The position numbers and the translations under genes are program-made. From assembly GCF_022749195.1 (NCBI RefSeq), contig NZ_CP094226.1, positions 1,452,001-1,516,000 on the forward strand: a DNA stretch of 64,000 nt. Reading direction: 5' to 3'. The notes beneath the pieces are model-generated. The model was not told the DNA's origin, made no database searches, and saw only the letters and a program-made list of their open reading frames with translations. The stretch comes from Streptococcus oralis. Lineage in GTDB: Bacteria > Bacillota > Bacilli > Lactobacillales > Streptococcaceae. Numbering within the stretch: position 1 is the stretch's first letter; each line of letters begins with the position of its first letter. Shown here in pieces: positions 1 to 64,000 of the stretch.

Positions 1-83
1 TTTTATTGCTGTATTTTAGTTGGAAAGCTCAAACGAGCCATTGATGATTCTCATCAGTGACTATGGCTTGTTATTAGAAAAGA

Positions 84-446
84 CTATAGGTTGATCCCCT
101 TCTCACGGAGATTAGCCAGACACTCCTCATAGTATTCTGCATCATGTTCACTATAGATGGGCTTGCCTAGCTTCTCCTCGAGTAAGTCTTGATACGGAGG
201 ACAGGTCTTACCACGGTAGTTCTTGTCCAGCCACTCTGGACTGACATTGTAGCCACGGATTGCCATCTCCTCCATGATCAAGCGATGATAAGCATAGAGT
301 TGATAGGGCGAGTGAGTAAAGACATAGTCCACCGTCGCATGCTTTCTCCCCCAGCCATTGCCACGCAATGCGCAACACTCTCGATGCTGCCCCAAAAGTT
401 GCGGACGGGGAAGTTGTGAAATCAAATCCTCATGCCAAAGTCTCAT
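84..446 (-). CDS. pyrimidine dimer DNA glycosylase-like protein (TIGR02328 family)
   Basis: A 120-residue protein. Its N-terminus (MRLWHEDLI, then QLLGQHRECCALRG) and the following helical part (LYAYHRLIMEEMAIRGYNVSPEW) resemble the T4 endonuclease V / pyrimidine dimer glycosylase fold (Pyr_excise family), in which an N-terminal helix and early residues do base-excision chemistry at UV dimers. The Streptococcus members are short and have not, to my knowledge, been shown to cut dimers, so the activity is inferred. The start is supported by a GGAG six bases upstream. It overlaps the next minus-strand gene upstream by 17 bases, so the two are probably co-transcribed. Confidence 0.7.
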   Translation of the reverse strand: MRLWHEDLISQLPRPQLLGQHRECCALRGNGWGRKHATVDYVFTHSPYQLYAYHRLIMEEMAIRGYNVSPEWLDKNYRGKTCPPYQDLLEEKLGKPIYSEHDAEYYEECLANLREKGINL

Positions 447-834
447 GGGAGTCTCCTTTCAGTAAAGTCGAATGTTGCAAGTAACTATTTGGATAGCGAT
501 CAAGCAAGTCTAGAGTTTTAGCGATCAAGTCTTCCTTGGAAGCCTGACCAAAGCGGTAGCGATCCAGTAAGAGCATATAGTCTTTGCGCTCAGCATCTGT
601 CGCTTTCTTTTTGAAATAGCCCCAAACATGCTGAAAGGCATTGCAAACCTGACCCCTGTGTTCTGGGATTTGACAGGCACGATCAATCATCTCTTGAACC
701 TGACTCAGCTCCACCTCTTCATTCTTCAAGTATTGGCGAATCTCATTGTAAATATTACTGGAATGGCTCAAAACGAGATATTTGTTTCTAGCCCATAGTT
801 GTTGGCACTGGGATTTTTGATTAGTTTGTTCCAT
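430..834 (-). CDS. YbgA/DUF1722 family protein
   Basis: A 134-residue soluble protein with the DUF1722 (YbgA) pattern: the opening LWARNKYLVLSHS, followed by an all-helical body and a YLLLDRYR-like segment (YMLLLDRYRFG). In other bacteria this domain stands alone or is fused to DUF523. Its molecular function is unclear, although it often lies near photolyase or DNA-repair genes. Here it overlaps a pyrimidine-dimer-glycosylase-like gene, which fits a loose DNA-repair association. The start has GGAG five bases upstream. The family call is fairly secure; the role is not known. Confidence 0.7.
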   Translation of the reverse strand: MEQTNQKSQCQQLWARNKYLVLSHSSNIYNEIRQYLKNEEVELSQVQEMIDRACQIPEHRGQVCNAFQHVWGYFKKKATDAERKDYMLLLDRYRFGQASKEDLIAKTLDLLDRYPNSYLQHSTLLKGDSHETLA

Positions 835-944
835 GTTTCTCCTTACTTTCTATCAGTTTCCAGGAAATATGGAAACAAAGTTTTGTCTAAACCTCTTTCA
901 AAAAATGTATTATTATTTCTATTTTATCATAATTCTATAAAAAT

Positions 945-968
945 CACTCGACCTGAATAGATCGAGTG
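945..968 (-). terminator. intrinsic terminator after the AbiH-like gene
   Basis: Seven-base stem CACTCGA/TCGAGTG (945-951 with 962-968). On the minus strand it is followed by ATTTTTATAG. It lies about 70 bases beyond the stop of the AbiH-like gene. Confidence 0.55.
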
Positions 969-1035
969 GGGTAGAATTATTTTTAAATAAGATTTTATAA
1001 TAGTATTCTATAACTTCAATTACTTTGTGACTATA

Positions 1036-2208
1036 TTAAGGTAGTAGCACTTTTTCCATGCCAATCTTGTCATCACTTTTTACAAATACAACATTTCGTT
1101 TCCCTGTTAATTCTACTAGTTTTTCTTTACCAAGGATGATTGCGAGATTCTTAATAATTGAACGTTTAGCTACATCATCGTAATAAGTAAAAATAAATCG
1201 ATAAGGATACTCACCTTTCTTTGCTAATTCAAAACATTTTTGAAATATTTCTTTATCCAAAGGGTCTACTGAGTGACCAAAAATAACAATGTTTTTCGAA
1301 ACTGGAACTCTAGTCGGAACAGCACGCCCTAAAACAGAAGTATTTTTTACAGTATAATTTCTCTTAATAAAAAATTCTTCAAATTTATTTCCTGTTTCTT
1401 TGACAACTCGTTGATAATATTTCTGATAAGGTATCAAATCACTGTTGACATCATTTTCCTTATCCTCAATTCCAAAGACCATGGTATTGATCCTATTAGG
1501 TTGTCTATCTAAATCAATTCGCCCATGTATAAAATGAGTTTTCTCCTCAAAAGTTCCAAAGAGATGGCTCGATGTGTTGGTATAATTAAAGTTTAGGACA
1601 GAAGAATTTGACAAATCCGATATTGCATCTAGGGCTGTTGGTCTTACTTCAATTTTTCGAACTTCAAAGTCTAAATAATCCAAATATGACAGATAGATTT
1701 CTAATAGTTCAATTAATAAATCAAGTTCCTTGATGAAGATATTGTTAAGTGCCTCTATTAGCAGCTCTTTTTCGTTGTTGTCGAATGCTAGCGTATCGTT
1801 TTTTTCTTCAGCTATTTTAACTATGTAATGTTTTGCATTGTAATTACTAATATCTAGTAAGTGATTATCAAATTCAGGTTTATCAGCAAGGCCATAACAC
1901 TCAAAGAACACTTTACTATTTTCTTTGAAATACATCATTCCATCCGCAAGTCGAGAAATCATGATTTCAAGGTTAGACCAGTTTTCTCCCAGAGTATCTT
2001 TGTTTTCATTAATAAATTTCAAATACAAATTATCCTTATAATTGGACAACTTAATTTTTTTATACTGTTTAATAAATCTTCTAAAGTTTACTATGTATTT
2101 CTTTCTTGAATTTAAATCATTAGTAAATTCAAGAAATTCTTCATACTTCGTTTTTCGCCCCATTGCAATATCAAATCCATTACCTAAAATTAAAATTGTA
2201 TCTGCCAT
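1036..2208 (-). CDS. AbiH-family abortive-infection protein
   Basis: A 390-residue protein that opens with the AbiH signature ILILGNGFDIAMGRKTKYEEFL, a nucleotide-binding-like strand-loop. It also carries the late IVIFGHSVDPLDKEIF block, where AbiH proteins have a conserved GHS. AbiH was first described as a phage-resistance factor in Lactococcus; its biochemical action is unknown. The start has GGAG five bases upstream. The gene is clearly more AT-rich than its neighbours, with many AAA, ATT and TTT codons, which suggests transfer. The helicase gene upstream ends only about 50 bases away on the same strand and may share its transcript. A hairpin terminator follows the stop. Confidence 0.8.
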   Translation of the reverse strand: MADTILILGNGFDIAMGRKTKYEEFLEFTNDLNSRKKYIVNFRRFIKQYKKIKLSNYKDNLYLKFINENKDTLGENWSNLEIMISRLADGMMYFKENSKVFFECYGLADKPEFDNHLLDISNYNAKHYIVKIAEEKNDTLAFDNNEKELLIEALNNIFIKELDLLIELLEIYLSYLDYLDFEVRKIEVRPTALDAISDLSNSSVLNFNYTNTSSHLFGTFEEKTHFIHGRIDLDRQPNRINTMVFGIEDKENDVNSDLIPYQKYYQRVVKETGNKFEEFFIKRNYTVKNTSVLGRAVPTRVPVSKNIVIFGHSVDPLDKEIFQKCFELAKKGEYPYRFIFTYYDDVAKRSIIKNLAIILGKEKLVELTGKRNVVFVKSDDKIGMEKVLLP

Positions 2209-2258
2209 ATTTTCTCCCTTTGCTTTTTTATTTTCTAGCGGGGTATATTTTACCTCCC

Positions 2259-4892
2259 CTACTCCAACCGGTTTTTAACCTTCTTCTTAGTCAAGGTACG
2301 GTCGTTTTGATTGGAGAGAGCTTTGATACGAGCTTCGAGAAGGGTTTTCCGTCCGGCCTCTGTTCGTGTATATACGAGGTGATAGCGTCCGATAGTTGGC
2401 CTCAGAAAGTCGAGGAATTTCTGTGCTTCTTCCTTGCGCTTGTCAAAAAGACTAGGCACGACATAGTAAGGTGACTGACCTTGTCGGACTTTCTCTGCCT
2501 TCAAGAGATAGCGCTGGTTATCCACTGGAGCAAAGAACTCTCCCACAGTCTGCGCAAACAGCTCCTTGTCCCTCATGTTTCCTCCCTTGAGATAGGCGAA
2601 AACCATGTAGTTTTCCTTGTCCTCCTCTACCTGAACACGGGATTGATCATCCGTTAGATGCCCCGAATCTAGCAGAGCCTTTCGGATCTGCTCACCCAGA
2701 GATTGCAAACATTTATAGGGACTATTATAGCGGAGGTAGCGCCAAGATGCAAAGACCAAAAAAAGGAGACAGGCTACCGTAAGCCACCAAACACCGATCA
2801 GTCTTAGTCTAAATAGCAAAACCAACAAATCCACTGCCAACAAGAGCAATGACATGCGAACCCATTTTAATGCATCAAGCAAGAGAATGACTGGGATCTT
2901 CTGTTTTTGAGTTGCGACTTCTGTAACTATCTCGAACTGATCCGCTACGACAAGAGCTTCCTGCCATTTTAGTCTCAAGCCTGCTCGATCCTTGGAGAGA
3001 CTCTTAACTCGCTCATTGTACTCACTAATTTGCTTTTTCTTAAAAGGGGGCTTTGGAAAATCCAAACGATCCAAACCGGTCTCAATACTCTCCTGATTAT
3101 AGGCCAATCCAAGAAAATGCTCCATCCGTCGCGACAAGGTCTGCAGATCTTGATTGCTCTCTGGTCTAGGCTCCTCACCAGGAAAAGTGATAAGCGCTTG
3201 CGCTTGAACGGCTACCAGATGCCAGATGTTGCTGGTCTTTTCTGGATGTCCCGGCCAGATACGAATGGCACGCCCGCGCATCTGGTTACTCAACATAAAG
3301 CTCCCCACAAAGCTTCCGAGGATTAGGGAATTAACACAAGGAGCATCCCAACCCTCTCCGAGGAGAGATTTGGTTCCGACTAGGACTTGAATCCGCCCTC
3401 GTTGAAAAAACTCCGTCACTGCCGCTACGATTCCCTTAGCTGAGCTCGGAAAACCAACCTGCACATAATCTTTTGGATCCAAGTGACCAATAGATGAGAA
3501 ACTAAGAGGAATCTGAGGCAAGAGCTCCTTCAACTCTACTGCCACATCGGTAGGCAAAATAACGACACTACCTGACAAGACAGCCAAAGACACAGGTATC
3601 TCTTGCTCCTGAGCTTTTCGACGAATGCTTTCAAAATAAGGGAGAACCCCCAACTGAGAAATGGTTGCTTGATCATCTCCCAGATAGGTGGCAAAATCCT
3701 TGCGAATATAGTCAGCTAGTACTAACTGTCTCAGTTCCTGACCTAGACTCTCATACTCTATCAAGAAGATATCGGCAATGGCAGACAACTTCCCCAGAGA
3801 TTGGGTTAAAAGCTGGTCAGAAGCCTTAGACTTAACCAGATAAACCTGACGTTTTTCCACCAACCCACGCGCCTTCAAGTCAACCTCTAACTTTTTCCTA
3901 TATCCATCTGGATCCTCATACCAATCTGGTGTCTGATAGAGTATGCTCTGCAACAGCGTCTCCAACCAGTAGGAGGTCAATGCTGGAAGCTTCTGGGTTC
4001 CCAGTAAATTTTGCAAAGAGGGAGGAATCGTTAACCCCTGAGAATGCATATAAATCAACATAGCAGACAAGTACTTGGGATCTTCTAAGAGCAAATCAGA
4101 TGAAATATCCCCTTTGAGGACCTTAGACCCTGCTACAAATGTTTGAAAATCAGGATCGACTATAAGGTGATGAATATAGTCCCACTTAGTCTCCTCAAAC
4201 CGTTTGAGACGTTCCGCCTCTTCAGATGTTGGTGAACACATATAGACAAAATCCTGATGAGGGCAAAGAGTGTCTTCCTTTACTAGTTCAGGTACCGTGA
4301 TTTCTTGATCGATCTCCCCGCACATTCGGATATAGCGTTCCCAGAGTTCTGGCTCGCTGTCATATGGCGGTGTCGCTGTCAGGGAGATGACTTGCAGCGG
4401 TTCATACTGCTTGCGAAAGGCTTCCAGACTTTTCCACCATTCATTACGCAGGTGGTGGCATTCGTCCAAGCAAAGAGTCGCAACTTTCTGAGCTCTTAGG
4501 CTTGCAAGCAAATCAAACCCCACAAAATCCTCTGCTTCACCATCTTCTTGTGATTGCAGTTGGTTCATGGCACTATGAAAAGCCTGATAGGTCACAATCG
4601 TTAATGCCTTCATCTCCTTTAAGTTTTGGGAAACGAGGTCTGAAAGCCTCTGACCTTCCTCTAGAAAAGCAGTTTGGATCCTATCTACCCATTGTTCACG
4701 AATGGTGACAGTCGGAACTAAGATGAGGGCTGGGTTGCCAAAACGAGCGATTAGCTCGATACCAATGGTGGTCTTTCCAGACCCTGGAGCCGCCACTAGA
4801 TGAACATGACCGTCTGCTTGATAGTCCTGAAAACGATCCAAGACCTGTTTTTGATATTGGCGCCAGCTTCCTTTAAAGTTTAAACCTAACAT
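2259..4892 (-). CDS. SF2 DEAD/DEAH-like helicase with C-terminal membrane segments
   Basis: An 877-residue protein counted from the ATG at 4892, which has GAGGGG four bases upstream. An in-frame ATG at 4931 lacks a well-placed ribosome site. Superfamily 2 helicase motifs are clear: Walker A APGSGKTT (about 35-42), DECHH Walker B (142-146), SLTATPP motif III (169-175), a second RecA-like lobe with VGTKSLLGEGWDAP, and motif VI QMRGRAIR (536-543). Unusually, two hydrophobic stretches follow (about 667-694 and 698-715) before a basic, lysine-rich C-terminus of about 160 residues. It may be a membrane-tethered nucleic-acid translocase. Its place directly upstream of an AbiH gene suggests a possible defence role, but that is inference. 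Confidence 0.72.
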   Translation of the reverse strand: MLGLNFKGSWRQYQKQVLDRFQDYQADGHVHLVAAPGSGKTTIGIELIARFGNPALILVPTVTIREQWVDRIQTAFLEEGQRLSDLVSQNLKEMKALTIVTYQAFHSAMNQLQSQEDGEAEDFVGFDLLASLRAQKVATLCLDECHHLRNEWWKSLEAFRKQYEPLQVISLTATPPYDSEPELWERYIRMCGEIDQEITVPELVKEDTLCPHQDFVYMCSPTSEEAERLKRFEETKWDYIHHLIVDPDFQTFVAGSKVLKGDISSDLLLEDPKYLSAMLIYMHSQGLTIPPSLQNLLGTQKLPALTSYWLETLLQSILYQTPDWYEDPDGYRKKLEVDLKARGLVEKRQVYLVKSKASDQLLTQSLGKLSAIADIFLIEYESLGQELRQLVLADYIRKDFATYLGDDQATISQLGVLPYFESIRRKAQEQEIPVSLAVLSGSVVILPTDVAVELKELLPQIPLSFSSIGHLDPKDYVQVGFPSSAKGIVAAVTEFFQRGRIQVLVGTKSLLGEGWDAPCVNSLILGSFVGSFMLSNQMRGRAIRIWPGHPEKTSNIWHLVAVQAQALITFPGEEPRPESNQDLQTLSRRMEHFLGLAYNQESIETGLDRLDFPKPPFKKKQISEYNERVKSLSKDRAGLRLKWQEALVVADQFEIVTEVATQKQKIPVILLLDALKWVRMSLLLLAVDLLVLLFRLRLIGVWWLTVACLLFLVFASWRYLRYNSPYKCLQSLGEQIRKALLDSGHLTDDQSRVQVEEDKENYMVFAYLKGGNMRDKELFAQTVGEFFAPVDNQRYLLKAEKVRQGQSPYYVVPSLFDKRKEEAQKFLDFLRPTIGRYHLVYTRTEAGRKTLLEARIKALSNQNDRTLTKKKVKNRLE

Positions 4893-4987
4893 GATACCCC
4901 TCATTCTATACCGTCTTTTTCTTATTCTCATTTTACCACACTTATTTCTCCAGTCAGATAATCCAGATAGTTTTTCTCTATAAAATA

Positions 4988-4996
4988 TGGTATAGT
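4988..4996 (+). promoter_or_regulatory. extended -10 promoter of the TVP38-like gene
   Basis: TGGTATAGT, an extended -10 (TGn plus TATAGT), about 29 bases before the ATG at 5025. No convincing -35 is seen. Confidence 0.45.
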
Positions 4997-5024
4997 AGAA
5001 TCATACTATCTATCAGGAGTTTAC

Positions 5025-5642
5025 ATGTCACAGGATAAGCAAATGAAAGCTGTTTCTCCCCTTCTACAGCAAGTCATCAATATCTCATCTATCGTCGGGG
5101 GAGTCGGCACCTTGATTTTCTGTATTTGGGCCTATCAGGCTGGAGTATTACAGTCCAAGGAAACACTATCGGCCTTTATCCAGCAAGCTGGGGTTTGGGG
5201 GCCACCACTCTTTATCTTTTTACAGATCCTACAAACCGTCGTTCCGATCATTCCGGGAGCTTTGACCTCAGTGGCTGGGGTCTTTATTTACGGCCACATC
5301 ATCGGGACTATCTATAACTATATCGGCATCGTGATTGGCTGTGCCATTATCTTTTACCTGGTGCGCCTCTATGGAGCTGCCTTTGTCCAGTCCGTCGTCA
5401 GCAAGCGCACCTATGACAAGTACATCGGTTGGCTAGATAAGGGCAATCGTTTCGAGCGGTTCTTTATCTTTATGATGATCTGGCCTGTTAGCCCAGCTGA
5501 CTTTCTCTGCATGCTGGCTGCCCTTACCAAGATGACCTTCAAACGCTATATGATTATCATCATTCTGACCAAGCCCTTTACCCTAGTGGTTTATACTTAT
5601 GGTTTGACCTATATTATTGATTTCTTCTGGCAGATGTTTTGA
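5025..5642 (+). CDS. TVP38/TMEM64 (DedA-like, VTT domain) membrane protein
   Basis: A 205-residue polytopic membrane protein. It has a first hydrophobic segment (about 18-40), the VTT-domain core with FLQILQTVVPIIPGALTSVAG (re-entrant PxxP-like region), then GYxxG-like and IGCAIIFYLVRLYG, and further membrane segments to the C-terminus. Proteins with this domain include DedA and TMEM41/VMP1-type lipid scramblases and transporters, so transport of lipid carriers or undecaprenyl phosphate is possible, but nothing here fixes the substrate. The start has AGGAG six bases upstream. The gene is transcribed alone and ends at a terminator shared with scrK. Confidence 0.8.
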   Translation: MSQDKQMKAVSPLLQQVINISSIVGGVGTLIFCIWAYQAGVLQSKETLSAFIQQAGVWGPPLFIFLQILQTVVPIIPGALTSVAGVFIYGHIIGTIYNYIGIVIGCAIIFYLVRLYGAAFVQSVVSKRTYDKYIGWLDKGNRFERFFIFMMIWPVSPADFLCMLAALTKMTFKRYMIIIILTKPFTLVVYTYGLTYIIDFFWQMF

Positions 5643-5652
5643 GAATAGAAAA

Positions 5653-5692
5653 ATCCGTTTGGTTTCCCAAGCGGATGTTTTGTTTGTTTTAT
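5653..5692 (+). terminator. intrinsic terminator between the TVP38-like gene and scrK
   Basis: Ten-base stem ATCCGTTTGG/CCAAGCGGAT (5653-5662, 5667-5676; one wobble), followed by GTTTTGTTTGTTTT on the plus strand. It lies between converging genes. Confidence 0.75.
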
Positions 5693-6576
5693 TTTGCGAC
5701 ACTCTTAGCAAGGACAAAGTTCCCAAGTGTGGCAGAACCATTTCCAGCAACTGCTGGAGTCACGATGTAGTCACGCACATCTGGTACTGGTAGGTATCCA
5801 TTGAGAAGAGCTGTAAATTTCTCACGCACACGGTCCAGCATGTGTTGTTGGGCCATAACCCCACCACCAAAGACGATGACGTCTGGACGGAACGTCACGG
5901 TAGCATTGACCGCAGCCTGAGCGATATAGTAGGCTTGAACATCCCAGACAGAGCTGTTGAGTTCGATGTTTTCGCCACGAACACCTGTACGAGCTTCTAG
6001 ACTTGGTCCAGCCGCAAAGCCTTCCAAACAACCCTTATGGAAAGGACAAACGCCGTTGAATTCTTTTTCAATATCCATTGGATGTTTAGCTACATAGTAA
6101 TGCCCCATTTCAGGGTGACCTACACCACCGATAAACTCACCACGTTGGATAACACCTGCACCAATTCCTGTACCGATTGTGTAGTAGACCAAGTTCTCGA
6201 TACGGCCGCCAGCATTGTTACGGGCAACTACTTCACCGTAGGCAGAGCTGTTTACGTCTGTGGTGAAATACATGGGTACATTAAGAGCACGACGAAGGGC
6301 ACCAAGCAAGTCGACATTTGCCCAGTGAGGTTTTGGAGTCGTTGTGATAAAGCCATAGGTTTTGGAGTTTTTGTCGATATCGATTGGACCAAATGATCCG
6401 ACAGCAAGCCCAGCAAGGTTATCGAATTTTGAAAAGAATTCGATGGTTTTATCGATCGTTTCGATAGGAGTTGTTGTAGGAAACTGTGTTTTTTCTACAA
6501 TGTTAAAATTTTCATCTCCGACAGCACAGACAAACTTTGTACCGCCCGCTTCTAAGCTTCCATATAATTTTGTCAT
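5689..6576 (-). CDS. scrK: ROK-family fructokinase
   Basis: Phosphorylates fructose released from sucrose 6-phosphate to fructose 6-phosphate. From the ATG at 6576 (AGAGG seven bases upstream) the protein has 295 residues; a longer in-frame ATG at 6615 has no ribosome site. It starts with the ATP-binding LYGSLEAGGTKF and carries the ROK signature around YYTIGTGIGAG and GGVGHPEMGH. The zinc-binding His/Cys cluster HKGCLEGFAAGPS follows. The C-terminal ATP-binding block is VIVFGGGVM. It lies downstream of scrA on the same strand, as in other streptococcal scr loci, and a hairpin separates the two genes. Confidence 0.92.
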   Translation of the reverse strand: MTKLYGSLEAGGTKFVCAVGDENFNIVEKTQFPTTTPIETIDKTIEFFSKFDNLAGLAVGSFGPIDIDKNSKTYGFITTTPKPHWANVDLLGALRRALNVPMYFTTDVNSSAYGEVVARNNAGGRIENLVYYTIGTGIGAGVIQRGEFIGGVGHPEMGHYYVAKHPMDIEKEFNGVCPFHKGCLEGFAAGPSLEARTGVRGENIELNSSVWDVQAYYIAQAAVNATVTFRPDVIVFGGGVMAQQHMLDRVREKFTALLNGYLPVPDVRDYIVTPAVAGNGSATLGNFVLAKSVAK

Positions 6577-6679
6577 GATAAACCTCTTATCTTTGTTTTC
6601 TCTATTATAGCACATTTTAAAGGGCTAGATTTCTCAATATTTTAGATTTTCCTCTGTAAATCTTACCATTCAAGCAAAA

Positions 6680-6704
6680 ACGAACAAACATGTCATTTGT
6701 TCGT
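6680..6704 (-). terminator. intrinsic terminator after scrA
   Basis: Nine-base stem ACGAACAAA/TTTGTTCGT (6680-6688, 6696-6704) with a T run on the minus strand (TTTTTGC). It sits between the scrA stop and the scrK start, so scrK is probably reached by readthrough or has its own promoter. Confidence 0.7.
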
Positions 6705-6734
6705 TTTGTTTTTAGATTTGATTCTTGAAGAGGA

Positions 6735-8621
6735 TTAGGCTTTCACTTCGATGATTGCGTCGCCCTTGACAACAGAACCGCTTGCGACTGGTGTCACAGA
6801 AGCGTAGTCTGCTGTATTGGTTACGATAACCATTGTTGTGTCGTCAAGACCTGCAGCAGCGATTTTATTTGAGTCAAAGGTTCCAAGAACATCACCAGCT
6901 TTGACCTTGTCGCCTTGAGCAACTTTTTGTTCAAAACCTTCACCGTTCATAGTTACCGTATCGATACCAACGTGAATCAAGATCTCAGCTCCATTTGCTG
7001 TCTTCAAACCATAAGCATGTCCTGTGGCAAAGGCGATCGATACTTCTGCATCAGCTGGTGCGTAAACCACACCTTGGCTTGGTTTTACAGCGATCCCTTG
7101 ACCCATTGCACCACTTGAAAAGACTGGATCATCAACATTCTCAAGAGCAACTACGTCACCAACGATAGGAGTTTGGATTGTTTCGTTTTGAGGAGCTACT
7201 GGAATGTTACCAGTTGTTTCTTCTTGAACCAAACGTTCTGTCGCAACTTCACTAGCAACTTCTTTTTCGTCCTCGTAACCAAACATGTAAGTAAGGGCAA
7301 AACCAAGAACGAATGATACAGCTACCATAAGAAGGTATTGGAACAATTGGCCATTCCCAACGTAAAGCATAGTACCAGGGATGATGGTGATACCATTACC
7401 TGTACCAGCAAGTCCAAGGATTGAAGCCAATCCACCACCGATAGCACCAGCGATCAATGAAAGGAAGAATGGTTTACGGAAGCGCAAGTTTACCCCGAAG
7501 ATAGCAGGCTCTGTAATACCGAGGAAGGCAGAAAGAGCAGCTGGGAAAGCAAGTGTTTTCAGTTTAGGATTTTTAGTTTTAACACCAACGGCAACTGTCG
7601 CAGCCCCTTGAGCTGTCATTGCTGCAGTGATGATAGCGTTAAATGGATTGACATGGTCAGCAGCCAACAACTGAACTTCAAGCAAGTTGAAGATGTGATG
7701 CACACCTGATACGACAATCAATTGGTGAACCCCACCGATGACCAAACCACCGAGACCAAATGGCAAGCCAAGAATGGCTTTTGTTCCGAGAAGGATGTAG
7801 TTTTCAACAACGTGGAAGACTGGTCCGATGACAAAGAGTCCAAGGATAGACATAACCAAGAGTGTCACGAATGGTGTCACCAGGAGATCCAAGACATCTG
7901 GAACCACCTTGCGAAGACCTTTTTCAAACTTGGCTCCGACCACCCCGATGATGAAGGCTGGAAGAACAGAACCTTGCAAACCAACAACAGGAATGAAGCC
8001 AAAGAAGTTCATAGCTGTTACTTCACCACCTGATGCTACTGCCCAAGCGTTTGGAAGCGAACCAGAAACCAGCATCATACCAAGGACGATACCAACGGCT
8101 GGATTTCCACCGAATACGCGGAAGGTTGACCATACAACTAAACCTGGTAAGATGATGAAGGCTGTATCTGTGAGGATTTGGCTGTAAATGGTAACATCTT
8201 CTGGAAGTGTGATTCCAAGAGCGTTCAAGAGACCACGAAGACCCATGAAAAGACCTGTCGCTACGATAACTGGAATGATTGGTACAAAGACGTCACCGAA
8301 AGTACGGATAGCACGTTGGAACCAGTTTCCTTGTTTAGCAGCTTCTGCTTTCATATCTTCTTTAGAAGATGTTGGCAAACCAAGTGCAACCACTTCGTCG
8401 TACATCTTGTTTACTGTACCAGTCCCAAAGATGATTTGGTATTGGCCTGAGTTAAAGAAAGCTCCTTGAACTTTATCCAAGTTCTCAATCACTTCCTTAT
8501 TGATTTTCCCTTCATCTTTGACCATGACACGTAGACGAGTCGCACAGTGGGCTACACTGTTGACATTTTCACGTCCGCCAAGGGCTTCGATGACTTTTTT
8601 TGCAATATCCTGATTGTTCAT
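6735..8621 (-). CDS. scrA: sucrose-specific PTS EIIBCA component
   Basis: Imports sucrose through the membrane while phosphorylating it to sucrose 6-phosphate. The 628-residue chain is the complete B-C-A fusion. The IIB domain has the phosphocysteine at Cys26 (HCATRLR). The IIC membrane domain spans about residues 105-460. After a linker comes the IIA (glucose family) domain, with GHAYGL and the phospho-histidine around residue 550 in LIHVGIDT. I chose the ATG at 8621 (AGGAG ten bases upstream); a TTG two codons earlier is an alternative. It diverges from scrB with operators between, and its product is the substrate of ScrB. Confidence 0.95.
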   Translation of the reverse strand: MNNQDIAKKVIEALGGRENVNSVAHCATRLRVMVKDEGKINKEVIENLDKVQGAFFNSGQYQIIFGTGTVNKMYDEVVALGLPTSSKEDMKAEAAKQGNWFQRAIRTFGDVFVPIIPVIVATGLFMGLRGLLNALGITLPEDVTIYSQILTDTAFIILPGLVVWSTFRVFGGNPAVGIVLGMMLVSGSLPNAWAVASGGEVTAMNFFGFIPVVGLQGSVLPAFIIGVVGAKFEKGLRKVVPDVLDLLVTPFVTLLVMSILGLFVIGPVFHVVENYILLGTKAILGLPFGLGGLVIGGVHQLIVVSGVHHIFNLLEVQLLAADHVNPFNAIITAAMTAQGAATVAVGVKTKNPKLKTLAFPAALSAFLGITEPAIFGVNLRFRKPFFLSLIAGAIGGGLASILGLAGTGNGITIIPGTMLYVGNGQLFQYLLMVAVSFVLGFALTYMFGYEDEKEVASEVATERLVQEETTGNIPVAPQNETIQTPIVGDVVALENVDDPVFSSGAMGQGIAVKPSQGVVYAPADAEVSIAFATGHAYGLKTANGAEILIHVGIDTVTMNGEGFEQKVAQGDKVKAGDVLGTFDSNKIAAAGLDDTTMVIVTNTADYASVTPVASGSVVKGDAIIEVKA

Positions 8622-8656
8622 TTGCAAAAATCTCCTTATAAAATTTTGTTCTTGTT

Positions 8657-8670
8657 TGAAAGCGATTTTA
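8657..8670 (-). promoter_or_regulatory. CRE- or ScrR-like operator near scrA
   Basis: TGAAAGCGATTTTA matches most of the LacI/GalR-family CRE pattern around a central CG. It lies between the scrA -10 and its start codon, where binding would block transcription. Confidence 0.5.
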
Positions 8671-8687
8671 TTCGCCCTACGACTATT

Positions 8688-8715
8688 ATTTTATCACGTT
8701 TCTAAAATATGTCAA
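8688..8715 (-). promoter_or_regulatory. scrA promoter
   Basis: On the minus strand, TTGACA (8715-8710), a 16-base spacer, then TAAAAT (8693-8688). A GCAAAACGCTTGACA operator-like sequence overlaps the -35 (8710-8724). Confidence 0.65.
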
Positions 8716-8891
8716 GCGTTTTGCAGAATTTTTTGTTCTCTTTCTTTTTCTCTGATTATTTTTGCTCGTTTTTGAGGGATATTCTCTTTTTCCTCAAAAA
8801 AATATCTTTATACTTGAGGAATCAAGGCTTTTATTTACATTTTCTTTCATTTTTTCGTGAAAATTTGCTAGATTTCCTTTACTTGATTTAT

Positions 8892-8930
8892 GGCAATCGT
8901 TTGACATATTTTTCTTTTTTTTAACATAAA
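8892..8930 (+). promoter_or_regulatory. scrB promoter with overlapping operator
   Basis: TTGACA at 8901-8906, 18 bases, then CATAAA (8925-8930). The operator-like GGCAATCGTTTGACA (8892-8906) covers the -35 and mirrors the one over the scrA -35. Confidence 0.5.
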
Positions 8931-8947
8931 AGACTTGCTTTTTTTGC

Positions 8948-8961
8948 CGAAAACGTTTACT
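8948..8961 (+). promoter_or_regulatory. ScrR/LacI-type operator upstream of scrB
   Basis: CGAAAACGTTTACT contains the perfect palindrome AAACGTTT (8951-8958). It lies downstream of the likely scrB transcription start and fits a repressor roadblock by the ScrR encoded after scrB. Confidence 0.6.
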
Positions 8962-8998
8962 ATTAATAATAGAATAGAACTTATGGAGGAAAGATAAA

Positions 8999-10453
8999 AT
9001 GGAATGGACAACTGAGCGCCGTTATAGACGCTATGAAGACTGGTCTAATGATGAAATCAAACAAATCAAGGAAAAGATGGCTCAATCTCCTTGGCATACT
9101 CGTTACCATGTCGAGCCTAAAATGGGCCTTCTCAATGATCCAAATGGTTTTTCTTATTTTGATGGCAAATGGATTCTCTTTTACCAAAACTTCCCCTTTG
9201 GTGCAGCCCATGGGTTGAAGTCTTGGGTGCAGCTTGAAAGTGATGATTTAGTGCACTTTACAGAAACTGGAGTCAAAGTTTTGCCAGATACTCCATTAGA
9301 TAGCCACGGTGCCTACTCTGGTTCTGCCATGCAGTTCGGCGATCAGTTGTTCCTATTTTATACTGGAAATGTCCGTGATGATAATTGGATCCGTCACCCT
9401 TACCAGATTGGTGCTTTGATGGATAAAGATGGCAAAATTACAAAGATTGACAAGATCTTGATTGACCAGCCAGCAGACTCTACTGACCACTTCCGCGACC
9501 CACAAATTTTTAACTTTAAGGGGCAATATTATGCCATCGTCGGTGGACAGGACTTGGAGAAAAAAGGCTTCGTCCGTCTCTACAAGGCTGTGGACAATGA
9601 TTATACAAACTGGCAAGCAGTTGGCGACCTTAACTTTGCTAACGACCGCACTGCCTACATGATGGAATGTCCAAATCTAGTCTTTGCAGGGGAGCAACCT
9701 GTCCTTCTCTACTGCCCACAAGGATTGGATAAGGCTGTTCTAGACTATGACAATATCTATCCAAACATGTACAAAATCGGGGCTTCCTTTGATCCTGAAA
9801 ATGCCGAAATGGTAGATGTCTCTCCATTGCAAAATCTAGACTATGGTTTTGAAGCCTATGCAACGCAAGCCTTCAACGCTCCAGATGGACGTGCACTAGC
9901 GGTAAGTTGGCTTGGGTTACCAGATGTTTCTTACCCATCTGACTGTTTTGACCACCAAGGAACCTTCTCATTGGTCAAAGAACTCACTATCAAAGATGGC
10001 AAACTCTACCAATATCCTGTCTCAGCCGTCAAAGAACTTCGTTCTTCTGAAGAGGTCTTCTCAAATCGTACTCAAACCAATAACACCTATGAACTGGAGC
10101 TCAACTTGGAGGCCAATAGCCAAAGCGAGATTGTCTTGCTCGCTGATAAAGAAGGCAAGGGGCTTTCAATCAACTTTGATCTTGTCAATGGACAGGTGAC
10201 AGTGGATCGTAGTCAGGCTGGTGAACAGTACGCCCAAGAATTTGGTACAACTCGTTCTTGCCCTATCAATAACCAAGCTACTACTGCCACTATCTTCATC
10301 GACAAGTCAGTCTTTGAAATTTTCATCAATAAAGGAGAAAAAGTATTTTCTGGTCGTGTTTTCCCACATGCAGACCAAAATGGTATCCTCATCAAATCTG
10401 GGAACCCAACTGGAACTTACTATGAATTAGATTATGGTCGCAAAACTAACTGA
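8999..10453 (+). CDS. scrB: sucrose-6-phosphate hydrolase (GH32)
   Basis: Splits the sucrose 6-phosphate made by ScrA into glucose 6-phosphate and fructose. The 484-residue cytoplasmic enzyme has the three GH32 blocks. These are NDPNG with nucleophile Asp47, FRDP (Arg166-Asp167-Pro168, transition-state stabiliser), and the acid/base Glu223 in MMECPN. The N-terminal five-bladed propeller is followed by the usual beta-sandwich from about residue 340. The start has GGAGG eight bases upstream. The last 20 bases overlap the start of scrR, so the two are translationally linked. Confidence 0.95.
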   Translation: MEWTTERRYRRYEDWSNDEIKQIKEKMAQSPWHTRYHVEPKMGLLNDPNGFSYFDGKWILFYQNFPFGAAHGLKSWVQLESDDLVHFTETGVKVLPDTPLDSHGAYSGSAMQFGDQLFLFYTGNVRDDNWIRHPYQIGALMDKDGKITKIDKILIDQPADSTDHFRDPQIFNFKGQYYAIVGGQDLEKKGFVRLYKAVDNDYTNWQAVGDLNFANDRTAYMMECPNLVFAGEQPVLLYCPQGLDKAVLDYDNIYPNMYKIGASFDPENAEMVDVSPLQNLDYGFEAYATQAFNAPDGRALAVSWLGLPDVSYPSDCFDHQGTFSLVKELTIKDGKLYQYPVSAVKELRSSEEVFSNRTQTNNTYELELNLEANSQSEIVLLADKEGKGLSINFDLVNGQVTVDRSQAGEQYAQEFGTTRSCPINNQATTATIFIDKSVFEIFINKGEKVFSGRVFPHADQNGILIKSGNPTGTYYELDYGRKTN

Positions 10454-11399
10454 TGTCGCAAAACTTGCAGGCGTCAGCCCCACTACCGTCTCACGGGTCA
10501 TCAATAAAAAGGGTTATCTATCTGAGAAAACCATTCAAAAGGTAAATGAAGCCATGCGAGAGCTAGGCTACAAGCCCAATAATCTGGCTCGAAGCCTCCA
10601 AGGAAAATCTGCCAAGTTGATTGGACTTATTTTTCCAAACATCAGTCATGTCTTTTATGCGGAGTTGATTGACAAGTTGGAACACCAGCTCTTCAAGAAT
10701 GGCTACAAGACCATCATCTGTAACAGCGAACATGACTCTGAAAAAGAACGAGAGTACATTGAAATGCTGGAGGCCAATCAGGTCGATGGTATCATTTCTG
10801 GAAGTCACAACTTGGGAATCGAAGACTACAATCGCGTGACTGCACCGATCATTTCCTTTGACCGAAACTTGTCTCCAGACATTCCTGTTGTCTCCTCCGA
10901 TAACTACGGTGGCGGAGTCCTCGCCGCCCAAACTCTGGTCAAGACTGGAGCCCAGTCTATCATCATGATTACAGGAAATGACAATTCCAACTCACCGACT
11001 GGACTGCGCCACGCTGGCTTTGCTTCTGTTCTCCCGAAAGCTCCTATTATCAATGTTTCCAGTGACTTTTCTCCCGTCCGAAAAGAAATGGAAATCAAAA
11101 ATATCTTGACCCATCAGAAACCAGATGCGATTTTTGCTTCGGATGATTTGACAGCTATCCTGGTTATCAAAATTGCTCAAGAGCTGGGAATTTCTGTTCC
11201 TGAAAAGCTCAAGGTCATCGGCTATGATGGGACCTACTTTATCGAGAACTACTATCCTCATTTGACAACTATTAAGCAACCTATGAAAGAGATTGCCCAA
11301 CTCACTGTCGATCTTCTCTTACAGAAGATTGAAGGCAAGGAAGTTGCGACAACTGGTTACTTCTTACCCGTCACCCTATTACCAGGAAAAAGTATTTAA
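10434..11399 (+). CDS. scrR: LacI-family sucrose operon repressor
   Basis: A 321-residue repressor. It opens with a LacI helix-turn-helix (LTDVAKLAGVSPTTVSRVIN, residues 5-24) and a hinge helix region (NNLARSLQGKSAKLIG). The rest is a periplasmic-binding-protein-like sugar domain (IIGLIFPNISHVFYAEL to the C-terminus). It is expected to bind the operators between scrA and scrB and release them when sucrose or a phosphorylated derivative is present. The ATG lies inside the end of scrB. A bidirectional terminator follows the stop. Confidence 0.92.
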   Translation: MVAKLTDVAKLAGVSPTTVSRVINKKGYLSEKTIQKVNEAMRELGYKPNNLARSLQGKSAKLIGLIFPNISHVFYAELIDKLEHQLFKNGYKTIICNSEHDSEKEREYIEMLEANQVDGIISGSHNLGIEDYNRVTAPIISFDRNLSPDIPVVSSDNYGGGVLAAQTLVKTGAQSIIMITGNDNSNSPTGLRHAGFASVLPKAPIINVSSDFSPVRKEMEIKNILTHQKPDAIFASDDLTAILVIKIAQELGISVPEKLKVIGYDGTYFIENYYPHLTTIKQPMKEIAQLTVDLLLQKIEGKEVATTGYFLPVTLLPGKSI

Positions 11400-11402
11400 G
11401 TA

Positions 11403-11436
11403 CAAAAAACTCAGACGAATTCGTCTGAGTTTTTTT
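11403..11436. terminator. bidirectional terminator between scrR and mvaA
   Basis: A perfect palindrome centred at 11419/11420 (ACTCAGACGA and its complement) flanked by A and T runs. It works in both directions between converging genes. Confidence 0.85.
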
Positions 11437-12709
11437 ATGATCGTAAATTTTCTAAATAGCGCTGGGCTGTCTCTAAGTTAAAGGTTTTATCTGCGATCAA
11501 GTGCTCGACCAGTGGAGCAACCTCGGACTCATTAGCACCTGCTAGGAGAGCTAGGGATTTGGCCTGCAATTTCATGTGGCCTTGCTGGATGCCCGTACTG
11601 ACCAAGGCTTTGAGAGCCGCAAAGTTTTGGGCAAGACCGATGGACACGATAATCTGAGCTAATTCCTTGGCTGAAGGATTCCCCAGTAGTTCATGACTGA
11701 GGGCTACACGAGGGTTGAGACCGATAGAGCCGCCCTTGGTCGCTACCGGCATGAGTAGGGTCATCTCACCGACCAATTCTTCTGAGTCCCTATCTAGACT
11801 CCATCGGCTGAGGCCTTGATAGCGTCCATCTCGACTGGCAAAGGCATGGGCTCCAGCTTCGATGGCACGCCAGTCATTACCCGTGGCGATTAAAATGGCA
11901 TCGATACCATTAAAAATCCCTTTATTGTGAGTAGATGCTCGGTAAGGATCAGCCTGCGCAAACTGGCTAGCCAAAGCTATTTTCTCTGCTATTTCTCTGG
12001 CTTCATCCTTTTGTCGGCTCAAGTAGCGAAAGGCGATACGACAGCTTGCAGTCACCAGAGAATCGGTCGCGTAGTTGGACAGGATTCCCATGAGACTCTG
12101 TCCCTGACTGAGTTCTTCTAAGACTGGTTTCAAAGCTTCCAGCATGGTGTTGAGCATATTGGCTCCCATGGCTTCCTGGGTATCGGCATGAAGATAAACA
12201 ACGAGAAAATTCGTTTCACCTTTGATCTGTTCTACATGCAAATCACGCGCCCCGCCACCACGTTTGACGATAGAAGGATAGGCTTGATTGGCAAGTTCCA
12301 AGAGCTCCGCTTTCTTGCTGGCAATCTTCTCTTGCGCTTGTTCAGGATCAGCAACTTGATAAAGGGCTACCTGGCCGATCATCTGGCGCTGATGAACCCG
12401 AGCAGTAAAACCACCTGCTCGCTTGATGATTTTACTAGCATAGCTGGCCGCAGCAACCACAGACGGTTCTTCTGTCACATAGGGAACTGTGTAGTCCTGA
12501 CCATTCACCACAAGCTCTGGAATGATCGAATAAGGAAGAGAAAAAGTTCCTACCACATTCTCACTCAGCTGGTCTGCAACTGCCAAGCTGACTTGTTCAT
12601 CCTGCTCGAGACTCGTTTGCTTTTCAGGACTAAGGAGCGCCTGAGCTTTCAACAACTCTAGGCGCTCATAGTATGATTTTTTAGAAAATCCATTCCAACT
12701 TATCTTCAT
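11435..12709 (-). CDS. mvaA: hydroxymethylglutaryl-CoA reductase (class II)
   Basis: Reduces HMG-CoA to mevalonate with NAD(P)H, the committed step to isopentenyl diphosphate in streptococci. The 424-residue protein has the class II landmarks: SENVVGTFSLPYSI near residue 50 (catalytic Glu), the helical dimer part, the NAD-binding region with STHNKGIFNGIDAI, GNDWRAIEAGAHAFA, and MPVATKGGSIG. Its start overlaps the stop of mvaS by one base (TAATG), so synthesis of the two enzymes is coupled. Confidence 0.94.
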   Translation of the reverse strand: MKISWNGFSKKSYYERLELLKAQALLSPEKQTSLEQDEQVSLAVADQLSENVVGTFSLPYSIIPELVVNGQDYTVPYVTEEPSVVAAASYASKIIKRAGGFTARVHQRQMIGQVALYQVADPEQAQEKIASKKAELLELANQAYPSIVKRGGGARDLHVEQIKGETNFLVVYLHADTQEAMGANMLNTMLEALKPVLEELSQGQSLMGILSNYATDSLVTASCRIAFRYLSRQKDEAREIAEKIALASQFAQADPYRASTHNKGIFNGIDAILIATGNDWRAIEAGAHAFASRDGRYQGLSRWSLDRDSEELVGEMTLLMPVATKGGSIGLNPRVALSHELLGNPSAKELAQIIVSIGLAQNFAALKALVSTGIQQGHMKLQAKSLALLAGANESEVAPLVEHLIADKTFNLETAQRYLENLRS

Positions 12710-13881
12710 TATTTTTCAACCTTGCTATAACGGCGTTGGTGGTCGACAATTTCAACCAAGGCATAGTCTTGATGTTCATAACCTGCAAATTGAGCTGAGC
12801 CAGACTCATCCAACTGCAAGTCTTCGAAGAAGACTTTTTCATAGTCCACAACTGACAATGCTGTACGTTGCTTGAGTTTGCTCAAGCGATCCTTATCAAG
12901 GTAAGTCTCATAGCCTTCGACCAGCTCTCCACTAAAGAACTCTGAAACCGCTCCACTTCCGTAACTGTAGAGGGCAATTTTATCTCCAGCCTTCAAAGTC
13001 TCTGCATTTTCCAAAAGGGAGAGAAGGCCGAGGAAGAGGGAACCCGTGTAGATATTCCCAATCATCTGACTGTAGAGAATGGACTTATCAAAGTTTTCTT
13101 GCAAACTATCCTGTTTTTCTTTAGACAAAGTTTTGTCCATCATCTTGCGCAAGCCTTTTAGGGCCAACTTAGGATAAGGCAAGTGGAAGCAGATAGCCGC
13201 AAAGTCATCCATAGTCCAATCGTAGCGTTTCTTGTATTCATCCCAAGTCGTTGTCAGGCAATCAAGATACTGTTGGGTCGAGTACATGCCGTTTACATAA
13301 GGAGTGCTTGAATAGTTCGGACGCCAGAAATCCATGATGTCGCGCGTTTGAGCAACGTTATCATTGTTAAAGGCCATGATGCGAGGATTTTGGGTGATCA
13401 GCATCGCCACGCTTCCAGCTCCCTGAGTTGGCTCACCCGGAGTTGCCACACCATACTTGGCAATATCACTGGCAATGACCAAAACCTTGGACTCTGGAGA
13501 ATTTTCCACATGCAATTTAGCATAATGAAGGGCAGCTGTCGCTCCATAGCAGGCTTCTTTGATTTCAAAGCTACGGGCGAAAGGCTGAATGCCTAATAGG
13601 CCATGAACAAAGACTGCCGCTGCCTTACTTTGGTCAATCCCTGACTCGGTCGCCACGATGACCATATCGATTTCTTCTTTTTCTTTGTCTGTTAAAATAG
13701 AGTTGCTTGCACTAGCTGCCAAGGTAACAATGTCCTCAGTCAGTGGCGCAATACTAATTTCATTTAACAAGAGTCCCTTGCTAAATTTTTCGGGGTCAAC
13801 TCCCCTCGCTTCTGCTAAGTCTTGTAATTTCAAGACAAATTGACTGGTCGCAAAACCAATCTTATCAATACCGATTGTCAT
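12709..13881 (-). CDS. mvaS: hydroxymethylglutaryl-CoA synthase
   Basis: Condenses acetyl-CoA with acetoacetyl-CoA to HMG-CoA, the substrate of MvaA encoded next. From the ATG at 13881 (AGAGG six bases upstream) the protein has 390 residues, the family's usual length; the open frame extends to 13923 but without a ribosome site. Catalytic residues fall where expected for the staphylococcal/streptococcal enzymes: Glu79 (VATES), Cys111 (EACYGAT) and His232 (FHLPYPK). It is the first gene of a two-gene operon. Confidence 0.94.
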   Translation of the reverse strand: MTIGIDKIGFATSQFVLKLQDLAEARGVDPEKFSKGLLLNEISIAPLTEDIVTLAASASNSILTDKEKEEIDMVIVATESGIDQSKAAAVFVHGLLGIQPFARSFEIKEACYGATAALHYAKLHVENSPESKVLVIASDIAKYGVATPGEPTQGAGSVAMLITQNPRIMAFNNDNVAQTRDIMDFWRPNYSSTPYVNGMYSTQQYLDCLTTTWDEYKKRYDWTMDDFAAICFHLPYPKLALKGLRKMMDKTLSKEKQDSLQENFDKSILYSQMIGNIYTGSLFLGLLSLLENAETLKAGDKIALYSYGSGAVSEFFSGELVEGYETYLDKDRLSKLKQRTALSVVDYEKVFFEDLQLDESGSAQFAGYEHQDYALVEIVDHQRRYSKVEK

Positions 13882-13950
13882 ATTTACCTCTGTTTTTTCA
13901 TTCATTGTAAAAAATCGTTTCATTCTATTTTATCACAAATAGGGACAAAA

Positions 13951-13985
13951 GAGAGAAAAAAGACTTGATTCAACAAATCAAGTCT
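13951..13985 (-). terminator. intrinsic terminator after the exporter genes
   Basis: Ten-base stem AGACTTGATT/AATCAAGTCT (13961-13970, 13976-13985) with TTTTTCTC following on the minus strand. Confidence 0.75.
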
Positions 13986-13999
13986 TTGCTTTCACTGCA

Positions 14000-14455
14000 T
14001 TAGGAGGAGATTCCTCGTTGTTTTCGGATATAGTAATAAAGCTTTAAAATCACCGTTCCACTTGCCATTCCAATAGAAATAACAAGAGCTAACATAACCA
14101 CCAAAGTCGCGCTGGCAATAGCATGGCTGTAATCTCCTGTCACAAAGAAAGCTGTCGTTCGATAGGATAAATAACCCGGCACCAAGGGGGCAAGAATGGC
14201 CAAGACAAAGACCACCGCTGGTGTCTTATAGACAATACTTAAAATCTGGCTGATGCAAGAGCCAATTACTGCTGCGATAAAGGTCGCAATAATAACATTG
14301 GTTGGTTCTTTGAGCACGAGATAGAGGAGCCAAACGCCCATTCCCAAAATACCACCAGGTAGGAGCATGGAGCGTTGAACATTCAGTACGATTAGAAAGG
14401 TGATAATGGCGAGTAAACTCGCCACTGCTTGGAGCAAAATACTTGTTAGAGTCAT
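14000..14455 (-). CDS. threonine/serine exporter, small (ThrE C-terminal-type) subunit
   Basis: A 151-residue membrane protein with about five hydrophobic segments and the DUF3815 / ThrE_2 pattern (LLPGGILGMGVWLL, PLVPGYLSYRTTAFF). In Corynebacterium the corresponding part is the C-terminal half of the amino-acid exporter ThrE; here, as in many Firmicutes, it is a separate gene. It follows the larger subunit by one base and the two surely act together. The exported substrate is inferred from the family only. Confidence 0.8.
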   Translation of the reverse strand: MTLTSILLQAVASLLAIITFLIVLNVQRSMLLPGGILGMGVWLLYLVLKEPTNVIIATFIAAVIGSCISQILSIVYKTPAVVFVLAILAPLVPGYLSYRTTAFFVTGDYSHAIASATLVVMLALVISIGMASGTVILKLYYYIRKQRGISS

Positions 14456-14456
14456 C

Positions 14457-15215
14457 TTATGTCATCAAAACCAGGGCGACAGAGGTGCCGGCCCCTAAAG
14501 CGAGGGTAATGAGCAAAGATTCAAACATCTTGCTCATACCAGAGTTGATATGGTTGGTCATGATATCCCGTACCGCATTTGTCAGAGCAATCCCTGGAAC
14601 AAAGGGCATGACAGCACCTGCTATAATCAGGTCTGCCGTCGAAGGAAATCCTGTATAGCGGGCCCAAAACTGGGCGATCAATCCGAAAACAAAGGCACCC
14701 GCAAAGGCCGTTACAAAAGGAATGCGGACAAACTTCTCTACGTAGAGAGAGAAGGCAAATCCAAATAAGGTTGCAATAGCCGCACCAAAAGCGTCATAAA
14801 CATTGCCCCCAAACATAATTGAGAAGAAAGGGGCACTGAGGGTCGCTGCTACGGTCACTTGGAACTTGGTATAAGGAAGGGCTTGATTGCCGATTTCTTT
14901 CAGCTTTTTAAAGGCTGTCGAGAGGTCAATCTGCCCTCCGACAAGCTCCCGTGATACTTGGTTGACATCACAGACTTTTTCAATGTTATAAGAAGATGAG
15001 GTTACCCGTTTCATCCGAGAAATATTGGTGTTTTCGATAGAAAAGAAAATAGCTGCGGGCATGGCAAGAACATTGCAATCCATTATTCCCTGCGAATGGG
15101 CAATACGGATCATAGTATCCTCAACCCGATGAATCTCTGAGCCACTTTTCAGGAGGATGGTTCCTGCTAGCATAATCACATCAATGACGGCATTCAACTC
15201 TCTCGATTCGTCCAT
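14457..15215 (-). CDS. threonine/serine exporter, large (ThrE N-terminal-type) subunit
   Basis: A 252-residue protein of the DUF1212 / ThrE_1 family. It has a soluble N-terminal part (residues 1-115, with IVDVIMLAGTILLKSGSEIHRVEDTM-like sequence typical of the family). At least four membrane segments follow (FGAAIATLFGFAFSLYV, FVTAFAGAFVFGLIAQF, IIAGAVMPFVPGIALTNAV). It pairs with the small subunit just downstream to form an amino-acid exporter of the ThrE type. The start has GGAGG upstream of the ATG at 15215. Confidence 0.8.
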   Translation of the reverse strand: MDESRELNAVIDVIMLAGTILLKSGSEIHRVEDTMIRIAHSQGIMDCNVLAMPAAIFFSIENTNISRMKRVTSSSYNIEKVCDVNQVSRELVGGQIDLSTAFKKLKEIGNQALPYTKFQVTVAATLSAPFFSIMFGGNVYDAFGAAIATLFGFAFSLYVEKFVRIPFVTAFAGAFVFGLIAQFWARYTGFPSTADLIIAGAVMPFVPGIALTNAVRDIMTNHINSGMSKMFESLLITLALGAGTSVALVLMT

Positions 15216-15261
15216 TTTCTCCTCCTTTTTTCTACTTCCTATATTTTATCACAAAATCTTG

Positions 15262-15299
15262 TGAAAAAAAATCTTTGTCATGAATTCATGACAAAGATT
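15262..15299 (-). terminator. intrinsic terminator after stkP
   Basis: A perfect 15-base inverted repeat (15270-15299, centred on GAATTC) followed on the minus strand by a run of eight T. Confidence 0.85.
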
Positions 15300-15302
15300 C
15301 GT

Positions 15303-17216
15303 TTAATCTCGAGAACTTTCGTGAGATCCTTCACTATTGGATGAACTGCTAGAAGGAGTGTTCCCTTGTTGATTCCCTTGTTGATTTCCTTGTTGGTTCC
15401 CCTGGTTTGGACTTGTAGGAGAACCCTGGTTCCCATGTTGGGCAGGATTAGAGGATGAAGTTGATGGTGGTGTTTTTGGTTTGTAGATGGAAAGTTTGAT
15501 ACGGGTACTTGCAAGATCAACCAGTTCTCCTGCTCTTGGCGTTTGACTTACAACAGTTCCTTCTGCCGTTCCTTCAGGAGCAGTCGAGACTTCTACAACC
15601 TCAATATTTGCTTCCTTCACACCGACAATCTGAGTCAAGTTATTCTTTGTAAACTCGAGACTTGAACCGATGTAGTTCGGCATGCTGACACTAGTCACCT
15701 TCTTAGCCACTGTTAAGGTAATCGTAGTGGCTTTTGAGAGATCATAGGTCGAACCCGAAGCAGGGGTCTGTCTGAGGACGATTCCAGGTTCGCTTTCATT
15801 GGATTCTTCCTCTTCCATCTTGATTAGATTTTCAGGAACCTTCTTCTCCTTGAGTTCAGCTACAACTTCCGTATACTTACGTCCGACATAATTGCTCAAT
15901 TGGAAGGATTGCTTACCAGAAGAAACGATCAAATTGACCTTGGTTCCTTCTTTTCGGCCGCTACCAGCTTCTGGATCCGTTCGAATAACACGTCCTTCTG
16001 CTACGGTATCGCTGGCCTCTGACTTTTCTTCACCGGCTTCAAACTTGGATTTTTTAAGAGCTTCCTTAGCCTCTGCAACGGTTTGTCCAGCTACGTCAGG
16101 AATAGCAATCGTTGCTGGTGTTCTTGACAAAATCCAGACCAAAGAGGCTGCAACCAATAGAAGACTAGCCAAAAGAATCATATAGCGAGCCTTAAACTTC
16201 CGTTTCTTGGCTGGCTTTGGCGCTGGAGCCGGCTCTGCCACTGGTTGAGTTGGTTTCTTTGGCTGAGGGCGTTCTTCTTGCGCCGGAGCTTTAGGAATCG
16301 ATGTCAGTGTACTTTGTGGAACTTTAGGTAAAGTCTTAGTGTCTGCCTTACTCGCATCGTCAAAGACCAGTTTCGGTTCATTCCGACGATTATAAGACAA
16401 GCTAGTTGACAAGTCCACATACATTTCTGAAACAGACTGATAACGGTCTGACAGCTTCTTAGCAGTTGCCTTGATGACAACATTTTCTAAAGCCTGAGGG
16501 ACAGATGGGTTTTCAGCTATGACGGACGGAAGTGGCTTCTGGAAATGCTGGAGGGCAATCGTAACCGCACTATCCCCATCATAAGGGATATGTCCCGTAA
16601 GCATTTCATAGAAGATAATCCCCATTGCATAGATATCACTCTGGAAGGTCGCTTTTGAACCACGCGCTTGCTCAGGTGACAAATAATGAACAGAGCCTAA
16701 CATTGAGTTTGTCTGGGTCAGACTGGTCTCCGCAAAGGCTACGGCAATCCCAAAGTCCGTAACCTTAGCTGTGCCGTCAGGTGTCAAGAGGATATTTTGA
16801 GGTTTCAAATCCCGGTGAACGATTCCTCGAGTATGGGCTAAGCGCATGGCCAAGAGGATTTGCCCCATAATCCGAACCGCTTCTTCGTTTGAAAGAGGAT
16901 AGTGTTCTTTAATATAACGCTTGAGGTCAAGACCTGCTACGTATTCCATAGCTAGGTACTGTTGACCGTCTTCCTCACCAATATCTGTTATCCGAACGAT
17001 ATGAGGATGGTCCAGATCCGCCATGGCCCTCGCTTCACGCTGGAAACGTGCCACAGCAATCGGGTCCGTCTGGTAGTTGGTCCTCAGGACCTTCACTGCC
17101 ACTTCTTCCCCGTCTAGGATCAAATCCTTGGCCAAGTAAACATCTGCCATGCCTCCTCGACCAATCTGCTTGACAATCCGATACCGCCCGGCAAAAATCT
17201 TGCCGATTTGGATCAT
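15303..17216 (-). CDS. stkP: Ser/Thr protein kinase with PASTA repeats
   Basis: A membrane kinase that senses cell-wall precursors and controls division and wall synthesis. The 637 residues run: Hanks-type kinase (12-270) with glycine loop [10 protein letters not shown], Lys42, HRDLKPQN (Asp136) and DFG (154-156). A proline/lysine-rich juxtamembrane part follows (to 343). One membrane helix (345-363) leads to three extracellular PASTA repeats (about 369-434, 437-505, 509-578). Last is a 59-residue Ser/Asn/Gln-rich tail with GNQQ repeats. Pneumococcal StkP has four PASTA repeats; I count three here. It overlaps phpP by four bases, the usual kinase-phosphatase pair. Confidence 0.93.
15367..15403 (-). 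repeat. 12-bp microrepeat coding for the GNQQ units of StkP
   Basis: Three imperfect copies of a 12-base unit (CTTGTTGATTCC-like on the plus strand). They encode the tandem Gln-Gly-Asn-Gln units in the extracellular tail, so the number of units can change by slippage. Confidence 0.6.
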
Positions 17217-17953
17217 TCTGCTGCCTCCTCGTTCATGTAAACAAGGGCAACCGTAATGTTGTCTAAACCTCCTGCATTGTTAGCGAAACGAATGAGGGTT
17301 GCCGCCTTGTCTGCTAGGGAAATATCGCTAGTTACAATATCATAAATCTCACTTGCCGAAATCATATTGGTCAAACCATCACTATTGAGCAAAAGATAAT
17401 CTCCTGACTCCAGTGTAATCATCCCAAAATCTGGCTGGATCTCATCTTTTTGTCCGATGGACTGGGTGATGATATTCTTTTGAGGGTGAGTTTCTGCTTC
17501 TTCTGGAGTCAATTGACCAGCCTTGAGCAATTCGTTGACCAAGGAATGGTCACTCGTCAACTGGTGGTATTCTTCTCCACGAATCAAACCGATACGAGAA
17601 TCTCCAATATGAGCATAGATGGCTTGGTTGTCAATAAACGCAACAGCTTCTAGCGTTGTTCCCATGCCTCTGTAGGCTTCGTCCTGACCTAGTTGATGAA
17701 TTTTTTGATTTTCAATCTCCAGGTAGTGGGCAAACCACTCACGAACTTCATTGACTGAGTCAATTTGGGTATCCACCCAAGCCACACCAAGGTCTGTTAC
17801 CGCCATCTCACTAGCGATATTTCCTGCACGGTGTCCTCCCATCCCGTCAGCCAAGATGATCATAGTGCGTCCTGCTCGGTTGACAAAGTGATTGACATAG
17901 TCCTGATTATTTGTCCGTTTCTGACCAACATCTGTTAATAATGCTATTTCCAT
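17213..17953 (-). CDS. phpP: PP2C-type Ser/Thr phosphatase
   Basis: Dephosphorylates StkP and its targets. The 246-residue protein has the PPM/PP2C metal-binding motifs in order: [11 protein letters not shown] (start), ADGMGGH, HIGDSR, SDGLTN and DNITV. It is cytosolic, with no membrane segment. The stop overlaps the stkP start (ATGA), and rsmB lies 15 bases upstream, so it belongs to the priA-fmt-rsmB-phpP-stkP transcript. Confidence 0.94.
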
Positions 17954-17968
17954 TGTGTCAGTTCCTTC

Positions 17969-19285
17969 CTATTCTGATATCTTGCGAAATTGGCTAATAA
18001 AGAATCCATCACTTCCATACAATTCAGGAGTGATCAGGATGCAGCCATCTTTCAGGATATCTTTACATTCGTGTTCTAGTTTAACCTGCTCGAACTCGGG
18101 ATGACTTTCTAAAAACGCCTCAACGACTTGAAAGTTCTCCTCAGAGACAATAGTACAGGTACTATAAGTTATTATACCACCTTTTCGTAGCGTTTGACAA
18201 ACACTACCTAATATTTCCAGCTGAATTTCCTGTAAGGACGTGAAATCTGCTGTTTCTTTATTGTATTTGATGTCTGGTTTGCGACGCAAGAGTCCAATCC
18301 CAGAACAAGGAGCATCTACCAAAATCTTATCAAAAGAGTCCCGACCGAAAAACTCATGCACTTTTCTGGCATCTAATTTTTGCGTTTGCACTCGATCTGC
18401 TACTCCTAAACGCTCCGCATTTTCTTGGATCAAGTCCAACTTGTGGTCATACAAGTCCAGAGCAGTAACCTGACCTGTCGTGAGATAAGAGGCTATGTGG
18501 GCTGTTTTTCCACCCGGAGCCGCACAGGCATCAAGCACTCGCTCATCACCTTGTAAATCAAGCGTCGGAGCAACCAGTTGACTAGACTCGTCTTGGATGG
18601 TGATGGCTCCATCTGCAAACAAATCATGTCCTGCAAAGTGGCCGTGCTCCTTGACCAGACCAGTAGCTACCAAAGGGGAATCAGTTGCCTCTAACAAAGC
18701 TTTGATTTCCTCTTTTCGACTCAAGTCAGTCACCCGAATACTGGCTTTGTTGCGCACCAAAAGGCTTTCAAAAATGGCTTGGGCTCGCTCTTCCCCGTAT
18801 TCTTCCTTGAGTTTAGACACGAGCCAAACTGGGAGAGAATAGGCAATGGAATCACGCTTATTTTTTCGTTTGATGCTGTCAATATCTGGCCAACCTTCTC
18901 GCAAGATACGACGAAGGACGGCGTTGACCAATTTTTCACTGCCTTTTTTACGGGCTTTGGCTAGTTCCACTGCTTCATTAACAACAGCGTGATTAGGAAT
19001 CTTATCTAGATACCGAAGTTGGTAAGCGCTCAGGAGGAGCAGAACATAGAGCCAGTTATCTAGCTTATCTCTGTCTTCGATAAAGTGGGACAGGTACCAT
19101 TCCAGAGTGAGTTTTCGGGCTACCGTTCCGTAGACAATCTCTGTCACCAAACCCTTATCTGCTACTGAGAGTTGACTCCCCTTGAGGTGTTTGTTTAAAG
19201 CAATATTGGAATATGCTTGGTTCATCAAAACATCCTCTAGCACTGCCAAAGCTAGACTTCTAGCCGTTTCTACTTTAGTCACCAA
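17969..19285 (-). CDS. rsmB: 16S rRNA m5C967 methyltransferase RsmB (Sun)
   Basis: Adds a methyl group to C967 of 16S rRNA using S-adenosylmethionine. The 438-residue protein has an N-terminal NusB-like RNA-binding domain (about 1-130, ending in NAVLRRIL). The Rossmann methyltransferase domain has [14 protein letters not shown] (SAM binding), DAPCSGIG with the release cysteine, and YSTCTI with the catalytic cysteine. It overlaps the end of fmt by 11 bases, the arrangement seen in many bacteria. Confidence 0.94.
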
Positions 19286-20210
19286 ATCGTTCTCCTACTG
19301 TCAATGTGCGTCCAACACCGTTGAGGAAGGAAGAAATATCCATCTTAGGCTTACCAGCTGGCTGCACTTGTTTGAGAGACAAAGCTCCTTCTGCCGTAGC
19401 GACGATCAATTCCTTCTTTCCAATAGAGAGAATCTCACCTGGAGCTCCCTGACCTTCTACTGGTAGAGCTTCATAAATCTTAAAGCGGTCTCCCTTGAGA
19501 AAAGTGTGGGCAACAGGCCATGGATTCATCCCTCTGATTTGGTTAAAGAGTTGACGGTTAGTCTTATTCCAGTCCAACTTTTCTTCCTCTGGTTTGATAT
19601 TTGGCGAGAAAGTGACTTGACTAGGATCTTGTGGTTCAGGTTGGATTTCTCCTGCTAGGTAGCCAGGTAGCGTATCCAAAAGCAAGTCACGACCAACAAT
19701 CGCTAATTTTTCAAACAAGGTGCCGACATTGTCCTCATCTGTGATAGGAATACTGCGACGAGAAATCATATCCCCTGCATCCATTTCCTTGACCATCTCC
19801 ATAATGGTCACACCAGCTTCCTTATCCCCTTGAATCAAGGCATAATGAATGGGGGCACCACCACGGTGTTTTGGAAGAAGGGAAGCGTGAACGTTGACCG
19901 CAAAGTTCATGCTATCAAGAAGTTTACTTGGGAGGAACTGCCCAAAAGCAGCGGTCACAATCCCATCCGCCCCTAGCTTCATAATGGCTTCCATCTCTGG
20001 ACTTCCAGATAATTTTTCAGGTTGGTAGATGGGAAGGCCTGCTTCTTTGGCAGCCTGCTTGACTGGGGTTTCTTGGATCACTTTTTTACGGCCGACAGCA
20101 CGATCAGGCTGAGTCACAACTGCTAGAATTTCATAACGGTCGTCTGATAACAACCCCTTCAAAACTGTCGCTGAAAAATCGGGAGTCCCCATAAAGATTA
20201 GTTTTGTCAT
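19275..20210 (-). CDS. fmt: methionyl-tRNA formyltransferase
   Basis: Formylates Met-tRNAfMet for initiation. The 311-residue enzyme begins [16 protein letters not shown] and has the catalytic hydrolase-like block [21 protein letters not shown], with the conserved Asn/His/Asp triad continuing to [16 protein letters not shown]-terminal OB-like tRNA-binding domain begins near residue 205. It sits 12 bases after priA and overlaps rsmB, all on one transcript. Confidence 0.95.
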
Positions 20211-20222
20211 TTCTTCTCCTTC

Positions 20223-22619
20223 TTATAAAAATTGCTGCGGCTCATGGTCAATACTGAGACGAAGCTCGCTATTTTCCCGTTCTTGAGTCAAGGCCAAAAC
20301 TCGATTGAGAGTTGGTCCCAGCTCATCTTCTAAACGGTATTTAATCAAAATCTGGTAATGATAAAGGTTGTGGGTACGTGCGATGGGTTTAGGTGTTGGT
20401 CCAAGGATTTTACTAGTTTCCGATAAACCTGAGCGCAAAATTCCCATGACTTCATAGGCACGTTTGACAACCTCTTCTTCTTTCTTGTGAGAGAGGGTAA
20501 TCCCAATCGTAAAATAATAAGGCGGATAGCCGAGTTGGCGCCTGATACTCATTTCATAAGCGTAAAAGCCTTCGTAGTCTTGGTCTTTGGCAAATCGAAT
20601 GGCATAGTGCTCAGGATTGTATGACTGGATCAAGACCTGCCCAGTCTTTTCTGCACGACCTGCACGGCCTGCCACCTGAGTTAAGAGTTGGAAGGTTCTC
20701 TCAGAAGAACGGAAATCAGGCAAGTTTAGGGCTGTATCCGCATTGAGGACTCCGACTAGGGTCACATTTGGAAAATCCAAGCCCTTGGCAATCATCTGAG
20801 TTCCCAACAAGATATCTGCTTCCCCTCGACCAAACTGCTCAAGAAGAGCTTGGTGACTACCTTTCTTGCGAGTCGTATCCACATCCATCCGCAGAATGCG
20901 AGCCTGAGGAAAGAGCTCTACTAGCTCATCATAGGCTTTCTGAGTCCCCGTCCCGTAGTAGCGAATGCTGCGACTCTGACAGTTGGGACAGACATGAGGA
21001 ATTCCCTTCGAAAAGCCACAGTAATGGCAGTTCATGGTCTTGGTATCCATATGGAGAGTCAGAGAAATGTCACAGTTGGGGCAGCTATCTACCGTCCCAC
21101 ACTCCCGACACATAACAAAGCTAGAATAACCCCGACGGTTGAGCATGAGGACTACCTGCTCTTTTTTATCCAAACGGTCTTGGATGGCCTCTAGCAAAGG
21201 AGGCGTAAAGTTTGATGTCTCATTCTGCCCGATATAGTCCCGAAAGTCAATCACTTGAACCTCAGGAATAGTGGCTAAAGGATTAGCCCGTTGGGTCAGA
21301 CGTAAGTGTTGATAGACGCCTTTTCCAGCCCGCGCACGGCTCTCTAAGCTCGGTGTCGCCGAACCAAGGACCAGGGCTGCTTGATTATACTGGGCCCGTA
21401 GAATGGCGACCTCTCTGGCATGATAACGGGGATTGCTGTCTTGTTTGTAGCTGGCTTCATGCTCTTCATCGATAATCATAACACCCAGATTTTTCAGAGG
21501 AGCAAAGATAGCTGATCGAGCGCCAACGACAACTTGGGCATCGCCGCGCTCAACCTTGCGCCATTCGTCGTACTTCTCACCATTGGATAGGCCTGAGTGG
21601 AGAATGGCTACTTTCTCACCAAATCGAGCAACAAAACGCTCCGTCATTTGTGGCGTCAGAGAAATCTCAGGAACCAACAAAATAGCCGTCTTACCCTTAT
21701 CCAAGGCTCCTTGGATAATCTGCAAGTAAACCTCCGTTTTCCCACTTCCTGTAATTCCTTGAAGGAGGAAAGGAGGCTGTTGACTGCCAATAGCACTGAC
21801 AACGGCATCACGCGCCTTTCTTTGTTCTGGATTCAACTCCAAAGGTTGGCTGGCTTCAATGCCTTCAAAATAAGCAGCTGAGCGTTGCACTTCCTTTTGG
21901 ACTATGGACACAGCACCTTGTTCCACAAAGAAGTTGACTTGCTCCCGCGAATAGGACTCTAGCAAACTAGCCAGAGGAGCACTCTTAGGATGAGACAGCA
22001 AATAGTCTCTGAGCTCTGCTTTTTTCTTAGCACGCGCAGAAATCTCAATCTTCTCTAGCTGAGTAGCATCAACCTCATACCAAGACTGGGTCTTGACCTT
22101 TTTTTGATCGACTGCCTGGTATTCTAAACGGAGCAGCCCTTTTCTGGTCAAGCGCATCATTTCTGCCTGTTTGGCAAGGTCTAGAGAAGAAAAGGCTAGC
22201 GAATCTTCTGAACCAAACAGACGCTCTCGGTCTGCCTGGCTGAGACCTTCTAGAGGATAGAGAATCTTATCATAGCTAGAGTTTAAAAATCCTGGAAGCA
22301 TGGCTTTTAGGATGGAGATTTTGTAAGAAAAGACAGACTTGCGTAACTCCTCAGCCAGCCAGAGTTGCTCTTGCGTGAGAACAGGGGAAAAATCTAGCAC
22401 TTCTGCAATCTCCTTCAAGTTCTGATCAGCCACCTCTTCATCCGACTGGGACTCCAAACCCAGCACAATTCCTTGTATCAAGCGATTGCCTTTGCCAAAA
22501 GGCACATGGACCCGCATACCGACTTCCAGCATGTCTATAAATTCCTCTGGAACCTTATAACTATAAGGCTGGTCCGTTTGCATCAGGGGAACATTCACGA
22601 TAATCTTTGCGATAGCCAT
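20223..22619 (-). CDS. priA: primosomal replication restart helicase PriA
   Basis: Reloads the replisome at stalled forks. The 798-residue protein has the N-terminal 3'-end-binding domain (1-110) and a winged-helix part. The helicase core has Walker A GITGSGKTE, DEEHE motif II, GSATPS motif III and QVAGRAGRAEK motif VI. The zinc-binding insert has paired cysteines (CRECG, CPNC, CHYCG, CPNC). It is of normal length for Firmicutes PriA. It is preceded by rpoZ and followed by fmt. Confidence 0.95.
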   Translation of the reverse strand: MAIAKIIVNVPLMQTDQPYSYKVPEEFIDMLEVGMRVHVPFGKGNRLIQGIVLGLESQSDEEVADQNLKEIAEVLDFSPVLTQEQLWLAEELRKSVFSYKISILKAMLPGFLNSSYDKILYPLEGLSQADRERLFGSEDSLAFSSLDLAKQAEMMRLTRKGLLRLEYQAVDQKKVKTQSWYEVDATQLEKIEISARAKKKAELRDYLLSHPKSAPLASLLESYSREQVNFFVEQGAVSIVQKEVQRSAAYFEGIEASQPLELNPEQRKARDAVVSAIGSQQPPFLLQGITGSGKTEVYLQIIQGALDKGKTAILLVPEISLTPQMTERFVARFGEKVAILHSGLSNGEKYDEWRKVERGDAQVVVGARSAIFAPLKNLGVMIIDEEHEASYKQDSNPRYHAREVAILRAQYNQAALVLGSATPSLESRARAGKGVYQHLRLTQRANPLATIPEVQVIDFRDYIGQNETSNFTPPLLEAIQDRLDKKEQVVLMLNRRGYSSFVMCRECGTVDSCPNCDISLTLHMDTKTMNCHYCGFSKGIPHVCPNCQSRSIRYYGTGTQKAYDELVELFPQARILRMDVDTTRKKGSHQALLEQFGRGEADILLGTQMIAKGLDFPNVTLVGVLNADTALNLPDFRSSERTFQLLTQVAGRAGRAEKTGQVLIQSYNPEHYAIRFAKDQDYEGFYAYEMSIRRQLGYPPYYFTIGITLSHKKEEEVVKRAYEVMGILRSGLSETSKILGPTPKPIARTHNLYHYQILIKYRLEDELGPTLNRVLALTQERENSELRLSIDHEPQQFL

Positions 22620-22684
22620 CTTCTCACCTCCTCCTTGTCAGTAAATTCTTGCAATAGAAAAAATAAGATTGAGTCCCCCCAACC

Positions 22685-22999
22685 TTAAATTTTTTCACCA
22701 TCTTCTTTTTCTTTAGCAATTTGCTCTTTGATTTTCTTTTCTTCTTCTTCTCTGCGGCGTTTTTCTTCTTCGATACGGAGACGAACCGCTTCACGTTTTC
22801 CTTCTGGATCTGGGTGAATGGTTACATTTCCAGACTCGATTTCTTCTAAAGCGCGAAGAGTTGATTTTTCAGACTTAAACTCTTGAGTAGCTGGCGCACC
22901 TGCCTCTAGTTCGTGGGCACGTTTTGCTTCTAAGATTACGAGTGAATATTTTGATGGTACCTTGTCTAGCAAGGTATCAATAGAGGGTTTTAACATCAT
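22685..22999 (-). CDS. rpoZ: RNA polymerase omega subunit
   Basis: A 104-residue omega subunit: [20 protein letters not shown] followed by EAKRAHELE, the conserved contact with the beta-prime subunit, and a long charged KR/EE-rich C-terminal tail typical of streptococci. It helps assemble and stabilise RNA polymerase. It lies between gmk and priA, as in other Firmicutes. Confidence 0.94.
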
Positions 23000-23031
23000 T
23001 TGCTTGTACCTGTTTCCTATAGTTTATCAGT

Positions 23032-23724
<693 letters not shown>

Positions 23725-23755
23725 TTATCCTTCTACAGTCTTTCTATCTAGTGTA

Positions 23756-23783
23756 ACAAAAAAGCAGTAATATTTCAACTGCT
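23756..23783 (-). terminator. terminator after rny
   Basis: Six-base stem AGCAGT/ACTGCT (23763-23768, 23778-23783) with TTTTTTG following on the minus strand. Confidence 0.6.
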
Positions 23784-23792
23784 CTTTCTTAT

Positions 23793-25406
23793 TTATTTAG
23801 CATAATCTACTGCACGAAGTTCGCGGATCACGGTTACCTTGATATTTCCTGGGTAATCGAGATTGTTTTCAATTTTCTCACGAACTTTGTGAGCCAAGAT
23901 TGTGACTTTGTCGTCTTTGATTTGTCCTGGATTTACCATGATACGGATTTCACGTCCTGCTTGAAGGGCAAAGCTATTTTGCACTCCTTCAAAGCCATTG
24001 GCAATTTCTTCCAAATCATGGAGACGCTTGATGTAGCTTTCAAGAGATTCACTACGAGCACCTGGACGCGCTGCACTCAAGGCATCTGCTGCAGCAACGA
24101 TCACTGCAATGACGCTTTCGGCTTCGACATCGCCGTGGTGGCTAGCAATAGTATTCACCACAACTGGGTGTTCCTTGTACTTACGAGCCAATTCCGTACC
24201 AATCTCAACGTGGCTACCTTCAACCTCGCGGTCAATAGCTTTCCCGATGTCGTGAAGGAATCCAGCACGACGGGCAAGAGCTGCATTTTCACCAAGTTCA
24301 CTGGCGATGATACCAGATAACTTAGCAACCTCAATCGAATGACGCAAGACATTTTGTCCATATGAAGTACGGAACTGCAAGCGTCCCATGATCTTCATCA
24401 AGTCTGGATGGAGGTTTGGCGCACCAATCTCATAGGCAGCAGCCTCACCGTATTCGCGGATCTTATTGTCAATCTCTTGACGGTTTTTCTCCACCAACTC
24501 CTCGATACGAGCTGGGTGGATACGGCCATCCTTGAGCAACATTTCCATGGTCATACGAGCAATTTCACGACGAATCGGATCAAATCCTGACAAGGTTACC
24601 ACTTCTGGCGTGTCATCGATGATCACATCGACCCCTGTCAAACTTTCAAAGGTACGAATGTTTCGACCTTCGCGTCCGATAATGCGTCCCTTCATGGTAT
24701 CATCTGGTAGGTGAACTGTCGAGTTTGTTGACTCTGCTACATAGTCACCAGCGATACGCTGCATAGCCTGAACCAAGATATCTTTCGCAATCTTGTCTGA
24801 ACGTTCCTTGACTTCTTGCTCAGCCTCACGAATGCGGCTAGCAATTTCCTTAGTCAAGTTTTCCTCTGTCTGAGCCAAGATAATATCTCGAGCCTCAGTT
24901 TGGGAAAGGGAACCGATACGTTCAAGTTCAGCTTCTTTTTGTCTTTCGACTTCCTCTAATTGCTCTTCACGTGCATCAAGGTTTTTTGCTCTATCAGAAA
25001 TACTTTGTTCTTTTTGTTCAAGTGTTTGTTCTTTGTTCGTCAAATTGTCGTCTTTGCGGTCAAGGCTCGCAGCTCTCTCCGTCAAACGACTTTCAATTTG
25101 CTTGAGCTCCTGACGTTCTGACTTAAATTCAGCGTCCACTTCTTCACGGTATTTTCTGGCTTCCTCTTTGGCCTCCAATAGTGCTTCTTTTTTAAGAGAC
25201 TTGCTTTCGCTCTTGGCTTCATTTAGCAATAAATCCGCTTCGCGCTCAGCTTGTCCTCGTAAATTAGTTGCTTCTTGTTCAGCATTTAGAAGCATCAACT
25301 CTGCAGCCTCTTGAGATGATTTCATCTTAGCTGAGATGCTGACATATCCAATGACTAAACCAATGATGACGGCAAAAACAGCAATCGCAAGTGTCATGAT
25401 TTCCAT
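23793..25406 (-). CDS. rny: ribonuclease Y
   Basis: The membrane-anchored endoribonuclease that starts mRNA decay in Firmicutes. The 537 residues comprise an N-terminal membrane helix (5-23), a long coiled coil rich in Glu/Lys/Gln (about 30-210), a KH RNA-binding domain ([15 protein letters not shown]), and an HD domain with the catalytic HD in [12 protein letters not shown] and HHGDVEAES. The length is normal. It is a single-gene transcript with its own promoter and terminator. Confidence 0.95.
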
Positions 25407-25454
25407 GTTTTTACCTCATTAAATTTGTTTATCGAATGACATACATTCCTTAAT

Positions 25455-25483
25455 ATTCTATCATAAAAAAACAATTTTCACAA
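25455..25483 (-). promoter_or_regulatory. rny promoter
   Basis: On the minus strand, TTGTGA (25483-25478), exactly 17 bases, then TAGAAT (25460-25455) preceded by TGA, an extended -10. Confidence 0.7.
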
Positions 25484-25585
25484 ACCCAAATTGAAGAGTT
25501 TTGTATGAATTTTTGAAGAAATCCCTTAGATTTTCAAGTAAAATTAAGAATCTTTAAAAATTTAAATTTCCACGAAAAACGAAGC

Positions 25586-25610
25586 AAAAAAGCCTACCTT
25601 TCAGTAGACT
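25586..25610 (-). terminator. terminator after tmcAL
   Basis: Seven-base stem (25591-25597 with 25604-25610, one wobble) followed by TTTTTT on the minus strand, overlapping the end of the gene. Confidence 0.65.
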
Positions 25611-26707
25611 TAGTTTGTTTCTATTCTAATCGGCACTCTGCCGAAACTCTGCTCTGTGATGCTTGGGTGTCCTAGTTGGTAAATCTGGTCTGCCTTTTGA
25701 GTCATAACATCCCAAGGTTTTTTACCAATTCGGCTGACTAGATGGATCTGCCCTTTCAGAGACTTAAGATGTTGTCTGCCTTTTTCGGTAAAGCCAAGGA
25801 CATGGATGGCTTCTGGCAAGTCACTTTCTCTAGCCTGCACCAAGATATAGGTCAAGAGACGTCTGACACGCGCCTTGGTGTAACGCTTGGTGGTAACCGC
25901 CTCGACCAATTCGTCAACAGACTGGGCTGTTTTGATAGCATCCTTGATGCGCACAGCCATTTCTTGATTGACCTGATAGATGGTAGTTAGGTCTGGATTT
26001 GACAAGATTTGATAGCGGAGCAAGGGAAAATAGTCATCCCAGCTTACCTTGCTCGCCAACTCAAAGAGAGCAACAGAAGGCATAAAGCGTTCTAAGAAAT
26101 CTTTGTCCCTCTGGTGCTGACGGAGGGCTGTTGCAGAGGCAAAATCCACCTCCTTGTCCACAGAATGATAACCCGCTCCCTGACGCTGAATCGGCTCAAG
26201 CTTGATGTTGCGTCCTGCAACCGCCTTGGCATAGGCCAAAGCTAGAACATGATTGGGGGTATTGCCTGAAAAATCAAGACCTGTAAATTCCTTCCACATG
26301 GCTTGGGTTTTCTGAGGGTAGGAGAGTGAATCAGGTAGATTGTCCACAAAATTCTCCATCTCTTGACCACACTCTGCGTATAAGTCAGCAATTTTCTGAT
26401 AATCTAGAACTTCCTCCGTCCCAAAGGCTAGAGTATCAATACCCAAGTGAGCCAAGATATCCACAGCTCCTTGACCAAAGAAATCTGCCGCCTGAACACT
26501 GACTAAAAAGGGCAATTCCACTACCAGATCCGCTCCATTTTCCAGTGCCATCTGAGCCCGTGTCCACTTGTCCACGATAGCAGGCTCTCCACGCTGCATG
26601 AAATTCCCAGACATGACAACGATTTTCAGTCCCTCCGCCTGCTCAAGCAGGTATTTGTGGCCATTATGAAAAGGATTGAATTCCGCGATAATACCTGTGA
26701 TGGTCAT
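25610..26707 (-). CDS. tmcAL: tRNA(Met) cytidine acetate ligase
   Basis: Makes N4-acetylcytidine at the wobble position of elongator tRNA-Met from acetate and ATP. The 365-residue protein begins with the nucleotidyltransferase-like [17 protein letters not shown] (HxGH-type motif), followed by [17 protein letters not shown] and GADLVVELP, which define the TmcAL (formerly YlbM/DUF795) family. It is followed upstream by a small unknown gene and a methyltransferase on the same strand. Confidence 0.92.
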
Positions 26708-26721
26708 AATGTTCTCCCATT

Positions 26722-27114
26722 CTAATGACGAAATCTACGATACCGCTCAGGCAATCTTCCTCTCCAGTTAAGCCATTGTTTTTCTCCTACTGGAAGGATT
26801 TCTGCCAGTTGTTCATTACTATAATTTTTTTGTAACTCAGGATAAGCTATCAACATAGTTGGTCTATGGCATCCAGCAACTGTCATTGGCCATGTTCCAT
26901 ACATCAGCATATGTCGGATATCATCCTCCGATTTTATTTCATTTACTAACATATCAAAAAGTTTCTTAGACATATCGTAAACGACTAACTCTGAAAATAC
27001 GGTTCCTTCTTCCTGAACATAGAAGTATTGTCCATCTTTCTCCCAAAGCGTTCCATTTTGACGAATACGATTAAACTGCGAAACTTCTTCCCAAGAATAT
27101 TTTGATCGAACCAT
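26722..27114 (-). CDS. hypothetical protein in the tmcAL operon
   Basis: I do not recognise this 130-residue protein. I place the start at 27114, which has GGAG six bases upstream; an ATG at 27120 directly abuts the ribosome site. It is soluble, rich in aromatic and charged residues, and has no membrane segment. Distinct stretches are [20 protein letters not shown] at the N-terminus and [17 protein letters not shown] at the basic C-terminus. It lies 14 bases from tmcAL and 9 from the methyltransferase, so all three are probably co-transcribed. It may be an accessory RNA- or host-specific protein; nothing decides this. Confidence 0.6.
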
Positions 27115-27123
27115 ATCCATCTC

Positions 27124-27864
27124 CTACTTCTGAGCCACAAAAAACCAACGAGTGCTTGTTTCTGTTGGCTCTTTGTCTTCAAAGTCCGCAAAGAGTTTAA
27201 AGGATTTGAATCCGGCCTGTTCCAGCAAAATATCATAGGTCAGGACCTCATAAGTCCGCTCCTCATGCACTTCATCGTGGCGACTAAAGGAACCATCCGT
27301 TTCCTTAATAAAGAAAGTCAACTCATGCACGATGGAGTGAGGAGCTTCGTCCTCGTAGGTATCCCAAAGCATGGCAAAATCTTCCGCATTTTCATGATAG
27401 GAATAACCTGGAAAAACCTCATCCGTCTGGTAAGTCGAATGCACATCAAAGATAAAAACACCATCTTCATTGAGAGCATTATAGACTTCTTTAAAAACGT
27501 CCCCGACTTCTACCTCATCCTGCATGTAGCAGATTGAGTCAGAGTAACACGTGACAAAATCATATTGACCTGCCTTAGACAAATCCAGCATATTGCCTTC
27601 CATAAAGTCAATCTTTTGCTTGGCTGAAGCAGCCCTCTTCTCCGCAATCTTCAACATATCCGCACTCAAGTCCAGTCCAGTCACATCAAAACCAGCCTGA
27701 GAGAAGCGCACTGATTGAATTCCTGTTCCACAAGCCAATTCCAAGAGTTTCTTTCTCTCCTTGGTCTTAGGCAAATGACGGAGGGAAAAATCCGTCCATT
27801 TATCGTATAAACTATCGTCCATCACAGCATCGTAAACAGCCGCAAAGGTTTCATAAGTCGCCAT
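27124..27864 (-). CDS. class I SAM-dependent methyltransferase
   Basis: A 246-residue methyltransferase with the SAM-binding LLELACGTGIQSVRFSQAGF (motif I), GLDLSADML (motif II) and DFVTCYSDSICYM (motif IV region). The substrate is unknown; homologues follow rsfS in streptococci and are annotated only as methyltransferases. The ATG at 27864 has no recognisable ribosome site. A structured repeat ends about 15 bases upstream and seems to have replaced the normal leader. Confidence 0.85.
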   Translation of the reverse strand: MATYETFAAVYDAVMDDSLYDKWTDFSLRHLPKTKERKKLLELACGTGIQSVRFSQAGFDVTGLDLSADMLKIAEKRAASAKQKIDFMEGNMLDLSKAGQYDFVTCYSDSICYMQDEVEVGDVFKEVYNALNEDGVFIFDVHSTYQTDEVFPGYSYHENAEDFAMLWDTYEDEAPHSIVHELTFFIKETDGSFSRHDEVHEERTYEVLTYDILLEQAGFKSFKLFADFEDKEPTETSTRWFFVAQK

Positions 27865-27878
27865 AAATCATGATACCA

Positions 27879-27990
27879 AGTCCGCCTGTAATTCGATAGA
27901 AAATTAGGAACCTGACAATGGAGCCGAGCTCCAAGGAAGGCTGTCTATTTTCCGAGAATTACAGGACGGGTTCAAATCCTTTCTAAGATA
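27879..27990. repeat. structured repeat, copy A
   Basis: Starts AGTCCGCCTG and ends TTCTAAGATA. It folds into nested stems: CCTGTAATTC with GAATTACAGG (10 pairs), GAAAAT with ATTTTC, and a tip hairpin TGGAGC-CGA-GCTCCA. It differs from copy B at 7 of 112 positions. Confidence 0.85.
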
Positions 27991-28140
27991 CAAAGAGCGT
28001 TAAAAGCAAGGAGAAAATAGGAAACTTTCTGCTGTATCGTCAGATACAAAGGAAGTTACTCTTTTACTCGCAGCCTTTAGCTCGTGTTCAGTTCTGAAAT
28101 GAACAAAACACCACACTCTTACCTTTCTATTTCTATAATC

Positions 28141-28252
28141 AGTCCGCCCGTAATTCGATAGAAAATGAGGAGCCTGACGATGGAGTAGAGCTCCAAGGAA
28201 GGCTGTCTACTTTCCGAGAATTACAGGACGGGTTCAAATCCTTTCTAAGATA
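28141..28252. repeat. structured repeat, copy B
   Basis: Same orientation as copy A and about 94% identical. The tip hairpin is TGGAG...CTCCA, with the closing C-G of copy A replaced by a T-G wobble, so the fold is kept. The outer stem has one mismatch (CCCG for CCTG). Confidence 0.85.
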
Positions 28253-28284
28253 AGCAAAGAAACTCAGTTGACTGCAACTGAGTT
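28253..28284 (-). terminator. terminator after rsfS
   Basis: Perfect ten-base stem AACTCAGTTG/CAACTGAGTT (28261-28270, 28275-28284). The T run on the minus strand is short (TCTTTGC), so readthrough is likely. Confidence 0.55.
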
Positions 28285-28290
28285 CATCTC

Positions 28291-28644
<354 letters not shown>

Positions 28645-29238
28645 TTAGTCCTCTTTCAAATAGTGCACAAAGGCGTTATAGGTTTCAAGGGTTTGGGGAT
28701 AGATGGGAAATCCTTGGTGAGCTAGATGCTCCACGGTACGAGTTGTTTCGTAGGCCACTGCCTTATTGAGCGATAGCTCAGCAATTTCACGCGCCACGTC
28801 CACTCCAGGAAAGGCACGATTGTGCTCGATATAATCTGCGACGTAGATGACTTTATCTAGATCGGTCATCTGACCAGCACCGACTGTATGGATTTCAATA
28901 GCTCGCAGGATTTCTCGATCATGCAAATCCAAATCTTCCTGAATCTTGTAGATGCCAACCATACCATGCCAGACATTATTGCCCCAGTTTTTGAGATCAG
29001 TGTCTAGCTGATGACGGTCAATCAAGTCTAGAAATTCCTGATCTGACAGCTTTTTAGCATAATCATGAAGAAGGCCTGCTAGACCAGCTTTCTCAACATC
29101 GACTCCAAATCGCTGGGCAAGCTCTATGGCTGCACGCTCTACACCCAAACAATGGGTTAAACGTTTTTCAGGCAGAAGCTCTGCCATTCTTTCCAACAAA
29201 GCCTCTCGGGAACAGTTGATATAGTCTTGGTATGCCAT
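28645..29238 (-). CDS. yqeK: HD-domain Ap4A hydrolase YqeK (symmetrical)
   Basis: A 197-residue HD-domain enzyme that cleaves diadenosine tetraphosphate to two ADP in Gram-positive bacteria. The metal-binding HD is seen in [12 protein letters not shown], with early [11 protein letters not shown] and the later [12 protein letters not shown]. It overlaps nadD by one base, the usual nadD-yqeK order. Confidence 0.93.
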
Positions 29239-29867
29239 CAGTAAAGCCCCTCCTTCTCGATGTAGTCTAGCACTGGCTGAGGTAGGAGAAAGTTAGGTTT
29301 CCGACCTTGGGCAATGAAGTCACGCACCATGCTGGACGAGATGTCCATGAGAGGCACATCCACCCAGATAACTGGATAGGAAGTCCCTGCCTTGTAGCGC
29401 GGGCGCTGAACTCCAACAAACTGAACCATGTCGACCAGCTCATCAATTCGGTACCACTTAGGCAGATAATCCACCATATCAGCTCCGATAATGAAGTAAT
29501 AATCCGTATCTGGATGTTGCTCGGTCAAAATCTTCATAGTGTCGTAGGTGTAGGAAATGCCCTTGCGCTCTAACTCAATGGTTTCAATGTCCAGACCTTC
29601 AATCCCCTCAATCGCCAACTCAAGCATCTTGAGCCGATGGTGCTCGGGGATAGTTTCCTTTTTATCTATATGAGGTGGTTGGTATTCGGGCATAAGCAGG
29701 ACCTGGTCCAGTCCCAACTGTTGTCGTACTTGGTCCGCCACAACAAGATGGGCATTGTGAACAGGGTTAAAATTTCCCCCTAAAATCCCGACTTGTTTGC
29801 GTTTTTTCTCCTTGATTTCTGGCTCCAACTCTACCTTGGTAAAGGGAGTCAATAATTCGATTGCCAT
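29238..29867 (-). CDS. nadD: nicotinate-nucleotide adenylyltransferase
   Basis: Makes deamido-NAD from nicotinate mononucleotide and ATP. The 209-residue enzyme has the nucleotidyltransferase signature [20 protein letters not shown] (28-47) and the C-terminal [21 protein letters not shown]. Streptococcal NadD has the same roughly 25-residue N-terminal extension. It is part of yqeG-yqeH-yhbY-nadD-yqeK-rsfS. Confidence 0.95.
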
Positions 29868-29917
29868 AGGCTCGTCTTCCTTTAATTTTCTGTAAAAACA
29901 GTTGTTTGGAGTAGGTT

Positions 29918-30229
29918 TTAGATTTCTTTGACTTTCTTGGAAATCTTGCGATTTTCTTTCTTGCTGGATTGTTTATACAAAATCAAGATGCGTCCGATTT
30001 TTTGGACTGTATCCACACCGATTTCTTCTTCCAAGATTTCAGCTACTTCGTGGATGTTTTCATCTGTGTTTTGCAAGAGCGTAACTTTAATCAATTCGCG
30101 GGCGTCAAGAGCTTGACGGACGCTGGTTTTGATTTGGTCGTTGAGTCCATTTTTCCCGATTTGGATGATGGGTTTGAGGGTGTGTGCCTGGCTGTTGAGG
30201 AAGGCACGTTGTTTTGATGTTAATGACAT
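29918..30229 (-). CDS. yhbY: ribosome assembly RNA-binding protein YhbY
   Basis: A 103-residue CRM-domain protein that binds pre-ribosomal RNA. It starts LTSKQRAFLNSQAHTLKPI with the GKNGL loop (QIGKNGLND), and ends in a basic lysine-rich tail. It lies between yqeH and nadD. A 211-base stretch of hairpins separates it from yqeH. Confidence 0.93.
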   Translation of the reverse strand: MSLTSKQRAFLNSQAHTLKPIIQIGKNGLNDQIKTSVRQALDARELIKVTLLQNTDENIHEVAEILEEEIGVDTVQKIGRILILYKQSSKKENRKISKKVKEI

Positions 30230-30440
30230 ATTCTTTCTTCCTTTTTTGATAGTTATTTTAGGTGGTGAGGGACGGTCGGAACTAATTTTCCAAAGATATC
30301 ATCTTTGAAAAATGGATTTCCTGACCTCACAATTGAGCCTAGGTCTCAATTGTGCCCCTTGCCAATCTATCGATTGGCAATCACACCACGGCAATAACTA
30401 TCGCTATATGAGCTCACTTTGTTCGCTCAGCTATTTTATT
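30230..30440. repeat. hairpin cluster between yqeH and yhbY
   Basis: Three perfect hairpins in a row: CAAAGAT/ATCTTTG (30291-30307), CACAATTGAG/CTCAATTGTG (30328-30354) and TTGCCAATC/GATTGGCAA (30359-30380). A weaker one follows around 30409-30430. None has a strong T run, so they look more like structured RNA or repeat remnants than simple terminators. Confidence 0.65.
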
Positions 30441-31547
30441 TTAAATGATTGCTTTTCGTGTGACGACGGCGACGCCTTCTGGTGCCCAGACGGCGACTTT
30501 GGCGGTGCCTGTTACGCGGATCCAGCCTAGGCCTGAGATGACTAGGTCTGTCTTGTCCTTAATGGTAAAGACATGTTGGACTAGTCTTGGAAAATCTTCT
30601 TTTTCCTTGCTATTTGGCGGTGTCAGAAGGGTTCCCAGATGCTTGTCATAAAAGGCACTAGCGCCTTCTAGCTTGGTACGGTGGAGTTTGAGTTCATTGT
30701 CAAAGAAGGCTGTGAAACCTTGCTTTTCACCTGCTATAAAGTCAAAGCGTCCAAGACCACCTAAAAACAGGGTTTGCTCAGGGTTAAGCTGATAGGTTTT
30801 GGGCTTGATTTCCTTTTTAGGGCTGACATACTTGAGGTTTTTAGCCGTCAAGTAGTGGGCCATCTGGTGGTGGTGGATAATCCCTGGTGTATCGTAGATA
30901 TAAGATCCGTCGTCAAGCGGAATCTCAATCTTGTCCAAGGTTGTTCCTGGGAAACGCGAAGTCGTGATGACATTCTGGTCACCCGTGATTTCTTGGATAA
31001 TAGCATTGATAAGGGTTGATTTTCCAACGTTGGTCACACCGACCACGTAGACATCACGGCCTTTACGGTAGTGTTCAATCTTGTCAATGACTTCCTTAAT
31101 AGCATGCTTATTCTGGGCCGAAGTCAGGACGACATCCACAGGACGAAGTCCTTCTTCATGGGCACGCTCCATGAGCCACTGGCTAATCTTGCCCGGTTTA
31201 ACTGACTTGGGTAGGATATCTTTCTTATTTCCGACCAAGAGAACATCATTGCCCGATACAAAACGTGGTAAGCCTGGGATGACAGAGCCATTAAAGTCAA
31301 AAATATCTATGACATTGACTACCAAGGCATCACTATCTCCCACTTCGTGCAAGAGTTTGAGGAAATCATCGTCCGTCAACTGGACATCTGTGATTTCATT
31401 GTAGTGGCGGAGACGGAAACAGCGTTGACAATAAACTTCTCCAGTCTCCAAACCTTTTTCAAGTGCCGACTGGGGAGTAAAACCAAGACCAGCCTTGTCT
31501 GTCGTCTGAATGGTTGCTCCACAACCAATACAGAGAATTTCTTCCAT
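30441..31547 (-). CDS. yqeH: ribosome biogenesis GTPase YqeH
   Basis: A circularly permuted GTPase needed for 30S assembly. The 368 residues start with a zinc finger (CIGCGATIQ, then CQRCFRLRHYNE). The G motifs come in permuted order: NKKD (G4), TSAQ (G5), GVTNVGKST (G1) and DTPG (G3). A C-terminal RNA-binding part follows. It begins two bases after yqeG. Confidence 0.95.
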   Translation of the reverse strand: MEEILCIGCGATIQTTDKAGLGFTPQSALEKGLETGEVYCQRCFRLRHYNEITDVQLTDDDFLKLLHEVGDSDALVVNVIDIFDFNGSVIPGLPRFVSGNDVLLVGNKKDILPKSVKPGKISQWLMERAHEEGLRPVDVVLTSAQNKHAIKEVIDKIEHYRKGRDVYVVGVTNVGKSTLINAIIQEITGDQNVITTSRFPGTTLDKIEIPLDDGSYIYDTPGIIHHHQMAHYLTAKNLKYVSPKKEIKPKTYQLNPEQTLFLGGLGRFDFIAGEKQGFTAFFDNELKLHRTKLEGASAFYDKHLGTLLTPPNSKEKEDFPRLVQHVFTIKDKTDLVISGLGWIRVTGTAKVAVWAPEGVAVVTRKAII

Positions 31548-31549
31548 AG

Positions 31550-32077
31550 TTAAATTCCTTTTTTATATGTAATCGGTCCGTATTTTTCAGTGATTTTGCG
31601 CATGACACGGCGCTCGCGAGCTCGGTTGATTTGCGTTTTGATCGAGTCGTGTTGTACCAAGGGCTTGACCAAGATCGAGCGAATGCCTGCACGGTGAGCT
31701 GCTCGTATATCCGTCATGAGTTGGTCACCGACCATGACCACTTCATTTTTCTCGTAGTGGAATTCCTTCATTGCACGGTCAATCCCAAAGGTGAAAGGCT
31801 TCAAGGCCCAATAAACGTAATCAATCCCAAACTTCTCAACTGCGCGTTGAACACGTTTTTTGGTATTATTTGAGACCACGATAATGCGAATGCCCGCGTC
31901 TCTAAGGTCATGTAGCCATTGCTTCATCTCTGGTGTCCCATCAGGGTTGTTCCAAGCAATGAGGGTATTGTCCAAATCAACCAAAACAGCCTTGATTCCC
32001 TGCGCTTGCAGGCTTGGGACTGTCAGATCATAAACTGCTTCCACAGCAAAGTCTGGCATGTAATTTTCAATCGCCAT
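31550..32077 (-). CDS. yqeG: YqeG-family HAD-IIIA phosphatase
   Basis: A 175-residue HAD-superfamily protein with the nucleophile motif LVDLDNTLIAWN, VVSNNTKKR (motif II) and MVGDQLMTDI (motif III/IV). Its substrate is not established. It heads the conserved yqeG-yqeH-yhbY-nadD-yqeK-rsfS group and has a ribosome site AAGGAG before the ATG. Confidence 0.92.
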   Translation of the reverse strand: MAIENYMPDFAVEAVYDLTVPSLQAQGIKAVLVDLDNTLIAWNNPDGTPEMKQWLHDLRDAGIRIIVVSNNTKKRVQRAVEKFGIDYVYWALKPFTFGIDRAMKEFHYEKNEVVMVGDQLMTDIRAAHRAGIRSILVKPLVQHDSIKTQINRARERRVMRKITEKYGPITYKKGI

Positions 32078-32094
32078 TCTGGCTCCTTTTCTTT

Positions 32095-33003
32095 TTAATT
32101 TCTAGCAATATTCTTTAAACATTGGGCTAAGACTACCCATAAAATGAGACTAGCTATCAAAATATAAATCCAAGCATTTGGTTCATCTGCAAACGGTAAG
32201 GGAACATTCATTCCGAAGAATCCTGTAATAACCGCAAGGATAGCTAGTAAGACTGAGATAATTGTCAAAGTTGTCAAATTATCATTTAGATTATTATTTA
32301 GGATGTTGTTGTAAGAGGCTGAGAGTTGTTGCAAAACTTGAGAAATCAAGTCTGTCATCGAAACCAACTGGTGCGCTTCAATCATGGCATCGTCAAACTG
32401 CTCTCTTTCTACCTCATTAAAATTGCGATAAAGAGCATGCCCTTGGATGTGTTCCAAGAGGAGACGATTTTGTTTGGCAGCTGCTGTCAGGTAAACCATA
32501 CCAGTTTCCAAGTCAGAGAGGGCAAAGAGATTTTTTTTAGTTGTTTTTTGACGAAGAAGTGCACTGATTTCATCCTTACTTTTATCCATCTCTTCAATCA
32601 CTGGATAATAAGCATTACTAATAATCTCTAAACTGGCAAAAAGAAATTTGTAGATTGAAACAACTTCATGGCTTTCAAGGTAGGTTGCCATACGTTTAAT
32701 CACATAACTATTCTTATGATTGCTAATTGTGATTAGCCGTTGTTTTTCAACGATAAAGGTCATCGGAATTGCTTCATAATATTCTTTATCTTTTTCTAAG
32801 TCAAGAACATTATAAATGAAGGTTACCGTTCCCGTTTCACGGTGATAGTCCATGTGGGCACGCTCATTTCTATCCAGAGCATACTCGATGGTTTCCTTGT
32901 CCAATCCATAGACATCCGAAAGGTCTTCCATGTTTTTAATTTTGTCTACATCAAGGTCTATCCAGGTACAATCGTGACCTAATTTTTTCTCTACAAATAG
33001 CAT
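32095..33003 (-). CDS. corA: CorA-family divalent cation transporter
   Basis: A 302-residue channel for magnesium or related ions. A cytosolic N-terminal part (1-235) contains long helices. It is followed by two C-terminal membrane segments, with the family hallmark GMN in TGFFGMNVPLP at the end of the first. The start has AAGGAG five bases upstream. The operon relation to yqeG (17 bases away) is possible. Confidence 0.92.
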   Translation of the reverse strand: MLFVEKKLGHDCTWIDLDVDKIKNMEDLSDVYGLDKETIEYALDRNERAHMDYHRETGTVTFIYNVLDLEKDKEYYEAIPMTFIVEKQRLITISNHKNSYVIKRMATYLESHEVVSIYKFLFASLEIISNAYYPVIEEMDKSKDEISALLRQKTTKKNLFALSDLETGMVYLTAAAKQNRLLLEHIQGHALYRNFNEVEREQFDDAMIEAHQLVSMTDLISQVLQQLSASYNNILNNNLNDNLTTLTIISVLLAILAVITGFFGMNVPLPFADEPNAWIYILIASLILWVVLAQCLKNIARN

Positions 33004-33060
33004 ACTCTCTCCTTTACCAAACTCCTTCTATTGTACCACAAATCTGCTAAAATAGCCGGC

Positions 33061-33621
33061 CTATTCAGTACGAGATAGATTGCTGACGACGGTGATATTG
33101 CGATTGGGAACAAAGTGAAGGGCTTGATCGTCACCTCGCAGTTGCGTTGTACGGATTCCTACGCTAACGACCTTTCCAGAAACGGTAATAGGTCCATTTG
33201 TGAGAACCACTTCATCACCAACATCAAGCTGGCGCTCAAAAAGGATGAAGAAGCCATTAATGACATCGGATAGAAAGCCTTGCGCCCCCATACCAATGGC
33301 CACCCCAGCAATCCCCGCACCAGCAAGGAGACTAGAAACTGGCAAACCTAAAATAGACAGGATACAGTAGAGCAAAAAGAAATAAAGAATGTAGTTAAAG
33401 ACATTCTCCAGCAAACGAGAGATGGTCTTTTGTCTTCCTGCATCCCGATTGGAAAATTTAAGTGAGGGTTTGACAATCTTTCGTACAGTCGCATGAAGCA
33501 TCTTTTTAGCTATATAAAATAGTAAAAACAAAATCAAAAGAGAAATCACCTTGCTCAAGAGATTCTCTAACATGGTTGTTAAATCAAGTTTATCAAAATA
33601 GCGTTGAAAAAAATCTTGCAT
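33061..33621 (-). CDS. short MscS-family mechanosensitive channel
   Basis: From the ATG at 33621 (AGGAG six bases upstream) the protein has 186 residues; the open frame runs on to 33675 without a ribosome site. It has two or three N-terminal membrane segments (VISLLILFLLFYIAKKML, YILYFFLLYCILSILGLP). The pore helix region is LLAGAGIAGVAIGMGAQGFLSDVINGF, followed by the beta domain up to VPNRNITVVSNLSRTE. It stops there and lacks the C-terminal alpha/beta cage seen in E. coli MscS. It either is a minimal channel or has lost its end. Confidence 0.85.
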   Translation of the reverse strand: MQDFFQRYFDKLDLTTMLENLLSKVISLLILFLLFYIAKKMLHATVRKIVKPSLKFSNRDAGRQKTISRLLENVFNYILYFFLLYCILSILGLPVSSLLAGAGIAGVAIGMGAQGFLSDVINGFFILFERQLDVGDEVVLTNGPITVSGKVVSVGIRTTQLRGDDQALHFVPNRNITVVSNLSRTE

Positions 33622-33712
33622 ATAAAACTCCTTTTTCCTATTATACCATAAAATCGTCCTTCTCTTTTCTTTCATAATTATTCAATTATCGGCTCTATTT
33701 TCAAAATTTCAC

Positions 33713-33741
33713 TTGCCTCTATAGCATATTTATACTATAAT
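33713..33741 (+). promoter_or_regulatory. sstT promoter
   Basis: TTGCCT (33713-33718), exactly 17 bases, then a perfect TATAAT (33736-33741), 30 bases before the ATG. Confidence 0.75.
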
Positions 33742-33770
33742 TATAAACAATACATTTGAAGGAGACTGCT

Positions 33771-34982
33771 ATGAAACGAATCATTAGAGCCTGGACCAAG
33801 GCAAGCCTCATCAAACGAATCCTCATTGGAATGATTTTTGGAGCTACATTGGGGATGCTCTTTCCAAACTTTACAGGAATTGGTCTGCTTGGAGACCTCT
33901 TTGTAGGCGGACTGAAAGCCATCGCTCCTATTTTGGTTTTTGCCCTTGTTGCCAATGCCCTTTCCCAACACCAAAAGGGACAAAACACCAATATGAAGAC
34001 GGTTATTTTCTTATACTTGCTCGGAACCTTTGCTGCTGCATTGGTAGCCGTTCTAGCTAGTTTCTTACTGCCTGTGCAAATCACCCTGACCAGTGCAAAT
34101 ACAGAAGTTGCTGCTCCTGACGGTATTGGTCAAGTCCTCAGCAATCTACTACTCAAACTGGTGGACAATCCCTTGAATGCCATTGTTGAAGCCAACTATA
34201 TCGGGATTCTCTCTTGGGCAGTTATCTTTGGCTTGGCTATGAGAGAGGCAAGTAAACACAGCAAGGAATTACTGAAAACCATGGCGGATGTCACCTCTAA
34301 AATCGTGGAATGGATTATCAATCTAGCACCCTTTGGGATTTTAGGCTTGGTTTTCAAGACCATCTCAGACAAGGGTATTGCCAGTCTGGCCAACTACGGT
34401 GTCCTCCTAGGACTTTTGATTGCTACCATGGCCTTTGTTGCTCTCGTCATCAACCCACTCATCGCCTTTCTCTTTATGAGAAAAAATCCCTATCCACTTG
34501 TTTTGAAATGCCTACGTGTCAGTGGTATTACAGCCTTCTTCACTCGTAGCTCTGCCGCCAATATCCCTGTCAATATGAAACTCTGCCAAGATTTGGGACT
34601 GAATCCTGACACCTACTCTGTCTCCATCCCGCTTGGTTCGACCATCAACATGGCTGGCGCTGCCGTTACCATTAACATCCTGACCCTAGCTGCTGTCAAT
34701 ACACTCGGAATCTCGGTAGACTTTGGGACAGCATTTGTGCTCAGTGTAGTGGCTGCCATTTCTGCCTGCGGGGCATCTGGAATCGCTGGGGGATCCCTTC
34801 TCCTCATTCCTGTCGCTTGTAGCCTCTTTGGGATTTCCAACGACTTAGCTATGCAGGTTGTCGGAGTCGGTTTTGTGATCGGAGTCGTGCAAGACTCCTG
34901 CGAAACAGCCCTGAACTCTTCAACAGATGTCCTCTTTACAGCAGTTGCCGAGTATGCTACAAACCGAAAACTTCGTCCCTAG
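33771..34982 (+). CDS. sstT: sodium-coupled serine/threonine symporter
   Basis: A 403-residue member of the dicarboxylate/amino acid:cation symporter family that takes up serine and threonine with sodium. Family marks are [14 protein letters not shown] in the first helix, [14 protein letters not shown] (hairpin HP1), and [17 protein letters not shown] with the NMxG-type sodium site. [15 protein letters not shown] and [12 protein letters not shown] follow. I chose the ATG at 33771, with AAGGAG seven bases upstream. It is monocistronic or linked to the next gene, 49 bases away. Confidence 0.93.
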
Positions 34983-35031
34983 TCTCTGATTCCTCGTTAA
35001 ACACTTGATTCTATTAGTTTAGGAAATTTTC

Positions 35032-35985
35032 ATGTCTCTCACTCAACGTACGACCAAACTGATCTTAGCGACCTGTCTCGCTTGTTTACTCGCTTATTTT
35101 TTAGATTTATCATCAGCAGTTTCAGCTGGAATCATCGCTCTCTTAAGCCTCTCCGACACGCGCAGAAGCACGCTGAAATTAGCACGTAACCGCCTCTTTT
35201 CCATGCTCCTAGCGCTCGCTATCGGTGTTCTAGCCTTTCAGCTGACGGGCTTTCACATCTGGAGTCTGGGCCTCTATCTGGCTCTCTATGTCCCTCTTGC
35301 TTACAAAATGGGCTGGGAAATCGGCATCACCCCTAGCAGTGTCTTGGTCAGTCATCTCTTGGTACAGGAGTCTACCTCTCCAGAGCTCTTGCTTAATGAA
35401 GTGCTCCTCTTTCTCATCGGGACAAGCTTTGCTCTATTGGTCAACCTTTATATGCCCTCTCGTGAGAAAGCCATTCAAAGCTACCACCTTCAGGTCGAAG
35501 AAAAGTTAAAAGACATCCTGCTTCGCTTTAAATACTATCTGTCAAGAGGAGACGGACGCAATCAAGCCCAACTCGTTGATCAATTAGACAAGCTCCTCGA
35601 TGAAGCTCTCAAACTGGTCTACCTGGATCACTCGGATCACCTCTTTCACCAGACGGACTACCACATCCATTACTTTGAGATGAGACAGCGACAAAGTCGT
35701 ATCCTACGAAATATGGCCCAGCAGATCAATACCTGTCACCTGGCCGCAAGTGAGAGTTTGATCTTGGCCCAGCTCTTTTCAAAGATTGCTGCTCAGCTAA
35801 GTCAGACCAATCCTGCTCATGACCTACTTGATGACATCGAACGCTATCTGCAAGTCTTCCGCAATCGGAGTCTCCCCAAAACACGTGAGGAGTTTGAAAC
35901 CCGTGCTACCCTCTTGCAACTACTACGCGAAGCCGAAACCTTTATCCAGGTTAAGGTCGATTTTTACCAGAAATATGGAAACTAG
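35032..35985 (+). CDS. aromatic acid exporter family (ArAE_1/DUF939) membrane protein
   Basis: A 317-residue protein. It has four to six hydrophobic N-terminal segments (residues 8-140, for instance ATCLACLLAYFLDLSSAVSA and ALYVPLAYKMGWEIGI). A cytosolic C-terminal helical region (about 150-317) begins MPSREKAIQSYHLQVEEKL. This is the FUSC-like/ArAE_1 layout found in streptococci. The exported compound is not known. The gene ends at a strong terminator that borders the immunity-gene island. Confidence 0.78.
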   Translation: MSLTQRTTKLILATCLACLLAYFLDLSSAVSAGIIALLSLSDTRRSTLKLARNRLFSMLLALAIGVLAFQLTGFHIWSLGLYLALYVPLAYKMGWEIGITPSSVLVSHLLVQESTSPELLLNEVLLFLIGTSFALLVNLYMPSREKAIQSYHLQVEEKLKDILLRFKYYLSRGDGRNQAQLVDQLDKLLDEALKLVYLDHSDHLFHQTDYHIHYFEMRQRQSRILRNMAQQINTCHLAASESLILAQLFSKIAAQLSQTNPAHDLLDDIERYLQVFRNRSLPKTREEFETRATLLQLLREAETFIQVKVDFYQKYGN

Positions 35986-35991
35986 AACGCA

Positions 35992-36028
35992 AAGAACCTC
36001 AGAGGACTTCCTCTGAGGTTCTTGTGTT
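35992..36028 (+). terminator. intrinsic terminator after the ArAE-like gene
   Basis: Perfect 14-base stem AAGAACCTCAGAGG with CCTCTGAGGTTCTT (35992-36005, 36010-36023) and a four-base loop, then GTGTTTT. Confidence 0.85.
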
Positions 36029-36087
36029 TTGCATTTGGAAGAGAATTTTATTCCCTCACACTGTTCTCAAAAAAGAAATAGCAACTC

Positions 36088-36627
36088 CTAATCGTCCATC
36101 ACACCGCCTGTCAGCTGGTACATGAGGTAAATGTGCTCCAAGACTTTTACCTTATCCATGTGGTCTACATCTTTAAAGCCACCTAATGCTAGAAGTGGAA
36201 CGAAACCGAAACACTCATCGTAGGCTAGTTGACCATGTTTGGCAACAGCTTGTCTATATAAATCAAGTTCAAACTTCTTTGTAATATATTCGTTATCTAA
36301 AAATCGAATGAATAAATCCAGACCCTTACAAATAATATCCAGATCCTGAATATTGTATTGGACAATTCCCACATAGGCATTCTCTTCCCAAGTAATAATA
36401 TCTCCAAATGCCGTCACAAAGATTGGAAAAGCAATGTCTCCTCTGAAATAGCTATCTTGGAGAAGCTCTAGATAATCATCTGGATTGATAACTTTTAGAT
36501 AACCATCAAGAAAAGTTCCTAGACCATCTTCCTGCCAAATTTGAACCAACTCAGCTGGAACTTGATTTTTATATTTTTCAATAACATCTTTGGGCATATC
36601 TGCCACTTTGACAAATTTTTCTAACAT
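36088..36627 (-). CDS. Tdi1/DUF1851-type immunity protein (GAD-like N-terminus)
   Basis: From the ATG at 36627 (GGAGG five bases upstream) the protein has 179 residues. It shows the GAD-like start (DMPKDVIEKYKNQVPAELVQ, then WQEDGLGTFLDGYLKVINP) and the DUF1851 end (FGFVPLLALGGF, LEHIYLMYQLTG). This pair occurs in Tdi1-type immunity proteins that neutralise secreted toxins. No cognate toxin is next to it. It is the last gene of the minus-strand immunity island. The family call is good; the specific partner is unknown. Confidence 0.78.
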   Translation of the reverse strand: MLEKFVKVADMPKDVIEKYKNQVPAELVQIWQEDGLGTFLDGYLKVINPDDYLELLQDSYFRGDIAFPIFVTAFGDIITWEENAYVGIVQYNIQDLDIICKGLDLFIRFLDNEYITKKFELDLYRQAVAKHGQLAYDECFGFVPLLALGGFKDVDHMDKVKVLEHIYLMYQLTGGVMDD

Positions 36628-36696
36628 TTTATCCTCCATTTCACGATAACAGCAATACTCAAAAATCGCATTCTTCAAAATGTAATCAAGCTTACT

Positions 36697-37182
36697 CTAC
36701 TTTTGATTATGCTCTCTTTGAAAGGCTTCCATAGCCTTGAACTTCTCTAGTTCTTTTTCGTTAGCTGGTTGCTTGCCGAGGTATTTGTATTCAAATAAGT
36801 CCATTCGAGAACTTGGACCATAACCACTTTCCAACCATGGAGCATAGTCAAAGTCGACCGAAAGTTTATTGCTTTCATCTAAATGGATGATACAAAAATA
36901 CCAATCTGCTTGGTCATTCTCTAAAAATATTTTTTTCAGTTCTTGTGCTTTTTCAAATAAAATGTCGTATTCTTTATCAAACACTTCACTTGATAGTGAG
37001 TATAAACTTGGAATATCTAAAAAATATTGATACTCATTCAAGCTTTTAAAAAAGAAATAAGCCCCTCCACTGTAGGTCTTGTCCATCTCGATTACAATAT
37101 ACAAATCATCCCACTCAACTGGAATCATATCGTTGACTTGATGCACGATTTCGATAATTTTTTCATTAATCTGTTGTTCCAT
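36697..37182 (-). CDS. YezG/DUF600-family immunity protein, copy 1
   Basis: A 161-residue protein from the ATG at 37182 (GGAGG six bases upstream). It follows the YezG pattern: an N-terminal helix MEQQINEKIIEIVHQVND, WDDLYIVIEMDKTYSGGAYFF, WYFCIIHLDESNKLSVDFDY and APWLESGYGPSSRMDLFEYKY. B. subtilis YezG is the antitoxin of the LXG toxin YeeF. The N-terminal third is almost identical to copy 3 and the C-terminal 30 residues resemble copy 2, so it looks mosaic. It has its own extended -10 promoter 40 bases upstream. Confidence 0.82.
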   Translation of the reverse strand: MEQQINEKIIEIVHQVNDMIPVEWDDLYIVIEMDKTYSGGAYFFFKSLNEYQYFLDIPSLYSLSSEVFDKEYDILFEKAQELKKIFLENDQADWYFCIIHLDESNKLSVDFDYAPWLESGYGPSSRMDLFEYKYLGKQPANEKELEKFKAMEAFQREHNQK

Positions 37183-37224
37183 ATTTCCCTCCAATTCATT
37201 CTATCATTGTTCCGCTACAATCCT

Positions 37225-37233
37225 AGTATACCA
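37225..37233 (-). promoter_or_regulatory. extended -10 promoter of YezG copy 1
   Basis: TGGTATACT on the minus strand, the same nonamer found ahead of three other genes in the island. Confidence 0.5.
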
Positions 37234-37260
37234 CAAAGAATGCTTTCCACGTTTTCCTAG

Positions 37261-37284
37261 CTAAAAACCACCCTTGGAGTGGTT
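37261..37284 (-). terminator. terminator in the immunity island
   Basis: Six-base stem AACCAC/GTGGTT (37266-37271, 37279-37284) followed by TTTTTAG on the minus strand. It ends the transcript of the gene at 37337-37816. Confidence 0.65.
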
Positions 37285-37336
37285 AAGTCACAATCAGTTT
37301 TCTCCTGAATCAGTCCGTTATCAAGAAAGAAACTAT

Positions 37337-37816
37337 CTATAAAAGTATATCTTGAGGACCAATCTCAGACAATAGGCCATTGGTAAATTTTATCCCTAGT
37401 CCGTTATCCTTGTCCCAATCACAATCACATAAAAAACCAACTTCTTCAACAGTTTCATCAAAAGTTAAAGGAAACACAATTTGTTTGGGTTTCAACAGAG
37501 AAAAAATTTCTTCTTCATTTCCAATTTTATCTAAAAAATATTGTTTTTCTTTGCTATCGGTATAACCAGAAACAATCTCTGAGATTTCATTATGATAGTA
37601 AGACACAACAGCAGCATTCGCTTCTTTTATCATTTCATCTTGATGCTCCTTAAAAAAGACATAGGCTCTTTCTTGATTGACTTCAAATTCTCCATCGTCA
37701 TCTGCATCAATAATCATTTCTAAAACATACTCCTTACCAAAAATAGTAAGGGTCATATCTTGAGTCCAACCATAATTAAATGTTAGTTTACCAAAAATAT
37801 GATGATTCAATTCCAT
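37337..37816 (-). CDS. DUF6985-like hypothetical protein, possible immunity protein
   Basis: A 159-residue acidic soluble protein. Its N-terminal beta region HHIFGKLTFNYGWTQDMTLT and later FPLTFDETVEEVGFLCDCDW recall proteins annotated with DUF6985, which are common in toxin-immunity clusters. I am not certain of the family. The acidic composition, small size and place among immunity genes support an immunity role by context only. It is followed by a terminator. Confidence 0.5.
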   Translation of the reverse strand: MELNHHIFGKLTFNYGWTQDMTLTIFGKEYVLEMIIDADDDGEFEVNQERAYVFFKEHQDEMIKEANAAVVSYYHNEISEIVSGYTDSKEKQYFLDKIGNEEEIFSLLKPKQIVFPLTFDETVEEVGFLCDCDWDKDNGLGIKFTNGLLSEIGPQDILL

Positions 37817-37880
37817 TATTTACAACTGCCTCTCTAGAATCCTAATATATTTTACTGCTCTGTTTAGAACTCCGATTTCC

Positions 37881-38105
37881 TCACGTTCTCTCTTCCTGCA
37901 GCTGTCCACTTTTAACCAGCTTTTTATAGTATCGTTTACTGTACCATTCTCGATCCGATATCTTTAAATAAGCCTTATACTCTTCTGGGTATTTGTGGAT
38001 ATAGTAGGCTTGAAAGATATGGACATTGATCATAAAAGAGATAAAATGAGCTCCAATGACAAACCAAACCGGCAAAAACAAGTCTAAAATACGGATGTCT
38101 TTCAT
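37881..38105 (-). CDS. small single-span membrane protein, unknown
   Basis: A 74-residue protein. One hydrophobic segment (LDLFLPVWFVIGAHFISFMI, residues 8-27) is followed by a tyrosine- and lysine-rich cytosolic tail (EWYSKRYYKKLVKSG). The start has GGAG eight bases upstream. I do not recognise the family. Small membrane proteins of this kind sometimes act as immunity proteins to membrane-active peptides or toxins, which fits the neighbourhood but is not shown. Confidence 0.5.
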   Translation of the reverse strand: MKDIRILDLFLPVWFVIGAHFISFMINVHIFQAYYIHKYPEEYKAYLKISDREWYSKRYYKKLVKSGQLQEERT

Positions 38106-38398
38106 TTTTCATCTCCAAATTTCATCTAGCAGAACGTCGTATATCCTTGAGAATTTTCTATTTGAGGAGGACACCACATAGCACTATCGTAGTAGCTACA
38201 CCTCGCTTCCTTAAAGATACAGCACTCACTTTCTGGGATTTGACTGTTCCCTAACACCTAGTTACACGTTTCGCTCTCCGGTTCTTTCTTAAACAAGATT
38301 TTCCCTTGGCTGTATAGCTTCATAATCTTCACAAAACGAACGGGATTGTTTTGGTTGTACACCAAAAAGAGTATATAGAACAGAAGATAAAAAATTTA
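38106..38398. other. 293-base gap with a decayed reading frame
   Basis: It contains the end of an ORF without a start (38259-38395, listed separately). An imperfect hairpin-rich stretch lies around 38150-38210 (GAGGTGTAGC with GTGGTGTCCTC-like partners). No intact gene is seen. Confidence 0.6.
38259..38395 (-). pseudogene. remnant of a small membrane protein gene
   Basis: An open frame of 45 residues with no start codon, lying in the same frame as the preceding SUFU gene after two stop codons. It begins with a hydrophobic segment (IFYLLFYILFLVYNQNN) and continues PVRFVKIMKLYSQGKILF to a stop at 38259. This looks like the 3' end of a lost membrane-protein gene, probably another cassette of the island. 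Confidence 0.35.
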
Positions 38399-38971
38399 TT
38401 ACACTACAGAAGGTCTCATAAAATCATAAACATCTATCTGATGCTCTTCAAACAATGCTTCTAACTTCTGCGCTCCTACTTCAGCTCCATGCTTTTCTAT
38501 AAATTGAAGCTCAGCTTCTGTAATAGGGATAGCTTGTAGCCACGTAACATACTCTTCATCAAAATCGAAAGACTCCAGTTCCCACAAGAAAGGCTGAGTG
38601 AAAAATATATGATTTACTTTCGCATTTGGGTAGTAATTTCTAATTATATTTGGATAGACTGCACCAGGAGAGATACTATATTCTCCTCTCACGATATTAA
38701 AACCACAGTCTGCTATAATATTTGGAAAGTATTCCAGCTCTGCATCAGCTGCCCCAATGATTTCAACTCTTAAAGGCTTATCATTTATTCGACGATAAAT
38801 GGTATATTCTGATAAACCGATTGTTGCTGCAGTTGTTAAATAATCGTCCGGACGGTTCTCTCCAATAAATATATCTAATTTGTTATCGTGATTTCTAAAT
38901 GTATAGGCTTGAGGAACTCCCCCTACAGCTCTGGCTATTTCCTGTGCAATTTTAATTTTATCGTATTTCAT
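38399..38971 (-). CDS. SUFU (suppressor of fused) domain protein, likely immunity
   Basis: A 190-residue protein with the bacterial SUFU-domain pattern: TFRNHDNKLDIFIGENRP, TAATIGLSEYTIYRR, RVEIIGAAD, PGAVYPNIIRNYYP, HIFFTQPFLWE and WLQAIPITEAELQFIEKHG. SUFU proteins are a major immunity family of bacterial polymorphic toxin systems. The start (AGGAG six bases upstream) overlaps by four bases (ATGA) the end of a decayed upstream ORF, as would be expected if it once followed a toxin gene. Confidence 0.82.
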   Translation of the reverse strand: MKYDKIKIAQEIARAVGGVPQAYTFRNHDNKLDIFIGENRPDDYLTTAATIGLSEYTIYRRINDKPLRVEIIGAADAELEYFPNIIADCGFNIVRGEYSISPGAVYPNIIRNYYPNAKVNHIFFTQPFLWELESFDFDEEYVTWLQAIPITEAELQFIEKHGAEVGAQKLEALFEEHQIDVYDFMRPSVV

Positions 38972-39096
38972 TTGATTCTCCTCTTAATGTTTGGTCCAGC
39001 ATGAGCTATGTTATCTTTCAGTTTCACTACACTCTTATGGAAATTCTCACAAAAGGCGTTAGAGTTTGATGATACCTCTGCCAGATTATCACCAAA
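38968..39096 (-). pseudogene. decayed ORF fused to the SUFU gene start
   Basis: A 42-residue open stretch with no start codon. It begins FGDNLAEVSSNS, continues with a helix-like FHKSVVKLKDNIAHAGP and ends with a stop overlapping the SUFU ATG. A stop codon interrupts it just upstream (39097-39099). The opening FGDNLA is shared with the small ORF ahead of the gene at 39205-40014. It could be the tail of a lost toxin or partner gene. Confidence 0.4.
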
Positions 39097-39116
39097 TTAA
39101 CTGACTCTACAATCCC

Positions 39117-39125
39117 AGTATACCA
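39117..39125 (-). promoter_or_regulatory. extended -10 promoter copy in the island
   Basis: TGGTATACT on the minus strand, within a roughly 40-base sequence (39083-39125) that recurs at 40078-40121. Confidence 0.45.
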
Positions 39126-39149
39126 TAAACCCTATGGACTAGCGTTTGG

Positions 39150-39180
39150 AAAACAATAAAAGACCACCTCGAGGGTAGTC
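39150..39180 (-). terminator. terminator after the gene at 39205-40014
   Basis: Stem GACTACC/GGTGGTC around CTCGA (39162-39180) followed by TTTTATTGTTTT on the minus strand. One pair is a G-T wobble that forms only in minus-strand RNA, supporting the direction. Confidence 0.6.
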
Positions 39181-39204
39181 CTTTGTTATCAATCGCCCAT
39201 TTCA

Positions 39205-40014
39205 TTATTTTACAAGTTCTTCAACTGGATGGCCGTAAAAATATTTCATACCTTCCGTCCAGTCTTTGTCTGATAAGTCATCAATATAACCAACCATCAA
39301 ATCAATTTCATTTTTTGAAATAAGAGTATTGGTGTCTACTGGGACCTGCTTGCCTGTATAAATAGAAAGAAGGGAAGCCTGAAGATAAAGATGGTATTTC
39401 TGTTCCTTTTGAGCAGCGATGTATAGAGCAGTCATAATTTCTTGTGTAAACAAACCAGGAAAAACCTGAAGAGTTTTGTAATAATAGCAATCTAAGTTCT
39501 TGTTCTTTATTACATCAAAATATAAACTTCCAACTTCTTCTAATCTTGCATTTTCCTCTATAATTGAACGATAGTTGAGAAAGCTATCCAAAGCATCTTG
39601 AATAGCGTACTCCACTTCGGTTTCTGTATCTTCCCACTCCTCCCACAGAGTAAGAAGGTAAGGAACGACTTCATAGGACATTGTTTCCACAGCGCCAGCG
39701 ACAAAAGTAAATACCGCAAATTCTGAAGCCGAACTTAAAAAATGAAAATTTTCAACCTTTTTTAAATCATTATGTGTACAAACTGAACAAAACAATCGAA
39801 TACAAAGATTGAGCACTGCTTCATCTTTTGTCTGGTTCATCAAGTCAATCAGCAAGTTTTTTACTGTAAAATCTCCCTTTTTTAAGATTTCAGCAATCAG
39901 CAATACACATTCTCTCTCATCATTTACTGAAAGTAAGCCCCTTTTTAAATCTTCCAGCGCTACTGAACTAACGTGACCGAACGACATTCCTGTCATTAAC
40001 AGTTTGTTTCCCAT
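39205..40014 (-). CDS. all-helical hypothetical protein, possible immunity protein (Imm47-like)
   Basis: A 269-residue protein from the ATG at 40014 (GGAG seven bases upstream); an ATG two codons earlier is too close to the ribosome site. It is almost entirely helical, with repeated leucine-rich helices (LLSVNDERECVLLIAEILKK, NLLIDLMNQTKDEAVLNLCI) of the HEAT-like kind. Its length and pattern fit streptococcal proteins annotated as Imm47-type, but I cannot confirm this. It has a cassette-like setting: extended -10 promoter, short upstream ORF, gene, terminator. Confidence 0.55.
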   Translation of the reverse strand: MGNKLLMTGMSFGHVSSVALEDLKRGLLSVNDERECVLLIAEILKKGDFTVKNLLIDLMNQTKDEAVLNLCIRLFCSVCTHNDLKKVENFHFLSSASEFAVFTFVAGAVETMSYEVVPYLLTLWEEWEDTETEVEYAIQDALDSFLNYRSIIEENARLEEVGSLYFDVIKNKNLDCYYYKTLQVFPGLFTQEIMTALYIAAQKEQKYHLYLQASLLSIYTGKQVPVDTNTLISKNEIDLMVGYIDDLSDKDWTEGMKYFYGHPVEELVK

Positions 40015-40032
40015 ACCCATTCTCCTTTTATC

Positions 40033-40122
40033 TCAATACTTTTTTTGGAAATTTCTTGCTTGCTTTTTGACCGATGCTAAGTTATCACCAAATTTACTGA
40101 CTCTACACTCCCAGTATACCAT
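40033..40122 (-). other. 29-codon upstream ORF sharing FGDNLA with a second remnant
   Basis: ATG to TGA, beginning MVYWECRVSKFGDNLAS and ending 19 bases before the next gene's start. The ATG overlaps the TGGTATACT promoter element, so it would hardly be translated from that promoter. It is more likely a fragment of the same lost ORF as at 38968-39096. Confidence 0.35.
40078..40121 (-). repeat. intergenic repeat, second copy (first at 39083-39125)
   Basis: A roughly 40-base sequence with the core CCAAATTTACTGACTCTACA on the plus strand (one base differs in the first copy). It runs into AGTATACCATAAA. It carries the TGGTATACT promoter element and the start of the FGDNLA coding stretch. Confidence 0.6.
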
Positions 40123-40160
40123 AAAAGACCACCTCGAGGGGGGCCGTTTATCAGTTCAAA

Positions 40161-40646
40161 CTATTTTACATTATGTTCCTGCTGGAAGGCTTCCATAGCT
40201 TTGAACTGTTCTAGTTCTTTTTCATTAGCCGGCTGCTTGCCAAGGTATTTGTATTCAAAAAAATCCATTTGTTGGCCTGAGGTAAACCCACTCTCGAACC
40301 AAGGTGCGTAGTCAAATGTAGCAGTCAATTTTGTACCAATAATCTTTATAACACATGTTGTCCATAAAGCCTGCTCTTCATTTTTAAAGATTTCCCTCAA
40401 TTCCCAAGCTAATTTGAAGGTGCGTCTTTCATTTTCTCTAAATTCTGAATTAGGCAACTTATACTTCTTGGGAATAAAAAGATTATAAATATAGTCACTT
40501 TTTCCTTCTTCGTTGAAGAAATAGTAGACTTCTCCACCATCAAAAGTCAGGGTAATATTAATAAAAAGATTTTCCCAAGCTACAGGTATAGTCTTATGGA
40601 CACTCTGAGCAATTTCCATCACTTTCTCATTAATCTGTTTTTCCAT
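40161..40646 (-). CDS. YezG/DUF600-family immunity protein, copy 2
   Basis: A 161-residue protein with GGAGG five bases before its ATG. It shares the family's N-terminal helix (MEKQINEKVMEIAQSVHKTI), the central beta region (AWENLFINITLTFDGGEVYYFF), FDYAPWFESGF, and the common end LGKQPANEKELEQFKAMEAF. The central region differs most from copies 1 and 3, while the last 21 residues match copy 3 exactly. Its toxin partner is not in the window. Confidence 0.82.
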   Translation of the reverse strand: MEKQINEKVMEIAQSVHKTIPVAWENLFINITLTFDGGEVYYFFNEEGKSDYIYNLFIPKKYKLPNSEFRENERRTFKLAWELREIFKNEEQALWTTCVIKIIGTKLTATFDYAPWFESGFTSGQQMDFFEYKYLGKQPANEKELEQFKAMEAFQQEHNVK

Positions 40647-40700
40647 ATGTTCCTCCGGTTTGGTTTATACATTTCAGGACAAGCATGGGACCTAGACTTC

Positions 40701-41360
40701 CTAATCCGCCTTGAGTTTTTCTTTACAGTAATCAACGATGTATTCATTTATCCATTTACTCTTATTTTGGAATTTTCCAAGTTTATGCTTTGCGATCAAA
40801 TCTTCTGCCATTTGAAGTGCTTCTTGGTATTGTTCACGGTGGATCATTAACAGTATTCCCATCAAGTCATGGCAGGCAGGATTTGGTGAATTTTCGACTG
40901 CATAAGCGTAAAAATCTTCAAAAGTTAGGAAACCATCTATAAGCTTTAAGACTTCTTCATGGGTCTCTGAGAGCACTTCGAAAACCTTGGTTTCAACCTT
41001 TTCTAAGTCAAGGTCCTCCATCGTCCAGTCTTCAGTAGCTATCTTATCCGGTAGAGAAAATTTATCGACTGTAAAAGCTCCAACTGCCCGAAGACTCATT
41101 GGTTCCTGCGAATTACTCGCCATATCAAAAACTTCCCAAAAAATATCATCAATGATATAGGGTTTGATGTAAGGACTAACGATAACACGAAACTCATTAT
41201 CTGGGAAATTAATATTAATCCTGTACGAAACCAAATAGTCTCCTACTTTGTTGAAATAGGCCCAATCTCGAGACTTTAATTGTAATTTTTTTGCTGCATT
41301 GCGCTGAACTTTTTTCAATTCTTTTTTTAGTTGTTTATCTATTTTTGAAAATTTCACCAT
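40701..41360 (-). CDS. hypothetical protein in the immunity island
   Basis: A 219-residue soluble protein that I do not recognise. It starts with a basic helix (FSKIDKQLKKELKKVQRNAA), then a beta-rich part (WAYFNKVGDYLVSYRININF, VSPYIKPYIIDDIFWEVF), and a helical C-terminal half (LMGILLMIHREQYQEALQMA). The basic-helix-plus-beta opening is reminiscent of DUF4304-type proteins, but the match is weak. It has GAGG seven bases before the ATG and lies between two YezG genes, so an immunity role is plausible by context. Confidence 0.5.
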   Translation of the reverse strand: MVKFSKIDKQLKKELKKVQRNAAKKLQLKSRDWAYFNKVGDYLVSYRININFPDNEFRVIVSPYIKPYIIDDIFWEVFDMASNSQEPMSLRAVGAFTVDKFSLPDKIATEDWTMEDLDLEKVETKVFEVLSETHEEVLKLIDGFLTFEDFYAYAVENSPNPACHDLMGILLMIHREQYQEALQMAEDLIAKHKLGKFQNKSKWINEYIVDYCKEKLKAD

Positions 41361-41405
41361 TGAATTACCTCACTAATCTGATTTTATTCTTCTTATCCAA
41401 GCAAA

Positions 41406-41891
41406 CTATTTTACATTATGTTCCTGCTGGAAGGCTTCCATGGCCTTGAACTGCTCTAGTTCTTTTTCGTTTCTTGGTTCAAATCCTAGAAATTGATATC
41501 TGAAAAAGTTCATTCGAGCAGTTGGTCCAAAATTACTTTTCAACCATGGAGCATAGTCATAGTCGACTGAAAGCTTGTTATTTTCATCCAAATGGATGAT
41601 ACAAATATACCAATCTGCCAAGTCATTTTCAATAAACACTCTTTTCAGATCTTCTGATTTATCAAATAATATATCACTTTGGTTAAATACTTCATCCTGC
41701 GATAACCCAAAATCTCTGGGAAGGTATAAATTATAATGATATTCACCTTCATACTTAAAATAAAAATATGCACTTCCACTATATGTCTTATCCATCTCGA
41801 TTACAATATACAAATCATCCCACTCAACTGGAATCATATCATTGGCTTGATGCACGATTTCGATAATTTTTTCATTCATTTGTTGTTCCAT
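41406..41891 (-). CDS. YezG/DUF600-family immunity protein, copy 3
   Basis: A 161-residue protein with GGAGG before the ATG. The N-terminal part (MNEKIIEIVHQANDMIPVEW, then DDLYIVIEMDKTYSG) is almost identical to copy 1. The middle (FGLSQDEVFNQSDILFDKSE) is its own, and the C-terminal EKELEQFKAMEAFQQEHNVK equals copy 2. It is the first gene of the island in the direction of transcription and has its own TGGTATACT promoter 43 bases upstream. Confidence 0.82.
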   Translation of the reverse strand: MEQQMNEKIIEIVHQANDMIPVEWDDLYIVIEMDKTYSGSAYFYFKYEGEYHYNLYLPRDFGLSQDEVFNQSDILFDKSEDLKRVFIENDLADWYICIIHLDENNKLSVDYDYAPWLKSNFGPTARMNFFRYQFLGFEPRNEKELEQFKAMEAFQQEHNVK

Positions 41892-41933
41892 ATTTTCCTC
41901 CGGTTGGTGTATTCAAATTTTATCTGTATCTCT

Positions 41934-41942
41934 AGTATACCA
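41934..41942 (-). promoter_or_regulatory. extended -10 promoter of YezG copy 3
   Basis: TGGTATACT on the minus strand, 43 bases before the start codon, the same spacing as for YezG copy 1. Confidence 0.5.
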
Positions 41943-42064
41943 TAAAGAACAGAAACCAACTTACTCTTATAAAATTTGCTCAAATAGGGCAACATCACCT
42001 CAATAAAACAGTAAAATAGACCAATCATATCGCGAGGTACAGCAACTTTCTATCCTTTCCAACA

Positions 42065-42101
42065 AAAAAATCCACGAATCGAAACCATTCGTGGGATTTT
42101 T
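42065..42101. terminator. bidirectional terminator-like hairpin 1
   Basis: CCACGAAT/ATTCGTGG (42072-42079, 42087-42094) flanked by A and T runs. It shares its stem sequence with hairpin 2 about 150 bases away. Confidence 0.65.
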
Positions 42102-42220
42102 TACGAAGCATTAAAGTAAAATGCCATACTGATTAGTAGACACAAAGAGGCGAAAACGATTATTTTTCGCCGATGAATTAGTGAGGCAGGTTGCTAGCCC
42201 TCTCACTACCCGTTACAACG

Positions 42221-42257
42221 GAAAAATCCACGAATCGATAATATTCGTGGATTTTTC
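42221..42257. terminator. bidirectional terminator-like hairpin 2
   Basis: Perfect 15-base stem GAAAAATCCACGAAT/ATTCGTGGATTTTTC (42221-42235, 42243-42257). A near-copy of hairpin 1. Confidence 0.7.
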
Positions 42258-42416
42258 CTAGTGAAGCGTTTAGGTAAGCCGATTTTACACTACGACACGG
42301 AGTTTGGCAAATCGGTTCTATTTGCCAAACGTAGTTAGTAAGGCAGTTAGCTAGTTCGCCAAATAGCGACTAGCGTCCAACAATTAGGAACTTTAGTTCC
42401 AATTGTTGGTGCTGAG

Positions 42417-43961
42417 TTACATCTTCTCCTCCAACTCTACGTCTGGATACTTATCCGCAAACCAGCGAAGGGCAAAGTCATTTTCAAAGAGGAAGACTGG
42501 TTGGTCAAAACGGTCTTTGGCCAAGATATTGCGGCTTGAGGACATCCGTTCATCCAAGTCCTCAGGCTTGATCCAACGAACGGTCTTTTTACCCATCGGG
42601 CTCATGACTACTTCTGCATTGTACTCGCCTTCCATGCGGTGCTTAAAGACTTCAAACTGAAGTTGTCCGACAGCACCCAGCATGTACTCGCCTGTTTGGT
42701 AATTCTTATAAAGCTGAATAGCTCCTTCCTGCACCAATTGTTCGATACCCTTGTGGAAGGATTTTTGCTTCATGACGTTCTTAGCAGAAACTTTCATGAA
42801 AATCTCAGGGGTAAAGGTTGGCAGTGGTTCAAATTCAAACTTGTTTTTTCCAACCGTCAAGGTGTCCCCAACCTGATAAGTACCTGTATCGTAAACCCCG
42901 ATGATATCTCCTGCAACAGCGTTTGTCACATTCTCACGACTTTCCGCCATAAACTGGGTAACATTAGAAAGCTTGGCAGTCTTACCAGTACGAGGCAGAT
43001 TGACACTCATCCCTCGCTCAAACTCACCTGATACGATACGGACAAAGGCAATGCGGTCACGGTGACGAGGGTCCATGTTGGCTTGGATTTTAAAGACAAA
43101 TCCAGAAAAATCCTTGTCATAAGGATCGACAATTTCGCCGTCTGTTTTCTTGTGTCCATGTGGCTCTGGAGCAAACTTAAGGAAAGTCTCAAGGAAGGTC
43201 TGCACACCAAAGTTAGTCAAGGCTGATCCAAAAAATACCGGAGTCAAATCACCTGCAAGAATAGCTTCCTCCGAGAATTCATTTCCAGCTTCATTCAAAA
43301 GTTCAATATCCTCTTTGACTTGCTCGTAGAATGGATTGTTGCCAAAGAGCTTGTCCCCATCTTCTAGACTGGCAAAACGCTCATCCCCTTTATAGAGTTC
43401 CAAGCGTTGGTTATAGAGGTCATACAAGCCTTCAAAGGCTTTCCCCATCCCGATGGGCCAGTTCATCGGATAGCTGGCAATACCTAGGACTTCTTCCAAC
43501 TCCTGCAAGAGATCCAGTGGCTCACGACCATCACGGTCCAGCTTGTTCATAAAGGTAAAGACTGGAATGCCACGGTGCTTGACAACCTCAAACAATTTCT
43601 TGGTTTGGGCCTCGATACCCTTGGCAGAATCGACGACCATGACCGCAGCATCCACCGCCATTAAGGTACGATAGGTATCCTCTGAGAAATCCTCGTGCCC
43701 TGGAGTGTCTAGGATGTTGACGCGTTTGCCGTCGTAGTCAAATTGCATCACAGATGAAGTGACCGAAATCCCACGTTGTTTCTCGATATCCATCCAGTCA
43801 GACTTAGCAAAAGTCCCTGTTTTCTTCCCTTTTACAGTACCAGCCTCACGAATCTCGCCCCCAAAGTAGAGCAACTGCTCAGTGATGGTTGTTTTCCCCG
43901 CGTCCGGGTGGGAGATGATGGCAAAGGTACGGCGTTTCTTAATTTCTTCTTGAATAGTCAT
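42417..43961 (-). CDS. prfC: peptide chain release factor 3
   Basis: The GTPase that removes RF1/RF2 from the ribosome after peptide release. The 514 residues have the GTP-binding domain with [18 protein letters not shown] (G1), ISVTSSVM (G2), DTPGHEDF (G3) and MNKLD (G4), followed by domains II and III ([13 protein letters not shown]). The length is normal. A series of hairpins follows the stop. Confidence 0.96.
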
Positions 43962-44106
43962 ATCTTCTCTTTCTTTTCTTTTAGGATAATAGTGAATGCT
44001 ATATTTTATTTTATATTTTTACATCGGAATATTCCAATCCTTTCAACTTACCTATTATAGCGAATTTCAGGGAGTTTTTCAATTGCTCATCTGATGAAAA
44101 GGTAAG

Positions 44107-44799
44107 CTAGAGTACTGATTTTACCTGATTTCTCTTTTGCCACCGTTTCTTGAACAAGATATCAAAGAGAACCAGAGCCAGCGAAAGGATGACGGACACA
44201 AGAAGATATTTTAACCACAAGGGGGCATCCGGAATAAAAGGTGTCTTGTTTAACAAACCATAATTTCCACCCGTCACCTGATTAACCCCAACTAGAAAGA
44301 GGTTGAGAATAAAGGTATAGGCTACAATCATATATTTCTTGAGCAAGGTCTTGTCATAGTGATTCATCAAGTAAATCAAGGAATTCACTAGAAGGGCATA
44401 GTGCCCAATCAAAAATGAAAAGCTGGTGATATGGGGAAAATCATAGGGGTCAAAAACGGGGTAAACCAGCGCAAAGACCGCTCCACTTGCTCCTAAGAGG
44501 GCGAAATATTGCTTGCTCCGCCATTTATCTGGCAAGAAAACCACCGCAAACATAGCCAAACGGCAATGATAAAAAGGAAGGCTATTAGAAAAGGGAATTC
44601 CAAAACCAACATACCAACTATAAAGGGCTAGTAACTGGAGGATCTGAATCCCCTTAAACAAGCGGACAAATTTCGGATTATTGTGATAAGCAAGTGCTCC
44701 ATAAATACAAAGCACTAAAGTAAGCATCATAATCCCATACCAAAAGAGTGAAATGGGAGGAGGAACCGTTTGAGATCTGGTGATAAATTGATGGAACAT
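44107..44799 (-). CDS. YwaF/TIGR02206-family integral membrane protein
   Basis: A 230-residue protein with six or seven hydrophobic segments. Family-typical blocks are GFGIPFSNSLPFYHCRLAMF (a conserved lipid-facing pattern with LPxxxC), FSFLIGHYALLVNSLIYLMN and NQVTGGNYGLLNKTP. The function is unknown. It is divergent from gatC and carries no operon partner. Confidence 0.82.
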   Translation of the reverse strand: MFHQFITRSQTVPPPISLFWYGIMMLTLVLCIYGALAYHNNPKFVRLFKGIQILQLLALYSWYVGFGIPFSNSLPFYHCRLAMFAVVFLPDKWRSKQYFALLGASGAVFALVYPVFDPYDFPHITSFSFLIGHYALLVNSLIYLMNHYDKTLLKKYMIVAYTFILNLFLVGVNQVTGGNYGLLNKTPFIPDAPLWLKYLLVSVILSLALVLFDILFKKRWQKRNQVKSVL

Positions 44800-44914
44800 A
44801 TTCTATCCTAACTCTTATTTTTTCTATTCTCTAGTTTAACCATTATAGCGAATTAAAAGCGATTTTTCAATTTCTATTTCTTTTCAGTTTGGCTCCCTTA
44901 TTTATAGGAAAATA

Positions 44915-44923
44915 TGGTAAAAT
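44915..44923 (+). promoter_or_regulatory. gatC extended -10 promoter
   Basis: TGGTAAAAT, 40 bases before the gatC ATG; no clear -35. Confidence 0.5.
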
Positions 44924-44963
44924 AGAACAGACTAAAAATCATCATTTCACGAAAGGATGCAAG

Positions 44964-45266
44964 ATGAAAATTACGCAAGAAGAGGTAACACACGTTGCCA
45001 ATCTTTCAAAATTAAAATTCTCTGAAGAAGAAACTGCTGCCTTTGCGACAACCTTGTCTAAAATTGTTGACATGGTTGAATTGCTAGGCGAAGTGAACAC
45101 AACTGGTGTCGCACCTACTACGACCATGGCTGACCGCAAGACTGTACTCCGCCCTGATGTGGCTGAAGAAGGAACAGACCGCGATCGCTTGTTTAAAAAC
45201 GTACCTGAAAAAGAAAACTACTATATCAAGGTACCAGCTATCCTAGACGATGGAGGAGATGCCTAA
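44964..45266 (+). CDS. gatC: Asp/Glu-tRNA amidotransferase subunit C
   Basis: A 100-residue subunit that stabilises GatA/GatB in the complex converting Glu-tRNAGln (and Asp-tRNAAsn) to the amide form. I chose the ATG at 44964 (AAAGGA seven bases upstream); the longer open frame has no ribosome site. Family blocks are [16 protein letters not shown] and LRPDV. It overlaps gatA by one base. Confidence 0.94.
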
Positions 45267-46732
45267 TGACTTTTAATAACAAAACTATTGAAGACTTGCA
45301 CAACCTCCTTGTCTCTAAGGAAATTTCAGCAACTGAATTGATCCAAGCAACGCTTGAAGATATCAAGTCTCGTGAGGAAGCCCTCAATTCATTTGTCACT
45401 ATCGCTGAAGAACAAGCCCTTGCGCAAGCTAAGGCTATTGATGAAGCTGGAATTGACGCGGACAATGTTCTTTCAGGAATTCCACTGGCTGTTAAGGATA
45501 ATATCTCTACCGACGGTATCCTCACAACTGCTGCCTCAAAAATGCTCTACAACTACGAGCCTATCTTTGATGCGACAGCCGTTGCCAATGCCAAAGCCAA
45601 ATGTATGATTGTTGTTGGGAAAACCAACATGGACGAGTTTGCCATGGGTGGTTCAGGTGAGACTTCCCACTATGGTACCACTAAAAATGCTTGGGACCAC
45701 AGCAAGGTTCCTGGTGGTTCATCAAGTGGTTCAGCCGCAGCTGTAGCTTCAGGGCAAGTCCGCTTGTCACTTGGTTCTGATACGGGTGGTTCCATCCGCC
45801 AACCTGCCGCCTTCAACGGGATTGTTGGTCTCAAACCAACCTACGGAACGGTTTCTCGTTTCGGTCTCATTGCCTTCGGTAGCTCATTAGACCAGATTGG
45901 CCCTTTCGCTCCAACTGTTAAAGAAAATGCCCTCTTGCTCAATGCGATTGCCAGCGAAGATGCTAAAGACTCTACTTCTGCTCCTGTCCGCATTGCCGAC
46001 TTTACTTCAAAAATTGGTCAAGACATCAAGGGAATGAAAATTGCTTTGCCTAAGGAATACCTTGGTGAAGGGATTGACCCAGAGGTTAAGGAAACCATTC
46101 TGAATGCAGCCAAACACTTTGAAAAACTTGGTGCCATCGTCGAAGAAGTCAGCCTTCCTCACTCTAAATACGGTGTTGCCGTTTACTACATCATCGCTTC
46201 ATCAGAAGCCTCATCAAACTTGCAACGCTTTGACGGTATCCGTTATGGCTACCGCGCAGAAGATGCAAGCAACCTTGATGAAATCTATGTAAACAGCCGT
46301 AGCCAAGGTTTCGGTGAAGAAGTGAAACGCCGTATCATGCTTGGAACATTTAGCCTTTCATCAGGTTACTATGATGCCTACTACAAGAAAGCTGGTCAGG
46401 TCCGTACCCTCATTATCCAAGATTTCGAAAACGTCTTTGCGGATTACGACTTAATTTTGGGACCAACTGCACCAAGCGTTGCCTACGACTTGGATTCTCT
46501 CAACCACGACCCAGTTGCCATGTACTTGGCTGATCTTTTGACCATCCCCGTCAACTTGGCAGGTCTTCCAGGAATTTCGATTCCTGCTGGATTTGCTCAA
46601 GGTCTCCCAGTCGGTCTCCAATTGATCGGTCCTAAATACTCTGAGGAAACCATTTACCAAGCTGCTGCTGCCTTTGAAGCAACAACAGACTACCACAAAC
46701 AACAACCCGTGATTTTTGGAGGTGACAACTAA
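45266..46732 (+). CDS. gatA: Asp/Glu-tRNA amidotransferase subunit A
   Basis: The amidase that releases ammonia from glutamine for tRNA amidation. The 488-residue protein has the Ser-cisSer-Lys amidase signature: Lys in [10 protein letters not shown], and [15 protein letters not shown] with [14 protein letters not shown]. It overlaps gatB by one base; all three gat genes are one operon. Confidence 0.96.
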
Positions 46733-48177
46733 TGAACTTTGAAACAGTCATTGGACTTGAAGTCCACGTAGAGCTCAACACCAATTCAAAAATCTTCTCA
46801 CCTACTTCTGCCCACTTTGGAAATGACCAAAATGCCAACACTAACGTGATTGACTGGTCCTTCCCAGGAGTTCTGCCAGTTCTCAATAAAGGTGTTGTCG
46901 ATGCTGGTATCAAGGCAGCTCTTGCCCTCAATATGGACATCCACAAGAAGATGCACTTTGACCGCAAGAACTACTTCTATCCTGATAATCCAAAAGCCTA
47001 CCAAATTTCTCAGTTTGATGAACCAATCGGCTACAACGGCTGGATTGAAGTGGAGCTAGAAGACGGCACGACTAAGAAAATCGGTATCGAACGCGCTCAC
47101 CTAGAAGAAGATGCTGGTAAAAATACCCACGGTACAGATGGCTACTCTTATGTAGACCTCAACCGCCAAGGGGTGCCTTTGATTGAGATCGTGTCTGAAG
47201 CCGACATGCGTTCTCCTGAAGAAGCCTATGCTTATCTAACTGCCCTCAAGGAAGTCATCCAGTACGCTGGCATTTCAGACGTTAAGATGGAAGAAGGTTC
47301 TATGCGTGTGGATGCTAACATCTCGCTTCGTCCTTATGGTCAAGAAGAATTCGGTACCAAAACTGAGTTGAAAAACCTCAACTCCTTCTCGAACGTTCGC
47401 AAGGGTCTTGAGTACGAAGTCCAACGTCAGGCTGAAATTCTTCGCTCAGGTGGTCAAATCCGCCAAGAAACACGCCGTTACGATGAAGCTAACAAGGCAA
47501 CCATCCTCATGCGTGTCAAGGAAGGCGCTGCTGACTACCGCTACTTCCCAGAACCAGACCTACCCCTCTTTGAAATCTCAGATGAGTGGATTGAGGAAAT
47601 GCGCACTGAATTGCCAGAGTTTCCAAAGGAACGCCGTGCACGCTACGTTGCTGACCTTGGCTTGTCAGACTACGATGCTAGTCAGTTGACTGCAAATAAG
47701 GTCACTTCTGACTTCTTTGAAAAAGCTGTTGCACTCGGTGGCGATGCCAAACAAGTTTCTAACTGGCTCCAAGGTGAAGTTGCTCAGTTCTTGAACGCCG
47801 AAGGTAAAACACTAGAACAAATCGAATTGACACCAGAAAACTTGGTAGAAATGATTGCCATCATCGAAGACGGCACGATCTCTTCTAAGATTGCCAAGAA
47901 AGTCTTTGTCCACCTAGCTAAAAATGGCGGTGGCGCGCGTGAATACGTGGAAAAAGCAGGCTTGGTGCAAATCTCAGATCCAGATGTTCTGATTCCAATC
48001 ATCCACCAAGTCTTTGCGGATAACGAAGCTGCCGTTGCCGACTTCAAGTCAGGCAAACGCAACGCAGACAAGGCCTTCACAGGATTCCTTATGAAGGCAA
48101 CCAAAGGCCAAGCCAACCCACAAGTTGCCCTTAAACTCCTTGCACAAGAATTGGCGAAGTTGAAAGAAAGTGAGTAA
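46732..48177 (+). CDS. gatB: Asp/Glu-tRNA amidotransferase subunit B
   Basis: The kinase/transamidase subunit that activates the misacylated tRNA. The 481 residues include the start [20 protein letters not shown], the zinc/active region [20 protein letters not shown], the [11 protein letters not shown] block, and the C-terminal YqeY-like tRNA-binding tail. It is the last gene of gatCAB. Confidence 0.96.
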
Positions 48178-48239
48178 TTCGCTAGTAGCCACCCAGTAGT
48201 CTAGCCAACTACCTTTCCAATCATATAGTTAGGAGACAC

Positions 48240-49196
48240 ATGAAGAAGTTTTATGCTCTTTTAATGACCTGTTTATTACTTGTTTTTCTATCCGTGCCTC
48301 AACTCGTTGATGCGGGTGTCGGACATTCCAGAAGTGGAGGGAGTAGCCGCAGTAGCTCCAGAAGTAGCAGCCGCTCAAGTGGAGGTGGAAGTCGTTCTGG
48401 TGGCTCATCCTACCACTACTACCGCTCTGGATATGGATCATCCTCTGACAGTTCTGCTAGCTCTCCCTACCTAGGATTTATGTTCATATTAGTCGGAGGA
48501 ATCATACTAGTTGTTATCGTCAAATCCTTGCAGAATAAATCTGGAGATTCGAGTTCAACCTATACTAGTAATGATTATCAAACGCTCCACCATCGAGTTG
48601 AGCACAACACACTGGCCATTAGTCGTGTGACATACGGGGATCCAAACTTTGACGCGGAAGCCTTCACATCTTGGGTTAAGGAAGTCTACCTTAAATTGCA
48701 GGTTGCCTGGACTGAAAAAAATTGGAACTCTGTCCGCGCTTTGGAAAGCACCAGTCTCTACTCTCAACATAGCACCCAACTCGAAGACCATATTCGAGCT
48801 AAAACAACCAATGTTTTAGAGAAAGTTTGTATCGAAAATGTTCGCATCAAGGAATTTATTGAAAATCCTGATGGAAACGACACCTTAGTGGTGATCCTGT
48901 CATCTACCTTGCGTGACTATGTCATTGATGATGAGACTCGCCGTGTCCTTGAAGGAGACCCTAAAAAAGATCTCTTCACCGTGTATCAATTGAACTTTAT
49001 CCGTCAACACGGTAGCCAAACGCAAGCAGTCAATCCAGACGAAGTTGTGAGCGACCACTGTCCAAACTGTGGCGCCCCTTTGAAAATCTCTGCAGTTAGC
49101 GAGTGCGACTACTGTGGTGCCAATCTCTCTCGCAGTCCAAACCAATGGGTACTCGATACCTATGATGTTGTGGATGAAGACGAGCTTTATAATTAG
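48240..49196 (+). CDS. TIM44-like, zinc-ribbon membrane protein
   Basis: A 318-residue protein. It has a signal peptide or first membrane segment (1-25), then a Ser/Arg/Gly-rich segment (27-75), and a membrane helix (about 80-98, LGFMFILVGGIILVVIVKS). A Tim44-like domain (about 115-250; DPNFDAEAFTSWVKEVYLKLQ) leads to a C-terminal zinc ribbon (CPNCGAPL, CDYCGANL). The function is unknown. It is followed after eight bases by an SPFH gene, a frequent pairing that suggests a membrane-associated complex. Confidence 0.8.
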   Translation: MKKFYALLMTCLLLVFLSVPQLVDAGVGHSRSGGSSRSSSRSSSRSSGGGSRSGGSSYHYYRSGYGSSSDSSASSPYLGFMFILVGGIILVVIVKSLQNKSGDSSSTYTSNDYQTLHHRVEHNTLAISRVTYGDPNFDAEAFTSWVKEVYLKLQVAWTEKNWNSVRALESTSLYSQHSTQLEDHIRAKTTNVLEKVCIENVRIKEFIENPDGNDTLVVILSSTLRDYVIDDETRRVLEGDPKKDLFTVYQLNFIRQHGSQTQAVNPDEVVSDHCPNCGAPLKISAVSECDYCGANLSRSPNQWVLDTYDVVDEDELYN

Positions 49197-49204
49197 GAGG
49201 AATT

Positions 49205-50332
49205 ATGGGATTTATACGTGCAGCCTTATCAGCAGGCTTAAATAGTTTTAATGATAGTAAATTCAAGGAAGCCATTGTCCTTCCAGATAATGTCTCTGGC
49301 GACGCCTTGGCCGTCAAGGGACAATTGCTCACTAAAGATCCAGATGGACGTTCTCGTCACAGCAATCAAAATACTGGACTTTTGTCAGATGGCAGTGTGG
49401 TTATCGTTCCTCAAGGTTATACCGCTGTTTTGGTAAACAACGGTACCTTCCTTGGTGAAGTCCTCGAAGCTGGTAGCCACGAATGGCAAGCTGGTGATAA
49501 CGCCTGGCTCCTTGAAAAAGGTGGTTTAAAAGGCACTTGGGAAAACTTTAAAAACCGTTTCTCTTTCGGTGGACAAGTCATCACTCAACAAGAAATTATC
49601 TTTATCCGCATGCAACCTATTGCAGGTAATAAGTTCGGCACACAAAATGCGGTCGAATACTTCAGCGAACGTTACCAACAGCTGCTTAATATCCGTTTCT
49701 ATGGCTTGTTTGATGTAAAAATAGCAGACCCAGTCCTCTTCTACGTGAGTTCTGTTAGCCGTCAAATTACTGACGGACAGCCATTTACTCTCCAAGATGT
49801 AGCTCAAGGAACGCTCCGTCAAAATATCGCACCAAAAATCGCGATTGCCATTGCCAAGTATACCAACGAAAACAAGGTTGATATCTATAGCCTCAATGCC
49901 AACCAAGACACCTTTAACGAACTCGCTAAACAAGAGGTCAACAAGGTTTGGACAGGCCTCTACGGTATTGAAGCAACTAATATCTTGCTTGAAGACCTCA
50001 GCTACGACCAAGAAAGTCTTGATATCGTTCGCAAGCTTGATAGTGAGCTCGTGGCAATGAAGTACAACACGATTGAAATCGAAGAACGCCGTGCTCGCAA
50101 CGAAGCGCTTATTGCTGCAGCTGCCAACGAAGGGAATGGCAATGGGATGAACATGTTTATGGGCATGAATCTTGGCCAAACTCTCGGTGGTCAACTAAGC
50201 CAACAAGTCCAAAATCAAGCACCTGCTCAAAATGCTGGGCAAGCTACTAGCAAGAATTTTTATATCGAAGTCGATGGAAAATACGTTCTCGTTACCAAAG
50301 ACGAAGATGGAAATATCGTACCAGTCAACTAA
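49205..50332 (+). CDS. SPFH-domain (YdjI/virion-core-like) protein
   Basis: A 375-residue protein with an N-terminal part, an SPFH/band-7-like domain (about 70-290), and a Gln/Gly/Asn-rich linker (MNMFMGMNLGQTLGGQL). A short C-terminal domain ends FYIEVDGKYVLVTKDEDGN. It resembles B. subtilis YdjI, which localises with membrane-stress proteins such as YdjH and PspA. It begins eight bases after the zinc-ribbon gene (AGGAG in the gap) and probably works with it. Confidence 0.82.
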   Translation: MGFIRAALSAGLNSFNDSKFKEAIVLPDNVSGDALAVKGQLLTKDPDGRSRHSNQNTGLLSDGSVVIVPQGYTAVLVNNGTFLGEVLEAGSHEWQAGDNAWLLEKGGLKGTWENFKNRFSFGGQVITQQEIIFIRMQPIAGNKFGTQNAVEYFSERYQQLLNIRFYGLFDVKIADPVLFYVSSVSRQITDGQPFTLQDVAQGTLRQNIAPKIAIAIAKYTNENKVDIYSLNANQDTFNELAKQEVNKVWTGLYGIEATNILLEDLSYDQESLDIVRKLDSELVAMKYNTIEIEERRARNEALIAAAANEGNGNGMNMFMGMNLGQTLGGQLSQQVQNQAPAQNAGQATSKNFYIEVDGKYVLVTKDEDGNIVPVN

Positions 50333-50350
50333 TTAAGCTCCTTCTGATAT

Positions 50351-50379
50351 TTGAGTAATGTTGTCTTTTATGGTACAAT
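50351..50379 (+). promoter_or_regulatory. efp promoter
   Basis: TTGAGT (50351-50356), 17 bases, TACAAT (50374-50379) with a TG extension. Confidence 0.65.
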
Positions 50380-50412
50380 AAAGAGTAAATTATTTATTAA
50401 AGAGGTAAAAAC

Positions 50413-50973
50413 ATGATTGAAGCAAGTAAATTAAAGGCTGGTATGACCTTTGAAACAGCTGACGGAAAATTGATCCGCGTTTTGGAAGCTAGCCACCACA
50501 AACCAGGTAAAGGAAACACAATCATGCGTATGAAATTGCGCGATGTCCGTACTGGTTCTACATTTGACACAAGCTATCGTCCAGAGGAAAAATTTGAACA
50601 AGCTATCATCGAGACTGTCCCAGCTCAATACTTGTACAAAATGGATGACACAGCCTACTTCATGAACACAGAAACTTACGACCAATACGAAATTCCTGTA
50701 GTCAACGTTGAAAACGAGTTGCTTTACATCCTTGAAAACTCTGATGTGAAGATCCAATTCTACGGAACTGAAGTGATTGGTGTCACCGTTCCTACTACTG
50801 TTGAATTGACAGTTACAGAAACTCAACCATCTATCAAAGGTGCTACTGTTACAGGTTCTGGTAAACCAGCAACGATGGAAACTGGACTTGTCGTAAACGT
50901 TCCAGACTTCATCGAAGCAGGACAAAAACTCGTTATCAACACTGCTGAAGGAACTTACGTTTCTCGTGCCTAA
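50413..50973 (+). CDS. efp: elongation factor P
   Basis: Relieves ribosome stalling at polyproline stretches. The 186-residue protein starts [14 protein letters not shown] and has the modified-residue loop [10 protein letters not shown] at residues 30-39, where the modifiable lysine lies. Three beta-barrel domains follow, with the conserved [18 protein letters not shown]. It is followed 21 bases on by an Asp23-family gene and then nusB, the usual Firmicutes order. Confidence 0.96.
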
Positions 50974-50994
50974 TCTCTAGAAAGAGGTCATTCT

Positions 50995-51384
50995 ATGGGA
51001 ATTGAAGAACAACTTGGCGAAATCGTTATCGCCCCACGTGTACTTGAAAAAATCATTGCTATTGCTACTGCAAAAGTAGAGGGTGTTCACTCTTTTTCAA
51101 ACAAATCAGTATCTGACACCCTTTCAAAACTTTCTCTTGGCCGTGGTGTTTATCTTAAAAACGTGGACGAAGAGCTCACAGCAGATATCTATCTCTACCT
51201 TGAGTACGGAGTAAAAGTTCCTAAGGTAGCGGTTGCTATCCAGAAAGCTGTTAAAGATGCAGTCCGCAATATGGCTGATGTAGAACTTGCTGCTATCAAT
51301 ATTCACGTTGCAGGTATCGTTCCAGATAAAACACCAAAACCAGAATTGAAAGATCTATTTGACGAGGACTTCCTCAATGACTAG
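50995..51384 (+). CDS. Asp23/Gls24 family protein (YqhY-like)
   Basis: A 129-residue protein of the Asp23/Gls24 (DUF322) family: GEIVIAPRVLEKIIAIATAK near the start and VPKVAVAIQKAVKDAVRNM. YqhY in B. subtilis lies next to the acetyl-CoA carboxylase genes and affects their activity; here the acc genes lie only 2.5 kb downstream, on the other strand. It overlaps nusB by eight bases. Confidence 0.9.
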   Translation: MGIEEQLGEIVIAPRVLEKIIAIATAKVEGVHSFSNKSVSDTLSKLSLGRGVYLKNVDEELTADIYLYLEYGVKVPKVAVAIQKAVKDAVRNMADVELAAINIHVAGIVPDKTPKPELKDLFDEDFLND

Positions 51385-51799
51385 TCCACTATTAGAATCT
51401 AGACGCCAACTCCGTAAATGCGCTTTTCAAGCTCTCATGAGTCTTGAATTCGGTACGGATGTCGAAACTGCTTGTCGTTTCGCCTATACTCATGATCGTG
51501 AAGATACGGATGTGCAACTTCCAGCCTTTTTGACAGAGCTAGTTTCTGGTGTTCAGGCTAAAAAGGAAGAACTAGACAAGCAAATCACACAGCATTTAAA
51601 AGCAGGTTGGACCATCGAGCGTTTAACACTCGTGGAGAGAAACCTCCTTCGCTTGGGAGTCTTTGAAATCACTTCATTTGACACCCCACAGTTGGTGGCG
51701 GTTAATGAAGCTATTGAGCTTGCAAAGGACTTCTCAGATCAAAAATCTGCCCGTTTTATCAACGGACTGCTCAGCCAGTTTGTAACAGAAGAACAGTAA
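51377..51799 (+). CDS. nusB: transcription antitermination factor NusB
   Basis: A 140-residue all-helical RNA-binding factor needed for rRNA antitermination. ATG at 51377 chosen (GAGG upstream); the earlier TTG is unlikely. Typical blocks are RRQLRKCAFQALMSLEF, ERLTLVERNLLRLGVFE, VAVNEAIELAKDFSD and RFINGLLSQF. It closes the efp-yqhY-nusB operon. Confidence 0.94.
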   Translation: MTSPLLESRRQLRKCAFQALMSLEFGTDVETACRFAYTHDREDTDVQLPAFLTELVSGVQAKKEELDKQITQHLKAGWTIERLTLVERNLLRLGVFEITSFDTPQLVAVNEAIELAKDFSDQKSARFINGLLSQFVTEEQ

Positions 51800-51803
51800 A
51801 TAG

Positions 51804-51840
51804 AAAAAGTGTTTGACAATTATCAAACACTTTTTTCTTT
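51804..51840. terminator. bidirectional terminator, first of two identical copies
   Basis: AGTGTTTGA/TCAAACACT (51808-51816, 51823-51831) with A and T runs on both sides, between nusB and the first CPBP gene. The same sequence recurs at 52950-52987. Confidence 0.8.
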
Positions 51841-51848
51841 GCCTACCA

Positions 51849-52574
51849 CTATCTAAAAAAATGGTAATAGACATAATTATAAACAAAAATCCAGATGGGT
51901 TTTGCATAAATGAGAAAGTTGAAAAAACTATGGCACAGGATGGTAATTTTTAAGTTCTTTGTCCAACGGTAGACAAGGGCATAGAAAAGACCGCCTAAAC
52001 TATAAATAATCAAACTGATAGGATCTCGGTGAGTTAGGATCAAATGACTAAGTCCAAAGATAAGAGCAGATAGGATAACATCCAGATAGTACTTGGACTG
52101 GGGAAAGAAGGTATTCATAAAGTACCCTCTATGAATCAGTTCCTCTAATATAGGTGCGAAGACTACTGTTAAACTAAAACTGAGAACAGTTGATAGAAAA
52201 GTTGGTTGCCCATTGGAGAATAGAATCGAAAGAAGGTCTTGAAAGATATACTTGTTATCAATTAGGTGATGAAACTGTAACTGAAAAGCATCCACCAATT
52301 GACGATCAAAATAAGTAGCCACTAGAGCAACTACAAGGTAAAAGAATCTTGACTTCTTTGAACCCTTTTTTTCAAAAATATAGAGCATCTCTTTCTTTTT
52401 GAGCCAGTAGATAAATAATAGCAAAAGAGCCATTACTTCAACTGTTAAAAAGATAGAATAGCCATCTATCCCCAATCCTAAAAACTTAGTTAGATGCATA
52501 ATCCCTAACTCTGGTAGATAAACCGATAGAAATACCAGTGATGTATAGACTCCCAAATACCCTAGTTTTTTCAT
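51849..52574 (-). CDS. CPBP-family intramembrane protease, copy 1
   Basis: A 241-residue polytopic protein of the CPBP (Abi, CAAX protease-like) family. The conserved active-site motif EELIHRGY (Glu-Glu...Arg) is followed by GLSHLILTHRDP with the second His, and CHSFFNFLIY near the C-terminus. In streptococci such proteins often sit in bacteriocin loci, where some give immunity or process peptides. It starts 18 bases after the double-glycine ORF, and they probably share a transcript. It is paralogous to the CPBP gene at 52995. Confidence 0.85.
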   Translation of the reverse strand: MKKLGYLGVYTSLVFLSVYLPELGIMHLTKFLGLGIDGYSIFLTVEVMALLLLFIYWLKKKEMLYIFEKKGSKKSRFFYLVVALVATYFDRQLVDAFQLQFHHLIDNKYIFQDLLSILFSNGQPTFLSTVLSFSLTVVFAPILEELIHRGYFMNTFFPQSKYYLDVILSALIFGLSHLILTHRDPISLIIYSLGGLFYALVYRWTKNLKITILCHSFFNFLIYAKPIWIFVYNYVYYHFFR

Positions 52575-52592
52575 ACTTACCCCTTTAATTTA

Positions 52593-52868
52593 TCAATAGC
52601 CAATACCATAAGCACGTCTAGTCGCATGATTCAGTATTGTACTCCATTCTGTCGCTAAACTATATGCATATGGCGAATCCCAATGTCTATCGTCAACTAA
52701 CCAAATCATACCACCACCTGAAACTTGCTCTAAGTCCTCAGATGAAAGAACTGTAAATATTTCTGTACCTGTCCTATCAAGTAGCTCCTTAAAATAAATT
52801 TTTGTCAGCTTACATCTACAGTATATATCTTTTTTATCTATTTTATAGTCCATCTCCTCAACTGTCAA
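52593..52868 (-). CDS. putative bacteriocin-like peptide with double-glycine leader
   Basis: A 91-residue ORF from a TTG at 52868 (AGGA seven bases upstream); an ATG at 52853 directly follows a GAGGAG. Residues 41-52, LSSEDLEQVSGG, match the double-glycine leader pattern LSxxELxxIxGG at every key position (-12, -11, -8, -7, -4, -2, -1). Cleavage would free a 39-residue core starting GMIWLVDDRHWD and ending TRRAYGIGY; it is aromatic-rich and cysteine-free. The 40-residue part before the leader is unusual. It is flanked by two CPBP protease/immunity-like genes. Function inferred from leader and context. Confidence 0.55.
   Translation of the reverse strand: MTVEEMDYKIDKKDIYCRCKLTKIYFKELLDRTGTEIFTVLSSEDLEQVSGGGMIWLVDDRHWDSPYAYSLATEWSTILNHATRRAYGIGY
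52785..52790 (-). promoter_or_regulatory. internal AAGGAG ribosome-site-like sequence in the peptide ORF
   Basis: AAGGAG at codons 27-28 of the peptide ORF, where a ribosome site would stand if the leader began near codon 33 as in ordinary double-glycine peptides. No in-frame ATG, GTG or TTG follows at the right distance. Confidence 0.35.
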
Positions 52869-52949
52869 TTTTTCATCCTAAATGGTAGCTTTACTCATTG
52901 AGAAATAAGAAATTGATAAAAGAGATTTCTCTATCTTCCCATTAAATTA

Positions 52950-52987
52950 GAAAAAGTGTTTGACAATTATCAAACACTTTTTTCTTT
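52950..52987. terminator. bidirectional terminator, second identical copy
   Basis: Same 36-base sequence as at 51804-51840 (stem 52955-52963 with 52970-52978), lying just after the stop of CPBP copy 2. Confidence 0.8.
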
Positions 52988-52994
52988 GTCTCCA

Positions 52995-53696
52995 CTATCT
53001 AAAAATCAAATAATAGATATAAAATAAGAGCGACGGAGCATAGGGAATCGCATTATAGAAACTATGACAAACAATAGTAAATCGAAGACTACCCGTAACT
53101 CGATAAGCAACTGCAAATAGAAGACCGAGAATACTATAAATTATGAGACTGATGGGGTCACGATGGGATAGAACCAAGTGACTGAGCCCAAAGATGAAAG
53201 AAGACAAGATCACATCCAAATAAAATTCCGACTTCGGAAAGAAGGTATTCATAAAATAACCTCTATAGATTGTCTCCTCAACAACAGGTACAATCGAAAT
53301 GTTAAAGATTAAAAATATAAGACTTGATAGAGTCGTTTCTCTTCCGTTTGAGTAAAGTTCTGAAAGAAGATCTTGGAAAATAAAGCTATGGTCAATCAAT
53401 CGAATATTCTGCATTCTAAATCCATTTAGAAAAGAATAGATAAGAAAGCAAGCCACTAAGAAAGCGAGATAAGACCAGCGCCAATCCTTTTTCTCGAAGA
53501 TAAAGAGCATCTTCTTCTTTTTCAACCACAAAACGAATAAAAAGAAAATAAGCAACACTTCTCCAACTAGAAAGATTATATAGCTGTCCATTCCTAAACC
53601 AAAGATTCTAGCTAGAGTTATAGCCCCTAATGGAGTTAAATAAATGTACAGGAACATTAAAATCATACAGATTCCTAAATGTATTGTCTTTCTCAT
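52995..53696 (-). CDS. CPBP-family intramembrane protease, copy 2
   Basis: A 233-residue polytopic protein clearly paralogous to copy 1. It has EETIYRGYFMNTFFPKS, GLSHLVLSHRDPISLIIYS and CHSFYNAIPY, the same spacing of motifs, and the same N-terminal hydrophobic layout. The two copies also share their terminator. It is probably transcribed ahead of the double-glycine ORF, though a terminator lies between. Immunity or protease function is inferred from the family. Confidence 0.85.
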   Translation of the reverse strand: MRKTIHLGICMILMFLYIYLTPLGAITLARIFGLGMDSYIIFLVGEVLLIFFLFVLWLKKKKMLFIFEKKDWRWSYLAFLVACFLIYSFLNGFRMQNIRLIDHSFIFQDLLSELYSNGRETTLSSLIFLIFNISIVPVVEETIYRGYFMNTFFPKSEFYLDVILSSFIFGLSHLVLSHRDPISLIIYSILGLLFAVAYRVTGSLRFTIVCHSFYNAIPYAPSLLFYIYYLIFR

Positions 53697-53811
53697 TCTT
53701 TCTCTCTCCTAATGGTAAACTCTCTATTATGGCTATATAGAGGATAGACTATTGATTGTTTTTCTTATTTATCTAGAGTATTCATGTTTATCCATGATCT
53801 ATTATCAAAAT

Positions 53812-53834
53812 AGCTAGAACAAAATGTTCTAGCT
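53812..53834 (-). terminator. terminator after accA
   Basis: Ten-base perfect stem AGCTAGAACA/TGTTCTAGCT (53812-53821, 53825-53834) with ATTTTG following on the minus strand. It ends the fab/acc operon. Confidence 0.75.
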
Positions 53835-53845
53835 TTTAAATTTTC

Positions 53846-54613
53846 TTAGTATTTTCTAAAACGTTGGTAACGTTCTTCGATAAGTTGGTCGAGTGGTAGT
53901 TCTTTCAACCTATCTAGTTCTGCACGCAATTCATTTTTAACGCAACCTAGCAGTTCTTTACTTGACAGCCCTGCTTCTGAGATTACCTTGTCTACGATTC
54001 CCATTTCTAGGAGTTCATGTGAAGTGATTTTCATCAACTCCGCCGCTTCCATAGCACGACTTCCATCCTTCCAAAGGATAGAGGCAAATCCTTCCGGGCT
54101 AAGTACTGCGTAGATTGAGTTTTCTAACATCCAGACACGGTTAGCTACGGCTAGAGCTAGGGCCCCACCAGATCCTCCTTCACCGATAATAATTGCAATG
54201 ATTGGAACCTTGAGGTCACTCATTTCCATCAGGTTTCGGGCAATTGCTTCACCTTGTCCACGTTCCTCGGCACCAACACCTGGGTAAGCACCCGCCGTAT
54301 TGATAAAAGTCACAACTGGACGGCCAAACTTTTCTGCCTGTTTCATCAGGCGCAAGGCCTTACGATAGCCTTCTGGATGTGGTTGCCCAAAATTTCGTTT
54401 GAGGTTGTCATGAAGACTTTTTCCCTTTTGGATACCAACGACAGTTACTGCCTGTTCACCTAACCAACCAATTCCACCGATGACCGCACCATCATCACGG
54501 AAAGAGCGATCTCCATGCAATTCGATAAACTCGTCAAAGATTCCATTGGCAAAATCAAGTGCAGTCAAGCGACTCTGCTCGCGTGCCTCTCTGACTATTT
54601 TTGCAATATTCAT
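53846..54613 (-). CDS. accA: acetyl-CoA carboxylase carboxyltransferase subunit alpha
   Basis: With AccD it moves the carboxyl group from biotin to acetyl-CoA, giving malonyl-CoA. The 255-residue subunit has [59 protein letters not shown] and [14 protein letters not shown]. It is short, as usual in streptococci. It overlaps accD by four bases and is the last gene of the operon. Confidence 0.96.
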
Positions 54614-55476
54614 CCGCGACTTCCTCCATGCAATCTCACTAATTTAGCAATTGTTTCAGGCAATTCTCTCCGTTTGACAATTGCATCAACAAATCCATGT
54701 TCAAGCAGAAATTCTGCCTTTTGGAAGTCATCCGGCAAGGTCTCACGAACTGTATTTTCGATAACACGACGCCCAGCAAAACCAACCAAACTTTGGGGTT
54801 CCGCTAGGATAATATCACCTTCCATAGCAAAAGAAGCGGTCACCCCACCTGTTGTCGGATCCGTTAAAATAGTTAGGTAAAAAAGTCCTGCCTTAGAATG
54901 ACGTTGAACTGCCGCAGAAATCTTAGCCATCTGCATCAAGCTCATGATTCCTTCTTGCATACGGGCTCCACCAGAAGCTGTGAAGAGAACGACTGGCAAG
55001 TTTTCTACCGTTGCATACTCAAACAAGCGCGTGATTTTTTCACCCACAACTGTTCCCATAGAAGCCATGATAAAGTTAGAATCCATGATCCCAAGGGCAA
55101 CTTTTTGTCCCTTGATGCTAGCTGTACCAGTTAGTACTGCTTCATCCAAACCTGTCTTTTCACGCATTGTTGCAAGTTTTTTCTGGTAGCCAGGAAAGTT
55201 TAATGGATCTTGAGTTTCAATACCTGTAAACATCTCCACAAAGCTACCAGAATCAATCGTCAAATCCAAGCGTTCCTGAGCTGAAATACGGAAAGTATAG
55301 CTACAATGGGGACAAATTCGTTCGCTCCCAAGATCCTTTTGGTAAATGGTGTGTTTACAACCAGGACACTGGGAGAAGAGTTCATCCGGAACCTCAGGCT
55401 TGGCTTGTGGTTTCTGCCTTACGGAACGGTTAGGATTAATCCGAATATACTTATCCTTTTTACTAAATAGAGCCAT
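54610..55476 (-). CDS. accD: acetyl-CoA carboxylase carboxyltransferase subunit beta
   Basis: The 288-residue partner of AccA. The N-terminal zinc finger is [10 protein letters not shown] and CPHCSYTF. The carboxyltransferase core includes [28 protein letters not shown] and [19 protein letters not shown]. It lies between accC and accA. Confidence 0.96.
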
Positions 55477-55511
55477 AACTCCCCCTTTTAGTTCTCATAC
55501 TGTTTGAAAGT

Positions 55512-56879
55512 CTATTCTTTTTCTTGGTATTTTGGCAAGAAAGTTTCCATCAAGAAGGAAGTATCGTAGTCACCAGCGATAACTCTGCGGTCTGAAATCA
55601 GATCCAACTGGAAGTCTGCATTGGTTTGCACTCCTTCAATATCAAGTTCATAAAGTGCCCGTTGCATCTTCATAAGAGCATCAAAACGATTCTCCCCATG
55701 AACAATGATTTTGGCAATCATACTATCATAGTAAGGGGGAATGGTATAACCTGGATAAACTGCTGAGTCCACGCGCAAGCCAACTCCACCACTTGGTAGA
55801 TAGAGATTGGTAATTTTACCTGGGCTTGGGGCAAAGTTAAATGCTGGATTTTCTGCATTGATCCGGCACTCGATAGCATGACCTTGTAGGACAATATCTT
55901 CTTGTTTGAAAGGTAAAGGTTGCCCGGCTGCAATGCGAATCTGTTCCTTCACGATATCAACACCTGAAACAAACTCTGTGACTGGGTGTTCAACTTGCAC
56001 ACGAGTATTCATTTCCATGAAGTAGAAATTGCCACTCGCTTCATCGAGAAGAAATTCAATCGTCCCTGCATTTTCATAACCTACAGACTCTGCTGCACGA
56101 ACGGCTGCAGCACCAATTTCATGACGAAGGGTTTTGCCAATTGCAATGGATGGGCTTTCTTCTAAGACCTTTTGGTTATTCCGTTGGAGTGAACAGTCCC
56201 GTTCACCAAGATGGACAACATGACCCTCTTGATCCGCAAGAATCTGAACTTCGATATGACGAGCTGGATAAATCACACGCTCAAGATACATAGCGCCATT
56301 TCCAAAATTGGCCTTGGCTTCACTGGATGCTGTCTCAAAGGCTGCCACCAAGTCTTCTGCCTTTTCAACCTTACGAATCCCTTTTCCACCACCACCAGCG
56401 GATGCCTTAAGCATGACTGGATAGCCAATTTTTTCTGCAACTGCAAGCGCCTCTTCAGCCGTGTGAACTTCACCATCAGATCCTGGGATAACTGGAACTC
56501 CAGCCTTGATCATTTGCTCACGTGCATTGATCTTATCTCCCATGGTGTCCATCACAGCACCAGAAGGACCGATGAACTTAATTCCCACTTCATCACACAT
56601 CGTGGCAAACTTGGAGTTTTCGCTAAGAAAACCAAAACCTGGGTGGATGGCTTCTACTTCTGTCAATACTGCAGCAGATAAAATAGCGTTGATATTGAGA
56701 TAAGATTCTGTCGCCTTACCAGGTCCGATACAGATAGCTTCATCTGCTAGGAGTGTGTGAAGAGCTTCCTTATCAGCAGTTGAATAGACTGCTACGGTCG
56801 CAATGCCCAATTCACGCGCAGCTCGAATAATGCGAACCGCAATCTCACCACGGTTGGCAATCAAAATTTTACGAAACAT
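55512..56879 (-). CDS. accC: acetyl-CoA carboxylase biotin carboxylase
   Basis: Carboxylates biotin on AccB using ATP and bicarbonate. The 455-residue enzyme has the N-terminal KILIANRGEIAVRIIRA, the glycine-rich ATP-binding LKASAGGGGKGIRKV, and the catalytic EMNTRVQVEHPVTE. It follows fabZ by 11 bases. Confidence 0.96.
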   Translation of the reverse strand: MFRKILIANRGEIAVRIIRAARELGIATVAVYSTADKEALHTLLADEAICIGPGKATESYLNINAILSAAVLTEVEAIHPGFGFLSENSKFATMCDEVGIKFIGPSGAVMDTMGDKINAREQMIKAGVPVIPGSDGEVHTAEEALAVAEKIGYPVMLKASAGGGGKGIRKVEKAEDLVAAFETASSEAKANFGNGAMYLERVIYPARHIEVQILADQEGHVVHLGERDCSLQRNNQKVLEESPSIAIGKTLRHEIGAAAVRAAESVGYENAGTIEFLLDEASGNFYFMEMNTRVQVEHPVTEFVSGVDIVKEQIRIAAGQPLPFKQEDIVLQGHAIECRINAENPAFNFAPSPGKITNLYLPSGGVGLRVDSAVYPGYTIPPYYDSMIAKIIVHGENRFDALMKMQRALYELDIEGVQTNADFQLDLISDRRVIAGDYDTSFLMETFLPKYQEKE

Positions 56880-56890
56880 GGAGAACCTCC

Positions 56891-57313
56891 TTAGTTTCCA
56901 ATTGCAAAGGTAAGAGTACCACTCGCTGCAAGCTTACCATCTACTTCAGCCTTTGCTTCAACCACAGCAATCGTACCACGACGTTTAACAAAAGTAGCCG
57001 TCATGACCAATTGATCACCTGGTACAACTTGCTTCTTGAACTTAACCTTGTCCATGCCAGCGTAAAAGACCAGCTTCCCTTTGTTTTCAGGCTTAGACAA
57101 TTCCAAGACACCCGCAGTCTGTGCCAAGGCTTCCATAATCAGAACACCAGGCATAACTGGGTATTGAGGAAAATGACCATTGAAGAAAGGTTCGTTGATG
57201 GTCACATTTTTAATGGCAACAATGGTATCCTCGCTCACTTCCAAGACACGATCCACTAGGAGCATGGGGTAGCGATGGGGTAGAGCTTCTTTGATTCCTT
57301 GAATATCGATCAT
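56891..57313 (-). CDS. fabZ: 3-hydroxyacyl-ACP dehydratase FabZ
   Basis: Dehydrates 3-hydroxyacyl-ACP during elongation. The 140-residue hot-dog protein has the catalytic His in [13 protein letters not shown] and [15 protein letters not shown] (His and the central helix), and [15 protein letters not shown]. It overlaps the end of accB by four bases. Streptococci lack FabA; FabM supplies the cis double bond instead. Confidence 0.96.
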
Positions 57314-57792
57314 TTGATACGTACCAATCCTTTACCGAACTCAACCATTTCTTCATTTGAAACGAGAATTTCTGTCACCACACCATCCTTAGGTGCAGGA
57401 ATTTCATTCATGACCTTCATGGCTTCGATGATCACCAAAGTCTGACCTTTTTTAACACTGTCTCCAACTGTGACAAAGGCAGGTTTATCTGGTCCAGCAG
57501 CCAAGTAAGCCACCCCTACAAGTGGACTCTCAACGACATCACCCTCTGGAGCAACTTGAGCTGGTGCTGGTGCTTCTTCCACTGCACTCTCAACTGGAGT
57601 TGAAGGGGCAGAAACCACCGGACTTGCAACTACTGCAGTTGGCACTGGAGCAACTTGAGCTGGTGCTTCAGAAACCATTCTTGCTTCATTCTTACTGAAC
57701 TGCAATTCGTCCGTTCCGTTTTTATAAGAAAATTCTCTCAAACTTGATTGGTCAAACTGAGCCATCAAGTCCTTGATTTCATTTAAATTCAT
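57310..57792 (-). CDS. accB: biotin carboxyl carrier protein
   Basis: The 160-residue biotin carrier of acetyl-CoA carboxylase. The N-terminal helical part is followed by a Pro/Ala/Val-rich linker (about 45-85) and the biotinyl domain with the biotinylated Lys in [12 protein letters not shown]. It lies between fabF and fabZ. Confidence 0.96.
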
Positions 57793-57794
57793 AA

Positions 57795-59030
57795 TTATTT
57801 ATTCTCCCAACGTTTGAAAGCAAGAACCGCATTGTGTCCACCAAAACCAAAAGTGTTTGAAATTGCATAAGGGATTTCTTGCTCCAAGCCTTGTCCATAA
57901 ACGACATTCGCTTCGATATAGTCTGACAACTCACTTGTTCCAGCTGTCATTGGTACATAGTTATGACGCATGGCTTCGATGGTAGCGATGGCTTCTACTG
58001 CTCCTGCAGCACCAAGTAAGTGTCCTGTAAAGGACTTGGTTGAAGATACAGGTACTTCTTTACCAAGGACAGCTACGATCGCACCACTTTCTCCTTTTTC
58101 ATTAGCAGGAGTTGAAGTTCCGTGGGCATTGACGTAAGCCACTTGCTCTGGAGAAATTTCTGCTTCTTCCAAAGCCAACTTCATAGCCTTAATTGCACCT
58201 TGACCCTCTGGATGAGGTGAAGTCATATGGTAAGCATCACAGGTATTTCCATAACCAACTACTTCAGCCAAGATAGTTGCACCACGTTTTTCAGCATGTT
58301 CAAGGCTTTCAAGAACCAACATCCCTGAACCTTCTCCCATCACAAAACCATTACGGTCTTTGTCAAATGGGATAGAAGCACGAGTTGGATCCTCCGTAGT
58401 TGATAGGGCAGTCAATGCTTGGAAACCAGCGATGGCAAAAGGAGTGATAGATGATTCTGATCCACCAACTAACATGACATCTTGGAAACCAAACTTGATA
58501 GAGCGGAAGGCATCCCCAATGGCATCGTTTGATGAGGCACAGGCTGTATTGATTGATTTACAGATACCGTTTGCTCCGAAACGCATGGCAACATTTCCTG
58601 AAGCCATATTTGGCAAGGCTTTTGGAAGTGTCATTGGTTTAACGCGCTTTGGACCTTTTTCATGAAGACGGATAACCTGATCTTCGATTTCTTTAATTCC
58701 TCCAATACCAGAAGCCACGATGACACCAAAGCGATCTTTATCAATTGCTTCTACATCAAGATTTGCATTTGTCACCGCTTCTTGAGCCGCATACAAGGCA
58801 TACAAAGAATAGTTGTCAAAACGGTTGGTATCTTTTTTGACAAAGTATTTATCAAATGGGAAATCTTGAACTTCTGCCGCATTGTGCACAGCAAATTCGC
58901 TGTGGTCAAACTTAGTGATTTCTCCAATTCCAATCTTCCCAGTTTGCAAATTGTTCCAAAATTCTTCTGGAGTATTTCCGATAGGAGAGGTCAATCCGTA
59001 ACCTGTTACTACAACTCGATTTAGTTTCAT
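57795..59030 (-). CDS. fabF: 3-oxoacyl-ACP synthase II
   Basis: Elongates acyl-ACP with malonyl-ACP. The 411-residue enzyme begins RVVVTGYGLTSPIGN. It has the catalytic Cys in INTACASSNDAIGDAF, His in YVNAHGTSTPANEK and His in STKSFTGHLLGAAG. It follows fabG by 29 bases. Confidence 0.96.
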   Translation of the reverse strand: MKLNRVVVTGYGLTSPIGNTPEEFWNNLQTGKIGIGEITKFDHSEFAVHNAAEVQDFPFDKYFVKKDTNRFDNYSLYALYAAQEAVTNANLDVEAIDKDRFGVIVASGIGGIKEIEDQVIRLHEKGPKRVKPMTLPKALPNMASGNVAMRFGANGICKSINTACASSNDAIGDAFRSIKFGFQDVMLVGGSESSITPFAIAGFQALTALSTTEDPTRASIPFDKDRNGFVMGEGSGMLVLESLEHAEKRGATILAEVVGYGNTCDAYHMTSPHPEGQGAIKAMKLALEEAEISPEQVAYVNAHGTSTPANEKGESGAIVAVLGKEVPVSSTKSFTGHLLGAAGAVEAIATIEAMRHNYVPMTAGTSELSDYIEANVVYGQGLEQEIPYAISNTFGFGGHNAVLAFKRWENK

Positions 59031-59059
59031 CTGTCTTACCTATATCTTTCCTTATTTTT

Positions 59060-59791
59060 TTACATGCTAAGTCCGCCATCAACAGCGAGAACTTGTCCAG
59101 TCAAATAATCCTGTCCAGCCAGGAACACTGTAGCATCTGCGATATGTTCTGCTTGTCCAAAATGTTTCATTGGGATTTGGGCCAATGTCGCTTCCTTGAC
59201 CTTATCAGACAAAACAGCAGTCATATCTGACTCAATCATCCCTGGTGCAAGAGCATTTACACGCACATTGCGATTGGCAACCTCACGCGCTACTGATTTG
59301 GTAAAACCAATCAAACCAGCTTTGGAAGCCGCATAGTTGGCTTGTCCGATATTTCCCATCAAACCGACCACACTCGACATATTGATGATCGCACCTTCAC
59401 GTGCCTTGATCATCTGTTTCAAGACTGCTTGCGTCATGTTGAAGGCACCTGTCAAGTTAATCTTAATCACTTTTTCAAAGTCTTCTTCGGTCATCTTGAG
59501 CATAAGCGTATCTTGAGTGATTCCAGCATTGTTGACCAAGACATCAACAGAACCGAGTTCTGTAATCGCTTGATCTACCATACGCTTGGCATCTGCAAAG
59601 TCTGAAACATCACCTGAAATCGGTACTACTTTGACACCATAGTTTGAAAACTCAGCCAGCAATTCTTCTGAGATTGCTCCTCGACTATTCAAAACTACAT
59701 TAGCGCCTAGTTGGGCAAATTTGTGAGCAATGGCAAGTCCGATACCACGACTTGAACCTGTTACAAAGACATTTTTATTTGTAAGTTGCAT
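59060..59791 (-). CDS. fabG: 3-oxoacyl-ACP reductase
   Basis: NADPH-dependent reductase of the fatty acid cycle. The 243-residue SDR protein has FVTGSSRGIGLAIAHKF (cofactor), NNAGIT, the Ser-Tyr-Lys triad in NMSSVVG and YAASKAGLIGFTKS, and LTGQVLAVDGGLSM at the end. Confidence 0.96.
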   Translation of the reverse strand: MQLTNKNVFVTGSSRGIGLAIAHKFAQLGANVVLNSRGAISEELLAEFSNYGVKVVPISGDVSDFADAKRMVDQAITELGSVDVLVNNAGITQDTLMLKMTEEDFEKVIKINLTGAFNMTQAVLKQMIKAREGAIINMSSVVGLMGNIGQANYAASKAGLIGFTKSVAREVANRNVRVNALAPGMIESDMTAVLSDKVKEATLAQIPMKHFGQAEHIADATVFLAGQDYLTGQVLAVDGGLSM

Positions 59792-59836
59792 TCTATCTCT
59801 CCTGTTTCCTGTTGTATTTTGTGGGAGAAGGGATCA

Positions 59837-60757
59837 TTAGTTTCCTAACAAAGCATCCAAGCTTGCTTGGTCTTCAACGTTAGCTAGCTTAGCTGTTTTA
59901 TCGATTTTTTTGACAAAGCCTGATAGGACCTTACCAGGACCAATTTCAATAAAGTTGGTTACCCCAGCATCCTGCATCACAGCAATACTTTCATAAAAAC
60001 GAACAGGTTCTTTGACCTGACGCGTTAAAAGCTCTTGGATTCGATCTTTTTCCATAACAGCAGCTTCCGTATTGCCGACTAGTGGGCAAGTAAAGTCAGA
60101 GAAACTCACTCCCTCAAGAGCTCCAGCTAGTTGCTGACTGGCTGGCTCAAGAAGGGCTGTATGGAAAGGACCAGATACATTTAAAGGAATCAATCGTTTT
60201 GCTCCTGCTTCCTGCAAGAGTTCAACTGCGTGGTCAACCGCAGCCACCTCACCACCGATAACGATTTGGCTTGGGGTGTTGTAGTTAGCTGGAGTCACTA
60301 CTCCAATTTTAGAGGCTGTTTCACAAGCTTCCTCAATTACTTCAACTGGAGTATTAAGGACCGCAACCATCTTTCCAGAGCCTGCAGGTGCAGATTCTTC
60401 CATATAAGCACCACGCTTAGCAACCAAGGCAACTGCATCCTCAAAGTCCAAGGCACCACTTGCTACAAGAGCAGAATATTCCCCAAGAGACAATCCTGCT
60501 ACCATATCTGGCTGATAACCCTTTTCTTTCAATAGTCGGTAAATAGCAACCGAAGTCGCTAAAATTGCTGGTTGCGTATAGCGAGTCTGGTTTAACTTGG
60601 TTTCTTCCTTATCAATCAAGTCACGAAGGTCATAACCCAAAACCTGACTGGCTTGGTCAATTGTTTCCTTGACGATAGGATAGCGATCATAGAGATCACG
60701 CCCCATTCCTAGATACTGAGCACCTTGACCTGCAAATAGAAAGGCTGTTTTAGTCAT
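59837..60757 (-). CDS. fabD: malonyl-CoA:ACP transacylase
   Basis: Loads malonyl units on ACP. The 306-residue enzyme has FLFAGQGAQYLGMG and the nucleophile Ser in GLSLGEYSALVASG, with the His in GPFHTALL. Its start overlaps the end of fabK by eight bases. Confidence 0.96.
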   Translation of the reverse strand: MTKTAFLFAGQGAQYLGMGRDLYDRYPIVKETIDQASQVLGYDLRDLIDKEETKLNQTRYTQPAILATSVAIYRLLKEKGYQPDMVAGLSLGEYSALVASGALDFEDAVALVAKRGAYMEESAPAGSGKMVAVLNTPVEVIEEACETASKIGVVTPANYNTPSQIVIGGEVAAVDHAVELLQEAGAKRLIPLNVSGPFHTALLEPASQQLAGALEGVSFSDFTCPLVGNTEAAVMEKDRIQELLTRQVKEPVRFYESIAVMQDAGVTNFIEIGPGKVLSGFVKKIDKTAKLANVEDQASLDALLGN

Positions 60758-61724
60758 TTCTTACAACTCCTGCCCAACGAGAGGCTTCTTCTTGAATTTT
60801 TTTGGCTGCGCCATAGTATAGATCTTTTAGGATTTCTTCGACAGTTTCCTCTTTAGAAACCAAACCAGCGATCTGACCTGCCATGACAGATCCACCTTCT
60901 ACATCTCCATGAACAACGGCTTTAGCAAGAGCACCAGCCCCCATTTGTTCAAAGATTTCTAAATCTGGATTTTCTTGTTTAAAGGCATCTTTTTCAGCCT
61001 GCTCAAAGTCACGTGTCAATTGGTTTTTAATGGCACGAACAGCATGTCCAAAGTGTTGAGCTGAAATAGTCGTATCAATATCACGCGCTTTTAAGATTTT
61101 TTCCTTGTATTTTGGATGGGCGTTAGATTCCTTAGCTACTACGAAACGCGTACCAACTTGAACGGCCTCAGCACCAAGCATAAAGCCTGCAGCGACACCT
61201 TCACCGTCCGCAATTCCTCCAGCTGCGATAACTGGAATTGAAACAGCTGCAGCAACTTGGCGAACCAAGGTCATCGTCGTCAATTTACCAATATGCCCAC
61301 CGGCTTCCATTCCCTCTGCAATAACCGCATCTGCACCAATTTTTTCCATGCGTTTTGCCAAAGCAACACTTGGAACAACGGGAATAACTGTAATTCCTGC
61401 ATCATGGAAACGAGTCATGTATTTACTTGGATTTCCTGCACCAGTTGTAACAACCTTGACCCCTTCTTCAATCACGAGATCAACGATGTCTTCTACAAAA
61501 GGTGACAAGAGCATGATGTTGACACCAAAAGGTTTGTCCGTAAGTGATTTGATTTTATCGATATTAGCCTTTACGACCTCTTTAGGTGCATTCCCACCAC
61601 CGATAATCCCTAGACCACCAGCTTTTGATACTGCACCAGCCAAGTCACCATCTGCAACCCAGGCCATTCCTCCTTGAAAAATAGGATAATCAATGTTCAA
61701 TAATTCTGTAATACGTGTTTTCAT
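60750..61724 (-). CDS. fabK: FMN-dependent enoyl-ACP reductase FabK
   Basis: The last step of each elongation cycle. Streptococci use this flavoprotein rather than FabI, which makes them insensitive to triclosan. The 324-residue TIM-barrel protein has YPIFQGGMAWVADGDLAGAV, GVNIMLLSPF, EGMEAGGHIG and IPVIAAGGIADGEGVAAGFM. Its own promoter and FabT operator lie upstream, so it can be expressed apart from acpP. Confidence 0.96.
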   Translation of the reverse strand: MKTRITELLNIDYPIFQGGMAWVADGDLAGAVSKAGGLGIIGGGNAPKEVVKANIDKIKSLTDKPFGVNIMLLSPFVEDIVDLVIEEGVKVVTTGAGNPSKYMTRFHDAGITVIPVVPSVALAKRMEKIGADAVIAEGMEAGGHIGKLTTMTLVRQVAAAVSIPVIAAGGIADGEGVAAGFMLGAEAVQVGTRFVVAKESNAHPKYKEKILKARDIDTTISAQHFGHAVRAIKNQLTRDFEQAEKDAFKQENPDLEIFEQMGAGALAKAVVHGDVEGGSVMAGQIAGLVSKEETVEEILKDLYYGAAKKIQEEASRWAGVVRND

Positions 61725-61771
61725 AGTGCCTCCATCATTCCTTGCTTACGTAATAGTTCGATGAGTTTATC

Positions 61772-61800
61772 ATTTGAGTTTCAAACTATTACCTAAACAA
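61772..61800 (-). promoter_or_regulatory. fabK promoter with FabT-type operator
   Basis: On the minus strand, TTGTTT (61800-61795), 17 bases, TCAAAT (61777-61772). The dyad TTTGA-GTT-TCAAA (61773-61785) overlaps the -10 and matches the FabT operator pattern. An outer inverted repeat TAATAGTT/AACTATTA (61751-61758, 61784-61791) encloses it. Confidence 0.6.
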
Positions 61801-61803
61801 GAG

Positions 61804-61824
61804 GGAGTGGGTTTCCCCTACTCC
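61804..61824 (-). terminator. hairpin between acpP and fabK
   Basis: An eight-pair stem (61804-61811, 61816-61824, one bulge) with loop TTTC. It is followed on the minus strand by CTCTTGTTT rather than a clean T run, so it may only attenuate readthrough from acpP. Confidence 0.55.
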
Positions 61825-61841
61825 TTCTAGTAATATGTTAA

Positions 61842-62066
61842 TTATTTTGTTTGCTCTTCAACGTAGGCAACCAAGTCACCAACTGTTTTCAAGTTATCTT
61901 CTGCTTCGATTTGGATATCGAAAGCATCTTCGATTTCAGAGATTACTTGGAACAAGTCCAATGAATCTGCATCCAAATCATCAAAAGTAGATTCAAGTGT
62001 TACTTCTGATGCGTCTTTCCCAAGTTCTTCAACGATAATTTCTTGTACTTTTTCAAATACTGCCAT
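61842..62066 (-). CDS. acpP: acyl carrier protein
   Basis: The 74-residue carrier of growing acyl chains. The phosphopantetheine Ser lies in [11 protein letters not shown] (DSL motif), within the usual four-helix acidic fold. It stands between fabH and fabK with larger gaps on both sides, suggesting separate dosage control. Confidence 0.96.
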
Positions 62067-62123
62067 GATAGGACTCCTTTAAAATATAAAAAATTTATAA
62101 CTATGTGTTTACCACATGATTAC

Positions 62124-63098
62124 CTAGATTGTAAGAATGAGTGTGCCCCATGTCAAACCTCCACCGAAGCCTGATAGGAGAATCGTCTGGCTACCATCTA
62201 AACGAATCATGCCATTCTCCACACACTCTGAGAGCAAAATCGGGATACTTGCTGCACTGGTATTTCCATACTCCATCATATTGGCAGGAAGTTTGTCTCG
62301 GTCTACGCCAATCTTCTTAGCCATCTTATCCAAAATGCGGATATTTGCCTGATGAAGCAAGAGATAATCCAATTCCGATGCTGCGATTGGACCATTTTCA
62401 ATGGTTTCTTTGATTGATCTAGCAACATCACGATTTGCAAAATCAAAAACTGCTCGTCCATCCATCTTCAAAAAAGCAGGAACTGCTTCTTGATCTGAGA
62501 AAGGAGAAGCCAAAGCCGTTTGACCATAGGTCAAACACTCGCTCCGAGATCCATCTGTATAGAGACTTTCCACAAGGAAGTGACGTATTTCGCTCGCTTC
62601 CAAGAGAACCCCACCAGCACCATCCCCAAAGAGAACAGCTGTCGAACGATCTAACCAATCAACTGCCTTAGATAAGGTCTCAGCCCCGATAACAATCCCT
62701 TTTTTGAACTGTCCAGAACTTAAAAACTTTTCTGCAGTCGAGAGAGCGAATACAAAGCCACTGCAAGCTGCTGTCAAATCAAAGGCGAAAGCTCTATGCG
62801 CTCTGATATTTGCCTGAACTCGAGCTGCTGTGGAAGGCATCATCGAGTCTGGGGTAATCGTCGCTACAATGATAAAATCAATCTGATCCGCTGTTAAGCT
62901 CCCTTTAGCCAGCAAGCTCTTAGCAACTTCTGTTGCCAAGTCACTTGTAGACTCTGATTTTGAGATATGTCTCTGTTTAATTCCTGTCCGACTTGAAATC
63001 CACTCATCGCTTGTGTCCATGATTTGGGCTAAGTCATGATTAGTGACCACTTGCTCTGGAACATAATGAGCAACCTGGCTTATTTTTGCAAAAGCCAT
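62124..63098 (-). CDS. fabH: 3-oxoacyl-ACP synthase III
   Basis: Starts each chain from acetyl-CoA and malonyl-ACP. The 324-residue enzyme has the catalytic Cys in [13 protein letters not shown], the His in [14 protein letters not shown], and Asn in EYGNTSAAS. Its ATG overlaps the fabT stop by one base, so regulator and initiating enzyme are coupled. Confidence 0.96.
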
Positions 63099-63532
63099 TA
63101 TTTCAAATCCTCCAAAAATTGATAAAGGTTCGTTAAGCCTCTGCCCATGACTTCTTTTTCCTCAGGGCTCATGCCATCGATGATTTTTTCGACCATAGCC
63201 TTGTGGAACCGTTTATGAAGACGGTGAACCAAACGACCTTGCTTTGTCAAATGCAGATAGACCACTCGACGGTCTTGGTCAGAACGAATACGCTCAATAT
63301 AACCTTTTCTCTCCAGGTTATTCAAACTCGTCGTCACTGTCCCAAGAGTTACCATCAGTTCTTTTGAAACCTTACTTGGCGTTGCCTCCGGGAACTTCCC
63401 AATCACATCGATCGTGTGCATTTCTTTGATGGAGATGTCTTTGAATCGACTACCTCGTAAGCTAACCTCCTCGATCACAAGGACATTGTTGAAAATAGAT
63501 GTTAGATAATCATTTACTTGTTGGTAGTCCAA
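63098..63532 (-). CDS. fabT: MarR-family fatty acid repressor FabT
   Basis: A 144-residue winged-helix regulator that represses the fab genes when bound to long-chain acyl-ACP. The DNA-binding part is [20 protein letters not shown] with the wing [14 protein letters not shown]. The start has GGAGG upstream. A promoter with an operator-like sequence lies just ahead, so it probably represses itself. Confidence 0.93.
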
Positions 63533-63584
63533 ATCGTTTCCCTCCTTCTAAAAAACTTTCACAATCAAAGCATTTGATAAAAGA

Positions 63585-63613
63585 AGTATATCAAACTTCA
63601 AAAAATTGTGCAA
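63585..63613 (-). promoter_or_regulatory. fabT promoter with operator-like element
   Basis: On the minus strand, TTGCAC (63613-63608), exactly 17 bases, TATACT (63590-63585). TTTGAAGTTTGAT in the spacer resembles the FabT site with an imperfect second half. Confidence 0.65.
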
Positions 63614-63620
63614 GTATTTT

Positions 63621-64000
63621 TTACATTCCTGTAAATTTTGGTCTTCTTCTTTCAGAATGTGCTCGAACTCCTTCTTTAAAATCTTCAGTTAGAGATAACG
63701 ATTCTTGTAATTCCAATTCTAATTCGGCATAATTCTGCCAATCCTTAAATTGACTTTCCCAAACTAACTTTTTAATCGCTGCGTATGAGTTTGCTGAACC
63801 TCTTCTTAATTTTTTCAGAACTTGTTCTCTTGTTTTTTCTAATTTGTCAACTTCACAAACACGGTATACCACGCCCCATTCTAGCGCTTTTTCAGCAGTC
63901 AAGGCTTCACCTGTCATGGCAAGTTGTGCAGCCCGTGTTACCCCGATGCTACGACTCAAGAGATGAATACCTCCTGCATCAGGAGCCAAGCCAACCCCTA
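63621..64000 (-). CDS. fabM: trans-2,cis-3-decenoyl-ACP isomerase FabM (partial)
   Basis: The C-terminal 126 residues or so of an enoyl-CoA hydratase/isomerase-fold protein; the 5' end lies beyond the window. The visible part, from [17 protein letters not shown] through [19 protein letters not shown] to [17 protein letters not shown] and a basic end ([10 protein letters not shown]), fits streptococcal FabM. FabM diverts intermediates to unsaturated fatty acids. Its position just upstream of fabT is the conserved one. The ATG at 63989 is internal, not the start. Confidence 0.9.

What the first reader, a model, noticed from the sequence alone, without database searches (positions are those of the whole stretch)
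52593..52868. Candidate new double-glycine peptide bacteriocin
The ORF contains LSSEDLEQVSGG, which matches the double-glycine leader consensus at all seven key positions. It is followed by a 39-residue aromatic-rich, cysteine-free core (GMIWLVDDRHWD...TRRAYGIGY) that I cannot place in a known class. It is followed directly by a CPBP-type membrane gene, a family often found as bacteriocin immunity. The leader match is seen; antibacterial or signalling function is inferred. Peptide signals use the same leader type.
Basis: partly seen in the sequence, partly recalled or inferred. Interest (0 to 1): 0.75.

Follow-up and report, generated by a model that had tools for sequence, protein, structure and literature searches.

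The report
Competence peptide cassette lacking start codon
This is a mouth-streptococcus version of a known competence-controlled secreted peptide gene (the briC locus), carrying a different active part than the known peptide; in this genome the gene has lost its normal start codon, so it is probably silent.

Summary
The leader, 39-residue core and CPBP gene are real, but the ORF as drawn is not the gene. Its TTG start lies inside a ComE-type box, about 55 nt upstream of the predicted transcription start. Most relatives start at an ATG about 80 nt after the box, behind a Shine-Dalgarno; this genome and two others have AGG there, so this copy is probably not translated normally. The locus is that of briC (SPD_0391/SP_0429): between accA and nusB, ComE box with the spacing published for briC, BriC-type leader. 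NCBIfam BriC matches the leader only (32 bits, cut-off 120), so the core is not BriC's. In relatives two main core types (A as here, B = BriC) sit behind one promoter and leader, and each has its own CPBP clade (17 of 17 A and 7 of 7 B units). A full CPBP without an intact peptide is common (28 of 96 intervals); an intact peptide with no full CPBP is rare (2 of 96). This fits a swapped peptide-partner cassette, bacteriocin-immunity or signal-partner; sequence cannot say which. One C39 exporter and comC are present. Verdict: a core variant of the known briC locus, silent here; "bacteriocin" unproven.

The parts
53846..54613 (-). accA; upstream border of the briC locus
   Evidence: ORF; 100% identical to accA of three S. 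oralis records; borders the locus in relatives
52995..53696 (-). CPBP gene 2 (233 aa), orphan copy next to accA, without a recognised peptide or ComE box; separate CPBP clade
   Evidence: PF02517 68.6 bits; tree
52856..52887 (-). ComE-type box TACCATTTAGG-N11-ACAGTTGAGG
   Evidence: 1 mismatch to the consensus in PMC6560143; same place in the relatives listed
52820..52825 (-). predicted -10 TATACT, 31 nt after ACAGTTGAG, the spacing printed for the S. mitis briC orthologue SMSK321_0027
   Evidence: sequence; PMC6001120 Table 2
52785..52790 (-). Shine-Dalgarno AAGGAG
   Evidence: sequence; same or similar in relatives
52713..52775 (-). double-glycine leader, 21 codons; codon 1 (52773-52775) is AGG where most relatives have ATG
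   Evidence: NCBIfam BriC model matches here
52596..52712 (-). core, 39 codons (type A): GMIWLVDDRHWDSPYAYSLATEWSTILNHATRRAYGIGY
   Evidence: search with the core alone
52593..52595 (-). stop codon of the peptide
51849..52574 (-). CPBP gene 1 (241 aa), partner of type A cores
   Evidence: PF02517 68.6 bits; groups with the CPBPs behind type A cores
51377..51799 (+). nusB, downstream border of the locus (convergent)
   Evidence: listed from a TTG at 51359; the ATG at 51377 is the likelier start, by eye; synteny

Best explanation
This is the briC locus of a Streptococcus oralis-like genome with an alternative core. Shown in sequence: ComE-type box, -10, BriC-type leader, a core unlike BriC's, a CPBP gene of the clade that goes with that core type, an unbroken frame, and a non-start codon where relatives start. 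Inferred mechanism in intact relatives: CSP activates ComD and ComE; ComE switches on the peptide and the CPBP gene; ComAB cuts the precursor after Gly-Gly and exports a 39-residue peptide; the CPBP protein in the membrane is the core-specific partner (immunity or handling of the peptide). Inferred state here: promoter and CPBP kept, peptide not made or hardly made because the start codon is lost.
For: Synteny accA-[peptide-CPBP]-nusB. ComE-type box and 31-nt spacing to TATACT as printed for the S. mitis briC orthologue. NCBIfam BriC NF033771: leader-only match for the window (32.2 bits) against 143.8-150.1 bits over positions 1-60 for three type B peptides of the same locus. In three genomes with both units in tandem, promoter 82-89% and leader 86-97% identical in DNA, core 29-37%, CPBP 66-67%. 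Core type and CPBP group agree in 17 of 17 A and 7 of 7 B units with a full CPBP: A against B 54-69% identical, B against B 87-99%. C39 exporter; comC and a LytTR regulator 2 kb from it. AGG at the start place in 3 of 34 leader copies found in 31 of 100 genomes (G000, G049, G007).
Against: The ComE-type box alone is not significant genome-wide: 1 match at up to 1 mismatch, and 1 for the reversed control pattern; the case rests on position and conservation. With this consensus the box before comC has 3 mismatches and the best one before comA 5, so the consensus fits this genome only loosely; comD was not tested. The frames behind the AGG are intact in 3 of 3 genomes, and 20 of 22 retrieved proteins with Arg at that place reach the end of the core (one search list, read; the search favours long frames), which is odd for a long-dead gene. 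Core-CPBP agreement could come from linkage alone. In the window a second CPBP gene lies between accA and the peptide.
Confidence: 0.8

Rival explanations
1. Bacteriocin-immunity cassette: the peptide harms related cells and the CPBP protein protects the maker; loci that lost the peptide but kept the CPBP are immune non-producers.
For: Core-specific CPBP groups. Of 96 intervals examined, 20 have an intact peptide and a full CPBP, 28 a full CPBP without an intact peptide, 2 an intact peptide with only a broken CPBP, 5 only a broken CPBP, 41 neither. Peptide loss beside a full CPBP takes several forms: lost start, early stop, frameshift.
Against: BriC is reported as a biofilm and colonisation peptide (PMC6181422, PMC8265628). 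G039, probably S. pneumoniae, keeps an intact BriC but a CPBP cut by a stop, matching the pseudogene reported downstream of briC in D39 and R6; G266 (type C) and the own partner of the G214 peptide are frameshifted too (G214 keeps an orphan-clade CPBP). Of the 28 CPBP-only intervals, many show no peptide trace, 4 of them holding only the orphan clade. Type A cores are slightly acidic. No killing data.
Confidence: 0.35
2. Signal with core types as pherotypes; the CPBP protein processes or senses the peptide rather than giving immunity.
For: BriC role in biofilm, ComE control and ComAB export (PMC6181422, PMC7595303, passages). A CAAX protease, SilX, is reported to act on signal-peptide function and not immunity in S. 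anginosus (abstract of PMC9298176).
Against: The accA-nusB interval of most loci that carry the unit is only about 1.1 to 3.2 kb and is taken up by the peptide and CPBP units, so no receptor gene is linked; CPBP-only loci are hard to explain for a processing enzyme without its substrate.
Confidence: 0.4
3. The 91-residue (or 86-residue) ORF is translated from the upstream TTG or ATG on read-through transcripts, giving a 47-52 residue leader.
For: An AGGA lies 7 nt before the TTG; briC is co-transcribed with fab genes in pneumococcus (PMC8265628). Arg-type frames stay open.
Against: TTG and ATG lie upstream of the predicted start of the ComE transcript; the upstream frame has stops in 3 of 15 loci and no coding bias; most relatives have an ATG with Shine-Dalgarno; a terminator-like hairpin at 52951-52986 lies between CPBP gene 2 and the box (by eye).
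Confidence: 0.12
4. Pure remnant with no present function in peptide or CPBP.
For: Start codon lost; 41 of 96 intervals lack the locus.
Against: Both CPBP frames are full length and keep EExxxR, FxxxH and HxxxN (motifs recalled; read). Cores of ATG-type relatives show pN/pS 0.32-0.58, though the two untranslated control frames of the promoter stretch gave 0.59 and 0.72, so the contrast is modest.
Confidence: 0.13

Closest known systems
BriC (SPD_0391/SP_0429; NCBIfam NF033771) and the co-listed ydiL gene of S. pneumoniae
   Same: Locus after accA, ComE box, -10 spacing, leader, peptide followed by a CPBP gene (that ydiL is this CPBP is inferred)
   Different: Core not matched by the model; 32 against cut-off 120 bits; CPBP of another clade; start codon lost in the window
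Class II double-glycine bacteriocins with CPBP (Abi, CAAX) neighbours, such as the pneumococcal Blp cassette with pncP (passage in PMC6722419)
   Same: Gly-Gly leader, C39 exporter, CPBP neighbour, exchangeable cores
   Different: Pfam PF10439 below cut-off; box fits the ComE consensus (the BlpR consensus was not scored); slightly acidic core; no activity data
Competence-induced bacteriocins Cib (S. pneumoniae) and Cab (S. mitis)
   Same: Competence control and Gly-Gly leader (passages of PMC7595303, PMC13059744)
   Different: Other loci; the S. mitis bacteriocin operon upstream of comAB is under SigX in PMC6001120 (passages), here the box is of ComE type

Membership tests
BriC (NF033771 equivalog) | Whole-protein score at or above 120 bits | tested here: not met
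   32.2 bits, profile positions 2-25 of 60 only; three type B peptides of the same locus 143.8-150.1
BriC (NF033771 equivalog) | Leader homologous to BriC's | tested here: met
   E 9.3e-08 over the leader
briC locus | ComE box upstream with briC-type spacing | tested here: met
   Table 2 of PMC6001120
briC locus | Position between accA and nusB, CPBP downstream | tested here: met
   in the window an extra CPBP gene lies between accA and the peptide
briC locus | Induction by CSP through ComE; export by ComAB | not testable with these tools
   C39 exporter, comC and a LytTR regulator are present; comD was not tested
Class II double-glycine bacteriocin | Pfam PF10439 or TIGR01847 above cut-off | tested here: not met
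   13.2 against 27.1 and 13.8 against 15.7 bits; two relatives, P0111 and the type C peptide, pass TIGR01847
Class II double-glycine bacteriocin | Antibacterial activity and immunity | not testable with these tools
   only indirect: core-CPBP pairing and CPBP-only loci
Functional precursor gene in this genome | Start codon behind the Shine-Dalgarno | tested here: not met
   AGG at 52773-52775
CPBP / Rce1-like (PF02517) | Score above gathering cut-off | tested here: met
   68.6 bits for both genes, cut-off 22.4

The most novel reading that the evidence does not exclude
The briC locus is a polymorphic, competence-switched cassette site across mitis-group streptococci: one conserved promoter and leader, exchangeable secreted cores and a matching CPBP partner for each core. 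Pneumococcus has fixed one core and lost the partner, so that its biofilm peptide BriC is a domesticated member of a competition system, and strains such as this one are silent carriers that keep only the partner genes.
Probability: 0.35. Interest if true: 0.65.

Novelty: new variant of a known kind. Interest (0 to 1): 0.45.

Why it matters
BriC is treated as a pneumococcal biofilm peptide without a known receptor (PMC7595303 lists it as unknown). If its locus swaps cores together with a CPBP partner in commensals, the partner gene becomes the obvious candidate for what the peptide acts on or what protects against it, and simple deletion and peptide-addition tests in commensal strains can decide between signal and bacteriocin. 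It also shows that ORF calling can misplace the start in this family.

Tried and rejected
The 91-residue ORF as the precursor was rejected (start inside the ComE-type box, stops upstream in 3 of 15 loci, no coding bias). No known bacteriocin class passed its cut-off for the window peptide. The core with another leader: the 80 matches are, by id, those plus seven new ones (P0147-P0153), six of them 38-residue frames and one of 60; I did not read these seven. Solved structures: one match at E 0.56, taken as chance. A genome-wide ComE-box scan was uninformative at 2 mismatches (9 matches against 8 for the reversed control). A first count of full CPBP genes by length alone (20, 2, 31, 2, 41) was too lenient, because G216, G149 and G204 passed with broken genes; one search replaces it (one search was the same script, stopped by an error). 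The tree was made with the lenient set and its support values were not inspected. The phage, plasmid and E. coli collections and structure prediction were not used. Literature: 'BriC' with 'CPBP' gave one unrelated paper; BriC with immunity and bacteriocin (15 of 47 listed), BriC with oralis and allele from 2019, S. oralis with bacteriocin, ComE and double-glycine and the gene numbers gave no listed title or opened passage that describes core-CPBP pairing at this locus; most listed papers were seen as titles and abstract starts only. The BriC paper names four further alleles in related species, in a supplement that I could not open (no look-ups allowed), so type A cores may already be among them.

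Full report
Observation. The ORF 52593-52868 on the minus strand, its leader, its cysteine-free core and the CPBP gene behind it are as described. A strict leader pattern, written after seeing this leader, occurs once in the window and not at all in 30 Markov copies. The genome is S. oralis-like: its accA is 100% identical to that of three S. oralis records.

Where the gene starts. The listed TTG start overlaps a ComE-type box, TACCATTTAGG-N11-ACAGTTGAGG at 52856-52887, one mismatch from the consensus printed in PMC6560143 (passages seen; scans). TATACT follows 31 nt after ACAGTTGAG, the spacing printed in Table 2 of PMC6001120 for the S. mitis briC orthologue SMSK321_0027 (passages seen). By the published 42-44 nt rule the transcript starts near 52813, downstream of the TTG. 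In most relatives with an intact peptide the precursor starts at ATG, usually 76-81 nt after the box (185 in one), behind AAGGAG or something close to it. The upstream frame has stops in 3 of 15 loci with the same spacing and no better pN/pS than the other two frames. Here the start position holds AGG. So do G049 and G007: 3 of 34 leader copies, which occur in 31 of 100 genomes; three further copies, all with truncated cores, have AGC there. G000 is one contig of 1.88 Mb, and 22 of 146 retrieved proteins have Arg at this place (protein level only, and a sample biased by the query), so a sequencing error is unlikely. This copy is therefore probably silent; the intact frame leaves room for recent loss or unusual initiation.

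What the locus is. In pneumococcus, briC (SPD_0391, SP_0429) lies 159 bp after accA in strain R6D, is induced by ComE, is exported with a prominent part played by ComAB and promotes late biofilm and colonisation (PMC6181422: abstract, one part of ten of its main section, and passages; PMC8265628: first of five parts). ydiL, a putative membrane peptidase, stands next to briC in the list of induced genes (PMC6560143). The window peptide lies in the same accA-nusB interval. NCBIfam BriC (NF033771, cut-off 120 bits) matches the window only over the leader, 32.2 bits, but gives 150.1, 149.3 and 143.8 bits over positions 1-60 for peptides at the same locus in G039, G211 and G045. G039 is probably S. 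pneumoniae: its box is CCAGTTGAG-32-TATACT, as printed for SP0429 (inference).

Core types and CPBP clades. Of 284 Streptococcus genomes searched, 33 match the 60-residue precursor. I fetched the 6 kb after accA from the 100 genomes with accA at least 88% identical. Core types there: A (window type, with mosaic variants), B (BriC), C in one genome, G266, and truncated or divergent forms. Of 70 CPBP units, 61 are full by a strict test (coverage of a reference from end to end and a start codon in place); 24 of these follow an A core (17) or a B core (7). By best reference 17 of 17 and 7 of 7 agree. A-B identities are 54-69%, B-B 87-99%, A-A 64-100%; without G099, whose partner stands apart in the tree, A-A is at least 76%. 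Left out of this count: units with truncated, unclassified or type C cores and broken CPBPs. CPBPs of peptide-less S. infantis-type loci also group with the A side. In the three genomes with A and B in tandem, DNA identity is 82-89% in the promoter, 86-97% in the leader, 29-37% in the core and 66-67% in the CPBP gene. So the exchange unit looks like core plus CPBP behind a constant promoter and leader. Linkage of neighbours explains part of this; it does not by itself show function.

Loss pattern. Four of the 100 intervals were dropped because their contig ends. Of the other 96, 20 have an intact peptide and a full CPBP, 2 an intact peptide with only a broken CPBP (G039, G266), 28 a full CPBP without an intact peptide, 5 only a broken CPBP, 41 neither. 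Intact peptide meant ATG and at least 58 residues; the Gly-Gly was not required, and G081 in the first group has Gly-Ser. G214, also in the first group, has a frameshifted partner behind its peptide and a full CPBP only of the orphan clade. Four of the 28 hold only the orphan clade. The CPBP usually outlives the peptide, as expected for immunity, but G039, G266 and G214 argue against a strict toxin-immunity rule.

Machinery. The genome has one C39 peptidase transporter, a comC gene with a box 3 mismatches from the pneumococcal consensus, and a LytTR regulator about 2 kb away. The best box before comA has 5 mismatches. comD was not tested.

Verdict. A core variant of the known briC locus, with the peptide copy probably silent in this genome. 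A competition function is possible, a signal is about as likely; nothing here separates them.

Noticed in passing
52995-53696: Orphan CPBP gene of a third clade next to accA, 11 of the 61 full CPBP units; no recognised peptide or ComE box is linked to it, so its partner is unknown.
   Followed up: partly
51804-51838 and 52951-52986: The same hairpin, AAAGTGTTTGACAATTATCAAACACTTTTT, occurs after nusB and between the peptide box and CPBP gene 2, as if a unit had been duplicated with its terminator (seen by eye).
   Followed up: no
L187 (G039): nusB is 98.6% identical to the window's while accA is only 90%, so the nusB end of the probable pneumococcal locus looks S. oralis-like, suggesting recombination.
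   Followed up: no
L154 (G266) 5658-5840: A third core type (KVIFLGDSDNCPYPGEF...), 61.3 bits to the BriC model, with a frameshifted CPBP gene behind it.
   Followed up: partly
L137 (G212) near 2168 and L153 (G216) near 121 of the accA-oriented stretch: Differently damaged type B units: in G212 the start is lost and the frame shifted beside a full CPBP gene; in G216 the Gly-Gly is changed, the stop is lost and the CPBP gene itself is cut short.
   Followed up: partly
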